A stretch of 64,000 nucleotides of DNA from Aeromicrobium tamlense. Its GTDB lineage: Bacteria; Actinomycetota; Actinomycetes; Propionibacteriales; Nocardioidaceae. Of this stretch, positions 1 through 64,000 are shown in pieces. Position 1 is the stretch's first letter. Each line of letters starts with the position of its first letter. The notes below the pieces were generated by a model. That model was not told the origin of the DNA, did no database searches, and saw only the letters and a list, made by a program, of their open reading frames with translations. The position numbers and the translations under genes were made by a program. The stretch lies in NCBI RefSeq assembly GCF_013408555.1, contig NZ_JACBZN010000001.1:2666001-2730000 (forward strand), in the 5' to 3' direction.

Positions 1-351
1 TCCGTCGGACTCGTCGGCCAGCACCGTGCCGTCGCGCGCGTCGAGGGCGACCAGGCTGGTGCGGCCGCCGAGCGCGTCGGAGCGGAGCGGACCCGCCACC
101 GCGGCCTCCAGCTCGCCCGCCGTGATCGGACCCGAGCCGACCGAGGCCGCCCGCGCGGGGTCCGGCGAGGCCGGCTCCAGGCCCACGGGCGCGGTCACGA
201 ATTGCGGTCCGCACGGCCCGTCGCACAAGATGGGGTTCAGGTCGCCGCGGACGTACAGCCAGGTGATCGACGCCAGCGTCACGAGCACGAGCAGCGGCAG
301 CACCCAGGCCGCATGCACTCTCTCCCCCCTGCGGGGACCACGGGCCGTCAC
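1..351 (-). CDS. D-alanyl-D-alanine carboxypeptidase, PBP4/DacB type (N-terminal part, cut by window edge)
   Basis: The first 117 codons of a gene that runs off the left edge. The translation has a basic N-terminus, one hydrophobic segment at about residues 13-31, then an ectodomain that ends in the phrase [19 protein letters not shown], typical of the N-terminal strands of PBP4-family serine carboxypeptidases; the active-site SxxK lies outside the window. The enzyme would trim peptidoglycan stem peptides outside the membrane. GTG at 351 is chosen because a TAGTCT hexamer precedes it by 7 nt and it keeps the positively charged lead before the membrane segment; a shorter GTG at 318 with a purine-rich AGGGGG upstream is the alternative. 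The gene diverges from ppa. The family call rests on a short stretch. Confidence 0.7.
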
Positions 352-364
352 GTGCGTCAGACTA
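352..364 (-). promoter_or_regulatory. Leaderless-type -10 of the carboxypeptidase gene
   Basis: On the minus strand TAGTCT (364-359) is followed by 7 nt and then the GTG start at 351. This spacing would place transcription initiation at or next to the start codon. Same architecture as at least nine other genes in the window. Confidence 0.5.
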
Positions 365-397
365 TGTGACACCCATCAAGACCAAGCCGGAGGAACC

Positions 398-892
398 GTG
401 TTCTTTGACGTCACCGTGGAGATCCCCAAGGGCGAGCGGAACAAGTACGAGCTCGACCACAAGACCCACCGCATCCGGCTGGACCGCACGCTCTTCACGT
501 CGATGCAGTACCCGGCCGACTACGGCTTCATCGACAACACCCTCGGCAACGACGGCGACCCGCTCGACGCGCTGGTCATCCTGCCCTTCCCGACCTTCCC
601 CGGCTGCGTCATCGAGTGCCGCGCGATCGGCATGTTCAAGATGACCGACGAGGCCGGCGGCGACGACAAGATCCTGTGCGTCCCCGCGGGCGACCCGCGC
701 CACGACCACCTGCAGGACGTCACCGACGTGTCGGACTTCGACCTGCAGGAGATCGAGCACTTCTTCACCAGCTACAAGGACCTCGAGCCCGGCAAGTCCG
801 TCGAGGAGGGGTCCGAGTGGGTCGGCCGCGAACAGGCCGAGGCCGAGATCAAGGCCAGCCTCGAGCGGTTCACGGCCAACGGCGGCTACTGA
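398..892 (+). CDS. ppa: Inorganic pyrophosphatase, family I
   Basis: Hydrolyses pyrophosphate to two phosphates in the cytosol and so pulls biosynthetic reactions forward. The 164-residue product matches the usual length of bacterial family I enzymes and begins with the family's [14 protein letters not shown] phrase; the metal-binding signature DGDPLD is at residues 52-57, and the CVPAGDPR and KDLEPGK blocks follow. Start is GTG at 398, fixed by the GGAGGA at 389-394 and by the conserved [10 protein letters not shown] beginning; a longer reading from upstream has no homology. The gene is divergent from the carboxypeptidase gene and its last 7 nt overlap the convergent TetR gene. Confidence 0.96.
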
Positions 893-1500
893 GCCGCCGG
901 GTCCCTCCGGGGCCTGACCAGTCCGGCGAGCACGTCACCGAACACGTCCATGTCGACCTTCGGGTCGAGCGCGCGCAGGCCGCCCAGACCCGCGCCGAGC
1001 GCCAACAGGGCCGTGGCCACGTGCTCGACCGGCACCGTCGTCTCCAGGCCGGCGTCCTCCACGGTCGCCGAGATCAGCTGGGCGATGAGCCGACGCACCT
1101 CGCGGTGACGCTTCACCAGCTCGGACGCGACCCAGGGGTTGTGCCGCGCGACGGCGGCGAACTCCACCTCGAGCGCCGTCCAGCGCGGCTCGCCCAGACC
1201 CGATCGCGACCACTCGACGAAGCTCTTGAGGCGCGTCTCTATCGACGTGTCCTCGGTGAACATCTGGTGCACGAGGCGGATCTTCTCGGCGTGGATCGTG
1301 TCGAGCGCCGCCATGCAGAGCTCTTCCTTGCCGGCGAAGTTGGAGTAGACCGCACCCTTGGAGAAGCCGGCCTCGACGGCCACCTTGTCCAGCGACGTGC
1401 CGGAGTACCCGACGTCGAGGAACATCTCGGTGGCCACCTCGATGAGGCGTTCGCGCGTCTGCTGCTGACGCTCGGCCCGGCTCACTCTCGTCTGGGACAC
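886..1500 (-). CDS. TetR/AcrR family transcriptional regulator
   Basis: A 204-residue one-component repressor. Residues about 10-60 form the N-terminal helix-turn-helix ([20 protein letters not shown], then [20 protein letters not shown]), with a helical ligand-binding C-terminal half of unknown specificity. GTG at 1500 is preferred over ATG at 1524 because AAGGAG lies 6 nt upstream of the GTG. The gene converges with ppa and diverges from the SCO6745-like gene at 1596. The intergenic region carries an inverted-repeat operator candidate at 1514-1536, so autoregulation is likely; the target may be itself or the divergent gene. Confidence 0.9.
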
Positions 1501-1513
1501 GGCTGGCTCCTTC

Positions 1514-1536
1514 GGTATTCGCATACCGATGGTATC
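1514..1536. promoter_or_regulatory. Candidate TetR operator with three GGTAT/ATACC arms
   Basis: GGTAT (1514-1518), ATACC (1523-1527) and GGTAT (1531-1535) form two overlapping inverted repeats in 23 bp just upstream of the TetR gene start. Position and symmetry suit an autoregulatory operator; the assignment is inference. Confidence 0.5.
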
Positions 1537-1582
1537 TGAAACTCGGCGTCTGTCGCCCCCGGATCCCGAATCGACGCGCCGC

Positions 1583-1588
1583 TAGGGT
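1583..1588 (+). promoter_or_regulatory. Leaderless-type -10 (TAGGGT) of the SCO6745-like gene
   Basis: TAGGGT, 7-nt spacer, then ATG at 1596; no Shine-Dalgarno sequence lies between them. Confidence 0.5.
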
Positions 1589-1595
1589 CGGGCCC

Positions 1596-2420
1596 ATGAC
1601 CTCACGAGCCCTCTGGTCGGCGATCGAGAACCTGCACGGAGGCGTCTACTTCGCGCCCGAGTCGAAGGCGCGCTACGAGGCGATCGGCCTCAAGGGCTAT
1701 TGGATGGGCTACTTCGCCAGCCGCTCCGCCGCCCTCGGCACGCCGGGCCCCGAGCTGGTGATCGCGACCTTCCACGGCTTCGCGCCGCGCCTCGTCGAAC
1801 GCGCGCTGCCCGACGCGTGGCGCCTCGCCGACCGCGACCGCGTGCTCGAGGCCCGGTACTCCTTGGCGCGCGACCTGCTCGCGAACGTCGCGGACCAGGC
1901 CTCGGCCCTGGCCGCGAAGACCCGCAGCGTGCTGGACGGCGTCGACTGGGCCGGCAAGCCCCTGGCCGCCGCTCACGCCGGCCTGCCCGCCTCGGACGAC
2001 CCCGTCGTCGACTTCTGGCAGTCCGTCACGGCGCTGCGCGAGTACCGCGGCGACTGCCACCTCGCGGTCCTGACCTCCGCGGGGCTGGGTGGCGCGGCCT
2101 CGAACGCGCTCGCCGTCGCCACCGGGTGGTCGTGGTTCGCCGACCAGCGCACGATGCGCGGCTGGACCGAGCAGGAGTGGGCCGAGGCGATCGCCGGACT
2201 CGTGACCCGCGGCTGGCTCGCGCCCGACGGCACCGCCACCGAGACCGGAACCGCCGCGCGCGCCCAGATCGAGGACGCCACCGACCGCGTCGTGGCCGCC
2301 GGCCTCGATCGCGAGGCCACGTCCCGGCTGCTGACCCTCGAGGACGACCTGGTCGCGATGGCGGGACAATGGGCAGATGATCACCCCGCCCTCGCAGGAC
2401 GCACGCACCGCAGCTCGTGA
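1596..2420 (+). CDS. SCO6745-like HTH-fold family protein (function unknown)
   Basis: A 274-residue protein of an actinobacterial family often annotated SCO6745 or HTH_67: it begins LWSAIENLHGGVYFAPE, continues with GYWMGYFASRSAALG, and has a helical C-terminal half with GWTEQEWAEAI. Its biochemical role is not established and no catalytic motif is visible. The start is ATG at 1596 behind a leaderless-type -10. Its last 44 nt overlap the start of cobT in another frame, so the two are probably co-transcribed and translationally coupled, but that does not by itself give this protein a cobalamin role. Family recognition is from memory of the conserved N-terminal blocks. Confidence 0.82.
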   Translation: MTSRALWSAIENLHGGVYFAPESKARYEAIGLKGYWMGYFASRSAALGTPGPELVIATFHGFAPRLVERALPDAWRLADRDRVLEARYSLARDLLANVADQASALAAKTRSVLDGVDWAGKPLAAAHAGLPASDDPVVDFWQSVTALREYRGDCHLAVLTSAGLGGAASNALAVATGWSWFADQRTMRGWTEQEWAEAIAGLVTRGWLAPDGTATETGTAARAQIEDATDRVVAAGLDREATSRLLTLEDDLVAMAGQWADDHPALAGRTHRSS

Positions 2421-3396
2421 CCGCCTCGCCGCCCTCGCGATCCCCACGGGGGCGCTCGGCAGGCTCGGCGAGCTGGCGGTCTGGTGGTCCTCGGTGCGCG
2501 GCGAGGCGACGCCCGCTCCCCCGTCGCACGTGAGGGCGGTCGTCTTCGCCGGCGACCACGGCGTCGCGGCGCACGGTGTCTCGGCCTACCCGTCGGCCGT
2601 CACCGGCGCGATGGTGCGCGCGTTCGCGTCCGGCGTGGCCGGCACCTCGGTCCTCGCCCGCCAGCACGACGTGCACCTGCGCGTGCTCGACCTCGGCGTC
2701 GACGGCGACTTCCCCGACCTCGACCCCGCGATCGGCGCGTACAAGATCCGCCGCGGCACCGAGCCGTTCCACCTCGCCGACGCGATGACCCTCGACGAGG
2801 CGCGCCGCGCGGTCGAGGCCGGCGCGGCGATCGCCGCCGAGGAGATCGCGGCCGGGGCCGACCTGCTGATCGGCGGCGACATGGGCATCGGCGACACCAC
2901 CACCGCCGCGGTCCTCACCGCCGCGGTCCTGGGTCTGCCGGCCGTCGAGGTCGTCGGCCGCGGCACCGGCATCGACGACGAGGGCCTGCGGGTCAAGACC
3001 GAGGTCATCGACACGGCGCTGCGACGCGCGCAGGACCGCACGGCCGATCCCATCGACCTGCTCAGCGCGATCGGCAGCCCCGACATCGCCGCCCAGGCCG
3101 GCTTCATCAGCGCCGCCGCGCAGGCCGGTGTCCCCGTGCTGCTCGACGGCGCGATCGCCACGGCCGCCGCGCTCGTGGCCGAGCGGCTGACGCCGGGCGT
3201 CGCCCCGTGGCTCGCCGCTGGTCACCGCTCCACCGAGGGCGCCCAGTGGCACGCCCTGAAGGACCTCGGCCTCGAGCCACTGCTCGACCTCGGCATGCGC
3301 CTGGGCGAGGGCTCGGGCGCCGTCACCGCGGTGCCGCTCGTGCGCTCGGCCGCCCTGCTGCTCTCGGACATGGCGCTGCTCTCCGAGATCCTGTGA
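2377..3396 (+). CDS. cobT: Nicotinate-nucleotide--dimethylbenzimidazole phosphoribosyltransferase
   Basis: Transfers phosphoribose from nicotinate mononucleotide to the lower-ligand base, giving alpha-ribazole phosphate for nucleotide-loop assembly of cobalamin. The 339-residue product is standard length. The FAGDHGVAAHGVSAYP block (GDHGV at 59-63), GGDMGIGDTTTAA in the middle, and the C-terminal LGEGSGA are all present; Glu311 in the last block corresponds to the catalytic glutamate of the Salmonella enzyme. ATG at 2377 lies inside the preceding gene and starts the conserved N-terminus. GTGA overlap with cobS indicates coupled translation. With cobS and cobU it makes up the salvage branch, without corrin-ring genes in this window. 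Confidence 0.96.
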   Translation: MITPPSQDARTAARDRLAALAIPTGALGRLGELAVWWSSVRGEATPAPPSHVRAVVFAGDHGVAAHGVSAYPSAVTGAMVRAFASGVAGTSVLARQHDVHLRVLDLGVDGDFPDLDPAIGAYKIRRGTEPFHLADAMTLDEARRAVEAGAAIAAEEIAAGADLLIGGDMGIGDTTTAAVLTAAVLGLPAVEVVGRGTGIDDEGLRVKTEVIDTALRRAQDRTADPIDLLSAIGSPDIAAQAGFISAAAQAGVPVLLDGAIATAAALVAERLTPGVAPWLAAGHRSTEGAQWHALKDLGLEPLLDLGMRLGEGSGAVTAVPLVRSAALLLSDMALLSEIL

Positions 3397-4172
3397 GCCG
3401 GCTCGGGGACGCCGTCCGGCTGTCGGTCGGCACCTTCAGTGCCCTCCCCGTGCCGCCGCCGCGGCAGGTCGACCGTCGCACCGCCGGCATCGCGGTGGCG
3501 ATCGCGCCGCTCGCGGTCGTTCCCGTCGGCCTGCTCGTGGCGCTCGTGGCGTGGGGCGGGCGCGAGCTCGGCCTGAACCAGCTCGTCGTCGGCGCCCTCG
3601 CGATCGGCGCCGGGGTCTGGGCGACTCGCGGGTTCCACCTCGACGGGCTCGCCGACACGACCGACGCGCTGGCCTCGTCCTACGACCGCGAGCGGGCGCT
3701 GACCGTCGCGCGCACCGGCGACGTCGGCCCCGCGGGAGCCGCCGCCCTCGTCCTGGTCCTGCTCGCGCAGGCCGCCGCCGCGGGCACGCTGATCGTGTGC
3801 TGGGAGCGAGGCTTCGTGGCCGTCGGCGTGCTGTGGTGCCTCGCCCGCGCGGGTGCCACCGTGGGCCTGCGGCACGGAGTGCCGGCCGCCCGCCAGGACG
3901 GCATGGGCGCCACCTTCGCCGGCAGCGTGAGCCCCCTCGCCCTCGCGACCGTCTGGCTCCTCGTCGCTGTCGCCGGCGCGGCCGTCACGGGGCTCACCGA
4001 CGCCACCGTGGCGCAGGGGCTCGTCGCCGTCGCGGCCACGCTGCTCGTCGTCCTCCTGCTGGTCGCCCACGTCGCGCGTCGCCTGGGTGGCATCATCGGC
4101 GATGCGGTGGGCGCCTCGGTCGAGGTCGCCCTCGCTGTCCTCCTGATCGGCTTCTCGGCGGTGATCGCATGA
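3393..4172 (+). CDS. cobS: Adenosylcobinamide-GDP ribazoletransferase (cobalamin synthase)
   Basis: Membrane enzyme joining adenosylcobinamide-GDP with alpha-ribazole (phosphate) to complete cobalamin. The 259-residue product has about six hydrophobic segments and the family signature GFHLDGLADTTDAL at residues 80-93, whose Asp residues bind metal. The start is the GTG that overlaps the cobT stop by 4 nt (GTGA); this leaves the conserved RLGDAVRLSVGTFSALPVP beginning intact. The end overlaps tag by ATGA. The much longer upstream open frame is only a reading through cobT in another frame. Confidence 0.95.
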   Translation: MSRLGDAVRLSVGTFSALPVPPPRQVDRRTAGIAVAIAPLAVVPVGLLVALVAWGGRELGLNQLVVGALAIGAGVWATRGFHLDGLADTTDALASSYDRERALTVARTGDVGPAGAAALVLVLLAQAAAAGTLIVCWERGFVAVGVLWCLARAGATVGLRHGVPAARQDGMGATFAGSVSPLALATVWLLVAVAGAAVTGLTDATVAQGLVAVAATLLVVLLLVAHVARRLGGIIGDAVGASVEVALAVLLIGFSAVIA

Positions 4173-4771
4173 CCTTCCTCGGCCCCGACGGCCAGCCACG
4201 CTGCGACTGGGCGGGCAGCGCGCCCGGCTTCGTGGAGTACCACGACACCGAGTGGGGCTTCCCCGTCGCCGACGACGTGCGGCTGTTCGAGAAGTTCTGC
4301 CTCGAGGGGTTCCAGTCGGGGCTGTCGTGGCGCACGATCCTGGACAAGCGCGAGAGCTTCCGGGCGGCGTTCGCGGGCTTCGACCTCGACACCGTGGCCG
4401 GGTTCGACGAGTCCGACGTGCTGCGGATGCTGGCCGACGCCGGCATCGTGCGGCACCGCGGCAAGATCGAGGCGGCGATCAACAACGCCGGCCGCGCGCT
4501 CGAGCTGGTCGAGTCCGAGGGCTCGCTCGCGGCGTTCGTCTGGCGTCACGAGCCCGACCCCGCCGAGATCCCCGCGCCGCAGACGCTCACCACCTCGCCC
4601 ACCGCGATCGCCCTGTCGAAGGACCTCAAGAAGCGCGGCTGGAAGTTCGTCGGCCCCACCACGGTCTTCTCGTTCATGCAGGCGATGGGCCTGGTGAACG
4701 ACCACGCGCACGACTGCGTCGTACGGGCCAGCGTCGCCGCCGCGCGCGACGCCTTCACGCCTCCGGCCTGA
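4169..4771 (+). CDS. tag: DNA-3-methyladenine glycosylase I
   Basis: Base-excision repair enzyme that removes 3-methyladenine from alkylated DNA. The 200-residue protein has the zinc ligands of this family: Cys12 (RCDW), His25 (EYHDTEWG), His179 and Cys183 (NDHAHDC), and the base-recognition Glu46 in CLEGFQSGLSW. ATG at 4169 overlaps the cobS stop as ATGA, so translation is coupled to the cobalamin genes although the functions are unrelated. It converges with cobU across a short GC hairpin. Confidence 0.96.
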   Translation: MTFLGPDGQPRCDWAGSAPGFVEYHDTEWGFPVADDVRLFEKFCLEGFQSGLSWRTILDKRESFRAAFAGFDLDTVAGFDESDVLRMLADAGIVRHRGKIEAAINNAGRALELVESEGSLAAFVWRHEPDPAEIPAPQTLTTSPTAIALSKDLKKRGWKFVGPTTVFSFMQAMGLVNDHAHDCVVRASVAAARDAFTPPA

Positions 4772-4782
4772 GCGCGGCCTCG

Positions 4783-4800
4783 CGCGCCGAGCCCGGCGCG
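4783..4800. terminator. Short GC-rich hairpin between converging tag and cobU
   Basis: CGCGCCG (4783-4789), loop AGCC, CGGCGCG (4794-4800). Seven perfect pairs between converging genes, no T-run; a weak terminator candidate. Confidence 0.35.
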
Positions 4801-4802
4801 GG

Positions 4803-5333
4803 TCAGAGGCGCAGGACGCGGCCCGAGACGACGAGGAGGACCTCGTCGCAGTCCATCGCGAAGCGCTGGTTGACCTTGCCGAGGAGGTCGCGGAAGAGGC
4901 GCCCGGAGCGGTGCTCGGGCACGACGCCCCAGCCGACCTCGTTCGTCACCACGACGACGTCCTCCCCGTGCGCGGTCATGGCCTGCGCGGCGCGCTCGAC
5001 GCGCAGCCAGAACTCGGGCTCCCAGTCGTCGAGGGTCTGGTCCCAGCCGTCGAGCTCGCTGACCAGGGCGGTCACCCACGTGCCGAGGCAGTCGATGATC
5101 ACCGTGTCGTCGGTCATCGCGATCGCGCGCTCGAGGTCGGCGGTCTCGACCGTCTTCCAGTGGGCGGGACGCCGGCTGCGGTGCGCCTCGACCCGGGCCG
5201 CCCAGTCGGGGTCGAACTCCGGATCGGGGGCCGGACCGGGGGCGATGTACGTGACGTCGGGGGCCGCGACGACGAGCGACTCGGCATGGAACGACTTGCC
5301 CGAGCGCACGCCTCCGGTGATGAGGGTCCTCAC
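4803..5333 (-). CDS. cobU: Adenosylcobinamide kinase / adenosylcobinamide-phosphate guanylyltransferase
   Basis: Bifunctional enzyme of cobalamin salvage: phosphorylates adenosylcobinamide and transfers GMP to give the activated substrate of CobS. The 176-residue protein carries the P-loop GGVRSGKS at residues 7-14 and the HRSRRPAHW block in which His51 matches the guanylylated histidine of the Salmonella enzyme, then DCLGTWV and VTNEVGWGVVPE. Start ATG at 5333. It converges on the cobT-cobS-tag operon and is transcribed alone or with nothing obvious upstream. Confidence 0.94.
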   Translation of the reverse strand: MRTLITGGVRSGKSFHAESLVVAAPDVTYIAPGPAPDPEFDPDWAARVEAHRSRRPAHWKTVETADLERAIAMTDDTVIIDCLGTWVTALVSELDGWDQTLDDWEPEFWLRVERAAQAMTAHGEDVVVVTNEVGWGVVPEHRSGRLFRDLLGKVNQRFAMDCDEVLLVVSGRVLRL

Positions 5334-5367
5334 CCTCGCAGCCTAGTCCCGTCCGGTGCCGCGACGG

Positions 5368-6369
5368 TCAGCCCTGATCGAACACGGAGTCGAACGAGGC
5401 GGTCGGCGGCTCGAAGTCGAAGCGCTTGAGGAACTCCAGCGCCTCCGGGGCGCCGCGGAGGCGGTCCATGCCCGCGTCCTCCCACTCCACCGAGATCGGA
5501 CCGTCGTAGCCGATGCGGGCGAGTGCGCGGAACGCGTCCTCCCACGGCACGTCGCCGCGACCCGTGGAGACGAAGTCCCAGCCGCGGCGCTGGTCGCCCC
5601 ACGGCAGGTGCGACGAGAGGATGCCGTTCCTGCCGCCGCCCATCCGCATCCGGATGTCCTTGCAGTCCACGTGATAGATCCGGTCGGCGAAGTCGCTGAT
5701 GAACGCGACGGTGTCGATCCCCTGCCACACCATGTGGCTGGGGTCCCAGTTGAGGCCGAACGCCTCGCGGTGGCCGATCGCCTCCATCGCCCGCACCGTC
5801 GACCAGTGGTCGTAGGCGATCTCGGACGGGTGGACCTCGTGCGCGAATCGCACGCCGCACTCGTCGAAGACGTCGAGGATCGGGTTCCAGCGGTCGGCGA
5901 AGTCCTGGTAGCCGGCCGCGATGCGCTCGGCGGGGACCGGCGGGAACATCGCCACGTACTGCCAGATCGACGAGCCCGTGAAGCCCACCACGACGTCGAC
6001 GCCCATCCGCTGCGCAAGGCGCGCGGTGTGCTGCATCTCCTCGGCCGCGCGCCGGCGGACGCCCTCGGGGTCACCGTCGCCCCACACGCGCGGGCCCACG
6101 ATCGAGCGGTGCCGGTCGTCGATCGGGTCGTCGCAGACCGCCTGGCCCTTCAGGTGGTTCGAGATCGCCCAGCAGCCGAGCCCGTGGCGGCGCAGGATCT
6201 CCAGGCGCCCCTCGACGTACTCGTCGTCGTCCCAGCGCCACGCGTCGAGGTGCTCGCCCGACACGGCGATCTCGAGACCGTCGTACCCCCAGCGCGCCGC
6301 GAGCTCCGCGACCTCCTCGAGGGTGAGGTCGGCCCACTGGCCCGTGAAGAGGGTGAAGCGCTTGCCCAT
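5368..6369 (-). CDS. TIM-barrel sugar isomerase/epimerase (xylose isomerase-like), last gene of the sugar operon
   Basis: A 333-residue AP-endonuclease-2/xylose-isomerase-like TIM barrel. Likely metal ligands are visible in order: Glu in FAHEVHPSEIAYD, Asp/His in GLNWDPSHMVWQG, His/Asp in YHVDCKDI and Glu in SVEWEDAGMD. Proteins of this group isomerise, epimerise, hydrate or cleave keto-sugars or inositols; the exact substrate cannot be read from sequence. ATG at 6369 is preceded by AAGGAG and lies 17 nt behind the Gfo/Idh gene, so it is the distal gene of the operon that starts with the ABC ATPase. Reading further upstream runs into the dehydrogenase gene in another frame. Confidence 0.87.
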   Translation of the reverse strand: MGKRFTLFTGQWADLTLEEVAELAARWGYDGLEIAVSGEHLDAWRWDDDEYVEGRLEILRRHGLGCWAISNHLKGQAVCDDPIDDRHRSIVGPRVWGDGDPEGVRRRAAEEMQHTARLAQRMGVDVVVGFTGSSIWQYVAMFPPVPAERIAAGYQDFADRWNPILDVFDECGVRFAHEVHPSEIAYDHWSTVRAMEAIGHREAFGLNWDPSHMVWQGIDTVAFISDFADRIYHVDCKDIRMRMGGGRNGILSSHLPWGDQRRGWDFVSTGRGDVPWEDAFRALARIGYDGPISVEWEDAGMDRLRGAPEALEFLKRFDFEPPTASFDSVFDQG

Positions 6370-6386
6370 GGTGTCTCCTTCGATGA

Positions 6387-7511
6387 TCAGGATCGCGCGA
6401 GCTCGACCGTGCCGCGGCCCGCCACGGCGCTGCGCTCGATCGCGTCGAGCACCCGCTGCACCGCGAGCCCGTCCTCGAACGACGGTGCCGGGTCGACGCC
6501 CGAGGCGATCGCGGACAGGAACCCGGCGGCCTGCGTCGTGAACGTGTGGTCCCATCCCAGCACGTGGCCCGGCGGCCACCAGGCGGCGAGGTGCGGGTGG
6601 TCGGGCTCGGTCACGAGGACGCGCGTGCGGCCCTGGCCCGTGTCGACCCACAACTCGTTGAGGCGCTCGAGGTCGAAGGCGACCGAGCCTCGGGAGCCGT
6701 AGACCTCGATCTGCAGCGCGTTCTTGCGGCCCGCGGCCATTCGGCTGACCTCGAGGCTGACCACGGCGCCACGACCGGTGCCGAGCAGCGCCCACGCGGC
6801 GTCGTCGACGGTCACGTCCTCCGGGCCGGCGGGACCGGGGCGCGACCCGACGAAGGTCTCGAGGCGGCCCGAGGCGCTCGCGATCTCGTCGTCGAGCAGG
6901 AAGCGGACCTGGTCGACGACGTGCGAGCCGAGGTCGCCCAGCACGCCGGACCCGGCCTGCTCCTTGCGCAGCCGCCACGTCATCGGCGCGTCCGGGTCGA
7001 CGAGCCAGTCCTGGAGGTAGGACGCGCGGACCTGGCGCACCTCGCCGATCCGGCCCTCCGCGATGACCTCGCGGGCGAGCGCCAGCGCGGGCACGCAGCG
7101 GTAGTTGAACCCCACCATCGAGCGCACCCCGCGCGAGCGCGCCTCCTGCGCCGCGGCGACGAGCTCGACGGACTGGTCGATCGTGTTGGTGAGCGGCTTC
7201 TCGACCACCACGTGCTTGCCGGCGCGCAGGGCGGCCAGCGCGATCTCGTGGTGGAGGTGGCCGGGCGTGCAGACGTCGACGACGTCCACGTCGTCGCGGG
7301 TCACCACGTCGCGCCAGTCGGTGGCCCACTCGCGCCAGCCCAGCTGGTGCGCGGCGCCGCGCACGGCGGACTCGTCGCGACCGACGAGGACCTGCTGGGT
7401 CACGGCGGGAAGGTCGGGGTGGAACGCGCCGACGTTGCGCCAGGCGTTGGAGTGGGCCCGGCCCATGAAGGAGTAGCCGATGGCGGCCACCCGCAGCTCG
7501 CGCGCGCTCAT
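6387..7511 (-). CDS. Gfo/Idh/MocA family NAD(P)-dependent sugar oxidoreductase
   Basis: A 374-residue dehydrogenase. The N-terminal Rossmann fold begins AAIGYSFMGRAHSNAW (GxxxxG type), is followed by DVCTPGHLHHEIALAAL and the family's EKPLTNT block, whose lysine is catalytic; the C-terminal alpha/beta domain contains GDLGSHVVD with the conserved histidine. Likely oxidises a hydroxyl of the imported sugar or inositol to a ketone. It lies between two TIM-barrel isomerase-like enzymes; its ATG overlaps the upstream stop by one base (TGATG). This grouping is typical of oxidative routes through 3-keto-sugars or inosose, which is inference here. Confidence 0.9.
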   Translation of the reverse strand: MSARELRVAAIGYSFMGRAHSNAWRNVGAFHPDLPAVTQQVLVGRDESAVRGAAHQLGWREWATDWRDVVTRDDVDVVDVCTPGHLHHEIALAALRAGKHVVVEKPLTNTIDQSVELVAAAQEARSRGVRSMVGFNYRCVPALALAREVIAEGRIGEVRQVRASYLQDWLVDPDAPMTWRLRKEQAGSGVLGDLGSHVVDQVRFLLDDEIASASGRLETFVGSRPGPAGPEDVTVDDAAWALLGTGRGAVVSLEVSRMAAGRKNALQIEVYGSRGSVAFDLERLNELWVDTGQGRTRVLVTEPDHPHLAAWWPPGHVLGWDHTFTTQAAGFLSAIASGVDPAPSFEDGLAVQRVLDAIERSAVAGRGTVELARS

Positions 7512-8374
7512 CACGCCGCCTCCGTCCGGGTCAGGTCGCGCAGGAAGGCGAGACCGTCGCGGGCGAGGTCGTCCTGCGTGGGCGCGAGCGGGCGCCAGAT
7601 CGAGGCCGCCGTCGCGATGGAGGCGTTCTCGGCGGTGAAGCTCTCGATGACGAGTGGGCCGGTGTGCCCGACCTCGTCGAGGGCGGCGATCAGGGCCGGC
7701 CAGTCGGTCTGGTCGCCTCCGGGTGCGCCGCGGTCGCTGCCGCAGACCTGCACGTGCACGAGGTGCTCGCCGGCCGCCCGGACCGCGTCCGCGCTGGACC
7801 GCTCCTCGATGTTCAGGTGGTAGGTGTCCAGGGCGAGGCCCAGCGACGGGCCGAGCAGGCCGTCGAGTCCCTCGAGCGCCTGGGCCACGGTGTTGACGAG
7901 CGAGGTCTCGTAGCGGTTGAGCGGCTCGATGCCGATCCGCACGCCGCTCTCGGCCGCGTGCTCGACGACCGGCGCGAGGTGCTCGCGCCACTGCGCGTAG
8001 GCGGACCGCCGCTCGTCCGGGGTCATCCGCCACGTGCGGCCGGTGGCCGCGTAGAACGGTCCGCAGACCGCGGCCGCGCCGATGCCGGAGGCGAGGTCGA
8101 CGCAGCCACGCAGGTAGTCCTGCGTCGCCGCGACCGCCGCGCCGTCGGCCTCCACGAGGTCGCGTCCGGGAGCCATGGCGCCCACGACGAGCGGCACCAG
8201 CCCGGTGCGCTCCAGCACCGGCCCGACGACGGCGGGCGTCAGGTCGCCGAGTCCTTCGAGCGGGAGCTCGACCGCGTCGAAGCCGAGCGCGGCGACGTGC
8301 TCCAGGCGGGCCTCCACCGTGGCGTCGGTGAGCGGGGACTGCCAGACCCACGTGTTGATGCCGATGCTGCGCAC
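7511..8374 (-). CDS. TIM-barrel sugar 3-epimerase-like protein (tagatose/psicose epimerase group)
   Basis: A 287-residue xylose-isomerase-like TIM barrel. Family blocks are seen in order: GINTWVWQSPL at the N-terminus, GFDAVELPLEG, IGIEPLNRYET (metal Glu), LALDTYHLNIEE (metal Asp and His), HVQVCGSDRGAPG and VIESFTAEN (metal Glu). These match the D-tagatose/D-psicose (allulose) 3-epimerase group better than its neighbour at 5368. GTG at 8374 has AGGAG upstream. It follows the binding-protein gene after a 65-nt gap that holds a strong hairpin, so it may be expressed below the transporter's binding protein. Confidence 0.88.
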   Translation of the reverse strand: MRSIGINTWVWQSPLTDATVEARLEHVAALGFDAVELPLEGLGDLTPAVVGPVLERTGLVPLVVGAMAPGRDLVEADGAAVAATQDYLRGCVDLASGIGAAAVCGPFYAATGRTWRMTPDERRSAYAQWREHLAPVVEHAAESGVRIGIEPLNRYETSLVNTVAQALEGLDGLLGPSLGLALDTYHLNIEERSSADAVRAAGEHLVHVQVCGSDRGAPGGDQTDWPALIAALDEVGHTGPLVIESFTAENASIATAASIWRPLAPTQDDLARDGLAFLRDLTRTEAA

Positions 8375-8404
8375 AAGAGCTCCTGTCGAGAGGGACGGGG
8401 TGGG

Positions 8405-8433
8405 CCGGGTGGCGGCGGGTCGCCGCCACCCGG
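8405..8433 (-). terminator. Intercistronic stem-loop behind the sugar-binding protein gene (attenuator or mRNA-stabilising)
   Basis: Perfect 13-bp arms CCGGGTGGCGGCG and its complement around a 3-nt loop, in the only sizeable gap of the operon (8375-8439). It has no T-run. Hairpins at this place commonly raise binding-protein mRNA over downstream genes; that role is inferred. Confidence 0.6.
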
Positions 8434-8439
8434 ACACGG

Positions 8440-9624
8440 TCAGCGGTCCTGCCAGGCCTTCGGGAAGCCCGGGAGGTCCTCGCCGCCGAACTTGGCGTAG
8501 TGCCCGTCGGGCATGCCGTCGTTCGCCTTCAGGTAGTCCGCACGGTCGTCCTCGGTGATCGGCGACTGGGGCAGCACCCACTCGGTCGGCACCTCCTCGC
8601 CCGCGAAGATCTTCTGCACCGCCAGCAGCGGGGTGCGCCACTGGAAGTTCGAGTAGACCGGCGCGAGTCCGGTCAGACCGGTCTCCTCCCACTTGCGCAG
8701 GAAGCTCATCTCGTCCTCACCGGTCATGACCGGGTAGTCCTTGCCGGCGTCCTCGAAGGCCTCGATCGCGGCGACGGCACCGTCACCGGCGTCCATCCAG
8801 ACGCCCTTGATGTCGTCGGAGTTGATCGCGTCGGTGATGATCTGCTTGATCTTCGTCGGGTCGGCGTCCGTGAACTGGTCGTCGGCCTCGATGTCGTTCT
8901 CCTCGAAGATCTTCTCGGCGGCGGCCCAGCGGGTCTCCAGGACGTCGACGCCGGGCAGGATGCGCAGCGCGACGACCTTGTCGCCCTTCTCGAGGTTGTC
9001 GACCAGGAACTCGGCCGTGTCGATGCCCCACGCGTAGCCACCGATCGGGTGGATGAACGACGTGGCGCAGTCGGTGTCGACGCCACGGTCGAACACGACG
9101 ACCGGCTTGCCCGTCTCACAGGCGCGCTCGACGGCCGGGGTCATCGCCGCGGTCGAGTTCGGCGAGATGATGAAGGCGTCGCAGTTGCCCTCCTTGATGA
9201 AGTAGTCGATGTCCGCGATCTGCGTGTCGTCGGAGTCCTGCGCGTCGCGGGTCTCCATCTGCGAGACGACGCCCTCGTCCTGGAGCACCTTCAGCTGCTG
9301 CTGCATCGTGATCCAGCCGGTCTGGCGCCACGGGTTGCTGATCGAGGCGTTGGCGAAGCAGACCTTCTTGGCGCCCTCGGACTTGAACTTCGAGGTGTCC
9401 GTCATGTCACCGTCGATGTACTGCAGCCACGGGGTCGCGGCGTCTCCCTCGAACGTCGCGCTGCGCTGCTCGTTCTGGCGGTCGAAGTCCGCCTGCACGA
9501 ACCACTCGGTGTCCTTCGAACCCGAGTCGTCGTCGCCCGCGTCGGACACGTCGTCCGTGCTGCAGGCAGCGAGTACCAGCACGGCCGCGGCCGACACGAG
9601 TACCCCTCTCATCGATGCTCGCAT
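8440..9624 (-). CDS. Sugar ABC transporter substrate-binding lipoprotein
   Basis: A 394-residue periplasmic-binding-protein-like lipoprotein: signal peptide with lipobox LAAC (Cys21 if ATG 9624 is used), then a type I solute-binding fold with KKVCFANASISNPW, CDAFIISPNSTAAMTPAVE and GKPVVVFDRGVD. It would present a sugar or polyol to the two permeases encoded upstream. ATG at 9624 has AGGAG 8 nt before it; ATG at 9612 is a possible internal start. The start overlaps the permease stop (TGATG). Sequence blocks resemble the ribose/galactofuranose binding group, but the ligand is not determinable. Confidence 0.92.
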   Translation of the reverse strand: MRASMRGVLVSAAAVLVLAACSTDDVSDAGDDDSGSKDTEWFVQADFDRQNEQRSATFEGDAATPWLQYIDGDMTDTSKFKSEGAKKVCFANASISNPWRQTGWITMQQQLKVLQDEGVVSQMETRDAQDSDDTQIADIDYFIKEGNCDAFIISPNSTAAMTPAVERACETGKPVVVFDRGVDTDCATSFIHPIGGYAWGIDTAEFLVDNLEKGDKVVALRILPGVDVLETRWAAAEKIFEENDIEADDQFTDADPTKIKQIITDAINSDDIKGVWMDAGDGAVAAIEAFEDAGKDYPVMTGEDEMSFLRKWEETGLTGLAPVYSNFQWRTPLLAVQKIFAGEEVPTEWVLPQSPITEDDRADYLKANDGMPDGHYAKFGGEDLPGFPKAWQDR

Positions 9625-10694
9625 CAGTTCTCTCCTGTCGTATCGCCCGTCGCGGGCTGGGGTGGGGTGGGTGGAGAAGTCACGGAGGGCCGCCGGCGGA
9701 CGGCGCCCTGCCACGCGCGGCCGGCCAGGGCGACCGCGACGATGATGATGAGTCCCTGCACGGTGTCGCGCCACGTCGACTCGATGCCCAGGCTGTTCAG
9801 CAGCACGAAGAGCAGCTCCAGGGCGAACGCGCCGGCGGCCGCCGAGAGGACCCAGCCGCGCCCGCCGCCGAGGACCACGCCGCCGAGCACGACCGCGGTG
9901 ATCGCGGCGAACTCGTAGCCCGAGCCGACCGACGGGTGGACGCCGGCGTAGCCGACCAGCAGGATGCCCGCGACGGTGGCGGACAGCGAGGAGATCATGA
10001 AGGCGCGCGTCTTCGTCCACCACAGCGGCGTGCCCGAGAAGCGGGCGGCCTCGGGGTTGTCGCCGGCGGCGATGAGGGTGCGGCCGTACGGGCGCCGCAT
10101 GAGCCACACGGCGAACGCGCCCGCGGCGATCAGCACGATCAGCGGGTACGGGATCGTCCCGACGAGCGGCACGTCCTGGATGCCCCCGCGGCCGATCTCG
10201 CGGAAGCGGTCGGACGGGTTGCCCGTGGCGGCGCCGCCCGTGACGTAGCGGACGAGGCCGGTCAGCGACAGCATCATGCCGAGCGTCACGATGAAGCTCG
10301 GCACCCGCAGCAGCGTGGTGGCCAGGCCGTTGACCAGACCGATCAGCGCGCCGACGACGAACATCAGCAGCAGGCCCGGGAGGATGTTGGCCTCGTCCTG
10401 GCCGATGACGTTGCCGGCGAGCACCACCTGCGCGGCGATGACCGCGCCCATCGACAGGTCGAACTCGCCGCTGACGATGACGAAGTACTGACCCATCGCC
10501 GCGATCGCGATCGGCGCCGTGCGGCCGGCGAAGCGGATCAGCGTGTTGCCGTCGGCGAAGCTCGGGTTCGAGACCATGATCGCGAGCAGCAGGGCGATCA
10601 CGAGCAGGAAGACACCGCCGCCGGGGGTGGCCAGGGCCGCCAGGGACCGGCGACCGAACGTGGTCTCGTGGACGGGCAGCACGCGCGTGGTCAT
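9624..10694 (-). CDS. Sugar ABC transporter permease (second of two, RbsC/YjfF type)
   Basis: A 356-residue inner-membrane permease of the BPD_transp_2 family with about nine hydrophobic segments and the coupling motif region RTLIAAGDNPEAARFSG. GEFDLSMGAVIAAQ is the family's conserved membrane block. It overlaps the other permease by ATGA and the binding-protein gene by one base. The C-terminus ends in a proline-rich tail. Having two different permeases with one double ATPase recalls the YtfQRT-YjfF galactofuranose importer rather than the single-permease ribose system. Confidence 0.92.
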   Translation of the reverse strand: MTTRVLPVHETTFGRRSLAALATPGGGVFLLVIALLLAIMVSNPSFADGNTLIRFAGRTAPIAIAAMGQYFVIVSGEFDLSMGAVIAAQVVLAGNVIGQDEANILPGLLLMFVVGALIGLVNGLATTLLRVPSFIVTLGMMLSLTGLVRYVTGGAATGNPSDRFREIGRGGIQDVPLVGTIPYPLIVLIAAGAFAVWLMRRPYGRTLIAAGDNPEAARFSGTPLWWTKTRAFMISSLSATVAGILLVGYAGVHPSVGSGYEFAAITAVVLGGVVLGGGRGWVLSAAAGAFALELLFVLLNSLGIESTWRDTVQGLIIIVAVALAGRAWQGAVRRRPSVTSPPTPPQPATGDTTGEN

Positions 10695-11697
10695 CGGGCC
10701 ACCTCCGTGGTCTCGGCGGGGGCGGCGGACCCGAAGCGCTCGGGCCGCCGGTCGATCTCCCGGCGCGCGTAGACGGCCACCGCGACGACGATGACGATGC
10801 CGCGCACGACGTCCTTGAGGAACGGGTTGAGCTCCATGACGCCCATGACGTTGTCGAGGACGGCGAAGATGCCGACGCCGGCGATCGTGCCGACGATGCT
10901 GCCCTTGCCTCCGGCGAGCAGCGTGCCGCCGAGCACGACGGCCGCGATCGACATGAGGTCGTAGCCGCCCTGCGAGCCGACCGTCGGCTGGCCGACGCCG
11001 AGGCGCGCGAGCAGCAGCAGACCGGCGAGCGCCGCGGTCACCGAGCAGATGACGTGCGCCGCGATGATCGGCACCTGGGTCCGCAGGCCCGACATGCGTG
11101 CCACGTCGGCGTTGCCGCCGACGGCGTAGAGGTGGTGGCCCAGGCGGGTGCGGCGCAGCATCAGGACGGCCAGGCCCGCGCACGCCAGCATGATGAGCGT
11201 GGCGACCGGCACCGGTCCGATCCGGGTCGCGTCGAGCAGCCGGAACGCGTACGGCGCCGAGCCGTGGCTGCCCTGGTAGTTCGAGCCGAGGTAGCCCGAG
11301 ACGACGAGGCCCGTGCCGAGCGTCGCGATGAAGCCGTGCACGTGCAGCAGGCTGACGATGAGGCCGTTCACGAGGCCGAAGACCACCGCGACGGCCAGCG
11401 CCGCGACCACGCCCAGCACGATGTTGGAGGTCTGGCCGGCCATGATCCCGCCCGCCAGCACGCTGGAGAGGCTGACCACGAACGGCACCGACAGGTCGAG
11501 CGAGCCGGCGAGGATCACCAGGGTCTGGCCGATCGCGATCAGGCCCAGGATCGTCATCGTCGTCAGGACGTTGTCGATGTTGCCGACGCTGAAGAAGTTG
11601 CGTCCCTCGATCGCCGTGATGATCGAGCCGACGACCACCGAGATCAGCAGCACGATCCAGACGATCATCGTGGAGTCGAGTGCAGCGAGCCGGGCCC

Positions 11698-11701
<4 letters not shown>
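10691..11701 (-). CDS. Sugar ABC transporter permease (first of two, RbsC/YtfT type)
   Basis: A 336-residue BPD_transp_2 permease with eight to ten hydrophobic segments. Family blocks include LVILAGSLDLSVPFVVSLSS, HVHGFIATLGTGLVVSGYLG and GHHLYAVGGNADVARMSG, the last being the cytoplasmic loop that contacts the ATPase. It is a paralogue of the neighbouring permease and would form a heterodimeric channel with it. ATG at 11701 overlaps the ATPase stop by 4 nt. Confidence 0.92.
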
Positions 11702-13218
<1,517 letters not shown>

Positions 13219-13242
13219 GGTTGCACTGTGACACAGATCTCC

Positions 13243-13268
13243 ACTTCTGTCGAGAAGTCGGCAGAAGT
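13243..13268. promoter_or_regulatory. Candidate ROK repressor operator between the sugar operon and its regulator
   Basis: Perfect inverted repeat ACTTCT-GTCG-AGAAGT at 13243-13258 with a further AGAAGT at 13263-13268, centred in the 93-nt divergent region. It overlaps the expected promoter of the ABC operon. Binding by the ROK protein is inferred from position. Confidence 0.6.
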
Positions 13269-13311
13269 TGTGCGCTAGACGTTCAAAAGCCCGAGTGGTT
13301 GAATCACCCCC

Positions 13312-14478
13312 GTGAAGACCAGCGACGTGTTCGCCCTGCTCCAGCGCGAGGGTCGGCCCATGACCCGCGCGGAGCTGGCGGAGTCGACGGGCCTGGCCCG
13401 CTCCACCGTCGCGTCCCGCGTGGACCTGCTGCTGCGCCTCGGTCTCATCACCCCCTATGGCGGGCGGAGCTCCACCGGCGGGCGTCCCCCGTCACTGCTC
13501 GCGGTCAACACCGCCGCCCGCGTGGTGGCCGCGATCGACCTCGGCGCGCGTCATGCCCGCGCGGCGATCGTCGACCTGTCGGGCGCCGTGCTGGCCCAGG
13601 AGCGCCAGGACCTCGACATCGCCGACGGCCCCGTGCCCGTCCTGAACTGGGTCACCGCCACGATCGAGCGGCTGCTGCTGCAGACCGAGCGCCCGCTGGG
13701 CGACCTCGCCGGGATCGGGATCGGCCTGCCGGGGCCCGTCGAGCACTCCACCGGGCGCGCCATCAACCCGCCGATCATGCCCGGCTGGGACCGGTTCGAC
13801 GTGCCGCAGTTCGTGCGCGGCTCGTTCGACGTGCCCGTGCTGATCGACAACGACGTGAACATCATGGCGCTGGGAGAGCAGGACACCCAGTTCCCCGAGA
13901 TCGACGACCTCATCCTCATCAAGGTGGCCACCGGCATCGGCGCGGGCATCATCGCCGGCGGCGAGCTCCAGCGCGGCGGGCAGGGCACCGCGGGCGACAT
14001 CGGCCACATCCGGGTGTCGCGCAGCAGCGACGTGGTCTGCCGCTGCGGCAACGTCGGCTGCCTCGAGGCGCTCGCGGCCGGCCCGGCGATCGCACGCGAG
14101 CTGGGGCGGACCGGGGTCACCGAGGCCACCGACGTGGTCGAGCTCGTCCGCGCGGGCGACCTCGAGGCGATCCAGGCGGTGCGCCAGGCGGGCCGCGACA
14201 TCGGTGACGTCCTGGCGATGATCGTGAACTTCATCAACCCGTCGGTCGTGGTGATCGGCGGCGCGCTCGCCGAGGCGGGTGAGCACCTCATCGCCGGCAT
14301 CCGCGAGGAGGTCTACCGCCGGTCGCTGCCGCTGGCCACCGAGCACCTGCGGATCGTGCCGTCGGTCAGCGGCGAGCAGTCCGGCGTCCTGGGCGCCGCG
14401 GCGATGGCCATCGGCCACGCCCTCTCCCCCGAGGCGATCGAGCAGGCCAGCGCCGAGCTGCTGGCCGCCGCCGACTGA
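13312..14478 (+). CDS. ROK family transcriptional regulator
   Basis: A 388-residue repressor of the NagC/XylR type. Residues 1-60 form a winged helix-turn-helix (MTRAELAESTGLARSTVASR); the rest is a ROK sugar-kinase-like fold with IGIGLPGPVEH, DNDVN and the zinc-binding CRCGNVGCLE near residue 245. The ATP-binding DxGxT-type block is weak (AIDLGARHARAAI), in line with a ligand sensor instead of a kinase. GTG at 13312 follows TTGAAT by 7 nt. Divergent from the sugar ABC operon, which it probably represses until the sugar or a metabolite binds. Confidence 0.93.
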   Translation: MKTSDVFALLQREGRPMTRAELAESTGLARSTVASRVDLLLRLGLITPYGGRSSTGGRPPSLLAVNTAARVVAAIDLGARHARAAIVDLSGAVLAQERQDLDIADGPVPVLNWVTATIERLLLQTERPLGDLAGIGIGLPGPVEHSTGRAINPPIMPGWDRFDVPQFVRGSFDVPVLIDNDVNIMALGEQDTQFPEIDDLILIKVATGIGAGIIAGGELQRGGQGTAGDIGHIRVSRSSDVVCRCGNVGCLEALAAGPAIARELGRTGVTEATDVVELVRAGDLEAIQAVRQAGRDIGDVLAMIVNFINPSVVVIGGALAEAGEHLIAGIREEVYRRSLPLATEHLRIVPSVSGEQSGVLGAAAMAIGHALSPEAIEQASAELLAAAD

Positions 14479-14499
14479 GTCCTCCGCTTCACCTCGCCC

Positions 14500-14566
14500 C
14501 CCGAGATTTGCTCCCATGTCGACGTTTCAACCGGTCTGAAAGGTCGAAATCGGAGCACATCTCGGG
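14500..14566. repeat. Long imperfect palindrome R1 between converging genes
   Basis: Arms of about 30 nt meet at 14532-14534. The outer CCCGAGAT and CTCC blocks pair, with about five single mismatches spread along the stem. It lies between the stops of the ROK gene and the DUF4430 gene and has no T-run. Its end (CGAGATNTG) is shared with palindromes at 21635 and 57147. Confidence 0.75.
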
Positions 14567-14577
14567 ACGGGGCGGGG

Positions 14578-15228
14578 TCAGCCGCGGCGCCGGCGGCCGA
14601 CGACGAAGGCGGCGACGGCGACGAGCAGCGCGGCGGCGATGGCGATCGGCAGCGCGATGGCGGCCAGCGGGGTGTCGTCGTCCTCGATGACCGTGAGATC
14701 GCTCTGGTACGCGGAGTCATGGGTGACCTCGGCCGCGGCGCGGGTCTCGACGCTCGCCGGGACGGCGACCTCGACGGTCTCGCCGTCGGCCATCAGGTGG
14801 TACTTCAGCGCGATGAAGTCGCCCTCGGCGACCTCGTACTCCTGCAGGCCCACCGACGCGTAGCCCCAGTCCTGGTCCTCCTTCGCCACGAGGAACGCCC
14901 AGTAGCCGGGGCCGTTGAGGGCGTTGCCGCACTTCTCCTGCTCCGGCGTCGGCTGACCCTCGATGCGGCACACCATCGGCATCGCGGCGGTGGTCTCCTC
15001 GGTCTCCAGGTCCACGGCATCGAGGACCTCTAGGCCGGTGTCGCCCGCCGCGTCCTTCGCGCACAGCACGCGGTCCTCGCCGTCGAGCGTGCCGAACTCC
15101 AGCACCACCGGCACGTCCGAGGCCGCGTCGCAGGACCCGTGGTCCTCGGCCGACGCCGCCGTCGGCAGCGCGATCGCGCCGGTCGACAGCAGGGTGGCCG
15201 CGGCGAGGCGGGCGAGCAGGCTCTTCAT
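14578..15228 (-). CDS. Cell-surface DUF4430 (transcobalamin-like C-terminal) protein, distal gene of the ECF operon
   Basis: A 216-residue exported protein: signal peptide to about residue 27, a DUF4430 core with NGPGYWAFLVA and DWGYASVGLQEYEVAEGDFIA, and a C-terminal membrane segment followed by GRRRRG, so the domain would be displayed on the cell surface. DUF4430 corresponds to the beta domain of vertebrate transcobalamin/intrinsic factor. ATG at 15228 overlaps the S-component stop as ATGA, so it is made together with the transporter. Likely a cobalamin-capturing partner of the ECF importer; that function is inferred from fold, operon and riboswitch. It is a paralogue of the protein at 18996. 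Confidence 0.82.
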   Translation of the reverse strand: MKSLLARLAAATLLSTGAIALPTAASAEDHGSCDAASDVPVVLEFGTLDGEDRVLCAKDAAGDTGLEVLDAVDLETEETTAAMPMVCRIEGQPTPEQEKCGNALNGPGYWAFLVAKEDQDWGYASVGLQEYEVAEGDFIALKYHLMADGETVEVAVPASVETRAAAEVTHDSAYQSDLTVIEDDDTPLAAIALPIAIAAALLVAVAAFVVGRRRRG

Positions 15229-16037
15229 GTGGACTCCTTGAGGAGGTAGCGGGCACGCCGGGCGGCGCGCCGCAGCGTGGCCAGGACGGCGGGGCCCAGG
15301 AACACGACCAGCAGCGCGTTGGTGATCGCGCGGCCGAGGTCCCAACCCCAGAACGAGGTGAGCAGGGTGAAGACGAGGAAGCGCTGAAGGTTCTCCAGGA
15401 CGGGGTCGCCGGGCACCATCGCGAGGGAGTCCTCGGCGCCGGGGATCGCGATGCCCAGCGTGAACGGCCACGACGACAGGTTCATCAGCAGCCCGTACGC
15501 GAACGCCGCGACCACCGTGTAGGCGGCCAGCACCGCGATCTCGGCCCGGCCCGTGGCGCGGCGCGGCAGCAGGCCCGCGCCCATCCCCACCCACGCGGCG
15601 CAGAGCATCTGGAACGGCAGCCACGGGCCCACTCCGGACGTCAGGAGCGCGGACGCGAACAGGCTCGTGCAGCCCAGCACGAAGCCGAAGCCCGGACCGA
15701 ACACGCGCCCGCCGAGGATCAGCAGGAAGAAGATCGGCTCGACCCCGGCGACGCCCGCGCCCAGCGGACGGACGGCCGCGTTGATCGCGCTGAGGACGCC
15801 CAGCATCGCGAGCGCCTTGGAGTCCAGGCCGCCCTCCGACAGCTCGGCGACGACCACCAGGACGACCACGGGCATCAGCGCCATGAAGATGAAGGGCTGG
15901 TCGACGCGCGTCTGGCCCTCGGCCGGCGTGAAGATCAGCGGCCACAGCAGCATGAGCAGGCCGGCGACGCTGGCGGCCGCCAGCACGAGCGCGGAGCGCG
16001 GCGTGACGGGGACGGCGGTGTGCCGCGGCGAGGTCAT
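15225..16037 (-). CDS. ECF transporter substrate-binding membrane component (S component), probably for cobalamin
   Basis: A 270-residue protein with about six hydrophobic segments and no ABC motif, in the slot of the substrate-specific S component. The LEPIFFLLILGGRVFGPGFG-like stretch is typical of S proteins of the CbrT/YkoE-like superfamily. ATGA overlaps on both sides couple it to the ATPase and to the DUF4430 protein. Cobalamin as substrate is inferred from the two cobalamin riboswitches that precede this gene set and from its transcobalamin-like neighbours; no direct residue evidence is claimed. Confidence 0.82.
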   Translation of the reverse strand: MTSPRHTAVPVTPRSALVLAAASVAGLLMLLWPLIFTPAEGQTRVDQPFIFMALMPVVVLVVVAELSEGGLDSKALAMLGVLSAINAAVRPLGAGVAGVEPIFFLLILGGRVFGPGFGFVLGCTSLFASALLTSGVGPWLPFQMLCAAWVGMGAGLLPRRATGRAEIAVLAAYTVVAAFAYGLLMNLSSWPFTLGIAIPGAEDSLAMVPGDPVLENLQRFLVFTLLTSFWGWDLGRAITNALLVVFLGPAVLATLRRAARRARYLLKEST

Positions 16038-17635
16038 CGGACGACCTCCGACGGCAGCGCGGCGGCGACCTCGTCCACGGTGAGCCAGTCGCGGCCGAGC
16101 ACCTTGGAGACCTGCGGGGCGAACGCGGGCGACTCGGCCAGCACGGTGCGGACCGGTCCGGTGGAGACGACCTCGCCCTCGGCCATCACGACCACGGTGT
16201 CCGCGACCGAGGCGACGAACTCGACGTCGTGGCTCGACACGACCACGCCGCGTCCCTCGGCGGCGAGGTCGTGCAGGATCGCCGCCAGCGCGGCCTTGCC
16301 GGGGTAGTCGAGACCGCGCGTGGGCTCGTCGAGCGCGACCACCGCGGGCTGCGCCGTCAGGACGATCGCCAGCACCAGCGCGAGCTTCTGCCCCTCGGAC
16401 AGGTCGCGCGGGTGGCGGTCGCCGGGGATGCCCGGGGCGAGGCGGTCGAGCAGCGCACGGCACGAGCCCGGCGCCACGCCGGACTGGTCGTCGGCAGCGG
16501 CGCACTCGCGGTCGACGGTCTCCAGGTAGAGCAGGTCGGCGGCGGTCTGCGGGACGAGGCCGACGAGCATGCGCGCCTCGGACGGGCGGACGTCACCCGG
16601 GTCGACGCCGTCGACGTCGACCACGCCGTCCACCCGGTCGCCCGTGCCCTGCACGGCCCACAGCAGCGAGCTCTTGCCCGAGCCGTTGCGGCCCATCAGC
16701 GCGACGACCTCGCCGTGGCCGACCTGCAGGTCGACGTCGTCGACCGCGGTGAAGCGGCCATACTGCACGGTGACGCCGCGCGCCCGCAGCGCCGGCGGGC
16801 GCTCGAACGGCACGTGCACCGGCGGCGGCCCGAGGCGCGCGGCGAGCGGCTTGACCCGGCGGCGGGCCTCGCGCACCGACAGCGGCAGCGGGCTCCAGTC
16901 GGCGAGCCGGCCGAGATGGACCAGCGGCGGCGCGACGGGCGCGTCGACCAGCAGGTCGGCGGTCTCGCCGATGCGGACCCGACCGTCCTCGACCACGGCC
17001 AGGCGGTCGGCGAACGGGACGACCCGCTCCATGCGGTGCTCGGCCACGACGACGGTGAGCGCCAGGTCGTCGACGAGGCGCGCGATCGTGGCGAGCACGT
17101 CCTCGGCCGCGGTGGGGTCGAGGGCCGAGGTCGGCTCGTCGAGCACGAGGACCCGCGGGTGCATCGTCAGCACCGAGCCGATCGCGACCCGCTGCTGCTG
17201 GCCTCCGGACAGCGACCGCACCGAGCGGCGGCGCAGGTCGGCGATGCCGAGCAGGTCGAGCGTCTCCTCCACGCGGCGGCGCATCGTCTGCGGGTCGAGG
17301 CCGAGGTGCTCCATCCCGTAGGCGAGCTCCTCCTCGACCACGTCGGCGACGAAGCCCGAGACCGGGTCCTGGGCGACGTAGCCGACCAGGTGCGCCAGCT
17401 CGCGCGGCGGTCGGCCCAGGATCGAGGCGCCGTCGACGTGGATGTCGCCGGCGAGCGTGCCGCCGGTGAAGTGCGGCACGAGTCCGTTGAGCATGCCGAG
17501 CAGCGTGGACTTGCCCGAGCCGGTGCGGCCCGAGACCAGGACGAGCTCGCCCTCCTCGACCTCGAGGCCGACGTCGCGCAAGGTGGGACGCCTGGCGCCC
17601 TCGTACCAGAACGAGACGTCGTCGAAGCGGATCAT
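16034..17635 (-). CDS. ECF transporter ATPase, two fused domains (EcfA-EcfA')
   Basis: A 533-residue cytosolic double ABC ATPase. Domain 1: Walker A SGRTGSGKST, Q-loop AQDPVSGF, signature LSGGQQQR, Walker B VLVLDEPTSALDP. Domain 2: Walker A GRNGSGKSS, a variant signature LSEGQKLA and Walker B VVALDEPTRGLD, then the H-loop SSHD. Group II ECF modules usually use two separate or fused A subunits; the fused form is common in Actinobacteria. It energises the S component encoded next to it. ATGA overlap with both neighbours. Confidence 0.94.
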   Translation of the reverse strand: MIRFDDVSFWYEGARRPTLRDVGLEVEEGELVLVSGRTGSGKSTLLGMLNGLVPHFTGGTLAGDIHVDGASILGRPPRELAHLVGYVAQDPVSGFVADVVEEELAYGMEHLGLDPQTMRRRVEETLDLLGIADLRRRSVRSLSGGQQQRVAIGSVLTMHPRVLVLDEPTSALDPTAAEDVLATIARLVDDLALTVVVAEHRMERVVPFADRLAVVEDGRVRIGETADLLVDAPVAPPLVHLGRLADWSPLPLSVREARRRVKPLAARLGPPPVHVPFERPPALRARGVTVQYGRFTAVDDVDLQVGHGEVVALMGRNGSGKSSLLWAVQGTGDRVDGVVDVDGVDPGDVRPSEARMLVGLVPQTAADLLYLETVDRECAAADDQSGVAPGSCRALLDRLAPGIPGDRHPRDLSEGQKLALVLAIVLTAQPAVVALDEPTRGLDYPGKAALAAILHDLAAEGRGVVVSSHDVEFVASVADTVVVMAEGEVVSTGPVRTVLAESPAFAPQVSKVLGRDWLTVDEVAAALPSEVVR

Positions 17636-18777
17636 GCGTCGTCACCTCCGACGTGGTCGTGGGCGGAGGGGGCCTGCGGCGCGACGAACACCGGCAGGAT
17701 CCCGATCGCCACGACGGCCAGCGACAGGACGCTCACGGGTGGCCAGCCCGGCACGCTCGGGTAGATCACGGCGATCTGCTCGGAGGACAGCAGCTTGAGC
17801 CCCACGGCGACGGCGAGGCCCGAGCCCGCGGTGAGGTACTCGGCCAGGTGCCAGCGCTGCGGGCGGTAGCGGGTGCGCTGCACGCGTCGGCCCGCCGACC
17901 GCAGCGCCAGCACGGCGAACACGAGGCCCAGCGCCAGCATCGGGTAGGACAGGATCCGTGGCGCGGTGCCGTCGAGGTAGCCGTAGGTGCCGACGCTCAG
18001 CCCGAACAGGCCGACCAGCATGAGCACGCCGGTGGCGAACCGGTCGCGCTGCGTGGCGGTGCCGCTGCGGCCGTAGCCGCGCGCGTCCATCCCCGCGGCC
18101 AGCGTCATCGACCGGTCGAGCGCGTCCTCCAGCACGGGGATGACGATGCGGTGCATGGCGCCGGTGCCGCGGCTGGCGTCACCGCGCAGCTTGCGGGCGC
18201 GGTTGACCCGGCGCACGCTCTCGGCCAGCTGGGGGAAGACCGAGACCGCGACGACGAGCGCCGCCCCGACCTCGTAGAGCGCCGGCGGGGCCGAGGCGAG
18301 CAGCCGCTTCGGGTTGGCCAGGGAGTTCGCCGCGCCGACGCAGATCACCAGCGTGGCCAGCCGCATGCCGTCGTACAGGCCCACGAGGACCTCGTTGACC
18401 GTGACGTCGCCGAGCAGCTGGATCCCGCGGGCCACCTCCGGCAGCGGGATCTCGGGCAGCGAGAACAGCACGGGGTCGCCGGGGGCGGAGCCGCCACCGA
18501 GCAGGATCCGGAACACGACCCGCATGACCACGATGACGAGGCCGAAGTACAGGTAGTACCGGAACGACAGCGCCCACGGCGCATCGCCGCGGCAGGCGGC
18601 CACGACGAGCGCCGCGATCGCGACCGTGACCAGCAGCAGGAACGGGTTGAGCGTGAACGAGGCACCGGCCGCGAGCCCCAGCGCCCACAGCCACCAGGCG
18701 CCGGGATGCAGCTCGCGCCGCGGCCGTCCGGTGGCCGCTGGCGGCCGGGTGGGGGTGGGGTCGACGACGGCGGTCAT
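17632..18777 (-). CDS. ecfT: ECF transporter transmembrane coupling protein (EcfT)
   Basis: A 381-residue T component: four or more hydrophobic segments in the N-terminal 160 residues, then the coupling helices with VNRARKLRGD and MDARGYGRSGT, the latter holding the Ala-Arg-Gly motif that docks into the ATPases. ATG at 18777 is used because AAGGGG lies upstream and the region before it is the riboswitch; a longer open frame from 18927 reads through the riboswitch and is not coding. The C-terminal extension has further membrane segments. First gene after the second cobalamin riboswitch. Confidence 0.92.
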   Translation of the reverse strand: MTAVVDPTPTRPPAATGRPRRELHPGAWWLWALGLAAGASFTLNPFLLLVTVAIAALVVAACRGDAPWALSFRYYLYFGLVIVVMRVVFRILLGGGSAPGDPVLFSLPEIPLPEVARGIQLLGDVTVNEVLVGLYDGMRLATLVICVGAANSLANPKRLLASAPPALYEVGAALVVAVSVFPQLAESVRRVNRARKLRGDASRGTGAMHRIVIPVLEDALDRSMTLAAGMDARGYGRSGTATQRDRFATGVLMLVGLFGLSVGTYGYLDGTAPRILSYPMLALGLVFAVLALRSAGRRVQRTRYRPQRWHLAEYLTAGSGLAVAVGLKLLSSEQIAVIYPSVPGWPPVSVLSLAVVAIGILPVFVAPQAPSAHDHVGGDDA

Positions 18778-18789
18778 CCGGTCCCCTTC

Positions 18790-18985
18790 CCCACGGGACG
18801 GGGGCGAGGTCCACGAGGGCGGTTCGCCCACCCGTCGCTGCTCGACAACATCTGGTGGCGGCGTCCCGGCGCGGGTTCCCGGCTCGCACCGCCCGGGAGG
18901 GCGGGGCTGACGGTTGCGGCACAGCACCGGAATCGCACCGGTTTCCCCTGCGCCGGACGTTGGTCCAACGTCAGGAGTCTACTCG
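18790..18985 (-). promoter_or_regulatory. Cobalamin riboswitch B (leader of the ecfT-ecfA-S-DUF4430 genes)
   Basis: Read on the minus strand, 18949-18907 gives the B12-box order GGGGAAACCGGTGCGATTCC, then GCTGTGCCGCAACCGTCAG, the strongest signature of the AdoCbl/cobalamin aptamer. Downstream GAGCCGGGA and a GC-rich platform lead to the ecfT start, where the AAGGGG ribosome site can pair with CCCC/TCCC runs just upstream, suggesting translational control. It begins right after the stop of the DUF4430 gene at 18996, so it can act on its own promoter or inside a read-through transcript. Outer limits are approximate. Confidence 0.93.
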
Positions 18986-18995
18986 CACCGCGCCC

Positions 18996-19853
18996 TCAGC
19001 CCGCCCGGCGGCGGTACCAGACCACTCCCCCCGCGGCGGCCAGCACGACCACCACGGCGGCCGCGGTCGCGAGCGCGGCGCCCGAGGTCGCATCCGACCC
19101 CTCGGCCGCGGTCGGCTGCACGGCGGGCGCGCCAGCAACGTCGTCGTCCGTCCCGGCCGAGGCCGCGGGAGCCGACGCACTCGGGGTGGCGGTCGAGGCG
19201 CTCGCGGACGGCGTCGCCGTCGAGGGGGACGGGGTCGCCCCCGCCGACGCGCTCGCCGTGGCCGAGGGAGCCGAGGAGGCCGGGCTCGCGGCCCGCGTCG
19301 AAGGCGTCGACCGCTTCGGAGTCGACGCCTTCGACCCCTGCTCCTTCGAACCGGGCTTCGGGCTGGCGGAGGTGGGACGCGAGGGCGGAGGCGTGGGGGC
19401 GGGGGCCGCCACCGGGGGCTTGACCGAGGGCCACGTCCGCGACGAGGAGTCCTGGAACACGAACGCGACCGACCCGCCCTGCGGCACCTTCAAGGAGGTC
19501 ACGCCGAGACTGGAGTAGGTCCACGTTCCCTTCTTCCCGTCCGACCAGAACAGGCCCCAGTAGGCGTCGGCTGGGGACGCCTCGACGCAAGGGTCCGACG
19601 CCGGCGCGCCGTCGACCCGGCACACGAAACCGGGGGCGCGCGACGCGAAGCTCAGCTGGTGCCCCGCGTCGGCGAAGTTGCTCGCCGCGACTCCGCCGCC
19701 GGTGGCGTCGCAGCCGACGCTCGACCCGACGACGACCGTCACGCCCTTCCCGCCGGTGCACGCGGCGGCGTGCGCGGGGGCGCTGAGCGCCGCCGGCCCG
19801 GCGGCGACCCCGAGGAGGGTCGCCGCCAGGAGGCGATGGACGAGACGGGTCAC
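18996..19853 (-). CDS. Cell-surface DUF4430 (transcobalamin beta-like) protein with long Ser/Thr/Pro linker
   Basis: A 285-residue exported protein. Signal peptide to about residue 30; DUF4430 core with VCRVDGAPASDPC and AYWGLFWSDGKKGTWTYSSL plus VPQGGSVAFVF; then a linker of about 100 residues of Pro, Ser, Thr and Ala; then a membrane segment and YRRRAG tail. The build suggests a domain held away from the membrane, possibly glycosylated. GTG at 19853 overlaps the stop of the preceding alpha/alpha protein (GTGA), so both are translated in fixed proportion. Together they look like the two halves of transcobalamin made as separate proteins; this is inference. Confidence 0.82.
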   Translation of the reverse strand: MTRLVHRLLAATLLGVAAGPAALSAPAHAAACTGGKGVTVVVGSSVGCDATGGGVAASNFADAGHQLSFASRAPGFVCRVDGAPASDPCVEASPADAYWGLFWSDGKKGTWTYSSLGVTSLKVPQGGSVAFVFQDSSSRTWPSVKPPVAAPAPTPPPSRPTSASPKPGSKEQGSKASTPKRSTPSTRAASPASSAPSATASASAGATPSPSTATPSASASTATPSASAPAASAGTDDDVAGAPAVQPTAAEGSDATSGAALATAAAVVVVLAAAGGVVWYRRRAG

Positions 19854-21376
19854 TTCACGACCCGGAAGACCCGCACGCCGTTGCGCTCGGCATAGGCGCC
19901 GCGGACGATGACCTTCGTCCGGCCGACCTTCTTGCCGACCTTGAGGCGATACGTGTAGCTGCCGGCCTTCGACGCGACGCCGCGCTTGACGAGCTTGCCG
20001 CGGTAGTAGACGCGCACCGGCTCGCCGGCGACGAGGCCGCGGACGACGACCTTCTGCACCTTGGCACGGCGCACCGTCGACTTCGACGAGACGCGCAGCT
20101 TCTTGGCGGCCAGCACCTGCACCGAGGAGGTCGCGACGGCGCGGCCGGTGGCGTCGCCGACGACGACCGCACGCTTCGCGGTGCCCTTCGGCGCGCGCAC
20201 CGTGAACGTGGCGCGACCCGCGGCCGGGACGACGGCGCGGGCGGAGGTGCCACCCGAGACGCGAGCCGTGCTGCTCCAGCCGGCGGCCAGACCGCTGGCG
20301 GTGACCTTCAGGGTGCTGCCCGAGCGCACGTACTTGGGCACCGACACCGCGGCCTTCGGCGCGGAGAGCAGCGCGAGCGCCGGGGCGGCCTGCGCCGAGG
20401 CGCGGATCCACTGGTCGATCGCGAACTCGTCGATGCCGTCCTCACGGCCGGCGGTCAGCGCGGCGCCGTCGTAGGCGACCGCACCGAGCTCGGACGCGAG
20501 CTTGCCGCCCGTGGCCTCGGTGACCTGGTGGCGCGCGACGTACGCCGCGGCCTTCGCGGCCTCGGTCGTGCGGCCCGCACGGGCGAGCGCCGACGCGGCG
20601 AGGCCCGTGGAGTTCGTGTTGGCCACGCCGTTGCCGACGAACGAGCCGTCGGCGGCCTGCGCCGCGACGATCGCGGCGACGGTGCGGTCGACGACTGCCG
20701 CGTCGACGGTGATGCCCGCGGCGCGCGCCTCGAGGAGCGTGTGCAGCGCGGCGGTCGTGGTGTCGATCTCCGGCACCTCGGGGCACGGCGCGGTGAGCAC
20801 CTGGCGGAAGGTGCCGTTCTCGCACTGCTGCGCGGCCACGTAGCCGACCGACGCGGCGGCCTCGTCGCTGTCGCCCGCGATCAGGCCGCGGGTCGCGAAG
20901 GTCTGGCCGAACAGCCCGTAGGTGTCGGCGGACTCGCCGGTCTCGTCGTTCGTGGCGGCCTCGATGTCGGCCACCAGGTCACGGCCGCCGACCGAGGTCA
21001 CGTCGCCGCCCGCGGCGTCGACCGCGAGGGCGAGCTTGCCGGCCGAGCCGGGGTAGAACGTCGTGACGCCCTCCCACGTGGACTCGACGTACTCGTCCAC
21101 GCGCGACGTCACCGCGGTCAGGATCTGCTGCTGGGCCGCCGGCTGGACGTCGAGGGCACGCAGCGCGGCCAGCACGTCGAGCGTCAGCCCGAAGTCGTCG
21201 TAGTCCCACTGGTCGTTGTGGACGACGCCGCCGGTCAGCTGGGCGGCGAGCCACGTGCCGGCCGCGGAGGTGGAGGGCGTGGGGGCCGCCGAGGCGGTGG
21301 GGGCGACGGCGGTGGACAGCGCGACCGCGCCGCCTGCGAGCACCGCGAGGGCGCGTCGACGCAGGGGTGTTCTCAT
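19850..21376 (-). CDS. Secreted alpha/alpha-toroid (squalene-cyclase/prenyltransferase-like) protein, transcobalamin alpha-like
   Basis: A 508-residue exported protein with signal peptide to about residue 30. Residues about 35-330 hold helical repeats of the terpenoid-cyclase/prenyltransferase toroid type: DDFGLTLDVLAALRAL, ESADTYGLFGQTFATRGLI, TTTAALHTLLEARA, DGSFVGNGVANTNSTGLAASALA and ASELGAVAYDGAALTAG. The rest is two Ig-like strands-rich segments. It has no cyclase DxDD motif. The same fold forms the cobalamin-binding alpha domain of transcobalamin. ATG at 21376 with AAGGA upstream, directly under cobalamin riboswitch A. Cobalamin binding is predicted, not shown. Confidence 0.85.
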   Translation of the reverse strand: MRTPLRRRALAVLAGGAVALSTAVAPTASAAPTPSTSAAGTWLAAQLTGGVVHNDQWDYDDFGLTLDVLAALRALDVQPAAQQQILTAVTSRVDEYVESTWEGVTTFYPGSAGKLALAVDAAGGDVTSVGGRDLVADIEAATNDETGESADTYGLFGQTFATRGLIAGDSDEAAASVGYVAAQQCENGTFRQVLTAPCPEVPEIDTTTAALHTLLEARAAGITVDAAVVDRTVAAIVAAQAADGSFVGNGVANTNSTGLAASALARAGRTTEAAKAAAYVARHQVTEATGGKLASELGAVAYDGAALTAGREDGIDEFAIDQWIRASAQAAPALALLSAPKAAVSVPKYVRSGSTLKVTASGLAAGWSSTARVSGGTSARAVVPAAGRATFTVRAPKGTAKRAVVVGDATGRAVATSSVQVLAAKKLRVSSKSTVRRAKVQKVVVRGLVAGEPVRVYYRGKLVKRGVASKAGSYTYRLKVGKKVGRTKVIVRGAYAERNGVRVFRVVK

Positions 21377-21383
21377 CAGGGGT

Positions 21384-21409
21384 CCTTCCCGCTGCATCGG
21401 ACGGGAAGG
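21384..21409 (-). promoter_or_regulatory. Expression-platform hairpin that hides the ribosome binding site
   Basis: CCTTCCCG and CGGGAAGG form a perfect 8-bp stem with a 10-nt loop. On the mRNA the 3' arm contains the AAGGA ribosome site 6-7 nt before the ATG at 21376, so pairing would block initiation. Confidence 0.75.
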
Positions 21410-21580
21410 GGCCTGATCGTCGTGCGACCTCGGCTCCGTCCGCTGCGTTCCTCGACAGCGTGTGGTCGGTTCCGACAGGCAGGTGCTCCGGCTCGCCGAC
21501 CCGTCTCGGGCGGTCTCACGGTTGCGGGTCAGCGCCGGATTCGCACCGGCTTCCCCTGGCACTGCGGAAGGTGTGTGGTT
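21410..21580 (-). promoter_or_regulatory. Cobalamin riboswitch A (leader of the alpha/alpha-toroid and DUF4430 genes)
   Basis: On the minus strand 21559-21515 reads GGGGAAGCCGGTGCGAATCC, then GCGCTGACCCGCAACCGTGA, the canonical B12 box. It is followed by GAGCCGGAGCACCTGCC, matching the conserved GAG..GGA.ACCTGCC block of the aptamer, and then by the hairpin at 21384-21409. Predicted effect: cobalamin bound, genes off. Outer limits are approximate. Confidence 0.96.
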
Positions 21581-21634
21581 GTGGGGAGCAGGCTAACAGG
21601 CTCCGGCCCTCCCCTTTTCCGCGTCCCGCGGACC

Positions 21635-21703
21635 AGATGTGCAGCGGTGTCCACCGTTTTCCGGCCGATCCGCCGCCGAAATGGTGAAGACCGCTACAGA
21701 TCT
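21635..21703. repeat. Long imperfect palindrome R2, upstream of riboswitch A
   Basis: Left arm AGATGTGCAGCGGTGTCCAC and right arm GTGAAGACCGCTACAGATCT pair over about 30 nt with a few mismatches; centre near 21669. Clearly related to the element at 57147-57215. It lies just behind the stop of the GH114 gene. Confidence 0.75.
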
Positions 21704-21721
21704 CGCGCGGCGGAGCCGTGG

Positions 21722-22495
21722 TCAGCAGGTGCGGTAGCGGTGGCCGGGGGCGCCGCGGGGGACGACGTCGCGGTCGCGCAGGAGTACCGAGATCCGCGAG
21801 CCGCGGGCCTTGCAGGCGCGCAGGAACGCACGCCGGCCGTTGTCGGTGTACTCGACCTCGATCACGCGGCGGCCGTACAGGCGCGTGTAGCGGCCACACT
21901 CGCGGTAGACCTCGCACTCCTCGGCGATCGCGAAGTCGAAGCCGAGCCGCCGGCCGTTCAGCTGGGGCGTGTTCTTCTGCGCGATCGCGAGCCCCTCGGC
22001 GTGCGCCGCGAGGACCAGCCGCTTGGCGAACGCCTTCGCCTGCGAGCCTTTCAGCAGCCCCTTCGAGCGGGTCCACGAGTCGAGGTTGTCGGGCTCGACC
22101 GCGCGAAAGCCCCGGTCGGCGCAGTCGGCGAACCAGCGCCGCGCCACCCCCGCCGCGACCGTGCGCTTGCGCGCCGAGCGCAGGTCCAGCAGCACCTCGT
22201 CGGGCCAGCCCGGGTCGCGCACGACGCGGCCCTTCCGGTCGCGCAGCAGCAGTCCCGGGTGGTGCTTCTTCCACCACCGCAGCGAGCCCGGCTGGGTCTG
22301 GAACGCGTTGACGTAGCAGACCGAGTAGACGCCGGGGGCGGGCTGCTCGGTGCGGTCGCGCACCACGATCTCGACCTTGGCGGCCGGACGGTAGGCGCCG
22401 CCGAGCTGGTAGTCGGCCACGCCGCCCGCCGGCGGGGGCGTGACGGGCGTGATCGCGGCGACCAGCGCCAGCAGCACCGAGGACAGGAACCCCAT
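21722..22495 (-). CDS. Endo-alpha-1,4-polygalactosaminidase-like glycoside hydrolase (GH114)
   Basis: A 257-residue exported protein of the GH114/TM1410-like TIM-barrel family. After a short hydrophobic N-terminus (about residues 4-25), family blocks are WDYQLGG-like ADYQLGGAY, VCYVNAFQTQPG, DEVLLDLRS, FRAVEPDNLDSW with the acidic residues expected at the active site, and FAIAEECEVYREC. Expected to cut galactosamine-containing exopolysaccharide. ATG at 22495 faces the acyl-CoA dehydrogenase gene across a 61-nt divergent gap. Substrate is known only for a few members of the family. Confidence 0.85.
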   Translation of the reverse strand: MGFLSSVLLALVAAITPVTPPPAGGVADYQLGGAYRPAAKVEIVVRDRTEQPAPGVYSVCYVNAFQTQPGSLRWWKKHHPGLLLRDRKGRVVRDPGWPDEVLLDLRSARKRTVAAGVARRWFADCADRGFRAVEPDNLDSWTRSKGLLKGSQAKAFAKRLVLAAHAEGLAIAQKNTPQLNGRRLGFDFAIAEECEVYRECGRYTRLYGRRVIEVEYTDNGRRAFLRACKARGSRISVLLRDRDVVPRGAPGHRYRTC

Positions 22496-22544
22496 GCCCT
22501 CAGGAGTACCAGTCCTTCACCGTGTCGTCGTGGGCGGGCGCCAC

Positions 22545-22550
22545 TAGCCT
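22545..22550 (+). promoter_or_regulatory. Leaderless-type -10 (TAGCCT) of the acyl-CoA dehydrogenase gene
   Basis: TAGCCT, 6-nt spacer, ATG at 22557. An in-frame GTG at 22551 sits within the spacer and is not favoured. Confidence 0.5.
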
Positions 22551-22556
22551 GTGCGC

Positions 22557-24449
22557 ATGAGTCTCGGTGAGGAACTTCGACGGTCCATCGACGGCAAGTG
22601 GCGTCACGTGCGCGAGCAGAGCCGCATCGAGCTCGCGAGGCTCGACCTGGCCTACGACCACTCGCTCACCCTCGACGAGGCCCGCGAGCGCGTGCTCGAC
22701 CAGATGAAGCAGCTCGTGCCCACCGGGATCCCCGCCGCGGGCTTCCGCACGGAGAACGGCGGCACGGGGGATCCGGGCATGGCCGTCACGGGCATCGAGA
22801 TGCTCGCGCAGTTCGACCTCTCGCTCATGGTGAAGGCCGGCGTGCAGTGGGGCCTGTTCGGCGGCGCGATCGAGAACCTCGGCACCGAGCGCCACCACGA
22901 GAAGTACATCCCCGCGCTGATCAACCTCGACCTGCTCGGCTGCTTCGCGATGACCGAGACGGGTCACGGCAGCGACGTGCAGAGCCTCGAGACCACGGCG
23001 ACGTACGACCCCGCGACGCAGGAGTTCGTCGTGCACTCCCCCACGCCGTCGGCGCGCAAGGACTACATCGGCGGGGCCGCGAAGCACGCGCGCGTGGCCG
23101 CCGTCTTCGCCCGACTCGTCACGCTCGGCGAGGACCACGGCGTGCACTGCTTCGTCGTGCCGATCCGCGACGAGGCCGGCGACGACCTGCCCGGCGTCAC
23201 CACCAGCGACTGCGGCCACAAGGGCGGCCTGGGCGGCGTCGACAACGGCCGCATCATGTTCGACCAGGTGCGGATCCCGCGCGAGAACCTGCTCAACCGC
23301 TACGGCAACGTGGACGAGGGCGGCACCTACTCCTCCCCGATCGACAGCCTCAACGCGCGCTTCTTCACGATGATCGGCACGCTCATCCGCGGCCGTGTCA
23401 GCGTGGGCGGCTCGGCCCGCGCCGCGGCGGAGGTCGCGCTGAGCATCGCCACCCGGTACGCGCTCCAGCGCCGTCAGTTCGAGGGCGTGCCGGGCGAGGA
23501 GACGGTGCTGCTCGACTACCGGATGCACCAGAGGCGCCTGCTGCCGCTGCTCGCCGAGGCCTACGCCTTCCGGTTCGCCCACAACCAGCTCGTCGCGCGC
23601 ATGCACCGCCTCCAGACCGAGGCCGATCCCGACGCGCACGCCCAGCGCGAGCTCGAGGGTCGCGCCGCCGGCCTGAAGGCCGCGCTCACCTCGTTCGCCA
23701 CCCGCGCGATCCAGGAGTGCCGCGAGGCCTGCGGAGGCGCGGGCTACCTGTCGGAGAACCGCCTCACCACCCTCAAGGCCGACAGCGACGTGTTCACCAC
23801 GTTCGAGGGCGACAACGTCGTGCTGCTCCAGCTGGTGGCCAAGGAGCTGCTGACCTCGTACGCCAAGGAGGTCACCGGACTCGACCCCGTCGGCATGGTG
23901 AGGTTCGCCGCCGGCACCGTCGCCGAGACGGTCAAGGAGCGCACCGCCGCGGCCCAGCTGATCCAGCGCCTCATCGACGCGCGCTCGCGCGACGACGACC
24001 ACAACCTGCTCGACCGCGGCACCCAGCTCGACCTGTTCGAGGACCGCGAGCAGCACGTCATCGAGACCGCCGCGCGACGCCTGCGCCGCGCCGGCGACGA
24101 CAAGGGCGCCGCCTTCGAGACGTTCAACGCCGCGCAGGACCACGTGGTCAAGATCGGCCAGGTCCACATCGACCGCGTCGTGCTCGAGGCGTTCACCGCC
24201 GGCATCGCGCGGTGCGAGGACGAGGAGGCCGCCGACGTGCTGCGCGACCTGTGCTCCCTCTACGCCCTCACCGTGATCGAGCGGGACAAGGCGTGGTTCA
24301 TGGAGCACAACCGCATCAGCGACACCCGCGCGAAGGCCGTCACCACCGAGATCAACGCCCTGCTGGAGAAGCTGCGGCCGCACGCGCTCGCGCTGGTCGA
24401 GGGACTCGGCGTGCCCGAGGAGACCCTCGGCGCCGCCATGCTCGACTGA
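22557..24449 (+). CDS. Acyl-CoA dehydrogenase/oxidase family protein
   Basis: A 630-residue FAD enzyme that oxidises acyl-CoA to enoyl-CoA. The middle domain has CFAMTETGHGSDVQSLETTA, the FAD-contact signature of ACADs and peroxisomal-type oxidases; RRQFEGVPGEE, CGGAGYLSENRL and TFEGDN follow, and the glutamate of the last block is the expected catalytic base of the oxidase-like subgroup. At 630 residues it is about 240 longer than simple ACADs and resembles acyl-CoA oxidases with an extra C-terminal helical domain. Leaderless start at 22557. It stands alone, so the chain-length class is unknown. Confidence 0.92.
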   Translation: MSLGEELRRSIDGKWRHVREQSRIELARLDLAYDHSLTLDEARERVLDQMKQLVPTGIPAAGFRTENGGTGDPGMAVTGIEMLAQFDLSLMVKAGVQWGLFGGAIENLGTERHHEKYIPALINLDLLGCFAMTETGHGSDVQSLETTATYDPATQEFVVHSPTPSARKDYIGGAAKHARVAAVFARLVTLGEDHGVHCFVVPIRDEAGDDLPGVTTSDCGHKGGLGGVDNGRIMFDQVRIPRENLLNRYGNVDEGGTYSSPIDSLNARFFTMIGTLIRGRVSVGGSARAAAEVALSIATRYALQRRQFEGVPGEETVLLDYRMHQRRLLPLLAEAYAFRFAHNQLVARMHRLQTEADPDAHAQRELEGRAAGLKAALTSFATRAIQECREACGGAGYLSENRLTTLKADSDVFTTFEGDNVVLLQLVAKELLTSYAKEVTGLDPVGMVRFAAGTVAETVKERTAAAQLIQRLIDARSRDDDHNLLDRGTQLDLFEDREQHVIETAARRLRRAGDDKGAAFETFNAAQDHVVKIGQVHIDRVVLEAFTAGIARCEDEEAADVLRDLCSLYALTVIERDKAWFMEHNRISDTRAKAVTTEINALLEKLRPHALALVEGLGVPEETLGAAMLD

Positions 24450-24473
24450 TGTGACCAGTGGGACTGATGTGAC
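24444..24473 (+). repeat. Short direct repeat GACTGATGTGAC at the end of the acyl-CoA dehydrogenase gene
   Basis: Two exact 12-nt copies with an 18-nt period (24444-24455 and 24462-24473); the first holds the TGA stop and the second a further TGA in another frame. Probably a slippage duplication. Confidence 0.6.
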
Positions 24474-24591
24474 TTCTTCGCCCGTGCGCGGATGAACACT
24501 CGGCATCGACTTGCCGGTTGAGCAGGACCATCCGGCGGGGCCGTGGCAGACTGAGCCTGCCAATTCACACATTTTCGTCTCGGGGAGAAAA

Positions 24592-25353
24592 ATGAACCGA
24601 ACCTTCACGAAGGTCGCGCTGGCCGCTGCGACCGCCATGACGCTGTCGCTGGCAGCGCCGATCTCGGCCCACGCCGACGAGTCGGCCACCGCCAAGCGCG
24701 GCAGCGTCTCCACCGCCGTCGACGCCCCCCGCGCGGCCTCCGCCGCCACCGGCTCCGTGCGCTTCACGACCTCGGCGGTCCTGACCAGCAGCAAGCAGAC
24801 CTACGCCAAGACCCGCGCCGGTGTCGCGGTCCCCGGCTCCGTCAGCTGGTCCGTCCGCGCCGACATCTACGTCAACGGCGTCGTCCGCGTGCGCGACGAG
24901 CTCGTCGGCACGAACAGCTCGCCGAACCTGAGCGCCTGGTGGCCCCGCGCCTCCGGCTACGGCAAGGCCCAGATGCGCAACGTCCGCGTCACGTCGTACG
25001 ACGCGAACTACAACTCCACGGTCACGCGCCTGCCCGACAGCAACGTCATCGCGATCCGTCGCAGCACGGGCTACCTGCCCTCCGCGACCATCGTGAAGCG
25101 CGGCTCGAAGCTGACGATGAAGGCCAAGAACTGGCGCGTCTACCAGCCCAACGGCAGCACGGTCCGCGTTCCCAAGATCACGGTCAAGCGCTACTACAAG
25201 GGCAAGTGGCGCAACGTGAAGCACATCAAGCTGAACCGCAACGGCCACGGCAAGGTCAGCTGGAAGTCGAAGAAGAAGTACAAGTACCGCGTCTACCTGA
25301 AGACGACCTCCACGGTCCAGGGCACGTTCCTGTACTGGCCCCGCAAGATCTGA
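24592..25353 (+). CDS. Secreted basic protein of unknown function
   Basis: A 253-residue exported protein. Signal peptide with ALAAATAMTLSLAAPISAHA cut near residue 28; no membrane anchor. The mature part is predicted to be beta-rich, and the C-terminal 80 residues are strongly basic (VKRYYKGKWRNVKHIKLNRN, KSKKKYKY), similar to the wall-associated Ig-like tails seen on other exported proteins of this window. ATG at 24592 has GGGGAG 4 nt before it and an AT-rich stretch upstream. No family was recognised. It is a single gene ending at a strong bidirectional terminator. Confidence 0.8.
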   Translation: MNRTFTKVALAAATAMTLSLAAPISAHADESATAKRGSVSTAVDAPRAASAATGSVRFTTSAVLTSSKQTYAKTRAGVAVPGSVSWSVRADIYVNGVVRVRDELVGTNSSPNLSAWWPRASGYGKAQMRNVRVTSYDANYNSTVTRLPDSNVIAIRRSTGYLPSATIVKRGSKLTMKAKNWRVYQPNGSTVRVPKITVKRYYKGKWRNVKHIKLNRNGHGKVSWKSKKKYKYRVYLKTTSTVQGTFLYWPRKI

Positions 25354-25372
25354 GGCAGTCGCCTCGCACCGG

Positions 25373-25402
25373 ACGCCGGTCCACCCTCGGGTGGGCCGGC
25401 GT
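25373..25402. terminator. Bidirectional stem-loop between the secreted protein and MarR genes
   Basis: ACGCCGGTCCACC (25373-25385), loop CTCG, GGTGGGCCGGCGT (25390-25402): 13 pairs including one G-T. It lies between converging genes; no long T-run. Confidence 0.75.
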
Positions 25403-25421
25403 TCGCCGTTCCCGGGGCCGG

Positions 25422-25910
25422 TCAGCTCCAGTCGTCGCGGCGCAGCGGCGTGAGCAGCTCGTGGATCGTGCGCTGGTCCTGCGCACTGACGCCGCCGACG
25501 CCGAAGTCGAGCGCGGTGAGCGCCTCGGTGGCCGCGTCGAGCACCTTGAGGCCCGCGGGGGTCAGCGAGGCCAACACGCGGCGCCGGTCGGCGGGGTCGA
25601 TGTTGCGGTCGACGAGGCCGTCCGCGACGAGCCGGTCGATGACGTTGGTGACCGAGGTCGGGTGCACCATGAGCCGTTCGCCGATCTTCGACAGCGGCAG
25701 TGAGCCCGAGGAGCTGAACGACAGCAGCCGCAGCACCTCGTAGCGCGCGAACGTGATGCCGAACGGCTTGAGGGCGCCGTCGAGCCGGGCCAGCACGATC
25801 TGGTGGACCCGCATGATCGAGGTCGCGAGGCGCATCGAGGTGGCGTCCCCGATGCGCTCCTCCCACAGCTCCCCGGCGCGCTCGAGCGGGTCGAAGTCCA
25901 GTCCTGGCAT
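25422..25910 (-). CDS. MarR family transcriptional regulator
   Basis: A 162-residue winged-helix regulator. The DNA-binding part reads ITFARYEVLRLLSF, LPLSKIGERLMVHPTSVTN and VIDRLVADGLVDRNIDPADR (recognition helix and wing DxRDRR-like), flanked by dimerisation helices. ATG at 25910 follows TACGGT by 6 nt, a leaderless arrangement. It diverges from the iron-siderophore transporter but the shared region carries a DtxR box, so it need not control that transporter. Target and ligand unknown. Confidence 0.92.
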   Translation of the reverse strand: MPGLDFDPLERAGELWEERIGDATSMRLATSIMRVHQIVLARLDGALKPFGITFARYEVLRLLSFSSSGSLPLSKIGERLMVHPTSVTNVIDRLVADGLVDRNIDPADRRRVLASLTPAGLKVLDAATEALTALDFGVGGVSAQDQRTIHELLTPLRRDDWS

Positions 25911-25916
25911 GGACCC

Positions 25917-25922
25917 ACCGTA
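25917..25922 (-). promoter_or_regulatory. Leaderless-type -10 (TACGGT) of the marR gene
   Basis: On the minus strand TACGGT, 6-nt spacer, ATG at 25910. Confidence 0.5.
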
Positions 25923-25984
25923 GCCACCCGGAGCACCCCGTGTTCGCAGGGCGGATGCCGGTGGCGTCCCAGGTGGGCGTACGG

Positions 25985-26003
25985 TTAGGCTTGGCTTACC
26001 TAC
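25985..26003 (+). promoter_or_regulatory. DtxR/IdeR iron box upstream of the siderophore ABC operon
   Basis: TTAGGCTTGGCTTACCTAC matches 15 of 19 positions of the DtxR/IdeR consensus (TTAGGTTAGGCTAACCTAA). It lies 20 nt before the TTG start of the binding-protein gene, so iron-bound DtxR/IdeR would repress the operon. Confidence 0.85.
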
Positions 26004-26023
26004 ACGTCACGAAAGGCACTCCC

Positions 26024-27040
26024 TTGCGTCTCGCACCCCTGCTCGCTGCTGCGGCACTCGCTCTGAGCCTCGCCGCCTGCGGCTCCTCCGACGACGATTC
26101 GAACGACGCCTCGGGTGCGTCGGGCGAGGGCTTCCCCGTCAGCGTCAAGCACACGTTCGGCACGACCGAGATCGAGTCCGAGCCGCAGCGCGTCGTCGCC
26201 GTCGCCTGGTCGAACCAGGACACCGCGCTCGCGCTGGGCGTCGTGCCGGTCGCGATGCCCAAGGTCACCTACGGCGACGACGACACCGACGGCCTGCACC
26301 CGTGGGTCAAGGACAAGATCGACGAGCTCGGCGGCGAGACGCCCGCCCTCTTCGACGAGACCGACGGCATCGACGCCGCCGCCGTCGCGAAGGCCGAGCC
26401 CGACCTCATCCTCGCGGTCCACTCGGGCCTGACGAAGGAGGAGTACGAGACCCTCAGCAAGATCGCGCCCACCGTCGCCTACCCCGACAAGGCGTGGGGC
26501 ACGCCGTGGCGTGACGCCATCGAGCTCACGGGCCAGGCCCTGGGCAAGACCGACGAGGCCGACCAGCTGATCGGCGACCTCGAGCAGCAGATCTCCGACG
26601 CCGTCGCGAAGCGCCCCGAGATCCAGGGCAAGAGCGCCGTCATGAGCTGGATCGACCCGAGCGACCTGAGCAAGATCGGCTACTACACGGCGTTCGACAC
26701 CCGAGCCACGTTCCTGAACGACCTCGGCCTCGAGACGCCCGAGTTCGTCGAGAAGGCCTCGGCCGACACCGACCAGTTCTTCCTCGAGATCAGCGCCGAG
26801 AAGGCCGACGAGCTCGCGGGCGCCGACATCTTCGTGGGCTACGGCGACGACGCCGCACTCAAGAAGGTCCAGGCCGACCCGCTGCTCGGCAAGGTCCCCG
26901 CCTTCGAGCGCGGCAGCGCCGCGCTGCTCGAGGACAACACGCCGCTCGCCGCGGCCGTGTCGCCCTCGGCCCTGTCGATCCCGTGGATGCTGGACGACTA
27001 CGTCACCCTGCTCGCCGACGCGGCTGCGAAGGTGAAGTGA
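26024..27040 (+). CDS. Iron-siderophore ABC transporter substrate-binding lipoprotein
   Basis: A 338-residue lipoprotein of the FecB/FhuD (type III helical-backbone) class: signal peptide with lipobox LAAC near residue 19, then VKHTFGTTEIESEPQRVVAVAWSN-like beginning, KAEPDLILAVHSGLT, and a C-terminal SPSALSIPWMLDDYV block. It captures ferric siderophore outside the membrane. TTG at 26024 is chosen because GAAAGG lies 7 nt upstream, no ATG or GTG is suitably placed, and the signal peptide begins there; an upstream GTG would read through the DtxR box. Overlaps the permease start by 4 nt. Confidence 0.93.
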   Translation: MRLAPLLAAAALALSLAACGSSDDDSNDASGASGEGFPVSVKHTFGTTEIESEPQRVVAVAWSNQDTALALGVVPVAMPKVTYGDDDTDGLHPWVKDKIDELGGETPALFDETDGIDAAAVAKAEPDLILAVHSGLTKEEYETLSKIAPTVAYPDKAWGTPWRDAIELTGQALGKTDEADQLIGDLEQQISDAVAKRPEIQGKSAVMSWIDPSDLSKIGYYTAFDTRATFLNDLGLETPEFVEKASADTDQFFLEISAEKADELAGADIFVGYGDDAALKKVQADPLLGKVPAFERGSAALLEDNTPLAAAVSPSALSIPWMLDDYVTLLADAAAKVK

Positions 27041-28071
27041 CGACGACGACCGACTCCGCCGTGGGGGGTGCCGCGCAGACGCGGCGCCCCCCGTGGTGGT
27101 TCCTGGTCAGCCTCGTGGCCCTCGTGGCCGCGGTGCTCCTCTCCGTCGCGTTCGGCGCCCGCGTCGTCAGCCTCGGCGAGGTCTGGGACGCCCTCACCAC
27201 GGGCGGCGGGGACGACGTCACCTCGGCCGCGATCCGGTCGCGCGTGCCGCGCACGATCCTGGCCGTGCTCGTCGGCGCCGCCCTCGCGATGGCCGGCGCG
27301 GTGCTGCAGGCGGTCACCCGCAACCCGCTGGCCGACCCGTTCATCCTGGGCATCAACTCCGGCGCCTCGCTGCTCGTGGTCATCGGCATCGCCTTCGCCG
27401 GCGCCGCCACGATGCCCGAGTACATCGCGTTCGCGCTGGCGGGCGCCGCCCTGGCGGCCGTGTTCGTCTACGTCGTGGGCTCGCTCGGACCCGGCGGTCC
27501 CACCCCGCTGAAGCTCGCCTTGGCGGGCGCCATCAGCACCGCGGCCTTCACCTCGCTGTCGAGCGCCATCCTGCTGCCGCGGATCGACGTCATGCGCGTG
27601 TTCCGGTACTGGCAGGTCGGCAGCGTCGGCCGCGCCGAGAACTCCGACACGCTGCTCGTGCTGCCGATCCTCCTGGTCGGCGCCGCGATCTGCTTCCTGT
27701 CGGCCCGCTCCCTGAACATCCTCGCCCTCGGCGACGAGGCCGCCGCCGGCCTCGGCGTATCCGTGGTGCGCACCCGCCTGCTGGCCGCGGCCGGCGCGAT
27801 CGTCCTGTGCGGCGCCGCCACGGCACTCGCCGGGCCGATCGGCTTCGTGGGCCTCATCGTGCCGCACCTGTGCCGCCTCGTCGTGGGCGCCGACCACCGC
27901 TGGCTGCTGCCCATCTGCGCCACCGTGGGCGCCACGCTGCTGACCGTCGCCGACGTCGTCGGCCGCGTGCTCGGCCGCCCCGGCGAGATCGACGTCGGCG
28001 TCATCACCGCCCTCATCGGCGGCCCCGTGTTCCTGTGGGTCGTCCTGCGTCGCACCGGAGGTGCGTCATGA
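27037..28071 (+). CDS. Iron-siderophore ABC transporter permease (FecC/FecD type)
   Basis: A 344-residue FecCD-family permease with about ten hydrophobic segments. Blocks include RVPRTILAVLVGAALAMAGA, RNPLADPFILGINSGAS and LAGPIGFVGLIVPHLCRL, the last containing the Gly-rich ATPase-coupling loop. GTG at 27037 overlaps the stop of the binding-protein gene (GTGA). It pairs with the permease encoded next. Confidence 0.94.
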   Translation: MTTTTDSAVGGAAQTRRPPWWFLVSLVALVAAVLLSVAFGARVVSLGEVWDALTTGGGDDVTSAAIRSRVPRTILAVLVGAALAMAGAVLQAVTRNPLADPFILGINSGASLLVVIGIAFAGAATMPEYIAFALAGAALAAVFVYVVGSLGPGGPTPLKLALAGAISTAAFTSLSSAILLPRIDVMRVFRYWQVGSVGRAENSDTLLVLPILLVGAAICFLSARSLNILALGDEAAAGLGVSVVRTRLLAAAGAIVLCGAATALAGPIGFVGLIVPHLCRLVVGADHRWLLPICATVGATLLTVADVVGRVLGRPGEIDVGVITALIGGPVFLWVVLRRTGGAS

Positions 28072-29101
28072 CCGTCCTGACCGCACCCGAGCGGGTCCAC
28101 GCCACACGCACGCGCGGCGCCCGCCGCGCCACCTCCGCCATCGTCGCGCTGGCCGTCATCCTCGTCGTGCTGTTCGTCGTGTCCCTCGCCGCCGGCGACC
28201 CCGTGTACTCGCTCGGCGACGTGTGGCGCGTGCTGATCGGCGAGCAGGTCCCGGGCGCGTCCTTCATCGTCGGCGAGCTGCGACTGCCGCGCGCGGTGCT
28301 GGCGATCACCGCCGGCGCCTCGTTCGGGCTCGCGGGCATCACCTTCCAGACGATGCTGCGCAACCCGCTGGCCAGCCCCGACATCATCGGCATCACCAAC
28401 GGCGCGAACGCGGCCGCGCTGTTCGGCATCGTCGTGCTGGGCGCCGGCACCCTCGCCGTCTCGATGGGCGCCGTGGTCGCGGGCATCGCCACCGCCGCCC
28501 TGATCTACGGCCTCGCCGCCAGCGGCAAGGCCGTGGGCACCCGGCTGATCCTCGTGGGCATCGGCATCGCGGCGATGCTGCACAGCGTCACGTCGTACCT
28601 GCTGGTCTACGCCAACGAGCTCGACCTGCAGCGCGCCATGCGCTGGCTCAACGGCAGCCTGAACCTGGCCTCGTGGGACACCGTCCTGATCGCGGCCGTC
28701 CCGTTCGTGCTGCTCACGCCGATCCTGCTGCTGCTGGGTCCGCGCCTGTCGCTGCTGCGCCTCGGCGAGGACCTCGCGGCCGGGCTCGGCGTGCCGGTCG
28801 AGGCCACCCGGCGGATGCTCGTGCTGGTGGCCGTGGCGCTGGCCTCGTTCGCCACCGCCGCCACCGGACCGATCCTGTTCGTGGCGTTCATGTCCGGGCC
28901 GATCGCCACGCGCTTGGTCGGCCACCGCGGCTCGCTCATGGTGCCGTCTGCGCTCGTCGGCGCCACCCTCGTGCTGGCGGCCGACCTCATCGGGCAGTAC
29001 GCGTTCGACACGCGCTACCCCGTCGGCGTCATCACCGGCGCGCTCGGCGCCCCGTTCCTGATCTACCTGCTCATCCGCACCCAGCGCACGGGAGGCTCCC
29101 T

Positions 29102-29105
<4 letters not shown>
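28068..29105 (+). CDS. Iron-siderophore ABC transporter permease (second FecCD subunit)
   Basis: A 345-residue FecCD-family permease, paralogue of the gene before it. RLPRAVLAITAGASFGLAGI, RNPLASPDIIGITNGAN and FVAFMSGPIATRLVGHRG are the diagnostic blocks. ATG at 28068 overlaps the upstream stop as ATGA; the frame upstream of it belongs to the other permease. Forms the heterodimeric channel of the importer. Confidence 0.94.
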
Positions 29106-29899
<794 letters not shown>

Positions 29900-29908
29900 G
29901 CGGAAGCG

Positions 29909-29998
29909 CAGTTTCCCCGGTTAAGCGGGGAAACCGTCACTTCGCGAGGTTTGCAAACCTCGCGAAGTGACAGGAAACCCACTTAACCGGGGAAACTG
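29909..29998. repeat. 90-nt nested palindromic element, copy 1 (R4)
   Basis: Outer 17-bp perfect arms CAGTTTCCCCGGTTAAG (29909-29925) and its complement (29982-29998), and inside them a perfect 36-bp palindrome (29936-29971) centred on GGTTTG/CAAACC. It lies between the converging fecE-like and M14 peptidase genes. A second copy in the opposite orientation is at 47907-47996. Confidence 0.9.
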
Positions 29999-30006
29999 TC
30001 AGCCGG

Positions 30007-33000
30007 TCAGCGGACGCGCACCGTGGTCGCCCGGTAGACCGGGGCGAACAGGGACGAGCCGTTGTAGCGGACCGCCACGGCGCGCTTGCCCTTGGCGGAC
30101 TTCAGCGTGACCGTGGCCTTGCCGTTCTTCAGCGTGACCGTCTTGGTCGACGAGCCGACCTTGACCCGGACGGTGCCCGTGGGCGTGCCCGCCGAGGACT
30201 TCACCGTGACCGTGACCTGGACGCGACCCTTGCCGAGCGCCTTGGCCTTGATCCCGGCCCGGGTCGCCGCCTTGGCGACCTTGACCGTGGCCACCGCCGA
30301 GGTGGAGGCCGCGAAGCCCGAGTCCGCCGCGGGGACGAAGCGGGCCGTCAGGCGACGGGTGCCGGGCTTGAGACCCGAGATCCGCAGCGTCGCGGTGCCA
30401 CCGGACAGGGCGCGGGTCGCGAGGACCTTGGAGCCCTCGCGCACCTCGACCGTGCCGCTCGGCTTGGTCGCGCCGGGCGCCGTGACCGACACCGAGGCGT
30501 TGATCGCCTTGCCGTAGGTCGCCGTCGCCGGGACCTTCAGGGTCGTGGTCGTCGCCACGTCGGGCGCCGGCGCCGGGACGCCCTCACCCTCGGGCGCGGC
30601 CCAGAACAGCGCGCGAGCCGCCTGGCTCTGACCGCCCTTGGTGTGCGTGCGGTAGACCGGCGAGGTGCCGAAGACGAACGCCTTCGCACCCGACGGCAGC
30701 GCGGCCGACACCGCCGCCGGCTGGCCGCCGGCGTTCAGCGGACCGTTGTTCGCGTTCGTCGCACGCCAGTGACCCGCCAGCAGCGGGTTGCCCTCGGCGT
30801 AGCGCTGCTCGACCTTCACCGACTCCGGCAGGCCCGTGAACCACGTGGCCGGGTACACGAACGCGTACTTCTGCGCGTACGGCGCGAGCACGCCGTCGCC
30901 GGCCGTGTCGATCGTGACGATGCCGTTGCCGGAGTTGTTGCCGGCCACGGCGGTGCCGCTCTCGAAGATGCCGAACGTCCGCGCCGTGTTGAAGGCACCG
31001 GCCGCGCGGCCGACGATGCTGCCGCCGGCGTTCACGAACGCCTGCACGGCGTCGCGACCCGCGGTCTGCGAGTCGTTGAACGTCAGCGCCGAGCCGAGCC
31101 ACAGGACGTCCACGCCGTCGAGCAGCGCCGGGTTGGCGGTGATCGTCGCGGCCGTGAGGACCTGGAGGTCGTCGAAGCCGAGCTGCGTGAGCGAGAGCAG
31201 GTCGTCCTGGTTGCCGGTGTAGCCGATCTTCAGGTCCTTCAGCCCGCGCGTGGCCTCGTCGGACAGCTGCGCGATCTCGGCCGACGTCGCCTTGTCGACG
31301 TCGACGTCGAACTCCTGCGCGGCGTCCTCCAGGGCCTCCTGGGCGTCGGCCGCGGCGACGATCGCCGAGCCGTCCGCCAGGACCGAGACGGGGATCTCGT
31401 CCTCGAGCAGCGCGTTGAGCGTGCGGAAGTCGTTGACGCCCGCGAGCTCGAACGTGAGGTACTTCCCGGAGGCGACCTTGCCGTCGGCGTTGCCCGTGGT
31501 GACCTTGGTGCTGGCGGGCAGCGTGCCCTGGCCGGTGGTGCCGACGGAGTCGACGTCCACGCCCCACAGGTGGCCCCAGCTCCACGCGGACACGTCGTAC
31601 ATGCTCAGGATCCCGGGCTTGTTCGAGATGTCCGACCCGGGCGCCAGCAGCGCGTGCGCCAGGTTGCGGTTCGGCTGCGACATGTCGACGACGTACGAGC
31701 CGGCCGGGTACGAGGTCCCGTCCAGCGTCGCGGCGGCGTCGAGACGACGGACGGCGATGTTGTGCTTGATCAGGCTCGCGACCAGCGTGCGGGCGTCGGA
31801 CAGCGAGCGCTGACCCTCACCCACCGGGATGACGAACGCCCGCGGGTACTGCACGGTCGTCTGGTCGTCCGAGTCGTTCCAGAGGGGCTTCCACTGGTCC
31901 GGACCGGGCACGTCGGCGATGTTCGCCTGCGTGAGCGCGACGCGCTCGGCGCCGACGTTGGCGCGACGGAAGAACTCCATCTGGTCGGCCAGCATCGCGT
32001 CGTCGTTGGACTTCACGTAGTCGACGATGCTCTTCATCGTCTGCTCCGCGACGGCCACGTTGATCGTGGCGCTCGCCGGGGTCTGCGAGCTGCCGTTGGG
32101 GCGCGTCTTCGGCAGCTCGACCGTGTTGCTGACCGAGCCGGTGAAGGCGGCGTACTGCGCCGTGAAGATCGGCGGGAAGTCGTCCCAGCCGGTCGGGGTG
32201 TCGCGGTACGGGATCTTGATGTGGTCGGTGTCGTCGCTGGTGTTCTCCGGGACGACCTGGCCGGTCACCACGTTGTAGTACGTGTTGCCGGGGATCTCCG
32301 CGTCGACGACGTCGCGCTCGACCTTCAGCGCTGCGGCGTACGCGTGCGGGATGAACAGGTCGTACTCGTAGTCGTCACCGTGCGGCGGGCCGCAGGGCTC
32401 GATCTGCAGGACGCTCGTGTAGCCGTGGAAGTCGGCGGCGTAGAGCGCCTGCACGGCGTGGGCCGTGCGGACGAACGACGCCGACTCGGGCGTCGTGTTG
32501 GTGATCATGTCGCGGTTGGCGTCGAGGTTGAGCGCCGTGGGCCGCTGGCCGATCGTGCGGCCGTCGGGGTTCAGCACCACGCTGAAGTAGAGACGGTGTC
32601 CGCGCAGCAGCGCCTTGACGTCGTTCCACGGGGCGGTGGCGAGCTCCTCGATGTAGTCCAGCGACGCGTCGGTGCCCTCCCACTCGTTGCCGTGGATGTT
32701 CGAGCTGATCCAGATGGGGGTCTTGTAGCCCGACTTGAGCGCCGTGTCCGTGGCCGCGGCCTCGGGGTTCGTGCGGATCTTCTTGCGCCACGCGGTCTGC
32801 TGCGCCGTCTGGTGCTCGTCCTCCGGAGCCGTCACGGTGACCAGGTAGAGCTGACGGCCCTGCGTGGACTCGCCGACGATCTGGGTGGAGATGCGGTCGG
32901 ACGCGCGCATCAGCGACTGCAGCCGCGGCGCGATGTCGTCGTACCCGATGAGGTTGCCGGTGTCGGCCGCGTCCGGGGTGGAGTCCGGATAGACCTTCAG

Positions 33001-33234
33001 CTTGGGCTGGAACGGGTAGGACGAGGGCATCGGCAGCGCGCCCTCGGGGTCGTCGTCCTCGGCCGCGGCACGCGCGGCCTTCGCCGTGAGCGACCCGGCG
33101 TTCGGGGACTCGGGGGCGGAGCGGACGGTGATGCCGGGCGGTGCCGGATCGGCGGCTGACGCCGGGGGTGAGCCCAGCAGCGTGGCCAGGAGCGTGACGC
33201 TCGCGGCCGTGGCGAGCATTCGTGTGGTGCGCAC
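30007..33234 (-). CDS. Large secreted M14 zinc carboxypeptidase with C-terminal Ig-like domains
   Basis: A 1075-residue exported metallopeptidase. Signal peptide to about residue 28 (ATAASVTLLATLLGSPPASA). The M14 domain has zinc ligands in SSNIHGNEWEG (HxxE) and the later His in LYAADFHGY, with NPDGR and NRDM substrate-binding blocks and VSNTVELP holding the expected catalytic Glu. A long middle region with GQNDDLLSL-like and VDVLWLGSAL blocks follows, then two Ig-like repeats (TATYGKAINASVSVTAPG; TPTGTVRVKVGSSTKTV). GTG at 33234 with GAAGGG upstream keeps a clean signal peptide; the longer frame is ignored. Likely degrades extracellular peptides. Confidence 0.93.
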   Translation of the reverse strand: MRTTRMLATAASVTLLATLLGSPPASAADPAPPGITVRSAPESPNAGSLTAKAARAAAEDDDPEGALPMPSSYPFQPKLKVYPDSTPDAADTGNLIGYDDIAPRLQSLMRASDRISTQIVGESTQGRQLYLVTVTAPEDEHQTAQQTAWRKKIRTNPEAAATDTALKSGYKTPIWISSNIHGNEWEGTDASLDYIEELATAPWNDVKALLRGHRLYFSVVLNPDGRTIGQRPTALNLDANRDMITNTTPESASFVRTAHAVQALYAADFHGYTSVLQIEPCGPPHGDDYEYDLFIPHAYAAALKVERDVVDAEIPGNTYYNVVTGQVVPENTSDDTDHIKIPYRDTPTGWDDFPPIFTAQYAAFTGSVSNTVELPKTRPNGSSQTPASATINVAVAEQTMKSIVDYVKSNDDAMLADQMEFFRRANVGAERVALTQANIADVPGPDQWKPLWNDSDDQTTVQYPRAFVIPVGEGQRSLSDARTLVASLIKHNIAVRRLDAAATLDGTSYPAGSYVVDMSQPNRNLAHALLAPGSDISNKPGILSMYDVSAWSWGHLWGVDVDSVGTTGQGTLPASTKVTTGNADGKVASGKYLTFELAGVNDFRTLNALLEDEIPVSVLADGSAIVAAADAQEALEDAAQEFDVDVDKATSAEIAQLSDEATRGLKDLKIGYTGNQDDLLSLTQLGFDDLQVLTAATITANPALLDGVDVLWLGSALTFNDSQTAGRDAVQAFVNAGGSIVGRAAGAFNTARTFGIFESGTAVAGNNSGNGIVTIDTAGDGVLAPYAQKYAFVYPATWFTGLPESVKVEQRYAEGNPLLAGHWRATNANNGPLNAGGQPAAVSAALPSGAKAFVFGTSPVYRTHTKGGQSQAARALFWAAPEGEGVPAPAPDVATTTTLKVPATATYGKAINASVSVTAPGATKPSGTVEVREGSKVLATRALSGGTATLRISGLKPGTRRLTARFVPAADSGFAASTSAVATVKVAKAATRAGIKAKALGKGRVQVTVTVKSSAGTPTGTVRVKVGSSTKTVTLKNGKATVTLKSAKGKRAVAVRYNGSSLFAPVYRATTVRVR

Positions 33235-33409
33235 GGACAGACTTCCCTTCGGACAGTCCGGCGGGCCTCGGGCGTACTCGCCGGCACAGGGGGGTGACCG
33301 CATTGTTGCGTCAGTCACCCTGATGGGGGAAGCGTAAGTTGTGCTTCAGGGCCGATTGTCACGCGAAATTGACGCGTGAAACCGTCCCGTCACACTCACT
33401 TTCGAAAGC

Positions 33410-34231
33410 TCAGGAACGACGCGGGAACTGGGTGAAGTCCGGCGTCCGCTTCTGCTTGTAGGCGTCGCGGCCCTCCTGCGCCTCGGCCTGCCCGTAGAAC
33501 AGCAGGTTGGCGTCGTGGGCCAGCTGCTGGATGCCCGCGTAGCCGTCCTCGTGGGCGTGGAAGCTGAGCTTCGACAGGCGCAGGGCCCACGGCGACAGCG
33601 CCAGCATCTCGCGGCACCACTTCAGGGTCTCGGCCTCGAGGTCGGCCAGCGGCACGACGGTGTTGACCAGGCCCATCGAGAGAGCCTCCTGCGCGTCGTA
33701 CTGACGGCACAGGAACCAGATCTCCTTGGCCTTCTTCGGGCCGACGAGGTCGGACAGGATGCTCGCGCCGTAGCCGCCGTCGAACGAGCCGACGCGCGGG
33801 CCCACCTGACCGAAGCGGGCGTTGTCGGCCGCGATGGTCAGGTCGCACACGAGGTGCAGGACGTGGCCGCCGCCGATGGCCCAGCCGGCCACGGACGCGA
33901 CGATCGGCTTGGGGCAGCGACGCATCTGCACGTGCAGGTCGGTGACGTCGAAGCGGCCGGTGGCGCCCTCGTCGGACTTGTAGCCCGAGTCGCCGCGCAC
34001 GCGCTGGTCGCCACCGGAGCAGAAGGCCTTCTCGCCCTCGCCGGTCAGGACGATGACGCCGACGGACTCGTCGTCGCGCGCCATGGAGAGAGCGCGAGAG
34101 ATCTCCTGGATCGTCTGCGGGCGGAACGCGTTGTGGACCTCGGGGCGACAGATCGTGATCTTCGCGATCCCGTCCTGCGTCGTCTCGTACCGGATGTCCG
34201 TCCACTCGCCCGCGGCGCTCCACTCAGTCAT
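33410..34231 (-). CDS. menB: 1,4-dihydroxy-2-naphthoyl-CoA synthase
   Basis: Crotonase-fold enzyme that closes the naphthoquinone ring in menaquinone synthesis. The 273-residue protein has [31 protein letters not shown], the oxyanion-hole block [20 protein letters not shown] and the MenB-specific [18 protein letters not shown], which separates it from ordinary enoyl-CoA hydratases. ATG at 34231 is leaderless, 7 nt behind TAGGGT, within a palindromic promoter shared with the divergent gene. No other men genes are in the window. Confidence 0.96.
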
Positions 34232-34235
34232 GGAA

Positions 34236-34251
34236 TCCACCCTAGGGTGGA
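34236..34251. promoter_or_regulatory. Palindromic bidirectional promoter between menB and the BtuF-like gene
   Basis: The 16-bp perfect palindrome TCCACCCTAGGGTGGA contains TAGGGT on each strand. On the minus strand it is 7 nt from the menB ATG, on the plus strand 8 nt from the ATG at 34257. Both genes would be leaderless and their -10 elements overlap. Confidence 0.65.
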
Positions 34252-34256
34252 CTCCG

Positions 34257-35006
34257 ATGCACGACGACCTCGGCTTCGACCTCGCGCCCGCGGGCCCCGC
34301 GCGCCGCGTGGTCAGCCTCGTCCCGTCACTGACCGAGGCGGTCGCCCACACCCGGCCCGACGCGCTCGTCGGCGCCACCGACTGGTGCACCCAGCCCGCC
34401 GGGCTCGAGGTCGCCCGCGTGCGCGGCACGAAGAACCCCGACCGCGCCGCGATCCTCGACCTCTCCCCCGACCTGGTGATCGCCAACCGCGAGGAGAACC
34501 GCGAGCTCGACGTCACCCGCCTGCGCGAGGCGGGCGTGCGCGTGTGGGTCACCGACATCCGGACGGTGGCCGAGGCGTTCACGTCGATGCGGCGGCTGTT
34601 CGACACCGCACTGGCGTGGGGCGTGCCGTCGTGGCTCGACGAGGCCGAGCGCCGCTGGGCCGAGCCCGTCGTCCCCGACGGCCGCCGGGTGGCCGTGGCG
34701 ATCTGGCGCGACCCGTGGATGGTGGTCGGCCGCGACACCTTCACGGGCGACCTGCTGCAGCGGCTGGGGCTCGTGCACGCGTTCGCGGACGCGCCGGAGC
34801 GCTACCCGCACGTCGCGGTCGAGGACCTCGACGCGGCCGACCTCGACCTCGTGCTGCTGCCCGACGAGCCCTACGTCTTCACCGCGGACGACGGCCCCGA
34901 GGCGTTCGCCCGGGTGCCGACGGCGCTGTGCAGCGGCCGGGCGCTCACCTGGTACGGGCCGTCGCTGCTGACCGCGCACCGGGACCTGGCCGGCGCGCTG
35001 GCCTGA
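34257..35006 (+). CDS. Cytosolic helical-backbone metal receptor, BtuF/FecB-like
   Basis: A 249-residue protein with the type III binding-protein fold: [53 protein letters not shown], and a C-terminal LLPDEPYVF. Unlike transport proteins it has no signal peptide or lipobox; the fold begins at about residue 12. Proteins of this kind are often annotated as cobalamin-binding, and the neighbourhood is rich in cobalamin genes, but ligand and role are unproven. ATG at 34257 follows the shared palindromic promoter. It ends exactly against the ndh stop on the other strand. Confidence 0.85.
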
Positions 35007-36428
35007 TCAGGAGCGGTCGGCGCCGATCTCGTCGATCGTCTGCTGCGCGGCGGCCTTGCGGACCTGCGCCTTCTTCGAGATCGCCTTGCGGGCCGAGCGG
35101 GCGGCCTTCTTCGTCGGCACGACCTCGATCTCGCTGCCCGAGACCACCTTCGGCTCGTGCGCGATGACGTAGGGCGTCTCGCCGACGATCGCGTTGTGGC
35201 TGCGCCACAGCAGGTACTTGATCGACAGGTTCGTCATCGTGGCGAAGCGGTTGCGGTTGCCCAGCAGCAGCGCGACGTGGACGGTGACCCAGATGAACCA
35301 GGCCGGGAAGCCCTTGAGGCGCGGCAGTCCGCGGACCTCGGCGATGGCGGCGTTGCGACCGATCGTCGCCATCGTGCCCTTGTCGAAGTACTTGAAGGGC
35401 TTGGGCATCTTGCCGTCGCCGAGCTTGGCCTTGATGACCTTGGCGACGTGCTTGCCGCCCTGGATCGCGGGCTGGCCCAGCTGCGGCAGCGGGGAGTCGG
35501 GGTTGACCGAGATGTCGCCGATCGCGAAGACGCCGGGCATGCCGCGCACCTGCTGGTGCTCGTCGACCTCGATGCGGCCGCCGCGGCCTTGCGGGACTCC
35601 CCAGTCCTTGACGACGCCGTGCGCGGCGACGCCCGAGGCCCACACGACGATGCCGGCGGGGAGGAACTCCTGCTGGCCGTCGTGCTCGATGAGCACGCCG
35701 TCGCGGCGGACCTCCTTCACGGCGGTCTGCAGGCGCAGGTCGATCCCGCGCTTGACGAGCTCCTTCTTGGCGTACTCGCGCAGCTTCGGGTTGAAGGGCG
35801 CGAGGACGTGCTCGCCCATCTCCACGAGCGAGATGTGGATCCGCTTGGAGTCCAGCTCGGGGTACGTGGTGGGCATGTCGAGGTTGCGCATCTCGGCCAG
35901 CGCACCGGCGGTCTCGACGCCGGTGGCGCCACCGCCGACCACGACGACGCGCAGGTCGCGGTCCTGGCCGTTGACGGCCGCGTCCTCGAGGTTGGCGAAG
36001 AGCAGGTCGCGCAGCGCGAGGGCCTGCGAGCGGCGGTAGAGCGGCATCGCGAACTCCTCGGCACCGGGGATGCCGAAGTAGTTGGCGGTGACGCCGTTCG
36101 CCAGCACGAGGTAGTCGTAGGTGACCGTGATGTTGCCGTCGAGCAGGACGGACTTCGCCTGGTGGTCCATCTCCACGACGGTGCCCTTGAGGAAGCGGAC
36201 GTTGTCCTGCTTCGCGCGGACGGCGCGCAGGAACCACGTGATGTCGCCGGGATTCAGGCTGGCCGTCGCGACCTGGTAGAGCAGCGGCTGGAACGTGTTG
36301 TACGTGTGGCGGTCGATGAGGGTGATGTCGACGTCGGCACGGGCGAGCTTGCGCACCAGGGCCAGTCCTCCGAACCCACCTCCCACGACGACGACGTGTG
36401 GACGATAGGACGCGCGGACCATGGACAT
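35007..36428 (-). CDS. ndh: Type II NADH:quinone oxidoreductase (NDH-2)
   Basis: A 473-residue flavoprotein that passes electrons from NADH to menaquinone without pumping protons, bound to the inner face of the membrane. FAD-binding VVVGGGFGGLALVRKL near residue 13, NADH-binding VVVGGGATGVETAGAL near 165, and the AIGDI and QPAIQGGKHVA blocks are typical; the C-terminal part with WFIWVTVHVALLLGNRNR matches the membrane-contact region. ATG at 36428 follows TAGGCT by 7 nt (leaderless); a second ATG at 36422 has GGAGG at a better distance, so the exact start is open. Confidence 0.94.
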   Translation of the reverse strand: MSMVRASYRPHVVVVGGGFGGLALVRKLARADVDITLIDRHTYNTFQPLLYQVATASLNPGDITWFLRAVRAKQDNVRFLKGTVVEMDHQAKSVLLDGNITVTYDYLVLANGVTANYFGIPGAEEFAMPLYRRSQALALRDLLFANLEDAAVNGQDRDLRVVVVGGGATGVETAGALAEMRNLDMPTTYPELDSKRIHISLVEMGEHVLAPFNPKLREYAKKELVKRGIDLRLQTAVKEVRRDGVLIEHDGQQEFLPAGIVVWASGVAAHGVVKDWGVPQGRGGRIEVDEHQQVRGMPGVFAIGDISVNPDSPLPQLGQPAIQGGKHVAKVIKAKLGDGKMPKPFKYFDKGTMATIGRNAAIAEVRGLPRLKGFPAWFIWVTVHVALLLGNRNRFATMTNLSIKYLLWRSHNAIVGETPYVIAHEPKVVSGSEIEVVPTKKAARSARKAISKKAQVRKAAAQQTIDEIGADRS

Positions 36429-36435
36429 GACCTCC

Positions 36436-36441
36436 AGCCTA
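36436..36441 (-). promoter_or_regulatory. Leaderless-type -10 (TAGGCT) of ndh
   Basis: TAGGCT on the minus strand, 7-nt spacer that itself contains GGAGG, then ATG at 36428. Initiation at 36428 (leaderless) or 36422 (with GGAGG) are both possible. Confidence 0.45.
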
Positions 36442-36489
36442 ACGAGGCTTTTTGATCAGTTCACGTCCGGGAGCGCGGTGTGAGGACGA

Positions 36490-37494
36490 TCATGCCCTCC
36501 GGAACCATTCCTTCGCCTCAGGACGCGAGAGCTGCACGATCACGACGATCGCGCCGAGGATCCAGAGCAGGCCCACCGGCAGCCCCAGCGCGGCGATCCC
36601 GGCGGTCAGGACGCTGACGACGATGAGCGCCCACCAGCCCATCGGACCGCCGCTGGCGGCCCATGCGGTGGCGACGAGACCGAGCACCGAGACGACCAGC
36701 CAGCTGCCGAACAGCCACGTGCCGATCGTGACCATCTGCTCGGCCGAGATGCCGGCGCTGTCGAGCTGGCCGCGGAGCAGGTCGTTGTCGTCGTACTGCG
36801 CGATCACCTGGTCGCGCATGGCGACGAGGGCCAGCAGGACGAGGCCGGAGCCCAGCGCGCCGAACAGCGAGCCGAGGCCCGCGATGATCAGGGCGAGTCC
36901 CACGGGACGGGGGCGCCCGGCGGGCGCGACCGGCTGCTGCGGGAGGCCCGCGTGCTGCGCCGGGTCGTAGGGCGGCGGCTGCACCGCGGGCTGGCCGGCG
37001 GACGACTGAGGCGTGGGACGGAACTCGGCCGGGGCGCCCGAGACGGACGGCTCGGTTCCCAGCGACAGCGGCGTGCGGCCGTTCACGACGGCGAACCACT
37101 GGCGAGCCGGTGCCGACCACAACAGGTAGACGATGAGGGAGCCCAGGACGGCGGGCAGGATGCCGGCGGCACCCGTGGCCAGGAACGTGACCGCGCCGAG
37201 GCCCGCGATGACGCTCAGGCCGATGCGCGACTGCTGGTGGCCGCGCGCGGCGTAGAACGAGAAGACGGTGGCCGCGATCGAGCACACGAGCAGGCCCATC
37301 ACGATCCAGCGCAGCGTCGGCAGGACCGCCGACGGGTCGGCCCCCAGCGGCTCGAGGCCGGAGCGGAGCGCCTCCTGGACCTCGATCGATCCCCAGTTCG
37401 CGAGCGTCTCGTAGAGCGCGACGGTCGCCAGCACGCCACCGAGCCCGCCGTACACGCAGGCGAGCGTCACCGACCGGGGCCTGGGGGTTGACAT
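36490..37494 (-). CDS. Multi-pass membrane protein with a Pro/Gln-rich linker, function unknown
   Basis: A 334-residue protein made of two membrane halves. The first half has about four hydrophobic segments (residues about 10-145), then a Pro-, Gln- and Ala-rich cytoplasmic-looking linker (about 150-195, with QPPPYDPAQH), then about four more segments ending in LSRPEAKEWFRRA. No catalytic motif or known family was recognised; similar proteins with proline-rich linkers are common in Actinobacteria. ATG at 37494. It lies between ndh and clpB on the same strand, separated from clpB by a very strong hairpin. Confidence 0.8.
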   Translation of the reverse strand: MSTPRPRSVTLACVYGGLGGVLATVALYETLANWGSIEVQEALRSGLEPLGADPSAVLPTLRWIVMGLLVCSIAATVFSFYAARGHQQSRIGLSVIAGLGAVTFLATGAAGILPAVLGSLIVYLLWSAPARQWFAVVNGRTPLSLGTEPSVSGAPAEFRPTPQSSAGQPAVQPPPYDPAQHAGLPQQPVAPAGRPRPVGLALIIAGLGSLFGALGSGLVLLALVAMRDQVIAQYDDNDLLRGQLDSAGISAEQMVTIGTWLFGSWLVVSVLGLVATAWAASGGPMGWWALIVVSVLTAGIAALGLPVGLLWILGAIVVIVQLSRPEAKEWFRRA

Positions 37495-37517
37495 GCCTCC
37501 GATCCTTTCAGATCCCG

Positions 37518-37592
37518 CCTGACACCCCCACCACCGAGTCCGGCGCCTCCCCGGGGTGATTCCGAGGAGGCGCCGGTGGGTGGCGGCGGGTG

Positions 37593-37597
<5 letters not shown>
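37518..37597 (-). terminator. Large stem-loop at the 3' end of clpB
   Basis: Core arms CCGGCGCCTCC (37540-37550) and GGAGGCGCCGG (37566-37576); the stem is prolonged by CCTGACACCC (37518-37527) pairing with GGGTGTCAGG (37588-37597). The outer arm includes the clpB stop codon. No T-run beside it. Confidence 0.75.
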
Positions 37598-40181
<2,584 letters not shown>

Positions 40182-40202
40182 GTCAAGGTCAACCATAACA
40201 AA

Positions 40203-40223
40203 GTTGAGTCCATTCCACTCAAC
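40203..40223. promoter_or_regulatory. HAIR element (HspR binding site) of clpB
   Basis: GTTGAGT-N7-ACTCAAC at 40203-40223 is a perfect inverted repeat that matches the HAIR consensus CTTGAGT-N7-ACTCAAG except the outermost base on each side. It lies 22 nt before the clpB ATG, overlapping the expected promoter. Confidence 0.9.
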
Positions 40224-40255
40224 CTTGGATCTGCGTCACATCCCGTCCCACGACG

Positions 40256-40293
40256 CACGACGGCCCGCCCCGGAGCCGGGACGGGCCGTCGTG
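40256..40293 (-). terminator. Stem-loop at the 3' end of the PTS operon
   Basis: CACGACGGCCCG (40256-40267) pairs with CGGGCCGTCGTG (40282-40293) over 12 bp, with further C/G pairing inside. It stands 14 nt behind the IIC stop and before the clpB promoter. Confidence 0.75.
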
Positions 40294-40306
40294 GAACCGC
40301 GTGCAG

Positions 40307-41800
40307 CTACTCCTTCGCGGGAGTCTGCTTCTCCGCGGCGGCACGCGCCGCGGCGTCCTCCTCCGCGAGGATCTCGTCGCGCTTCGCGCCCGGCGTCCAG
40401 CCCGCGTCGACGACCTTGACCTGGTAGACCGAGGCCGCGACGACCAGCGCGATGCCGATCAGGATGCACAGGACGATGCCGATGCCCGGGCCGGCCAGCA
40501 GGCTCGAGCCGAGCAGCGTGCCGAACCAGCCGAAGTCCGCGTCGCCGAAGGTGGAGTTCGCGAAGCCGAGCTCGCCGAAGACCTCCAGCAGCAGCGCCGG
40601 CAGGATCGTGATGAGCACGCCGTTGACGAAGCCGCCGACGACCGCGCCCTTGCGACCACCCGTGGCGTTGCCGTACACGCCGGCACCACCACCGGTGAAG
40701 AAGTGCGGCACCATGCCCGGCAGGATCAGCGCCAGGCCGAACGCCGGCTCCAGCCACACGGCCAGCAGCGCCAGCGTCGCGAGGCCACCGGCGAACGAGG
40801 CCAGGAAGCCGATCAGCACGGCGTTGGCGCCGAACGGGAACACGATCGGGATGTCGAGCGCCGGCTTGGCACCGGGGACGACCTTCTCGGCGATGCCCTG
40901 GAAGGCGGGGACGAGCTCGCCCAGCACGGTGCGGACACCGTAGAGGATGATCGCGACGCCGACGCCGAACTGCAGCGCCTGGCCGAAGCCGGCCATCACG
41001 GCGGCGCCCGCATCGGCGGCGCCGAGGAGCTCCTTGGTGTTGTCCGGGCTCGCGATGAGGCCCCAGACCACGAAGACCTCGTAGATCAGGACCATCGACA
41101 GCGCGGTGGCGACCATCGAGTCGCGCAGGAACTTCAGGCCCTGCGGGAAGTTGATCTCCTCGGTGGAGCGGCTGCGCTTGCCCACGGCCTGGCCGGTGGC
41201 GCCGGCCGCGATGTAGCCCAGCGTGCCGAAGTGGCCGATCGCCAGCGAGTCGTCGCCGGTGATCTTGCGGGTCCACGGCTGCGCGAGCGCCGGCATGACG
41301 ACCATGATGACGCCGAGCAGGAACGCGCCCACGAGGACGACGAGCCAGTCGTTCTTGTCGTCGAGGCCCACCGACAGCACGACGGTCAGCATGAGCGACA
41401 TGAAGACCATGTGGTGGCCGGTGAGGAAGATGTAGCTCAGCGGCGTGAACCGCGCGAGCGCCAGCATCACCAGGAAGCCCAGCGTCAGCACGTACGCGCT
41501 CTGCGCGCCGTACTGCTCGGCCGCCATCGCGGTGATGACCTCGTTCGTCGGGATGACGCCCTGGGCCCCGGTGACGTCGAGGATGATCTCGCCCAGCGGG
41601 CCGAGCGAGGCGATGACCACGTTCGCGCCGGCACCGAGGATCAGGAAGCCGAGCGCGGCCTTGAGGCCACCGCCGATCACCTGTCCGCTGGAGCGCTTGA
41701 GGGCGATGAGGCCGATCGCCGTGATGATGCCGATGAGGTACGCCGGCACGTTGAGGATCTGTTGTCCGATGAAGTCGAGTACGTCGACGAACCAGTCCAT
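40307..41800 (-). CDS. ulaA: PTS ascorbate-family transporter, membrane subunit IIC (UlaA/SgaT-like)
   Basis: A 497-residue membrane protein of the ascorbate-Gat superfamily with about eleven hydrophobic segments. VIGGGLKAALGFLILGAGA, FLTGHHMVFMSLMLT and PHFFTGGGAGVYGNATGG are conserved blocks of UlaA. It moves the sugar across the membrane during phosphorylation by IIB. ATG at 41800. The substrate may be L-ascorbate or another sugar acid; no ulaG/D/E/F catabolic genes are nearby, so the ascorbate label is by family only. Confidence 0.9.
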   Translation of the reverse strand: MDWFVDVLDFIGQQILNVPAYLIGIITAIGLIALKRSSGQVIGGGLKAALGFLILGAGANVVIASLGPLGEIILDVTGAQGVIPTNEVITAMAAEQYGAQSAYVLTLGFLVMLALARFTPLSYIFLTGHHMVFMSLMLTVVLSVGLDDKNDWLVVLVGAFLLGVIMVVMPALAQPWTRKITGDDSLAIGHFGTLGYIAAGATGQAVGKRSRSTEEINFPQGLKFLRDSMVATALSMVLIYEVFVVWGLIASPDNTKELLGAADAGAAVMAGFGQALQFGVGVAIILYGVRTVLGELVPAFQGIAEKVVPGAKPALDIPIVFPFGANAVLIGFLASFAGGLATLALLAVWLEPAFGLALILPGMVPHFFTGGGAGVYGNATGGRKGAVVGGFVNGVLITILPALLLEVFGELGFANSTFGDADFGWFGTLLGSSLLAGPGIGIVLCILIGIALVVAASVYQVKVVDAGWTPGAKRDEILAEEDAAARAAAEKQTPAKE

Positions 41801-41834
41801 GTCGTTCTCCCTTGGTTCCGTTCTTTCAGGCTCG

Positions 41835-42110
41835 TCAGACGAGCGGAGTCAGCTTCTCGGCGATCTCGCCGACGTCGGTGAAGTTGTTGACGATGACGAC
41901 CTTGGCCGGCACGTCACCGATCTCGTCGGCCAGGTCGGCCGACGTCAGGACGATGTCGGCGGTGCGTGCGGCACCCTTGGCCGTGCCGATGTCGGCGGCC
42001 TCGACGTCGACGTCCTGGTCCTTGCCGAGGGTCCGCAGGACCTTCTCGGCGTTCATCTTGAGCAGCACCGAGGTTCCGATGCCCATACCGCACACGGCGA
42101 CGATCTTCAT
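41835..42110 (-). CDS. ulaB: PTS ascorbate-family phosphotransfer subunit IIB (UlaB-like)
   Basis: A 91-residue lactose/ascorbate-type IIB domain. VAVCGMGIGTS at residues 4-14 contains the phosphorylated Cys8 and its P-loop, and the small alpha/beta fold of about 90 residues is the normal length. It carries phosphate from IIA to the substrate held by IIC. Between IIA and IIC, with short spacers on both sides. Confidence 0.92.
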   Translation of the reverse strand: MKIVAVCGMGIGTSVLLKMNAEKVLRTLGKDQDVDVEAADIGTAKGAARTADIVLTSADLADEIGDVPAKVVIVNNFTDVGEIAEKLTPLV

Positions 42111-42126
42111 GACGATGGTCCTTCGT

Positions 42127-42579
42127 TCAGGGGGTGGTGGGGGTGAGCAGCTCCAGGACGCGGGCCGGCGAATCGGCCTCGCGGAGCCTGGCGAGCAGGT
42201 CGGTGTCGCCCAGGACGGCGGCGAGGGCGGACATCAACCCGAGGTGTCCGTCGTGGTCGAGCGCGGCCAGGGCGACGACGAGCCACACGGGGTCGTTCGT
42301 CTGGTGGCCGAACTCGACGGGCTCGGCCAGCTGCAGCCACGCGATGCCCGCGCGGTTGACGGCCGGCGAGGGGCGCGAGTGCGCCAGGGCGATGCCGGGC
42401 GCGAGCACGATGTAGGGGCCGAGCTTCTCGACCGTCTGGACCATCTCGTCGGTGTACTCGTCGGTGGTCACGCCGACGGCGGTGAGCAGTGCGCCGGCCT
42501 GGCGGACGGCGTCACGCCAGTCGGACGCCTCGGCGCGCACGGCGATCGCGTCTTCGGTGAGCTCGTCGTTGAGTGTCAC
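42127..42579 (-). CDS. ulaC: PTS ascorbate-family phosphotransfer subunit IIA (UlaC-like)
   Basis: A 150-residue IIA domain of the fructose/mannitol/ascorbate type. LAPGIALAHSRPS holds the phospho-accepting His (about residue 67). It accepts phosphate from HPr and passes it to the IIB encoded next. GTG at 42579 with AAAGGGG upstream. First gene of the IIA-IIB-IIC operon, preceded by a palindrome at 42645. Confidence 0.9.
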   Translation of the reverse strand: MTLNDELTEDAIAVRAEASDWRDAVRQAGALLTAVGVTTDEYTDEMVQTVEKLGPYIVLAPGIALAHSRPSPAVNRAGIAWLQLAEPVEFGHQTNDPVWLVVALAALDHDGHLGLMSALAAVLGDTDLLARLREADSPARVLELLTPTTP

Positions 42580-42644
42580 GGGGCGGCCCCTTTCGTCCCA
42601 CGGCGGGACGGCTGAGTGGAGCGTAGCGCGCCCCGGGTCTGTTT

Positions 42645-42660
42645 TGCCTAACCCTAGGCA
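42645..42660. promoter_or_regulatory. Inverted repeat upstream of the PTS operon, possible operator/promoter
   Basis: TGCCTA-ACCC-TAGGCA, 6-bp perfect arms, 66 nt before the IIA start, in an AT-richer stretch. On the minus strand it also contains TAGGGT. Operator role is inferred. Confidence 0.4.
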
Positions 42661-42699
42661 TATGTCGGAGTGTCGCCGCGGCCGACCCCGGACGGCGGA

Positions 42700-43402
<703 letters not shown>

Positions 43403-43408
43403 CATCCG

Positions 43409-45055
43409 GTGACTCGACGCCCCTGGAGCCTGACGGCTGCCGTCGCCGTCGCGGTGTCGGTGCTCGCAGCATCCCCCGCCACGGCCGACGACGCCCCCGT
43501 CCCCGACCCCGTCGTCACCACGGCTCCCGCACCCGAGCCGACCACGGCACCCACGACCGCGGTCCCGACGAGCACGCCGACCGTGCCGCAGGGCGACGGC
43601 GGAGCGGTCGACGACGGCGGCGAGGTCGCGCTGCCGAACCCCGGTGCCCCCTCCGCGCGCCACGCCCGCGTCCTCGTGTTCGGCGACTCCTTCTCCAGCA
43701 CGCGGCGCTACAGCGTCAAGGGCACGAAGAGCCGGCCCAAGGCCTGGTGGGCGCACGTCGCCGAGGCCGCCGGCATCCCCGCCAGCGAAGTCATGGTCAG
43801 CGCCGAGGGTGGCAGCGGCCTGCTGGCCCGCGGCTTCGGCTCCACGCTCGTGCCGTGCTCGGGCACCACGTTCGGCGACCGGCTGGGCGACCTCGCCGCC
43901 ACCGATCCCGACGTCGTCATCGTCGAGGTCGGCCGCAACGACGTGCGTCGCTGCCGCGGGGGCGCGCGCGTCGTCGCCACCGCCGCCGAGCGCCGGGCCG
44001 CCGCCGAGCGATACTTCGTCGCGCTGGCCCGTGCGGCCGACCGGCAGGGCATCGCCCGCTCGCGGGTCTACGTCATGACGCCGTGGGGCTCGTCCGACGG
44101 CGCCGGCAAGGTGGCCACCTCCACGCTCTACGAGGCGCTTGCGAAGGCGCGCGGCTTCACCTGGATCACGCTGCCCTCGCTCGTCCGTCGCGAGACCATC
44201 GACGCGATCCACCCGAACGCCGCCGGCGCCACCACGCTCGGTGCGTGGGTGGTGCGCTCGTCCGACCTCGCCACGATGATCGGCTCGCGCGCCGCGCAGC
44301 ACGCCCCGGTCCCCTCGCACGCGAAGGTGCTGTGCACGGGCGTCAGCGCCTGCCGCGCCGCGAAGACGTCCACCCGCGGCCACGAGAGGGTGACGCGCCG
44401 GATCTGGGGCGCGGCCCCCCGCACCTCCACGCACTACGCCGCGTTCCGGCTGAGCCAGGGCGTCCGCTCGGCGCCCGTGCTGACCTCGACCACGCCGCGC
44501 ACGTGGCGCACCGCCGCCCTGAAGGAGCGCGCCGCCGCCCAGGTCGCGCAGCCGCAGCGGGGCGACATCGCGTGGTGGCTCAGCGCACCTGCGGGCGTCG
44601 GAGCCACCTCGCGGGGGCACCTCGCCGTCGTCGAGAGTGTCGCGCACAACAACTCCTGGGTCGTCGTCACCGAGCTGACGAGCCGGGGCACGTTCCGCTC
44701 GGTCCGGTACGCCGGCACCTCCTACCCGCGCGCGTTCCTGCGGTTCACGCGCACCGACGGCGGCCCGCGCGGCCTCGTCACCGGCCTGAGCGCGAAGAAG
44801 GGCCTGCTGGCCGTGCGCGGTCGCGCGGTGGACACCGACGCGGAGACCAAGGGCGTGCGGATCCGGGTGCACGTCACCCAGGGCAGCCGCTCCTGGACCC
44901 GCACCGCCACCCGCACGAGGCTCGGCTTCTACCACCGCTTCTCGCTGCCGGGCCTCAAGCGCGGCACCGCGACGGTCAAGGTGCGGGCGCTCGACGCCCC
45001 CGGCACCCGCGGCTCCGACCGCACGCTGCGCACCGCCCGCCTCACCGTGCGCTGA
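43409..45055 (+). CDS. Secreted SGNH hydrolase fused to a CHAP-like domain lacking its cysteine
   Basis: A 548-residue exported protein. Signal peptide to about residue 27, then a Pro/Thr/Ala linker to residue 75. The SGNH/GDSL hydrolase domain (about 85-290) has VFGDSFSS (Ser94), GRND at 175-178 and the DAIH at 265-268, so Ser-Asp-His are all present. A second domain (about 300-430) resembles CHAP amidases: RTSTHYAAFRL aligns with the CTxYA block, but the cysteine position is Ser340; GDIAWW, His404 and Glu422 of the same fold remain. A basic beta-rich tail closes the protein. Probable cell-wall or polysaccharide esterase; the second domain may only bind wall. Confidence 0.85.
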   Translation: MTRRPWSLTAAVAVAVSVLAASPATADDAPVPDPVVTTAPAPEPTTAPTTAVPTSTPTVPQGDGGAVDDGGEVALPNPGAPSARHARVLVFGDSFSSTRRYSVKGTKSRPKAWWAHVAEAAGIPASEVMVSAEGGSGLLARGFGSTLVPCSGTTFGDRLGDLAATDPDVVIVEVGRNDVRRCRGGARVVATAAERRAAAERYFVALARAADRQGIARSRVYVMTPWGSSDGAGKVATSTLYEALAKARGFTWITLPSLVRRETIDAIHPNAAGATTLGAWVVRSSDLATMIGSRAAQHAPVPSHAKVLCTGVSACRAAKTSTRGHERVTRRIWGAAPRTSTHYAAFRLSQGVRSAPVLTSTTPRTWRTAALKERAAAQVAQPQRGDIAWWLSAPAGVGATSRGHLAVVESVAHNNSWVVVTELTSRGTFRSVRYAGTSYPRAFLRFTRTDGGPRGLVTGLSAKKGLLAVRGRAVDTDAETKGVRIRVHVTQGSRSWTRTATRTRLGFYHRFSLPGLKRGTATVKVRALDAPGTRGSDRTLRTARLTVR

Positions 45056-45061
45056 CGCCGC

Positions 45062-45142
45062 CGCCGAGGCTGGCGCGCCGAGCGGCGCCAACCAGGGTCG
45101 CGAGTGGCGCGATGGCGCCCGCCACTCGGCGAGTGGCGGCGT
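45062..45142. repeat. GC-rich palindromic stretch (R6) between the SGNH and monooxygenase genes
   Basis: CGAGTGGCG (45101-45109) pairs with CGCCACTCG (45120-45128) and is followed by another GAGTGGCGGC. A neighbouring GGCGCGCC...GGCGCC stretch can also fold. Weaker than the other palindromes. Confidence 0.45.
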
Positions 45143-45226
45143 TTCTGCGCCCCTCGCGGAGGGGGCGCGGGGACGGGTCTGCCGGAGGTGCTCCCGCAGT
45201 GGCGTGACGCAGGCCACAATCGGTCC

Positions 45227-46699
45227 ATGACCACGCAACGCGACGTCGACGTCCTCATCGTCGGAGCCGGCCTCTCCGGCATCAACATGGCCTACCGGAT
45301 CCAGCAGGCGTGTCCCGACCTGACCTACGCGATCGTCGAGCGACGCGAGCGGATCGGCGGCACGTGGGACCTGTTCCGCTACCCGGGCGTGCGCTCCGAC
45401 TCGGACTTCTTCACCCTCGCGTTCCCGTTCCGGCCGTGGCGCGGCAAGGACGCGATCGTCGACGGCGACCAGATCCTGGAGTACCTCGAGGACACGGCCC
45501 GCGAGGCCGGGATCGACCGCCACATCTCGTTCGGCCGACGCGTCGAGGCGGCCGACTGGTCGTCCGCCGACGCGCGCTGGACCGTGCAGGCCGAGGGCCC
45601 CGACGGCGCCGAGGAGTGGTCGGCGCGGTTCCTCGTCGCGTGCACCGGCTACTACGACTACGACCAGCCGTACGACCCCGGGTTCGCCGGCGTCGACGAC
45701 TTCGAGGGCACCCTCGTGCACCCGCAGTTCTGGCCTGAGGACCTCGACCACACCGGCCGGCGGGTCGTCGTGATCGGCAGCGGCGCCACCGCCGTGACGA
45801 TCGTGCCCGCCATGGCCGAGACCGCCGAGCACGTGACGATGCTCCAGCGCACGCCGAGCTACCTGCTGGCCCAGCCGAAGGGCGACCCGATCGCCGACGT
45901 CGTCCGCAAGGTGGCGCCGCCGACCGTGGCCCACCACGTGGTCCGCACGAAGAACATGCTGCTCCAGTGGGCGCTCTTCCAGGCCTGCCAGCGCGCGCCG
46001 AAGGCGATGCGGTCGCTGCTGCTCAAGGGCGTCGCGCACGGCACCGGCTCGGAGGAGATCGCGCAGCAGCACTTCAACCCGCCGTACGACCCGTGGGACC
46101 AGCGCCTGTGCGTCACGCCGCAGGGCGACATCTTCGCGGCGATCAAGGCCGGCAAGGCCTCGGTCGCCACGGCACGCATCGACCGCTTCGTGCCCGAGGG
46201 CGTCCGGCTCGAGGACGGCACCGTGCTGCCGGCCGACATCGTCGTCACCGCGACGGGCCTGTCGATCAAGATCCTCGGCGGCGCGCGCATCACGGTCGAC
46301 GGCGAGCTCCGCGACCCCTCGGACTCCTTCGCCTACTACGGCGCGATGCTGACGGGACTGCCCAACCTGGCCTTCTGCGTCGGCTACATCAACCTGTCGT
46401 GGACGATGCGCTCTGACATGACGTCGCGACTCGTGGCGAAGGTGCTGCGCCGGCTGGTCGACTCCGGGTCCACGTCGGTCGTGCCGGAGTTCGCGGGCAC
46501 GGGCGCGTCCACGCCGCTCATGGACATGCAGTCCGGCTACCTGCAGCGTGGCGCCCACCTCATGCCGCGCGCGGCCGCCTCGTACCCGTGGTCGTTCAAG
46601 CAGAACTTCCTCGTCGACTCGTGGTCGACGAACCGGGCCGACCTCGACGACGGCCTCGTGTGGACGACCGCGGCCGACCGGGCGGAGGTCGGGGCGTGA
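45227..46699 (+). CDS. Flavin-containing monooxygenase, Baeyer-Villiger type
   Basis: A 490-residue class B flavoprotein monooxygenase. GAGLSG at residues 13-18 binds FAD; RIGGTWDLFRYPGVRSDSD is the conserved FMO/BVMO block; FEGTLVHPQFW at 159-169 fits the fingerprint FxGxxxHxxxW exactly; GSGATAV near 181 binds NADPH; VTATGL follows. It would insert oxygen into a ketone or oxygenate N/S atoms using NADPH. ATG at 45227; the preceding CACAAT (6 nt away) only loosely resembles a -10. GTGA overlap with the alcohol dehydrogenase gene implies a two-gene operon. Confidence 0.93.
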   Translation: MTTQRDVDVLIVGAGLSGINMAYRIQQACPDLTYAIVERRERIGGTWDLFRYPGVRSDSDFFTLAFPFRPWRGKDAIVDGDQILEYLEDTAREAGIDRHISFGRRVEAADWSSADARWTVQAEGPDGAEEWSARFLVACTGYYDYDQPYDPGFAGVDDFEGTLVHPQFWPEDLDHTGRRVVVIGSGATAVTIVPAMAETAEHVTMLQRTPSYLLAQPKGDPIADVVRKVAPPTVAHHVVRTKNMLLQWALFQACQRAPKAMRSLLLKGVAHGTGSEEIAQQHFNPPYDPWDQRLCVTPQGDIFAAIKAGKASVATARIDRFVPEGVRLEDGTVLPADIVVTATGLSIKILGGARITVDGELRDPSDSFAYYGAMLTGLPNLAFCVGYINLSWTMRSDMTSRLVAKVLRRLVDSGSTSVVPEFAGTGASTPLMDMQSGYLQRGAHLMPRAAASYPWSFKQNFLVDSWSTNRADLDDGLVWTTAADRAEVGA

Positions 46700-47844
46700 A
46701 GGCGGTCAGCGTCCACGAGGGCGAGCTGTCCGTCGTCGACCTGCCGACCCCCGAGCCCAGACCTGGCCAGGTCCTCGTCGCGGTCACGCGCTCGGGCATC
46801 TGCGGCTCGGACCTGCACGCCCGCATGCACGCCGACGCGAGCGCCGACGTCGCGGCCGAGGTCGACTACGACCGCTTCATGCGGCGCGCCGACCACGTGG
46901 TGATGGGGCACGAGTTCACCGGCACGGTCGCCGCGTACGGGCCGAAGTGCCGCAGGCGATGGCCCGTGGGGACGCCTGTCGTGGCCCTGCCGGTCCTGCA
47001 GCGCGAGGGGCAGGTCGACATGACGGGCCTGTCCGAGCGCGCGCCCGGCGGCTACGCCGAGTACGTGCTGGCCCAGGAGGCGATGACGTTCGAGGTGCCG
47101 TCGCACGCCGACCCCGACCACGTCGCGATGACCGAGCCGCTCGCGGTGGCGCACCACGCGGTGAACCGCAGCGAGATCGGTCGCAAGGAGGTCGCGCTGG
47201 TCGTGGGCTGCGGTCCGATCGGGCTCGCCGTGATCCTCATGCTGAAGGCGGCCGGCGTGCGCACGGTGGTCGCGAGCGACTACTCGGCGGGCCGGCGCGC
47301 GCTCGCCGAGCGGTGCGGCGCCGACGTCGTGGTCGACCCGGCGGTCCGGTCGCCGTGGGACGCGTACAAGCGCCCGGCCACGCACCTGACCTCCGCGCCC
47401 GACTACTTCGGGCAGGGCATCGACGCGATGCGGATGCTGCGGCGCGTGCGCTGGGTGCCGTGGAAGCGCGTCATGCGACTCGCCGAGCGGGCGGGCCAGA
47501 CGCCGCGAGGGCCGGTGGTGTTCGAGTGCGTCGGCGTCCCGGGGATCATCGAGGACCTCGTCACGCATGCGCCGATCCGGTCGCGGATCATCGTCGTGGG
47601 CGTGTGCATGGAGCCCGACACGTTCCGCCCGACGATGGCGGTCAACAAGGAGCTCGACCTGCGATTCGTGTTCTGCTACCAGCCGCACGAGTTCCACGAG
47701 ACGCTCGAGATGATCGCCGACGGCCGCGTCGACCCCAGTCCCCTGCACACCGGCACCGTCGGCCTCGACGGCGTGGCCCAGGCCTTCGACGACCTCGCCG
47801 GCGCCGAGCACCACGCGAAGATCCTCATCGACCCGCGGCGCTGA
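46696..47844 (+). CDS. Zinc-type alcohol dehydrogenase (MDR superfamily)
   Basis: A 382-residue medium-chain dehydrogenase. Catalytic zinc ligands are Cys in SGICGSDLH and His-Glu in VMGHEFTG; the NAD-binding loop is VVGCGPIGLAVI. The four-cysteine lobe that binds structural zinc is missing, as in several bacterial members. A 60-residue insertion-like stretch (about 215-275) is basic. GTG at 46696 overlaps the monooxygenase stop. With the BVMO it suggests alcohol to ketone to ester or lactone oxidation of an unknown, probably secondary or cyclic, alcohol. Confidence 0.92.
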   Translation: MKAVSVHEGELSVVDLPTPEPRPGQVLVAVTRSGICGSDLHARMHADASADVAAEVDYDRFMRRADHVVMGHEFTGTVAAYGPKCRRRWPVGTPVVALPVLQREGQVDMTGLSERAPGGYAEYVLAQEAMTFEVPSHADPDHVAMTEPLAVAHHAVNRSEIGRKEVALVVGCGPIGLAVILMLKAAGVRTVVASDYSAGRRALAERCGADVVVDPAVRSPWDAYKRPATHLTSAPDYFGQGIDAMRMLRRVRWVPWKRVMRLAERAGQTPRGPVVFECVGVPGIIEDLVTHAPIRSRIIVVGVCMEPDTFRPTMAVNKELDLRFVFCYQPHEFHETLEMIADGRVDPSPLHTGTVGLDGVAQAFDDLAGAEHHAKILIDPRR

Positions 47845-47873
47845 CGGTTCCCCCGGTGACCTGGGTCTGCCCT

Positions 47874-47905
47874 CACTGACCGGGGATCGCAATCCCCGGT
47901 CAGTG
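47874..47905 (+). terminator. Perfect hairpin behind the alcohol dehydrogenase gene
   Basis: CACTGACCGGGGAT (47874-47887), loop CGCA, ATCCCCGGTCAGTG (47892-47905). Fourteen perfect pairs directly before the R5 element; likely transcription end of the BVMO-ADH operon. Confidence 0.7.
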
Positions 47906-47906
47906 A

Positions 47907-47996
47907 CAGTTTCCCCGGTTAAGTGGGTTTTCTGTCACTTAACGAGGTTTGCAAACCCCGTGAAGTGACAGTTTCCCCGCTTAACCGGGGAAACTG
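47907..47996. repeat. 90-nt nested palindromic element, copy 2 (R5), inverted relative to copy 1
   Basis: Same 17-nt outer arms CAGTTTCCCCGGTTAAG (47907-47923) and complement (47980-47996) as R4. The inner palindrome around GGTTTG/CAAACC has a few mismatches. Its reverse complement aligns with 29909-29998 with only about ten differences, so it is an inverted copy. It is again between converging genes. Confidence 0.9.
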
Positions 47997-48341
47997 TCAC
48001 GCTCGCCGACGCCGTAGCCACTCCAGCACCGACCCCTCGAGGAGGCACACCGCGAGCAGGCAGACCAGCAGGATCTCGAGGAGGCGGGAAGCGTCGAGGA
48101 AGCCCGCGCTGACGACGCCCAGAGCCACCGCGGCTCTCACGACGTGGAACCACCGAGTGAGCGCGTCGTCGTCGGGGCCGGGCAGCAGGCACGACCCGAG
48201 GACCACGGCCATCACCGCGATAGCCCACACGGGATGGCCGCGCGCCGCCAGGACCATGGCCACGACACAGAGGACGACTTGCGCCACGGTGAGAGCCCAC
48301 TGAAGCGCGGCCGTTCGGACGCTCGCGCTGATCTCCACCAT
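47997..48341 (-). CDS. Small integral membrane protein, function unknown
   Basis: A 114-residue protein with about four hydrophobic segments and an arginine-rich C-terminus (EWLRRRRA). No family was recognised. ATG at 48341. The TGA stop (47999-47997) directly abuts the outer arm of the R5 repeat, so the repeat inserted or was retained right at the gene end. It stands alone between the R5 element and the alpha/alpha-toroid gene at 48396 on the same strand. Confidence 0.65.
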   Translation of the reverse strand: MVEISASVRTAALQWALTVAQVVLCVVAMVLAARGHPVWAIAVMAVVLGSCLLPGPDDDALTRWFHVVRAAVALGVVSAGFLDASRLLEILLVCLLAVCLLEGSVLEWLRRRRA

Positions 48342-48395
48342 CCACGAAGGATCGCAGCGCGATCGTCCGCTGTCAGGCCGTTCGACGGACTGGCG

Positions 48396-49376
48396 TCAGC
48401 GGCCCATGAACCCGGCGGCGGGCGTGGCGCCGGTCAGGGCGTCGTGGGCGAGCAGGGCGGTGCCGGCGGTCCACGTGGACTGCTCGACGGGCCAGCGCTT
48501 GCCGTCGTTGTAGACCAGGCCGGTCCACCAGGCGCCGTCGGGATCGCGCAGGTGGCCGATGTCGGCGTAGAGACTCTCGGCCGCGGCGGTGCGGCCGGCG
48601 CGCACGAGGGCGAGCACGAGCTCGAGGGTCTCGCCGCCGGTGACCCACGGGTTCACGGTGACGCAGCGCGTGCCGAAGCCGGGGACGACGAACTCGTCCC
48701 ACCGCTCGTCGAGGCGAGCGGCCGCGGCCTCGCCGTCGAGCACGCCCGTCATCACCGGGTAGTACCAGTCCATCGAGAAGCGAGGCTTGGGCGTGAACAG
48801 CTCGGGACGATCGACGAGAGCCGCCGCGATCCCGTCGGCCGCGTGCCGCCAGTGCGGGCGCGGGTGGCCCCACGTCTCGGCGAGACGGGCGGCGCACCGC
48901 AGGCTGAACACGATGCTCGAGTTGCCGGTGACGAGGCACTCGCCGGCGACCTTGCCGTCGACGCCGCGGGCCCACGCGACGGGACCGTTCCCCACCTGGA
49001 GCTCGAGCACGACGTCGACCGCGCGCTCCAGCATCGGCAGGAAGCGGCTCGCGTCGACGCCCAGCAGTTCGAGGTGGAACAGGCCGGTGGCGACGTAGGC
49101 GCAGTAGTTGGCGTCGGTCTCGGGCTCCTCGACGCCGTCGTCGTCGGCGCCCGGCCAGTACTTGCGGCCCCACGAGCCGTCGGGCCGCTGCGCATGGCGG
49201 AGCCAGTCGTAGGCCGCGACGGCCTCGTCGACGAACCCGGCGGTGGCCAGGCCCATCGCGGCCTGCACGTGGTCCCACGGGTCGAGGTGACCGCCGTCGA
49301 ACCACGGGATCGCCCCGGTGCTCAGCTGGACCGACGCGATCCACTTGCCCGTCTGGTGGGCCTCGGTGGGCGTCAC
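48396..49376 (-). CDS. Cytosolic alpha/alpha-toroid (prenyltransferase/squalene-cyclase-like) protein
   Basis: A 326-residue protein without signal peptide. Repeats of the QW/toroid type are visible: SVQLSTGAIPWFDGGHLDPWDHVQAAMGL-like start, WLRHAQRPDGSWGRKYW, GLFHLELLGVD, and LRDPDGAWWTGLVYND. It lacks the DxDD acid motif of squalene cyclases. Such proteins occur beside a methyltransferase and a GT4 enzyme in many Actinobacteria; function unknown. GTG at 49376 is chosen because GAGG lies 6 nt upstream; the longer frame to 49448 reads through the R7 palindrome. Third gene of that cassette. Confidence 0.84.
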   Translation of the reverse strand: MTPTEAHQTGKWIASVQLSTGAIPWFDGGHLDPWDHVQAAMGLATAGFVDEAVAAYDWLRHAQRPDGSWGRKYWPGADDDGVEEPETDANYCAYVATGLFHLELLGVDASRFLPMLERAVDVVLELQVGNGPVAWARGVDGKVAGECLVTGNSSIVFSLRCAARLAETWGHPRPHWRHAADGIAAALVDRPELFTPKPRFSMDWYYPVMTGVLDGEAAAARLDERWDEFVVPGFGTRCVTVNPWVTGGETLELVLALVRAGRTAAAESLYADIGHLRDPDGAWWTGLVYNDGKRWPVEQSTWTAGTALLAHDALTGATPAAGFMGR

Positions 49377-49392
49377 CGCGCGCGCCTCGCTC

Positions 49393-49453
49393 CACTTCTG
49401 GAACGGGGTGCACCGTTCTGAGGCGCGAAAGCGTTCAACCCGTTCCACAAGTG
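49393..49453. repeat. Long imperfect palindrome R7 inside the GT4-methyltransferase-toroid cassette
   Basis: CACTTCTGGAACGGGGTG (left) and CAACCCGTTCCACAAGTG (right) pair over about 25 nt with single mismatches at intervals. It lies between the methyltransferase stop (49480) and the toroid start (49376), so it may separate their expression. Confidence 0.75.
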
Positions 49454-49479
49454 GGGAGGGGGCGAGGACGCGGGCTGCA

Positions 49480-50193
49480 TCAGAAGGGCTTCTGGAAGTA
49501 CAGGGCCACGCTCTTGCCGAGCACGGGGTTGAGGGCCTTCTCGGCCCAGCGGGTGGTGCGGGGGGCCTTCATCATGTCCCACACCAGCAGCTGGTGGTAG
49601 CCGCGCACGAGGGGGTGCTGGTCGCGCTCGACGCCGACGGCGCACTTGATCCACCAGTACGGCGAGTGCAGCGCGTGGGCGTGGTGCTGGTGCGTGAACC
49701 GCAGGCCCGTGGCCTCCAGCTTCGCGCGCAGCTCGTCGGCCTTGTAGATGCGGATGTGGCCGCCCTCGTTCGCGTGGTACTCGTCCGAGAGCCTCCAGCA
49801 GACCGCCTCGGGCATCCATCGCGGCACCGTGACGGCCAGGACGCCGCCGGGCGCGAGGATGCGCTCGAGCTCGCTGATCGCCTGCACGTCCTCGGGCACG
49901 TGCTCGAGGATCTCCGAGGCGAGCACGACGTCGAACGTGCCGTCCTCGTAGGGCATGTCGAGGATCGTGCCGACCTGCACCTCGCCGCTGCCGCCCGGCG
50001 GGACCTCGCCCTCGAGCGCCATCGCGCCGAACATGTCCTCGACGCCCTTGAGCTCGACCTCGTCGAGGTCGAACGCGGTGACGTGCGCACCCCGGCGCAG
50101 GGCCTCGTAGGAGTGGCGGCCGGCGCCGGCGCCCACGTCGATGAAGCGCGTGCCGCGGCCCACCCGGAGGCGGTCGAAGTCAACGGTCAGCAT
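49480..50193 (-). CDS. Class I SAM-dependent methyltransferase of the GT4/toroid cassette
   Basis: A 237-residue Rossmann methyltransferase. Motif I is FIDVGAGAGRHSYEAL, motif II VTAFDLDEVEL, then MPYEDGTFDVVLASEILEHV and LAPGGVLAVTVPRWMPE, the UbiE/COQ5-like order, followed by a C-terminal extension with WWIKCAVGVERDQHPLVRGY. Substrate unknown; neighbours suggest a glycosylated lipid or isoprenoid. ATG at 50193 overlaps the GT4 gene by 14 nt, so it is co-transcribed and probably coupled. Confidence 0.9.
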   Translation of the reverse strand: MLTVDFDRLRVGRGTRFIDVGAGAGRHSYEALRRGAHVTAFDLDEVELKGVEDMFGAMALEGEVPPGGSGEVQVGTILDMPYEDGTFDVVLASEILEHVPEDVQAISELERILAPGGVLAVTVPRWMPEAVCWRLSDEYHANEGGHIRIYKADELRAKLEATGLRFTHQHHAHALHSPYWWIKCAVGVERDQHPLVRGYHQLLVWDMMKAPRTTRWAEKALNPVLGKSVALYFQKPF

Positions 50194-51427
50194 GGGGATT
50201 CCTTCCGTCCCGGAGTGCAGCGCGGTGATCGGCGATCACCTTCTCATAGGCCTGCGTGGTGGCGCGGGCGACGGCGAGCCAGCTGAAGCGCTCGATCGCG
50301 CGGCTGCGGGCGACGCCGGACAGCCGGGCGCGCTCGACGGGGTCGTCGAGCAGGCGACCCACCTCGGTGACGAGCGCGTCGACGTCGCCGGGCGGCACGA
50401 GCACGCCGGCGTCGCCGACGACCTCGGGCAGCGCGCCCGCGGCACTGGCCACGAGCGGCGTGCCGCACGACATCGCCTCGACGGCGGGCAGGCTGAAGCC
50501 CTCGTACAGCGACGGGACGACCATGACCTCGGCGGACGAGATCAGCGCGGCGAGCTCCTCGTCGGAGATGCCGCTGTGCACCGTGACGATGCCGGCGAGG
50601 TCGCCGTGGTGGATGCGCTGGTGCGCGGCGCCCTCGGGGTCGAGGTTCGAGACCAGCTGCACGTCGATCTCACGATCGGTGGCCAGCTTCGCGGCGGCGT
50701 CCATGAAGTGCGCGAGGCCCTTGAGCGGCGAGTCGGCGCTGGCGACCACGACGATGCGGCCGGGCACGCGGGACTCCGGCGGGCTGAAGAGGTCGGTGTC
50801 GACGCCGAGCGGGACCACGGTCATCTGGTCGGGGTCGAGGCGGAAGTCGGTGACGGTGTCGCCCGCCGAGGCCGTGGAGACGCCGAGGATCGTGCGGATC
50901 CGCCGCGCCACGAAGGCCTGCATGCGCACGAAGGCGTACCAGCGCCGCGTCGTCACCTGCTTGCGCAGCGGCGCGGCCGCGATGTCGAGCGCGCGGTCGC
51001 GGCTGATCGGGTGGTGGATCGTGGCCAGGAACGGCTGGCGCTTGTTGATCGAGAGCAGCCCGTAGCCGAGCGACTGGTTGTCGTGCACGACGTCGAAGCC
51101 CGAGAGGTCGAGGCGGCGCGCGCGGAGGCTGAACGTCAGCGGCTCGGGGAACGCGGCGGTGACCATCTGCAGGTACTCCAGCACGTCGATCCAGTCGCGG
51201 AACTCGCGCAGCCGCGGCGTGCGGAACGGGTCGTCGTCGCGGTAGAGGTCGAGACTCGGCACCTTCTCGAGGCGGACGTCCGGGTGCAGGTCCTCGGGGT
51301 ACGGCTGGCCCGAGAAGATCGTGACCTCGTGCCCGAGCTCGGCCAGTCCGGTGCTGAGGTTGCGGACGTAGACGCCCTGCCCACCGCTGTGCTGCTTGCT
51401 GCGGTACGACAACAGTGCAATCCGCAC
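50180..51427 (-). CDS. Glycosyltransferase family 4
   Basis: A 415-residue GT-B enzyme. The acceptor domain starts RIALLSYRSKQHSGGQGVYV with the glycine-rich loop; DVVHDNQSLGYGL and FLATIHHPISRDR follow; the donor domain has VVVASADSPLKGLAHF and YEGFSLPAVEAMSCGTPLVA, whose two glutamates form the EX7E motif that binds the nucleotide-sugar. Retaining transfer of a sugar to an unknown acceptor. GTG at 51427 with GAGGAGG 4 nt upstream; a longer frame to 51472 lacks a ribosome site. First gene of the cassette. Confidence 0.92.
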   Translation of the reverse strand: MRIALLSYRSKQHSGGQGVYVRNLSTGLAELGHEVTIFSGQPYPEDLHPDVRLEKVPSLDLYRDDDPFRTPRLREFRDWIDVLEYLQMVTAAFPEPLTFSLRARRLDLSGFDVVHDNQSLGYGLLSINKRQPFLATIHHPISRDRALDIAAAPLRKQVTTRRWYAFVRMQAFVARRIRTILGVSTASAGDTVTDFRLDPDQMTVVPLGVDTDLFSPPESRVPGRIVVVASADSPLKGLAHFMDAAAKLATDREIDVQLVSNLDPEGAAHQRIHHGDLAGIVTVHSGISDEELAALISSAEVMVVPSLYEGFSLPAVEAMSCGTPLVASAAGALPEVVGDAGVLVPPGDVDALVTEVGRLLDDPVERARLSGVARSRAIERFSWLAVARATTQAYEKVIADHRAALRDGRNPHADR

Positions 51428-51484
51428 GCGGCCTCCTCGGGTACTCGTCGGTAACCCATTGTGCCGGGTCACACGCGAGTCGGC

Positions 51485-51901
51485 TCAGGGGGCGCTGATC
51501 TGCACGCTGCTCAGCTCGACGTCGCGACCGGCGCGGAGCGTGCCGTGCACCTCGGCGAGCAGGTCGGTCTCGCGCACGAGGTCGGCCACGAGGCCCGCGT
51601 CGGCGGCGGACTGCACGTGCACACGGTAGGTGAGGTCGGAGGCGGGCTCGCCGCGCTCGCCGAACTCGGACTCGACGACCACCTGGACCGCGCCGATGTC
51701 GACGCCGCGGCGGACGGCCTCGCGGTGGAGGTCGTTGAGGAAGCAGGTCGCGAGCGCGGCGGCCAGCAGCTCACCGCCGTTGACGGCCGAGCCGGGCCCG
51801 TCCTCGCGGGCGGGCAGGTCGAGCGTCGTGGTGCGGTCGTCGGTCCGGACCGTCACCTCGTGGCGCCCCGGCTCGTGGTGCACGGTGGCGGAGATCCTCA
51901 T
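51485..51901 (-). CDS. OsmC family protein
   Basis: A 138-residue OsmC/Ohr-fold protein. GGELLAAALATCFLNDLHREA contains one of the two active cysteines; the second is not seen at the usual place, so peroxidase activity is uncertain and it may belong to the single-cysteine YhfA-like branch. ATG at 51901. It follows the RnfD-FNR fusion gene on the same strand after a 44-nt gap and may be part of that operon, possibly for oxidative stress defence. Confidence 0.87.
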   Translation of the reverse strand: MRISATVHHEPGRHEVTVRTDDRTTTLDLPAREDGPGSAVNGGELLAAALATCFLNDLHREAVRRGVDIGAVQVVVESEFGERGEPASDLTYRVHVQSAADAGLVADLVRETDLLAEVHGTLRAGRDVELSSVQISAP

Positions 51902-51945
51902 CCCTCGATCGTGCGCCCGGCTCCGGCGCGATCGCAACCCCCGAC

Positions 51946-53427
51946 TCAGTACCCCAGGAAGTGGTCGCGGCGCAGCCGGCGGACGCGGCGGCGCAGGCCG
52001 CGCGAGACCTCGTCGACGAAGTCCGGGCGGCCCGAGACGAGCGCCGTGCGCTGGTCGAGGTCGGGGACGAGTCGCGCGATCGTGTCGCCGTCGACCTCCT
52101 CCACGGGGAGGCGGAGGACCTTCGCGTCCGACGCCTCGAGCTCGGTGGTGTAGGGCTGCGCGGCGCGCTCGCCCACCACGACCACGACGTCGCGTCCGCG
52201 GTGCGCGGCCAGCTGGCTGAGGAACGGAGTGACGCCGATCCCCGCGCCGACCAGCAGCACGGGCCCCTTCGCCGGCCAGACGAAGTCGCCGTGGACGGCC
52301 GTGACGCGGAAGTGGTCGCCGGGCTCGGACGCGGCGAGGGCGCGCTTGTAGGAGGAGCCGGGCTCGGGATGCCGCGTCGCGAGAACGACCTCGCGCCCGG
52401 GCGCCGAGACGACGCTGAACATGCGCCGGCGGCCGCGGGTGTCGATGCGCGCGTGCGGCACGTCGAGCTCGACGTACTGGCCGGGCACGAACCGCAGCGG
52501 GCGGTCGGCGTCGAAGACGTACTCGACGACGTCGTCGCCCAGCCGGCGCTGCTCCCGCAGGACGAGCGTGCGCGAGCCCTGGCGCAGCGCGAACGCGACG
52601 AGGCCGGTGACCACGAGGGCGAGCTCGTAGGTGCTCGTGAACGGCTCGGTCGTCCAGGGCTCGCCGAACAGGCGCGACGTCAGCAGCGGCCACGTGAACG
52701 CGACGCCCGCGAGCGCCGCGACGCCCAGCTGCTGGGCTCGCCGCGGGGGCAGCGTCAGGGGCTCGCTCAGCATGAAGCCGCCGAAGAAGACGATGGGCGT
52801 GGAGTAGAGGGTGAAGCGCAACGCCTCGGTGAGCTCGGCGCCGACGCCCAGCTGCCACCACACCGTGACGGCGATCGCGACCAGCGCGAACACGGCACCG
52901 AGGGCCAGCCGGCGGGTGCGGTAGAGCACCAGCAGCGCGCCGACGAGGACGAACCAGAACAGCGACTCGCTCGCGACCCACCAGCCGGTGAACGGGATCG
53001 GCCAGTCGGTGACCCAGCCGAGCAGCACCGACAGCACGACGCCGGCCGCGGCCGGGTTCACGAGGTGACGACCGCGCCACGCGATGAGGTACTTCGAGAT
53101 CTGCGCGAGCGCCGCGACGAGCGCCAGCCAGGCCAGCTGCTCGCCGTGGGTGGTGGGCCAGTAGAGGAACCACAGGATCAGCGCGGTGACGATCGAGGAC
53201 TCGAGGTGCGGACGCGCACCGATGAGCCGGCCCACCACGTAGTTCACGACCACCGACGTCGCCACCATCACGGCGAGCGTCAGCAGCAGCGCGTCCACCG
53301 GGAAGATGTCGGAGTCGAGCACGCCGAGCGCGGACTGGACCACCGCCACGACGACCAGCGCGAGCAGCACCAGGGTGACGAGTCGGTACATCGTGAACCG
53401 ACCGAGCTGGCGATCCAGGAACGTCAT
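51946..53427 (-). CDS. Membrane electron-transfer protein: RnfD/NqrB-like domain fused to an FNR-type FAD/NAD(P)H module
   Basis: A 493-residue fusion. Residues about 1-285 have nine or ten hydrophobic segments like NqrB/RnfD, with HLVNPAAAGVVL and FGGFMLSEPLTLPP; the Thr in the latter lies where related proteins carry covalent FMN. Residues about 290-493 are a ferredoxin-reductase module: FVPGQYVELD, RRRMFSVVSAP (flavin-binding RxxS), VGAGIGVTPF (NAD(P)H) and the C-terminal aromatic FLGY. It would link cytosolic NAD(P)H to flavins in or outside the membrane. The start overlaps apbE by ATGA. Both domains are clear; the function of the fusion is not established. Confidence 0.88.
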   Translation of the reverse strand: MTFLDRQLGRFTMYRLVTLVLLALVVVAVVQSALGVLDSDIFPVDALLLTLAVMVATSVVVNYVVGRLIGARPHLESSIVTALILWFLYWPTTHGEQLAWLALVAALAQISKYLIAWRGRHLVNPAAAGVVLSVLLGWVTDWPIPFTGWWVASESLFWFVLVGALLVLYRTRRLALGAVFALVAIAVTVWWQLGVGAELTEALRFTLYSTPIVFFGGFMLSEPLTLPPRRAQQLGVAALAGVAFTWPLLTSRLFGEPWTTEPFTSTYELALVVTGLVAFALRQGSRTLVLREQRRLGDDVVEYVFDADRPLRFVPGQYVELDVPHARIDTRGRRRMFSVVSAPGREVVLATRHPEPGSSYKRALAASEPGDHFRVTAVHGDFVWPAKGPVLLVGAGIGVTPFLSQLAAHRGRDVVVVVGERAAQPYTTELEASDAKVLRLPVEEVDGDTIARLVPDLDQRTALVSGRPDFVDEVSRGLRRRVRRLRRDHFLGY

Positions 53428-54257
53428 GTGAACACCTCTCCGGGCAGCTCACGGGCCACCAGCCGCCGATTCCGGTCCAAGGATGCCCACCAATGACCGG
53501 TCTCGGGAAGGGTCGGGCTGAAGAACGCCGCGGTGGCGAGACCGTCGGCCCAGCCGGCGTCGGGCCCGCCGGCCCACGCCGCCACGACGTCGCGCGTCGG
53601 ACGGCCCGAGCGGGCGTCGAGGACGTGGTGCAGGTCGGCCGACCAGCGGCGCCGGTTGCTGGCCGAGCCGCAGATCCCCTCGCCGTCGGGGACCTCGACG
53701 ACGGCGACGGCCAGCGTGGGGTCGTCGGGATCCTCGAGCGCGACGCGCAGGACGTCGCCCGAGCGGTTCACGAGGTCGCCGCTGGCGTCGACGACGCACG
53801 GCTGGTCGATCATCGCGGCGACCTCGCCGGCGAGCCAGCCCTTGCCGACCGCGCCGATGTCGAGGACCACCGGGCCGGGCACGCGCAGCACGCTGCCGCT
53901 CAGCTCGCAGTCCGCCCACGACGGCACGCGCACGGGGTCGCCGGAGGGGGTCAGGGTGTAGCCGGGGCCGTAGCCCAGCTGCTCGAGGGCGCCGCCGACG
54001 AGCGGGCTCACGGCACCGTCGGTCAGCGCGAAGAGACGGTCGTAGAGGGCCAGGATCGCGGGGGCGTCGGGCCCGAGGTCGACCTCACGCTCAGTGCGCA
54101 GCGCACTCACGGCGGAGTCGGCGCGGAACCGCGACCACGTCCGATCGAACGAGTCGATGCGGTCCGTGATCGCGGTTCGCAGCCCGGGGGCGATCGGGTC
54201 GGGGGTCCCGATCGACCACGCGGTTCCGATGGCGTCGAGACGCCAGTCGGAGCTCAT
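53424..54257 (-). CDS. apbE: FAD:protein FMN transferase
   Basis: A 277-residue ApbE enzyme that attaches FMN through phosphoester bonds to Thr/Ser of target proteins. DRTWSRFRADSAVSAL is the N-terminal block, VVLDIGAVGKGWLAGEVA the flavin/Mg region, VDASGDLV replaces the more usual GGD, and HVLDARSGRPT and GWADGLATAAFF hold the metal ligands. No signal peptide is seen, so it may act in the cytosol or use an atypical export route. The two neighbouring genes encode its likely substrates. Four nt from the FMN-binding protein gene. Confidence 0.92.
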   Translation of the reverse strand: MSSDWRLDAIGTAWSIGTPDPIAPGLRTAITDRIDSFDRTWSRFRADSAVSALRTEREVDLGPDAPAILALYDRLFALTDGAVSPLVGGALEQLGYGPGYTLTPSGDPVRVPSWADCELSGSVLRVPGPVVLDIGAVGKGWLAGEVAAMIDQPCVVDASGDLVNRSGDVLRVALEDPDDPTLAVAVVEVPDGEGICGSASNRRRWSADLHHVLDARSGRPTRDVVAAWAGGPDAGWADGLATAAFFSPTLPETGHWWASLDRNRRLVARELPGEVFT

Positions 54258-54260
54258 GGG

Positions 54261-54740
54261 TCAGGCCTGGGCCTGGCTGATGATCTGGTCGATGGCGTCG
54301 TTGAAGCCGCCGCTGGTCAGGGAGGAGCCGGACACCTTGTCGACGTCGAGCTCGGTGATCTTGCGGCCCTCGACCTGGGCGTCGATGCCGCTCTCGAACT
54401 TCTTCTGGAACTGCTCGGAGTTGCCGCCCTCGGCCTGGCCGTCGGCGTCGAGCGAGGTGATCGTGCCGTCGGCCGCGAGCTCGACCTCGACCTCGATCTT
54501 CTGGGTCTGGCCGTCGGGGGTGGTGTAGCTGCCGGTGGCCTCGTACTCGCCGGCGGTGAAGGCGCCGGTGGCGCCGGAGTCGGAGGCGGCGGGCTCGGAC
54601 GGCGCCGCGGACGTGGCGGAGGGGGTCTTGCTGGAGGACGCGTCGTTCTCGGCGGCGTCGCTGTCACCGCACGCGGCGAGCGTGAGGAGGGCGGTCGAGG
54701 CGGCGAGGGCGGCGTAGGCGCGGCGCTTCGTCGGGGTCAT
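54261..54740 (-). CDS. FMN-binding domain lipoprotein (probable ApbE substrate)
   Basis: A 159-residue lipoprotein: lipobox LAAC with Cys24, a Ser/Ala/Pro linker, and a single FMN_bind domain from about residue 62 (TAGEYEATGSYTTPDG, then VEVELAADGTITS). The flavinylation motif near the C-terminus reads SGSSLTS (137-143), a variant of (S/D)GA(T/S)xT; the fourth residue would carry FMN. A canonical SGAT also occurs in the linker at 55-58, perhaps by chance. ATG at 54740 with AGGAG upstream. Would shuttle electrons on the outer face of the membrane. Confidence 0.87.
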   Translation of the reverse strand: MTPTKRRAYAALAASTALLTLAACGDSDAAENDASSSKTPSATSAAPSEPAASDSGATGAFTAGEYEATGSYTTPDGQTQKIEVEVELAADGTITSLDADGQAEGGNSEQFQKKFESGIDAQVEGRKITELDVDKVSGSSLTSGGFNDAIDQIISQAQA

Positions 54741-54881
54741 GAGGCTCCTGGGGTCGGGGCACGATGTGGTTTCTCGTTCAACCGTCGTGCCAACAACCTA
54801 GGCGAACGCCGCGTGAGAATCGACCTCGGGACCGCCTCCCGGACAGACGCACAGGAGGTTCTCAGGTGGGCGAGGCGGAGC

Positions 54882-55343
54882 TCAGTCGAGGCAGAACTCG
54901 TTGCCCTCGGGATCGCGCATCACGATGAAGCCCGACTCCATCGGCGGCGCCGGCTCGAACCGCCGCACGCGCTCGGCCCCGAGCGCGACGAGCCGCTCGC
55001 AGGCCTGCTCGAGCGCGGCCATCCGCTCGTCGCCCTCGAGACCCGGTGCGGCGCGGACGTCGAGGTGGACGCGGTTCTTGGCCACCTTGTCCTCGGGCAC
55101 CTGCTGGAAGAAGACGCGCGGGCCCCTGCCCTGCGGGTCCTCGATCGCGGCCTTGGAGCGGCGCAGCGCTGGCGGCACGCCGACCCGCTCGAGGAAGTCG
55201 TCCCACGCCGCCCACGGGTCGTCGCCGGGGCCGAGCTGGGCGTCGGGCGGGCCCGGCACCTCGTAGCCGAGGACGGCCGCCCAGAAGTCGGCCAGGGCCG
55301 GTGGATCGTGCGCGTCGAACGTGACCTGGACGTCGAGGCTCAT
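54882..55343 (-). CDS. VOC family (glyoxalase-like) protein
   Basis: A 153-residue glyoxalase/bleomycin-resistance-fold protein: VTFDAHDPPALADFWAAVLG at the start, VFFQQVPEDKVAKNRVHLDV in the middle and MRDPEGNEFCLD at the end, the usual VOC finishing block. The central AKNRVHLDV pattern is typical of the actinobacterial VOC subgroup of about 120-150 residues with unknown substrates. ATG at 55343, 67 nt from the divergent DUF952 gene. Confidence 0.9.
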   Translation of the reverse strand: MSLDVQVTFDAHDPPALADFWAAVLGYEVPGPPDAQLGPGDDPWAAWDDFLERVGVPPALRRSKAAIEDPQGRGPRVFFQQVPEDKVAKNRVHLDVRAAPGLEGDERMAALEQACERLVALGAERVRRFEPAPPMESGFIVMRDPEGNEFCLD

Positions 55344-55410
55344 GGGATCGCTCCGTTCTCGTGGGGACCGCACCGCCATCATGCACCCGCCGACCGACGA
55401 GAATCGACGG

Positions 55411-55749
55411 GTGACGAGCGATCGCCTGTTCCACCTCGTGTCCGAGTCCGTGTGGCGCGAGGTCGGTGACGCGTACGCCCCGGCCTCGCTGGGGACCGAG
55501 GGCTTCGTGCACCTCTCCACCGCCGAGCAGGTCGCCGGGACCGCGGCGCTGTTCTTCGCCGGGGTCGAGGACCTCCTGGTGCTGCGGATCGAGGTACCGG
55601 CCGGCGACCCGCTGCTGCGCTGGGAGGCCGCCGAGGGACCGCGCGGCACCGAGGACTTCCCCCACTATCACGGGCCGATCCCGAGGTCCTGGGTCGTGCG
55701 CCGGTCCAGATGGCGGTCGGGTGCCGAGGCGTTGGGGCGCGAGTCTTAG
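55411..55749 (+). CDS. DUF952 domain protein
   Basis: A 112-residue protein with the DUF952 blocks RLFHLVSESVWREV, YAPASLGTEGFVHLSTAEQV and HYHGPIPRSWV, nearly the whole length of the domain. The fold resembles ADP-ribosyltransferases but function is unknown. GTG at 55411 follows GAGAAT by 6 nt; ATG at 55381 is a longer alternative. Its TAG stop forms the first three bases of the -10 of the next gene. Confidence 0.85.
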   Translation: MTSDRLFHLVSESVWREVGDAYAPASLGTEGFVHLSTAEQVAGTAALFFAGVEDLLVLRIEVPAGDPLLRWEAAEGPRGTEDFPHYHGPIPRSWVVRRSRWRSGAEALGRES

Positions 55750-55752
55750 GCT
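55747..55752 (+). promoter_or_regulatory. Leaderless-type -10 (TAGGCT) of fprA overlapping the DUF952 stop codon
   Basis: TAGGCT, 6-nt spacer, ATG at 55759; the TAG of the hexamer is the stop of the upstream gene. Confidence 0.5.
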
Positions 55753-55758
55753 TGCCTC

Positions 55759-57126
55759 ATGACTGTGGACAGGAAGGTGCGCGTCGCCGTCGTCGGCGCC
55801 GGCCCCGCTGGCGTGTACGCGGCCGACATCCTCACCAAGACCGAGGACCTCGACGTCACCGTCGACATCCTCGACCGCGACCCCACCCCGTTCGGCCTGA
55901 TCCGCTACGGCGTCGCCCCCGATCACCCGCGGATCAAGGAGATCATCAAGGCGCTCAAGCGCGTGATGGCCAACGAGGACATCCGCTTCTTCGGCAACGT
56001 CAACTTCGGCACCGACATCAAGCTCGAGGACCTCAAGGGCTTCTACGACGCCGTCGTGTTCGCCACCGGCGCGCGCCGCGACCGCGAGCTGAACCTGCCG
56101 GGCATCGACCTCGACGGCTCGTACGGCGCGGCCGACTTCGTCTACTGGTACGACGGCCACCCCGACGCGCCCCGCGAGTGGGACTTCCAGCCCCACGCCA
56201 AGGAGGTCGCCGTCCTCGGCGTCGGCAACGTGGGCCTCGACGTCGCCCGCATCCTGGCCAAGACCGCCGACGAGCTGCTCGTCACCGAGATCCCCGACAA
56301 CGTCTACGAGGGCCTCAAGAACAACGCCACCACCGACGTGCACGTGTTCGCGCGCCGCGGCCCGGCCCAGGTGAAGTTCACCCCGATGGAGCTGCGCGAG
56401 CTGTCGCACTCCCCCACGATCGACGTCATCGTGCACCCCGAGGGCTACGAGTTCGACCACGGCTCCATGGAGGCGCTCGCCGCCGCCAAGAGCCAGAAGC
56501 TCGTCGTCAAGGTGCTCGGCGACTACCTGGCCAAGGAGCCGTCGGGCGCGCCCCACCGGATCCACATCCACTTCTGCCAGAACCCCGTCGAGATCCTCGG
56601 CGAGGACGGGCGCGTGGTGGGCCTGCGCACCGAGATCACCGAGCTCGACGGCACCGGCAACGTCCGCGGCACCGGCGAGTTCAAGGACTGGCCCGTCCAG
56701 GCCGTCTACCGCGCGATCGGCTACTACTCCGACAACCTGCCGGGCCTGCCGTTCGACGCCAACGCGGGCGTCCTGCCCAACGACGGCGGCCACGTGCTCG
56801 ACATCGACGGCTCGCCGATCGAGGGCGTCTACGCCACCGGCTGGATCAAGCGCGGCCCGGTCGGCCTGATCGGCCACACCAAGTCCGACGCGGCCCAGAC
56901 GATCAAGATGCTCGTCGAGGACCTGCCGAGCCTGCCGGCCCCGGAGTTCGCCGAGCGCGAGGCCTTCGACCGTCACCTCGACAGCCGCGGCATCGAGTAC
57001 ACGACGTGGGAGGGCTGGGAGAAGCTGGACGCCCACGAGGAGAGCCTCGGCGCCTCCGACACCCACCCGCGCGAGCGCAAGAAGGTCGTCCCGCGCGACG
57101 AGATGGTCGGCATCGCCCGCGCCTGA
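55759..57126 (+). CDS. fprA: NADPH-ferredoxin reductase (adrenodoxin-reductase type)
   Basis: A 455-residue flavoenzyme that exchanges electrons between NADPH and ferredoxin. VAVVGAGPAGVYAADIL binds FAD, FGLIRYGVAPDHPRIKEI is the family's invariant block, AVLGVGNVGLDVARIL binds NADPH, and GWIKRGPVGLIGHTKSDA is the C-terminal block shared with M. tuberculosis FprA and mitochondrial adrenodoxin reductase. Length is standard. No ferredoxin gene is adjacent. Leaderless start. Ends before the R3 palindrome. Confidence 0.95.
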   Translation: MTVDRKVRVAVVGAGPAGVYAADILTKTEDLDVTVDILDRDPTPFGLIRYGVAPDHPRIKEIIKALKRVMANEDIRFFGNVNFGTDIKLEDLKGFYDAVVFATGARRDRELNLPGIDLDGSYGAADFVYWYDGHPDAPREWDFQPHAKEVAVLGVGNVGLDVARILAKTADELLVTEIPDNVYEGLKNNATTDVHVFARRGPAQVKFTPMELRELSHSPTIDVIVHPEGYEFDHGSMEALAAAKSQKLVVKVLGDYLAKEPSGAPHRIHIHFCQNPVEILGEDGRVVGLRTEITELDGTGNVRGTGEFKDWPVQAVYRAIGYYSDNLPGLPFDANAGVLPNDGGHVLDIDGSPIEGVYATGWIKRGPVGLIGHTKSDAAQTIKMLVEDLPSLPAPEFAEREAFDRHLDSRGIEYTTWEGWEKLDAHEESLGASDTHPRERKKVVPRDEMVGIARA

Positions 57127-57146
57127 CTCCGCGCCTCCGGCGCGCC

Positions 57147-57215
57147 AGATGTGTAGCGGTATCCACCCTTTCTCGGTCGAATCGGCCGAAAAACGGTGGA
57201 CACCGCTACACATCT
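57147..57215. repeat. Long near-perfect palindrome R3 between fprA and the phosphatase gene
   Basis: AGATGTGTAGCGGTATCCAC and GTGGACACCGCTACACATCT form arms of more than 25 nt with very few mismatches around 57181. Same family as R2 (21635-21703); outer CGAGATNTG end shared with R1. Confidence 0.85.
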
Positions 57216-57246
57216 CGCGTCCGGGACCGGACGGCCCGAGGCTGCC

Positions 57247-57252
57247 TAGACT
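57247..57252 (+). promoter_or_regulatory. Leaderless-type -10 (TAGACT) of the histidine phosphatase gene
   Basis: TAGACT, 6-nt spacer, ATG at 57259. Confidence 0.5.
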
Positions 57253-57258
57253 CGAGCC

Positions 57259-57750
57259 ATGAGCCGACTGCTGCTGATGCGCCACGGCAAGGCCGCGTTC
57301 CCGGACGGGGTCGAGGACTTCGAGCGGCCGCTCGCCGATCGCGGACGGCGCGAGGCCGCGCTCGCCGGTGACTGGATCCGCGAGCACGTGGGCTCGGTCG
57401 ACGCCGTGATCTGCTCGACCGCCATCCGCACGCGCGAGACCCTCGCCGCCACGGGCCTCGAGGCGCCGACGACCTTCCTCGACTCGATCTACGAGGGCTG
57501 GACCGGGAGCCTGCTGGAGGCGGTCCAGTCGGTCGAGGCGTCGGCCGACACCGTGCTGCTCGTCGGCCACGCCCCGGGCACCCCCGGCCTGGCCGCCCGG
57601 CTCGCGAGCGAGGAGTCCGACCCCGCCGTCGTGAACGAGGTCCGCGCGGGCTTCCCGACCTCGGCCATCGCCGTCCTCGACGTCGCCCGCCCGTGGGCCC
57701 AGCTGGACGTCGGCACCGCCACGCTGCTCGAGGTCGTCATCCCGCGCTGA
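57259..57750 (+). CDS. Histidine phosphatase family protein (SixA-like)
   Basis: A 163-residue phosphatase of the short SixA branch. RHGKA at residues 8-12 holds the phospho-accepting His; ICSTAIRTRETL gives the phosphate-binding Arg; VGHAPG holds the second His. SixA removes phosphate from phosphohistidine proteins in E. coli; the substrate here is unknown. ATG at 57259 is leaderless. The last 14 nt overlap the convergent HxlR gene. Confidence 0.92.
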   Translation: MSRLLLMRHGKAAFPDGVEDFERPLADRGRREAALAGDWIREHVGSVDAVICSTAIRTRETLAATGLEAPTTFLDSIYEGWTGSLLEAVQSVEASADTVLLVGHAPGTPGLAARLASEESDPAVVNEVRAGFPTSAIAVLDVARPWAQLDVGTATLLEVVIPR

Positions 57751-58417
57751 CCGCGGCCTGCGCCGCCAGCGCGTCGGCCAGCATCGACCGGCCGAACCAG
57801 TCGGGCACGTCCCGGCGGACGTCGCGCGGCGCCTCGATCTCGACCTGCCGTGCGCGCATCGCCCGCTCCCACGAGACGTCGCCGCGCCACACGTGCGTGA
57901 GCGTGCGCAAGGTGGCGCGCACCGTGGCCGTCACCTCGAAGCCCGGGTCGTAGTCGCACGCGTCGACTTGGCCGCCCGCGACCACGAGCCACCACCGGCG
58001 CGCCCGCTGCAGGTCGGTGAACTCCACCGCCACGCACGTGCGTCCCGGCGGCCACGACGCGGTCGGCACGGTGCGCCGCACGTCCCACATCAGCAGGTGC
58101 GGGTCGAGGTCCTCGTCGCCGAAGTCCTCGATCCAGCGCAGTCCCCAGACGCCCAGGCTCATCACGGCGGTGTGCAGGTCGCGACCGCACTCGGTCAGCC
58201 GGTAGTGGCCGTCCTCGTGGTCGACGATCCCGTGCCGCTCGAGAGCCTGGAGCCGCTTGGACAGCAGCGCCGGCGACATCCGCGGCACGCCGCGCCGGAG
58301 CTCGTTGAACCGCGTGCTGCCGAGCAGGAGCTCGCGGACGATCAGGACCGTCCACCGCTCGTCGAGGATCTCCATCGCCTTCGCGAGTGGACAGAACTGG
58401 CCGTAGGACGTCGCCAT
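57737..58417 (-). CDS. HxlR family transcriptional regulator with C-terminal sterol-carrier-like extension
   Basis: A 226-residue regulator. Residues 1-100 form the HxlR winged helix: FCPLAKAMEILDERWTVLIV, RFNELRRGVPRMSPALLSKR and ERHGIVDHEDGHYRLTECG. The remaining 120 residues (VAVEFTDLQRARRWWLVVAG, VTATVRATLRTLTHVWRGDV) resemble the SCP2-like extension found on many actinobacterial HxlR proteins, likely a ligand domain. ATG at 58417 with AAGGGG upstream; divergent from the methyltransferase gene, which it may control. Confidence 0.91.
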   Translation of the reverse strand: MATSYGQFCPLAKAMEILDERWTVLIVRELLLGSTRFNELRRGVPRMSPALLSKRLQALERHGIVDHEDGHYRLTECGRDLHTAVMSLGVWGLRWIEDFGDEDLDPHLLMWDVRRTVPTASWPPGRTCVAVEFTDLQRARRWWLVVAGGQVDACDYDPGFEVTATVRATLRTLTHVWRGDVSWERAMRARQVEIEAPRDVRRDVPDWFGRSMLADALAAQAAVSAG

Positions 58418-58562
58418 GGGTCACCCCTTCGTCCCGCCCATCGTGCGCCTGCGCCACGCCGCCGCGCCACCGTCCGATCGGGCGGTACAGAAACAGAACT
58501 GGTATCACCACGGCCGCTGGACGGACTCTGTCGGAAGGCAACGAAGCACAGAAGGAAGTCCC

Positions 58563-59405
58563 ATGAGCACCACTGAGACCACCGACACCGCAGCACAGCA
58601 GGACCTCGAGCTGAAGGCTCGTCACCGCAGGATGTGGGCACTCGGCGACTACGACCGCGTCTGCCGCGAGATCGTCTCCCCGCTGGGCGGCGTCCTCGTC
58701 GACGCCCTCGACGTCCAGAGCGGCGAGCGCGTCCTCGACGTCGCGGCCGGCACCGGCAGCGCGGCCGTCCGCGCCGCCCGCCGCGGGGCCGACGCCGTCG
58801 CGTCCGACCTCACGCCCGAGCTCCTCGACGTGGGCCGCGAGTCCCACCCCGACGACACCCTCGCGTGGGACGTCGCGGACGCCGAGGCGCTGCCGTACGA
58901 GGACGACGCGTTCGACGTCGTCATGTCGTGCATCGGCGTGATGTTCGCGCCGCACCACCAGCGAGCGGCCGACGAGCTGGTCCGCACGGCCCGCCCCGGC
59001 GGCCGGATGGGCCTCGTCTGCTGGACGCCCGAGGGCACGATCGGCCGGCTGTTCGCGACGATGAAGCAGTACGTCCCGCCGCCGCCCCCGGGCGTCTCCC
59101 CGCCCCCGCTGTGGGGCCAGGAGGATCACGTCCGCGAGCTGCTCGGCGACCGCGTCGAGGACCTCGAGCTGCGGCGGATGACGCTCCCCGTCACCCTCTT
59201 CGAGGGCGGCGAGCAGTTCCGCGACTACTTCGCGAAGCACTACGGTCCGACGATCGCGGCCTACGCGGCCCACGCCGGCGACCCCGACCGCACCGCCGAG
59301 CTCGACCGCGACCTCGCGGCCCTCGGCGAGCGCGAGGGGACGCGCGACGAGGCCGGCTTCACGATGCAGTGGGAGTACCTGCTCGTCACCGGGCGGGTGC
59401 GCTGA
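58563..59405 (+). CDS. Class I SAM-dependent methyltransferase (UbiE/COQ5-like)
   Basis: A 280-residue methyltransferase. RVLDVAAGTGSAAVRAARRG is motif I, VASDLTPELLDVGR motif II, LPYEDDAFDVVMSCIGVMFAP motif III, GRMGLVCWTPEG motif IV; a C-terminal half with PPPPPGVSPPPLWG follows. Similar proteins sit beside HxlR or TetR regulators in Actinobacteria; substrate unknown. ATG at 58563 has AGAAGGAAG upstream. The 145-nt divergent region contains a direct repeat-like CAGAAACAGAA at about 58487-58499 that could be an HxlR site. Confidence 0.92.
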   Translation: MSTTETTDTAAQQDLELKARHRRMWALGDYDRVCREIVSPLGGVLVDALDVQSGERVLDVAAGTGSAAVRAARRGADAVASDLTPELLDVGRESHPDDTLAWDVADAEALPYEDDAFDVVMSCIGVMFAPHHQRAADELVRTARPGGRMGLVCWTPEGTIGRLFATMKQYVPPPPPGVSPPPLWGQEDHVRELLGDRVEDLELRRMTLPVTLFEGGEQFRDYFAKHYGPTIAAYAAHAGDPDRTAELDRDLAALGEREGTRDEAGFTMQWEYLLVTGRVR

Positions 59406-59420
59406 CCCGACGCGCGCGCC

Positions 59421-59457
59421 GGACGACTCCGGGATCCCGACGGTCCCGGAGCCGTCC
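59421..59457. terminator. Bidirectional stem-loop between the methyltransferase and binding-lipoprotein genes
   Basis: GGACGACTCCGGGA (59421-59434) pairs with TCCCGGAGCCGTCC (59444-59457) with one mismatch; converging genes on both sides. Confidence 0.75.
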
Positions 59458-59474
59458 TCCCCCTGATGGGCCCG

Positions 59475-60992
59475 TCAGTCCACCGTGATGCCGATGAACT
59501 TGGGCTTGCCCATCTGGTTCATCTGGAAGCCCTGGACCTTGTCGCTCCGCGCGATCAGCGCATCCTGGAACGCCACCGGAAGGAACGGGGTGCTCTCGTA
59601 CGCCGCGACGGCCGCGGCGTCCAGGCCGACCACGCGCTCGTCCAGGTCGAAGGACTGGTCCGCCGCACCGATCGCCTCGGCCATCCCGTCGATGTCGAGG
59701 CCGCCGACGTTGTAGTAGCCCTTGGCGTCGAACAGCGACCGGTAGGTCATGCTCGGGTCAGGACGTCCCGACCAGCCGGCGAGGTAGGCCGGACTGCTCT
59801 TCTGGTTGAAGTACTGGTCCGTGGCCTCGACCACGTCGCGCGGGAGGATGTTGACCGTCACGCCCACCGCCGCCCACTGGTCCTTCAGGATCTCGGCCAG
59901 GCGAACGCTCGAGGTGTCGCTGCGGCTGAGCATGTCGAACTCGAGGTCCGGCTCACCGGCCTCGGCCAGCAGTCGCTTCGCCTCGTCGGGGTCGTAGGCG
60001 TAGTCGACCGAGTCCGGCGTCTCCGCCCAGTACCCGTCAGGCAGCACACCGCTGGCCGGCTGCCCGTGCCCGAACAGCGCGTTCTTGACGATCGTGTCGC
60101 GGTCGATCGCCAACGCCAGCGCCCGGCGCACCGTGGCATCGGAGAACTGCGGCGCGCTCGTGTTCATGTACATGCCGTGCACCAACAGGCTCGTCTGCGA
60201 CTCGAGGACGACGGACTTCTCCTTCTCCAATGACTCGGCGTCGACCGGCTGGACGTCGAGCGCGATGTCCTGCTGCCCGGAGCGCATGGCGGTCACGCGG
60301 GTGCGCGGGTCGGTGATGATCTTGATCCTCAGGCTCTCGGCGCGCTCGGCGTCCTCGTCCCAGTAGTCGTCGAACCTCTCCAGGCGGAGCTCGTTGCCCT
60401 GCTTCCAGTCCGACAGCTTCCAGCCGCCCGCGCCGACCGGGTTGCGGCTCACGTCGTTGTCGTTCGCCTCCAGCGCCGCCGGCGAGACCATCATGCCGGC
60501 GCGATCGGCCAGGACCAGCAGCAACGAGGCGTCAGGACGGCTCAGCTCCAGCGTCACGACGAGCTCGTCATCGACCCGCACGTTCTCGATCGACGCCAGG
60601 TCAGCGGCCGCGACCGAGTCCTCGGCGCGCGCGCGATCGAGGTTGACCTTGACGGCGTCGGCATCGAGGGGCTCTCCGTCGTGGAACGTGACGCCCGACC
60701 GAAGGGTCAGCGTCAGCTCGTTCGGGCTCGGCGAGTCCCAGGACTCCACGAGCCCGGGCTGCGGCTGAAGACCCTCGTCGAACGACACCAGCGTGTCGTA
60801 GATCGGGAAGAGCATCACGTGATCGTTGCCGGAGTTGCCGCGGATGGGGTCGAGCGAGGACACGTCCGACTGGGCCGCGACCCGCAGCGTGGTCGACCCT
60901 GCCGACTTCTCGTCCGAGCCCCCGCAGGCGGACAGCACCGCGGTCATCAGGGCGGCCGCAGCCACCACCTTCATCGTCTTGGCGATCCTCAC
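59475..60992 (-). CDS. ABC transporter substrate-binding lipoprotein, peptide/nickel (family 5) type
   Basis: A 505-residue lipoprotein of the DppA/OppA/NikA fold: lipobox LSAC near residue 22, then TTLRVAAQSDVSSLDPIRGN, VESWDSPSPNELTLTLRSGVTFHDGEPL, RRALALAIDRDTIVKNALFG and YDPDEAKRLLAEAG. It would bring a substrate to an importer whose membrane and ATPase genes are not in the window. GTG at 60992 overlaps the acyl-CoA synthetase stop by 4 nt, so the two are co-translated. The pairing with a CoA ligase suggests import of an acid, not a peptide, but this is inference. Confidence 0.92.
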   Translation of the reverse strand: MRIAKTMKVVAAAALMTAVLSACGGSDEKSAGSTTLRVAAQSDVSSLDPIRGNSGNDHVMLFPIYDTLVSFDEGLQPQPGLVESWDSPSPNELTLTLRSGVTFHDGEPLDADAVKVNLDRARAEDSVAAADLASIENVRVDDELVVTLELSRPDASLLLVLADRAGMMVSPAALEANDNDVSRNPVGAGGWKLSDWKQGNELRLERFDDYWDEDAERAESLRIKIITDPRTRVTAMRSGQQDIALDVQPVDAESLEKEKSVVLESQTSLLVHGMYMNTSAPQFSDATVRRALALAIDRDTIVKNALFGHGQPASGVLPDGYWAETPDSVDYAYDPDEAKRLLAEAGEPDLEFDMLSRSDTSSVRLAEILKDQWAAVGVTVNILPRDVVEATDQYFNQKSSPAYLAGWSGRPDPSMTYRSLFDAKGYYNVGGLDIDGMAEAIGAADQSFDLDERVVGLDAAAVAAYESTPFLPVAFQDALIARSDKVQGFQMNQMGKPKFIGITVD

Positions 60993-62683
60993 AGCGTCTG
61001 TCCTTCCTTGAACAGCTGGCGCAGCTTGTACTTCTCGATCTTGTTGGTCGGTGTGTGCGGGATCTTGTCCACCGGGAGGATCCGCGTGGGCCACATGAAC
61101 TTCGGCATGACCGCCTTGCAGTGCGCATCGAGCGCCGCCTCGTCGAAGGCGCGCCCCTCCACCAGCTCGACGAACGCGACGATCGCGTCCTCGTAGCCCT
61201 CGTCGCTCGGCACCGCGATGACCGCAGCGAGCTGGACACTCGGGTGGCGGGCGATCTGCTCCTCGACCTGCGCACCCGAGATGTTCTCCCCGCGAACGCG
61301 GATGCGATCGCCGAGTCGATCGACGAAGTGGAAGACGTCGTGCTCGTCGACCCTCGCGGCGTCACCGGTGTGGAACCACAGGTTGGCGAAGGCCTTGGCG
61401 GTGGCCTCGGGCTTGGCGAGGTACTCGGTGAAGATCAGCTCGGACAGCGCCGGCCGCATCGCCAGCTGCCCGACCTCACCCGGTGCGCAGGGTCGGTCGT
61501 CCTGGTCCAGCACGGCGACCTCGAAGAACGGGCTGGGCGTGCCGAGGATCCCCTTGATCACCCGCGGGTCCGGCCCGTCGAGGACCAGCATCCCGGCCTC
61601 CACGAAGGAGGCGCGGATCGTGGCGTGGTCGAGGCCTCGGTAGACCGACTCCGGCGTGCCCTCGCCCTGCGGGAGCTCCTCGACGAGGGTCATCATCGCG
61701 CTGCCGGACTCGGACTGGCCGAACCCCGTGAGAGCGAAGTCGATCCCGAAGCGCCGCGCGAACTCCTGGTGGTTCGCCGGTACGGGACCCAGCACCACCT
61801 TGTTGAGCGCGTTCTCGCGGTCGTCGTCCCGGGGCTCCTGCTTCTGCAGCCACGTGATCATGACGTCCAGCAGGGTCGCCGTGGTGCACCCGCCCGCCTT
61901 GATGCGGCGCCAGAAGTCGCTGGGGCTGAAGCGGTCCCACAACTGCAGGCCCGCCCCGACCCAGAGGGCGCGCGCGACGTTGTAGTGAGCCCCGCCGACG
62001 TGGTACAGCGGGAGGTCGTTGTAGACGACGTCGTCCTCGTTGAGGATCCGGCGACCGATCCACGTGTACCCGTTGACCCAGCGGTGCGACTGCAGGACGC
62101 CCTTCGACGGCCCCGTGGTCCCCGACGTGTAGATGATGTTGGCCGGGTCGTTGAACGCCAGGGTGACGTCAGGACGCTTCGCCTCCCCCAGCAGGTCGGC
62201 GAAGACATGAGGCCAGGCCCGCGACGATCCCTGCGCCGGCACGACGATCACCGTCGGGTCGACCGTCAGCTCGCCCTTGATGTCCTCGACTGCCGGGACG
62301 AGGTCCTCGTCGACGATCAGCAGGGCGGGACGCGTGTCGTTGAGCTGGTAGGCCAGGAGCTCGCCCCGGTAGAGGTAGTTGACGGGCGCGTAGACGGCGG
62401 CGGCCTTCCAGAGCCCGTACATCGACGCGGCGGCGACCATCGCGTTGGTGGAGAGCACGCTCACCCGGGTTCCCCGGTCCACCGCGAATCGCTCCGCCAG
62501 GTTTCCGGCGATCGCGTCGGTGCGAGCGCCGAACTGGGCGTAGGTCAGCTCCTCGCCCGTCTCGCCGTACGTGATCGCGATGCGGTCGGGTCGCACCCCC
62601 ACGTGGTGGTCCAGCGCTTCCACGGCCGTCGCGAAGTCGTACTCCAGCAGCTTCTCGAGGTCTTGGGACCTGATGGCATCCAA
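60989..62683 (-). CDS. AMP-dependent acyl-CoA synthetase (class I adenylate-forming)
   Basis: A 564-residue ANL-family ligase that activates a carboxylic acid with ATP and CoA. NIIYTSGTTGPSKGVLQSHR is the phosphate-binding loop, FGQSESGSAM the acyl pocket/A4 region, FHTGDAARVDE the A7 block, RLGDRIRVRGENISGAQVEE the hinge and PTNKIEKYKL the C-terminal lysine region. Resembles CaiC/short- to medium-chain ligases. ATG at 62683 with GAGG 7 nt upstream. A perfect TetR-type operator sits 46 nt upstream, matching that near the acyl-CoA carboxylase gene at 63641, so both belong to one catabolic regulon. Confidence 0.92.
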   Translation of the reverse strand: MDAIRSQDLEKLLEYDFATAVEALDHHVGVRPDRIAITYGETGEELTYAQFGARTDAIAGNLAERFAVDRGTRVSVLSTNAMVAAASMYGLWKAAAVYAPVNYLYRGELLAYQLNDTRPALLIVDEDLVPAVEDIKGELTVDPTVIVVPAQGSSRAWPHVFADLLGEAKRPDVTLAFNDPANIIYTSGTTGPSKGVLQSHRWVNGYTWIGRRILNEDDVVYNDLPLYHVGGAHYNVARALWVGAGLQLWDRFSPSDFWRRIKAGGCTTATLLDVMITWLQKQEPRDDDRENALNKVVLGPVPANHQEFARRFGIDFALTGFGQSESGSAMMTLVEELPQGEGTPESVYRGLDHATIRASFVEAGMLVLDGPDPRVIKGILGTPSPFFEVAVLDQDDRPCAPGEVGQLAMRPALSELIFTEYLAKPEATAKAFANLWFHTGDAARVDEHDVFHFVDRLGDRIRVRGENISGAQVEEQIARHPSVQLAAVIAVPSDEGYEDAIVAFVELVEGRAFDEAALDAHCKAVMPKFMWPTRILPVDKIPHTPTNKIEKYKLRQLFKEGQTL

Positions 62684-62728
62684 CTACCTCACTCCTTCCC
62701 GCGCGCCGAGCGTCCTCGTCGGCGCTGT

Positions 62729-62752
62729 CTACCTGAGCGACCGCTCAGGTAG
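62729..62752. promoter_or_regulatory. TetR-type operator of the acyl-CoA synthetase operon
   Basis: CTACCTGAGC-GACC-GCTCAGGTAG, perfect 10-bp arms. The half site ACCTGAGC is very close to the AACTGAGC of the operator at 63580, so one regulator probably binds both. Confidence 0.75.
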
Positions 62753-62881
62753 TGGGATCGTATGTGACGTCTCTCACGCAACGCAAGAAGAAGTTGAGAT
62801 TAGTTTCAAGTGCCGCCCGCGCAGACACGGGCACGACACCGCGAGCGGCGACTCGCGGCGAGGAGTGGGTGCCAGTCGGCG

Positions 62882-63511
62882 TCAGCCGGCGGCGAACGCC
62901 GCGTCGATCACCTCAGGAGAGGCGTTCAGCATGCGCAGCCCCAGCAGCGCGAAGTGGTCGCCGATCTCCTCCGGCGTCCACCGCCCGTCCGGGCGGTACC
63001 AGCGCGCGACGTCGACGCACAGGGAGAACAGGGCGGTGACCGTCATGTCGATCTGGGGACTCTCGAACAGCTCCAGCTCCACGCCGCGGTCGATGATCGC
63101 CCGCACCAGGCCCACCATGGCCCGCCGCACCGCGGCCACCTCCGCGAAGTGCTGGGGACTCAGCGAATCCAGCTCGTTCGCCAGCACGTGCGAGACGAAC
63201 TGCTCGCGTGCGTGACCAGCGCTCAGCGCGCGCATCACTCCGACGAACTGCGCACCCGGACCGGTCTGGGTGGCCAGGACGCGCTGCATCCCGTGCAGCG
63301 CGCTCTCGTGCCCCTCCTTGGCGATGAGGAAGAGCAGCTCCTCCTTGGAGCGGTGGTGGGCGTACAGGGCCGAGGCGCTGATGCCGGCCCGCTCGGCGAT
63401 GCCACGCGTCGATGCGCCTCCGAAGCCGTGCTGGGCGAACTCGGCCCGCGCGGCGTCGAGGAGGCGCGCCCGCGTCCGATCGCCCCGGGGACGCTGCTTC
63501 CGCTCTGCCAT
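62882..63511 (-). CDS. TetR/AcrR family transcriptional regulator of the acyl-CoA catabolic genes
   Basis: A 209-residue repressor. Helix-turn-helix at residues about 10-60: RTRARLLDAARAEFAQHGFG, TRGIAERAGISASALYAHHR, SKEELLFLIAKEG. The C-terminal helical domain (KstR/FadR-like VDVARWYRPDGRWTPEEIGDHFA) would bind an acyl-CoA or CoA thioester. ATG at 63511; the carboxylase gene starts on the other strand at 63641. Operators at 63580 and 62729 flank it, so it likely represses itself, the carboxylase and the synthetase operon. Confidence 0.92.
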   Translation of the reverse strand: MAERKQRPRGDRTRARLLDAARAEFAQHGFGGASTRGIAERAGISASALYAHHRSKEELLFLIAKEGHESALHGMQRVLATQTGPGAQFVGVMRALSAGHAREQFVSHVLANELDSLSPQHFAEVAAVRRAMVGLVRAIIDRGVELELFESPQIDMTVTALFSLCVDVARWYRPDGRWTPEEIGDHFALLGLRMLNASPEVIDAAFAAG

Positions 63512-63579
63512 GCCTCAGCCACTCCTTCGCAGTCGTCGCCGTTGACGCGGCGCGGTGGTTCATCCTATCGTCGCGAACG

Positions 63580-63601
63580 TAACCGATCGATCGCTCAGTT
63601 A
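63580..63601. promoter_or_regulatory. TetR-type operator between the regulator and the acyl-CoA carboxylase gene
   Basis: TAACCGATCG / CGCTCAGTTA form an imperfect 22-bp palindrome (18 of 22 positions symmetrical) in the divergent region; related to the operator at 62729-62752. Confidence 0.7.
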
Positions 63602-63640
63602 GCTATGCCCGTTCCATGGCGCTGGGGAAGGAACTCTCGC

Positions 63641-64000
63641 GTGACAACATCTCTCGGACACGACGAGGTCCACCGCCGCCGCGCGCTCGCGCTGCGGCTC
63701 GGAGGCGTCGACCAGGTGGCTCGCCAGCACGCCCAGGGCAAGCTGACCGCCCGCGAGCGCATCGACCTGCTCGCCGACCTCGGCTCACTGCGAGAGTTCG
63801 GCATCCTCACCGGACGCTCCGAGTACTCCCCCGAGGGCGAGCTGCGTGACTTCGTCCCGAAGGGCCAGGTCGACGGGATCGTCGAGATCGAGGCCCGCCC
63901 TGCCGTCGTGAGCGCCGGAGACTTCACGGTTCGCGGCGGCGCGGGCGGAGTCGATGCGGTGGGCTTCGGGCGCGAGCCGCTGCCGGCGGAGCGCGCGCTG
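63641..64000 (+). CDS. Acyl-CoA carboxylase carboxyltransferase (beta) subunit, 5' part cut by window edge
   Basis: The first 120 codons of a biotin-dependent acyl-CoA carboxylase beta subunit, running off the right edge. Read from GTG at 63641 it begins VTTSLGHDEVHRRRALALRL and has the family block RQHAQGKLTARERIDLLADLGS and later PAVVSAGDFTVRGGAGG, typical of propionyl/methylcrotonyl-CoA carboxylase beta chains. GGAAGGA lies 8 nt upstream; ATG at 63605, in frame but without a ribosome site, is the alternative. Divergent from the TetR gene; the likely substrate is the CoA thioester made by the synthetase pathway. Confidence 0.85.
   Translation, partial: MTTSLGHDEVHRRRALALRLGGVDQVARQHAQGKLTARERIDLLADLGSLREFGILTGRSEYSPEGELRDFVPKGQVDGIVEIEARPAVVSAGDFTVRGGAGGVDAVGFGREPLPAERAL

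Follow-up and report, generated by a model that had tools for sequence, protein, structure and literature searches.

The gene cluster described here is best explained as a cobalamin (corrinoid) scavenging system, to which we assign a probability of roughly 0.78, in which an alpha/alpha-toroid protein and a beta-domain protein would trap the vitamin outside the membrane, a CbrT-type ECF importer would take it up, and B12 would repress the genes. It is situated in a 64,000-nt stretch of Aeromicrobium tamlense DNA (NZ_JACBZN010000001.1, positions 2,666,001-2,730,000), referred to as the window, whose numbering is used for all features. Six genes on the minus strand occupy 14578-21580, encoding the toroid protein (508 aa, 19850..21376), beta-domain protein a (beta-a; 285 aa, 18996..19853), EcfT (17632..18777), a fused ECF ATPase pair (EcfA; 16034..17635), an ECF S component (15225..16037) and beta-domain protein b (beta-b; 216 aa, 14578..15228). 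Translation gave intact open reading frames for all six at the coordinates given beforehand, confirming the gene set and places of the initial annotation. The 4-nt overlaps that it had claimed between toroid and beta-a, and along T-A-S-beta-b, were also found when the junctions were measured (toroid/beta-a, T/A, A/S and S/beta-b, each -4 nt), and the remaining one of the five junctions (beta-a/EcfT, +218 nt) contains a cobalamin riboswitch.

B12 elements had been claimed ahead of both gene blocks, and cmscan yielded two RF00174 matches on the minus strand that exceed the gathering score of 31.5 bits. The match in the beta-a/EcfT gap (18853..18988) scored 35.5 bits and extends over model ends 1-189, and that 5' of the toroid gene (21512..21555) scored 33.2 bits and comprises the core only, covering model positions 46-168. 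Folding of 21350-21580 with RNAfold predicted a hairpin (21376..21416, minus strand) that takes in the toroid gene's probable ribosome-binding site and terminates at its ATG. Genome-wide, five RF00174 matches were obtained at E<=1, four of them above threshold. A riboswitch was present close upstream of the toroid gene in 12 of the 18 relatives scanned; the other six toroid loci, with no above-threshold riboswitch, count against a B12 trap. On a Streptomyces plasmid, a riboswitch lies shortly 5' of the toroid gene, and the adjoining metE has a separate one.

The substrate of the importer was approached through its S component, which matches PF12822 (33 bits, cut-off 30.7) and is accompanied by an EcfT of the CbiQ family (PF02361, 30.2 bits, cut-off 25) and an ATPase with two ABC_tran stretches (Pfam). 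An S-component profile (39 relatives) matched Lactobacillus CbrT (E 1e-19, scaled to 1e6 sequences), the match being to L. plantarum CbrT and not to the CblT S component on the same plasmid, and L. plantarum CbrT in turn matched chain A of 6FNP (E 1.8e-9). As the window S-component family itself gave no PDB match at E<=1, the link is transitive, and it is in this transitive sense only that profile comparison makes the S component homologous to a proven B12 transporter. According to the available text of PMC5997447, the CbrT of 6FNP was shown to transport B12, and that of L. delbrueckii is a proven cobalamin ECF S component.

CbrT and BtuCDF import cobinamide as well (PMC5997447 and PMC6593275, in the text available), and it is conceivable, at a considerably lower probability than cobalamin scavenging, that the same machinery has a corrinoid precursor or non-B12 cobamide such as cobinamide as its main ligand, salvaging it into the host's own pathway. 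In keeping with this, the genome carries other cobalamin riboswitches and genes resembling those of cobalamin synthesis, so that intact B12 may not be needed; a BtuF-like gene lies behind another of the riboswitches. The host, from these resemblances, seems also to make B12, and with both synthesis-like genes and a BtuF-like gene present the need for cobalamin uptake is not obvious. Against a precursor as the main ligand, a salvage gene was not recognised within the window operon, and RF00174 aptamers generally sense finished cobalamins.

Beta-a and beta-b each have an N-terminus that appears signal-like by eye, a DUF4430-like domain, four Cys residues and, by hydropathy scan, a C-terminal hydrophobic helix of the kind used as surface-anchor criterion for the SLBB clade of Burroughs et al. 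(2007). A long S/T/P/A-rich stalk precedes the helix in beta-a and a short linker in beta-b, which is no more than consistent with the suggested action of the two proteins at different distances from the membrane. Their description as DUF4430 proteins failed under the Pfam rule, since beta-b scored 14.9 bits against a PF14478 cut-off of 23.8 bits and beta-a gave no match; PF14478 also had no matches in the whole genome at E<=0.001 and a single, sub-threshold match among 46 relatives. Profile-profile comparison with controls was used instead, and here homology was retained: hhalign of DUF4430-like against true DUF4430 sequences gave a probability of 76.3 (E 2.2e-5, 71 columns), compared with at most 7.2 for two reversed and ten column-shuffled controls. 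This comparison drew on 37 of the 48 DUF4430-like rows, leaving aside those that were permuted or broken, and on 28 of the 30 true DUF4430 rows, the other two having been cut wrongly. Other row sets gave 61.7 (untrimmed rows) and 59.7 (alignments A2, 46 of the 48 rows with two L082 fragments omitted, and A6, the same 28 of 30 true rows); alignments A7 (n=14) and A8 (n=16) consist of selected rows. The beta domain of both proteins is, by profile comparison, a distant DUF4430 homologue. The true-DUF4430 profile directly recovered only two DUF4430-like frames (E 0.0035 and 0.029), which counts against a B12 trap. Searched against the PDB, A6 weakly matched transcobalamin-1 (E 0.099, residues 369-427, the beta domain by position), with further matches to 3u7z (E 0.028) and an unrelated protein (E 0.24). 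In a tree of 34 of the 48 rows, whose bootstrap had not settled, beta-b grouped (97/96) in a clade of seven rows comprising the window, five same-genus rows and an Aeromicrobium MAG. Further relatives for a deeper alignment were not found in viral contigs, and AlphaFold2 models were unusable (pLDDT 40.6 with one sequence, 35.8 with three). The model at 35.8 was too poor to judge the B12-contacting beta-hairpin insert, a further criterion of the SLBB clade of Burroughs et al. (2007).

The toroid protein has two Cys residues, a signal-like N-terminus (by eye), flagged by the hydropathy scan in this protein and not in beta-a or beta-b, and a basic C-terminal part (38 K/R versus 3 D/E across 168 aa). 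Alone, it matched Prenyltrans below threshold (E 0.014); its assignment is firm at the family level, where the family profile (alignment A1, 33 of 34 toroid matches, one L078 toroid omitted) matches toroid proteins, most strongly squalene-hopene cyclase and TED domains. PF01122, the eukaryotic cobalamin-binding family (cut-off 25 bits), gave no match to the window toroid at E<=5 and matched two of 33 toroid relatives, both below cut-off (best 18.6 bits), and transcobalamin was absent from the PDB matches of the toroid profiles (best 60 of 69, best 60 of 63, and all 57 of 57). In terms of these profiles, terpene cyclases and TED domains are nearer to the family than the eukaryotic cobalamin-binding proteins are, which counts against a B12 trap. 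A close match to the window toroid was not found on plasmids by tblastn. The toroid and beta-b match SCO2321_fam (E 1.4e-8, 34.1 bits, cut-off 300 bits) and SCO2322_fam, respectively, weakly and below threshold; the names of these families carry no function. At L093-L095, where the toroids are above the SCO2321_fam cut-off, the set of ECF genes is the same and a DUF4430-like gene is also present. The beta proteins of L093, L086 and L090 appear by eye to be circularly permuted, unlike those of the window.

The gene-order search in relatives proposed with the initial annotation came out in its favour, T, A and S lying together, with a DUF4430-like gene, in all 24 relative loci selected by their S component, and with a toroid in 15 of the 24. 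The toroid and DUF4430-like domain form a single open frame in two of 34 toroid frames (L080:6102-7946 and L078:13284-15299), from two genera, in both of which the toroid precedes the beta domain as in transcobalamin. Elsewhere in the phylum, genes for true DUF4430 proteins are found near ECF and toroid genes. Twenty such loci were picked from DUF4430 matches with a preference for genomes also containing toroid matches, so that counts from them are not an unbiased rate; in seven of the nine scanned, riboswitches of 88-116 bits lie upstream on the operon strand. The toroid is likewise paired with true DUF4430 on lactobacillus plasmids (the lactobacillus toroid occurs on seven plasmid records, three of which were examined), and an L. 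plantarum plasmid has the operon order T-A-S-toroid-DUF4430 and also carries nrdJ, cobS and an adenosyltransferase gene. A terpene cyclase reading of the toroid was set aside because of the fusion with a DUF4430-like domain and the operon context. It is also improbable that the toroid serves as a secreted enzyme or as a scaffold binding the wall, with the DUF4430-like proteins being ECF accessories independent of it. Besides the cyclase and TED matches, such a division would fit the nine of 24 relatives whose ECF locus has no toroid, eight of which lack it genome-wide and keep the DUF4430-like gene, an absence that counts against a B12 trap; it sits poorly with the fusions in two genera, the riboswitch control of the toroid, and its pairing with true DUF4430 in phylum genomes and lactobacillus plasmids. 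An importer of cobalt or another substrate under B12 regulation is highly improbable, since, although EcfT is a member of the CbiQ family, labelled 'cobalt transport', and B12 riboswitches often control cobalt uptake genes, the S component resembles CbrT, a metal ion would not be expected to require surface proteins of transcobalamin type, and a CbtA-like gene (named by eye; His-rich sequence) sits behind a separate RF00174 match below the gathering score.

The fused relatives, the gene order, the riboswitches and the link of S component to CbrT thus support the core of the initial annotation, that two transcobalamin-like halves are combined with a cobalamin ECF importer. In the proposed scavenging system, the exported toroid and a membrane-tethered DUF4430-like beta-grasp protein would close over one cobalamin outside the membrane, in the way that transcobalamin encloses it between its alpha and beta domains. 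The trapped cobalamin would be handed to the CbrT-related S component in the membrane, with import powered by the EcfT/fused EcfA motor, and when the vitamin is plentiful cobalamin binding to both riboswitches would shut off both gene blocks. A more speculative and rather doubtful extension is a two-step surface relay in which one free toroid would work with two membrane-tethered beta lids, a long-stalked one reaching into the wall and a short-linker one beside S, with cobalamin passed inward from lid to lid in a host that probably also makes B12.

The capture step had been described as of a kind not assigned to this organism group. As a kind it is not new, Burroughs et al. (2007, PMC1796856) having predicted B12 traps for planctomycetes, low-GC Gram-positives and some archaea; the available text of that paper uses "actinobacteria" once, regarding ComEA, and does not name the phylum for the transcobalamin-like clade. 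A binding test of this prediction was not found in a literature search. As far as that text goes, the SLBB clade resembles the window system in pairing an alpha/alpha toroid with a beta-grasp domain that is secreted or at the surface, a combination for which B12 scavenging was proposed, in operons with CbiO/CbiQ-like genes and sometimes a second paralogous SLBB protein (PMC1796856). In contrast, the window halves are separate genes with a 4-nt overlap (fused in the two relatives L080 and L078), each block follows a riboswitch, the beta domain falls below the Pfam cut-off, and the host appears able to make B12, whereas bacteria with the predicted systems usually lack key B12-synthesis enzymes (PMC1796856). 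The CbrTUV system (PMC5997447; CbrVUT of pMF1298-5, PMC6722938; available text of both) shares T, a duplicated ATPase and a homologous S component, and on pMF1298-5 toroid and DUF4430 genes lie downstream; the window system differs in gene order, in an S component detectable by profile only and in a far more divergent DUF4430-like domain. Animal transcobalamin, haptocorrin and intrinsic factor likewise have an alpha/alpha toroid followed by a DUF4430-type beta domain, unlike the window system in which these are separate, partly membrane-tethered proteins and the toroid has no direct PF01122 match.

What is added is an actinobacterial form that is divergent, split and under riboswitch control, in a host that apparently also makes B12. 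A testable function is provided for the SCO2321- and SCO2322-type families, which occur next to ECF genes in many genomes across the phylum, as well as on a Streptomyces plasmid, and are hereby linked to an ECF importer type proven for B12. Transcobalamin-like traps in both split and fused form become available for comparison with the animal carrier and, if the relay were true, the fused relatives would directly show a transcobalamin-type carrier arising from separate parts.

The six genes of the locus lie on the minus strand of a host genome of 3.37 Mb in a single contig, and their translations give, in order, the toroid protein (19850-21376), beta-a (18996-19853), EcfT (17632-18777), a fused EcfA (16034-17635), the S component (15225-16037) and beta-b (14578-15228). 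The initial annotation had described 4-nt overlaps coupling toroid to beta-a and the T, A, S and beta-b genes to one another, and these were found at all four junctions (toroid/beta-a, T/A, A/S and S/beta-b), with 218 nt separating beta-a from EcfT. The two cobalamin riboswitches that it placed ahead of both blocks were likewise recovered, as RF00174 matches ahead of the toroid gene (33.2 bits, core only) and within the 218-nt gap (35.5 bits), both above the gathering score of 31.5 bits. The likely ribosome-binding site of the toroid gene falls within a hairpin predicted at 21376-21416, an arrangement that would suit a translational switch of that gene. An inverted repeat seen by eye at about 14499-14566, directly past the last gene, is a possible terminator or operator.

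The N-terminus of the toroid protein includes a hydrophobic stretch and its C-terminal part is very basic; the sequence contains two cysteines. Searched alone, it gave no Pfam match above cut-off; a profile of 33 toroid relatives matched squalene-hopene cyclase in the PDB (E 2.8e-43), as well as TED domains and other toroids. SQHop_cyclase_C was matched by 23 of these relatives (E<=0.1), and PF01122, the eukaryotic cobalamin-binding family, by two of the 33, both below cut-off. The toroid profile also matched 48399-49568 of the window (minus strand) weakly (E 2.1e-4); a Pfam search of that stretch gave nothing at E<=0.01.

Beta-a and beta-b each carry four cysteines and a C-terminal hydrophobic helix; their N-termini resembled signal peptides by eye, and a hydropathy scan flagged neither. 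The stalk of beta-a is long and S/T/P/A-rich, and the linker of beta-b is short. Iterated searches placed both in one family, within which a tree separated them into two clades, its bootstrap not fully settled: 14 rows with beta-a (99/96) and seven with beta-b (97/96), the latter being the window, five same-genus rows and an Aeromicrobium MAG. A relative 56% identical to beta-b was found in an A. choanae MAG, which would place the host close to Aeromicrobium (family Nocardioidaceae). In three fetched loci (L086, L090 and L093) the DUF4430-like domain looked circularly permuted by eye, a YW...G...G half preceding a VVxDYG...C...IDGxP half, the opposite of the order in the window proteins.

The assignment of these proteins to DUF4430 (PF14478) failed as a Pfam call but stood as distant homology. 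In searches of the window, the genome and its relatives, the beta domain fell below Pfam's DUF4430 rule, and among the relatives' frames a true-DUF4430 profile gave direct matches only in loci L001 (E 0.0035) and L069 (E 0.029). When 37 DUF4430-like rows were compared with 28 true DUF4430 rows, a profile-profile probability of 76.3 (E 2.2e-5) was obtained over 71 columns, almost the whole domain, against at most 7.2 for two reversed and ten column-shuffled controls; true DUF4430 scored at most 0.2 against three unrelated profiles. Untrimmed rows gave 61.7 (E 7.7e-5) and stored alignments 59.7 (E 8.9e-5). By profile-profile comparison, the beta domain is a distant relative of DUF4430.

Conservation was assessed in same-family and same-phylum sets as labelled by the database. 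The S component was present in 128 of 149 same-family genomes (E<=1e-10). In 24 loci fetched by this component (L069-L092), T, A and S occurred together in all 24, as did a DUF4430-like gene, and the toroid gene in 15. Eight of the nine toroid-less loci belong to genomes with no toroid match at E<=0.001; the ninth genome (G089) has a toroid elsewhere. Two of 34 toroid frames (L080 and L078) also hold a DUF4430-like domain, C-terminal to the toroid in a single open frame, the same domain order as in transcobalamin. Of the 18 toroid loci scanned, 12 had a riboswitch above threshold shortly upstream of the toroid gene, both fused loci among them; L071, L074, L082, L083, L085 and L103 had none there. 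The window, L069 and L070 showed a second riboswitch, ahead of EcfT.

Across 296 same-phylum genomes, the SCO2321 toroid model matched at least 97 and true DUF4430 matched 51; both occurred in at least 33 (Fisher p 3e-7), a rough count because the model also matches ordinary toroid proteins, and in at least 28 of those the two matches lay on one contig within 10 kb. Twenty DUF4430 loci were fetched, toroid-bearing genomes being preferred; 15 combined a toroid gene with ECF genes, three had ECF genes with no toroid, and two had neither. Nine were scanned for riboswitches: in seven (L145-L151) one scoring 88-116 bits lay upstream on the strand of the operon, in L143 one lay on the opposite strand, and none was found in L144. 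The L143 operon begins with a DUF4430-like gene and has a true DUF4430 gene after the toroid. In L145, L147 and L149, the three loci read gene by gene, the order is PQQ-propeller protein (of secreted type), DUF4430, T, A, S, toroid. The propeller proteins (L145:1550-4252, L147:1933-4491 and L149:11382-13991), recognised by PQQ_2 and DUF5719 matches in L145 and L147 and by eye in L149, sit between riboswitch and DUF4430, and may be a further surface component of the system. On a Streptomyces plasmid, a riboswitch precedes toroid, hypothetical, T, A and S genes, each start overlapping the preceding stop by 4 nt; metE follows on the opposite strand with its own riboswitch.

The host genome also contains cobalamin-synthesis-like genes, identified by visual inspection of translations, and, downstream of a 95-bit riboswitch, a BtuF-like gene (PF01497). 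Loci L067 and L068 (genome 1332000-1358000) hold three RF00174 matches, two over threshold, adjoining BtuF-like, CobN-like, chelatase-like and CbtA-like genes named by eye. Within the window, 25940-28071 (plus strand) encodes a binding protein (PF01497 match 26192-26914) and then, by eye, a FecCD-like permease; the riboswitch scan of the window gave no RF00174 match nearby.

According to the excerpted text of Burroughs et al. 2007 (PMC1796856), a transcobalamin-like clade of beta-grasp domains occurs in low-GC Gram-positives, planctomycetes and some archaea. The paper reports fusions to toroids, surface anchors, second paralogues and neighbouring genes of the CbiO/CbiQ type, and predicts B12 scavenging for the clade. 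In L. rhamnosus, an 'additional lipoprotein component of putative cobalamin ECF transporter' and a DUF4430 protein are reported beside rtpR (PMC9963975, excerpt). Among the matches listed, with subscription literature thinly covered, no paper assigned a cobalamin-trap function to the actinobacterial proteins.

As regards substrate, the window S family gave no PDB match at E<=1. A profile of 39 S relatives matched an S component of L. plantarum plasmid pMF1298-5 (E 1e-19, scaled to a million sequences), and the plasmid's other S component gave no match to it even with filters off. The name CbrT was reportedly given by Rodionov et al. 2009. The matched component, read as the plasmid's CbrT, in turn matched 6FNP chain A (E 1.8e-9), a 182-residue membrane protein that we read as CbrT itself. 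According to the portions seen of the respective papers, pMF1298-5 encodes CbrV, CbrU and CbrT plus a separate CblT (PMC6722938), and 6FNP represents ECF-CbrT, for which import of both cobalamin and cobinamide has been demonstrated (PMC5997447); the four names were assigned to the plasmid genes here from gene order. Next in the operon comes a protein annotated 'fucose-binding lectin II' (L174:29455-30507); it matches the toroid profile (E 2.1e-10), and a Pfam search of it gave nothing at E<=1. A true DUF4430 protein (PF14478, E 4.4e-16) follows. The same succession was found in all three plasmids inspected (seven records contain the lectin-labelled protein), the others being L175:5977-7023 and L176:5977-7023, where a DUF5776 gene stands ahead of the pair and each record has a second copy; the L175 stretch has cobS and no annotated ECF gene, and in L176 genes for EcfT and ATPase lie on the other strand. 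The lectin annotation of these proteins is probably wrong. The case for cobalamin as the putative substrate draws its strongest single argument from the pMF1298-5 operon. The best explanation of the locus, drawn from context and homology, would be that the toroid and beta domain trap cobalamin outside the membrane and pass it to a CbrT-type importer.
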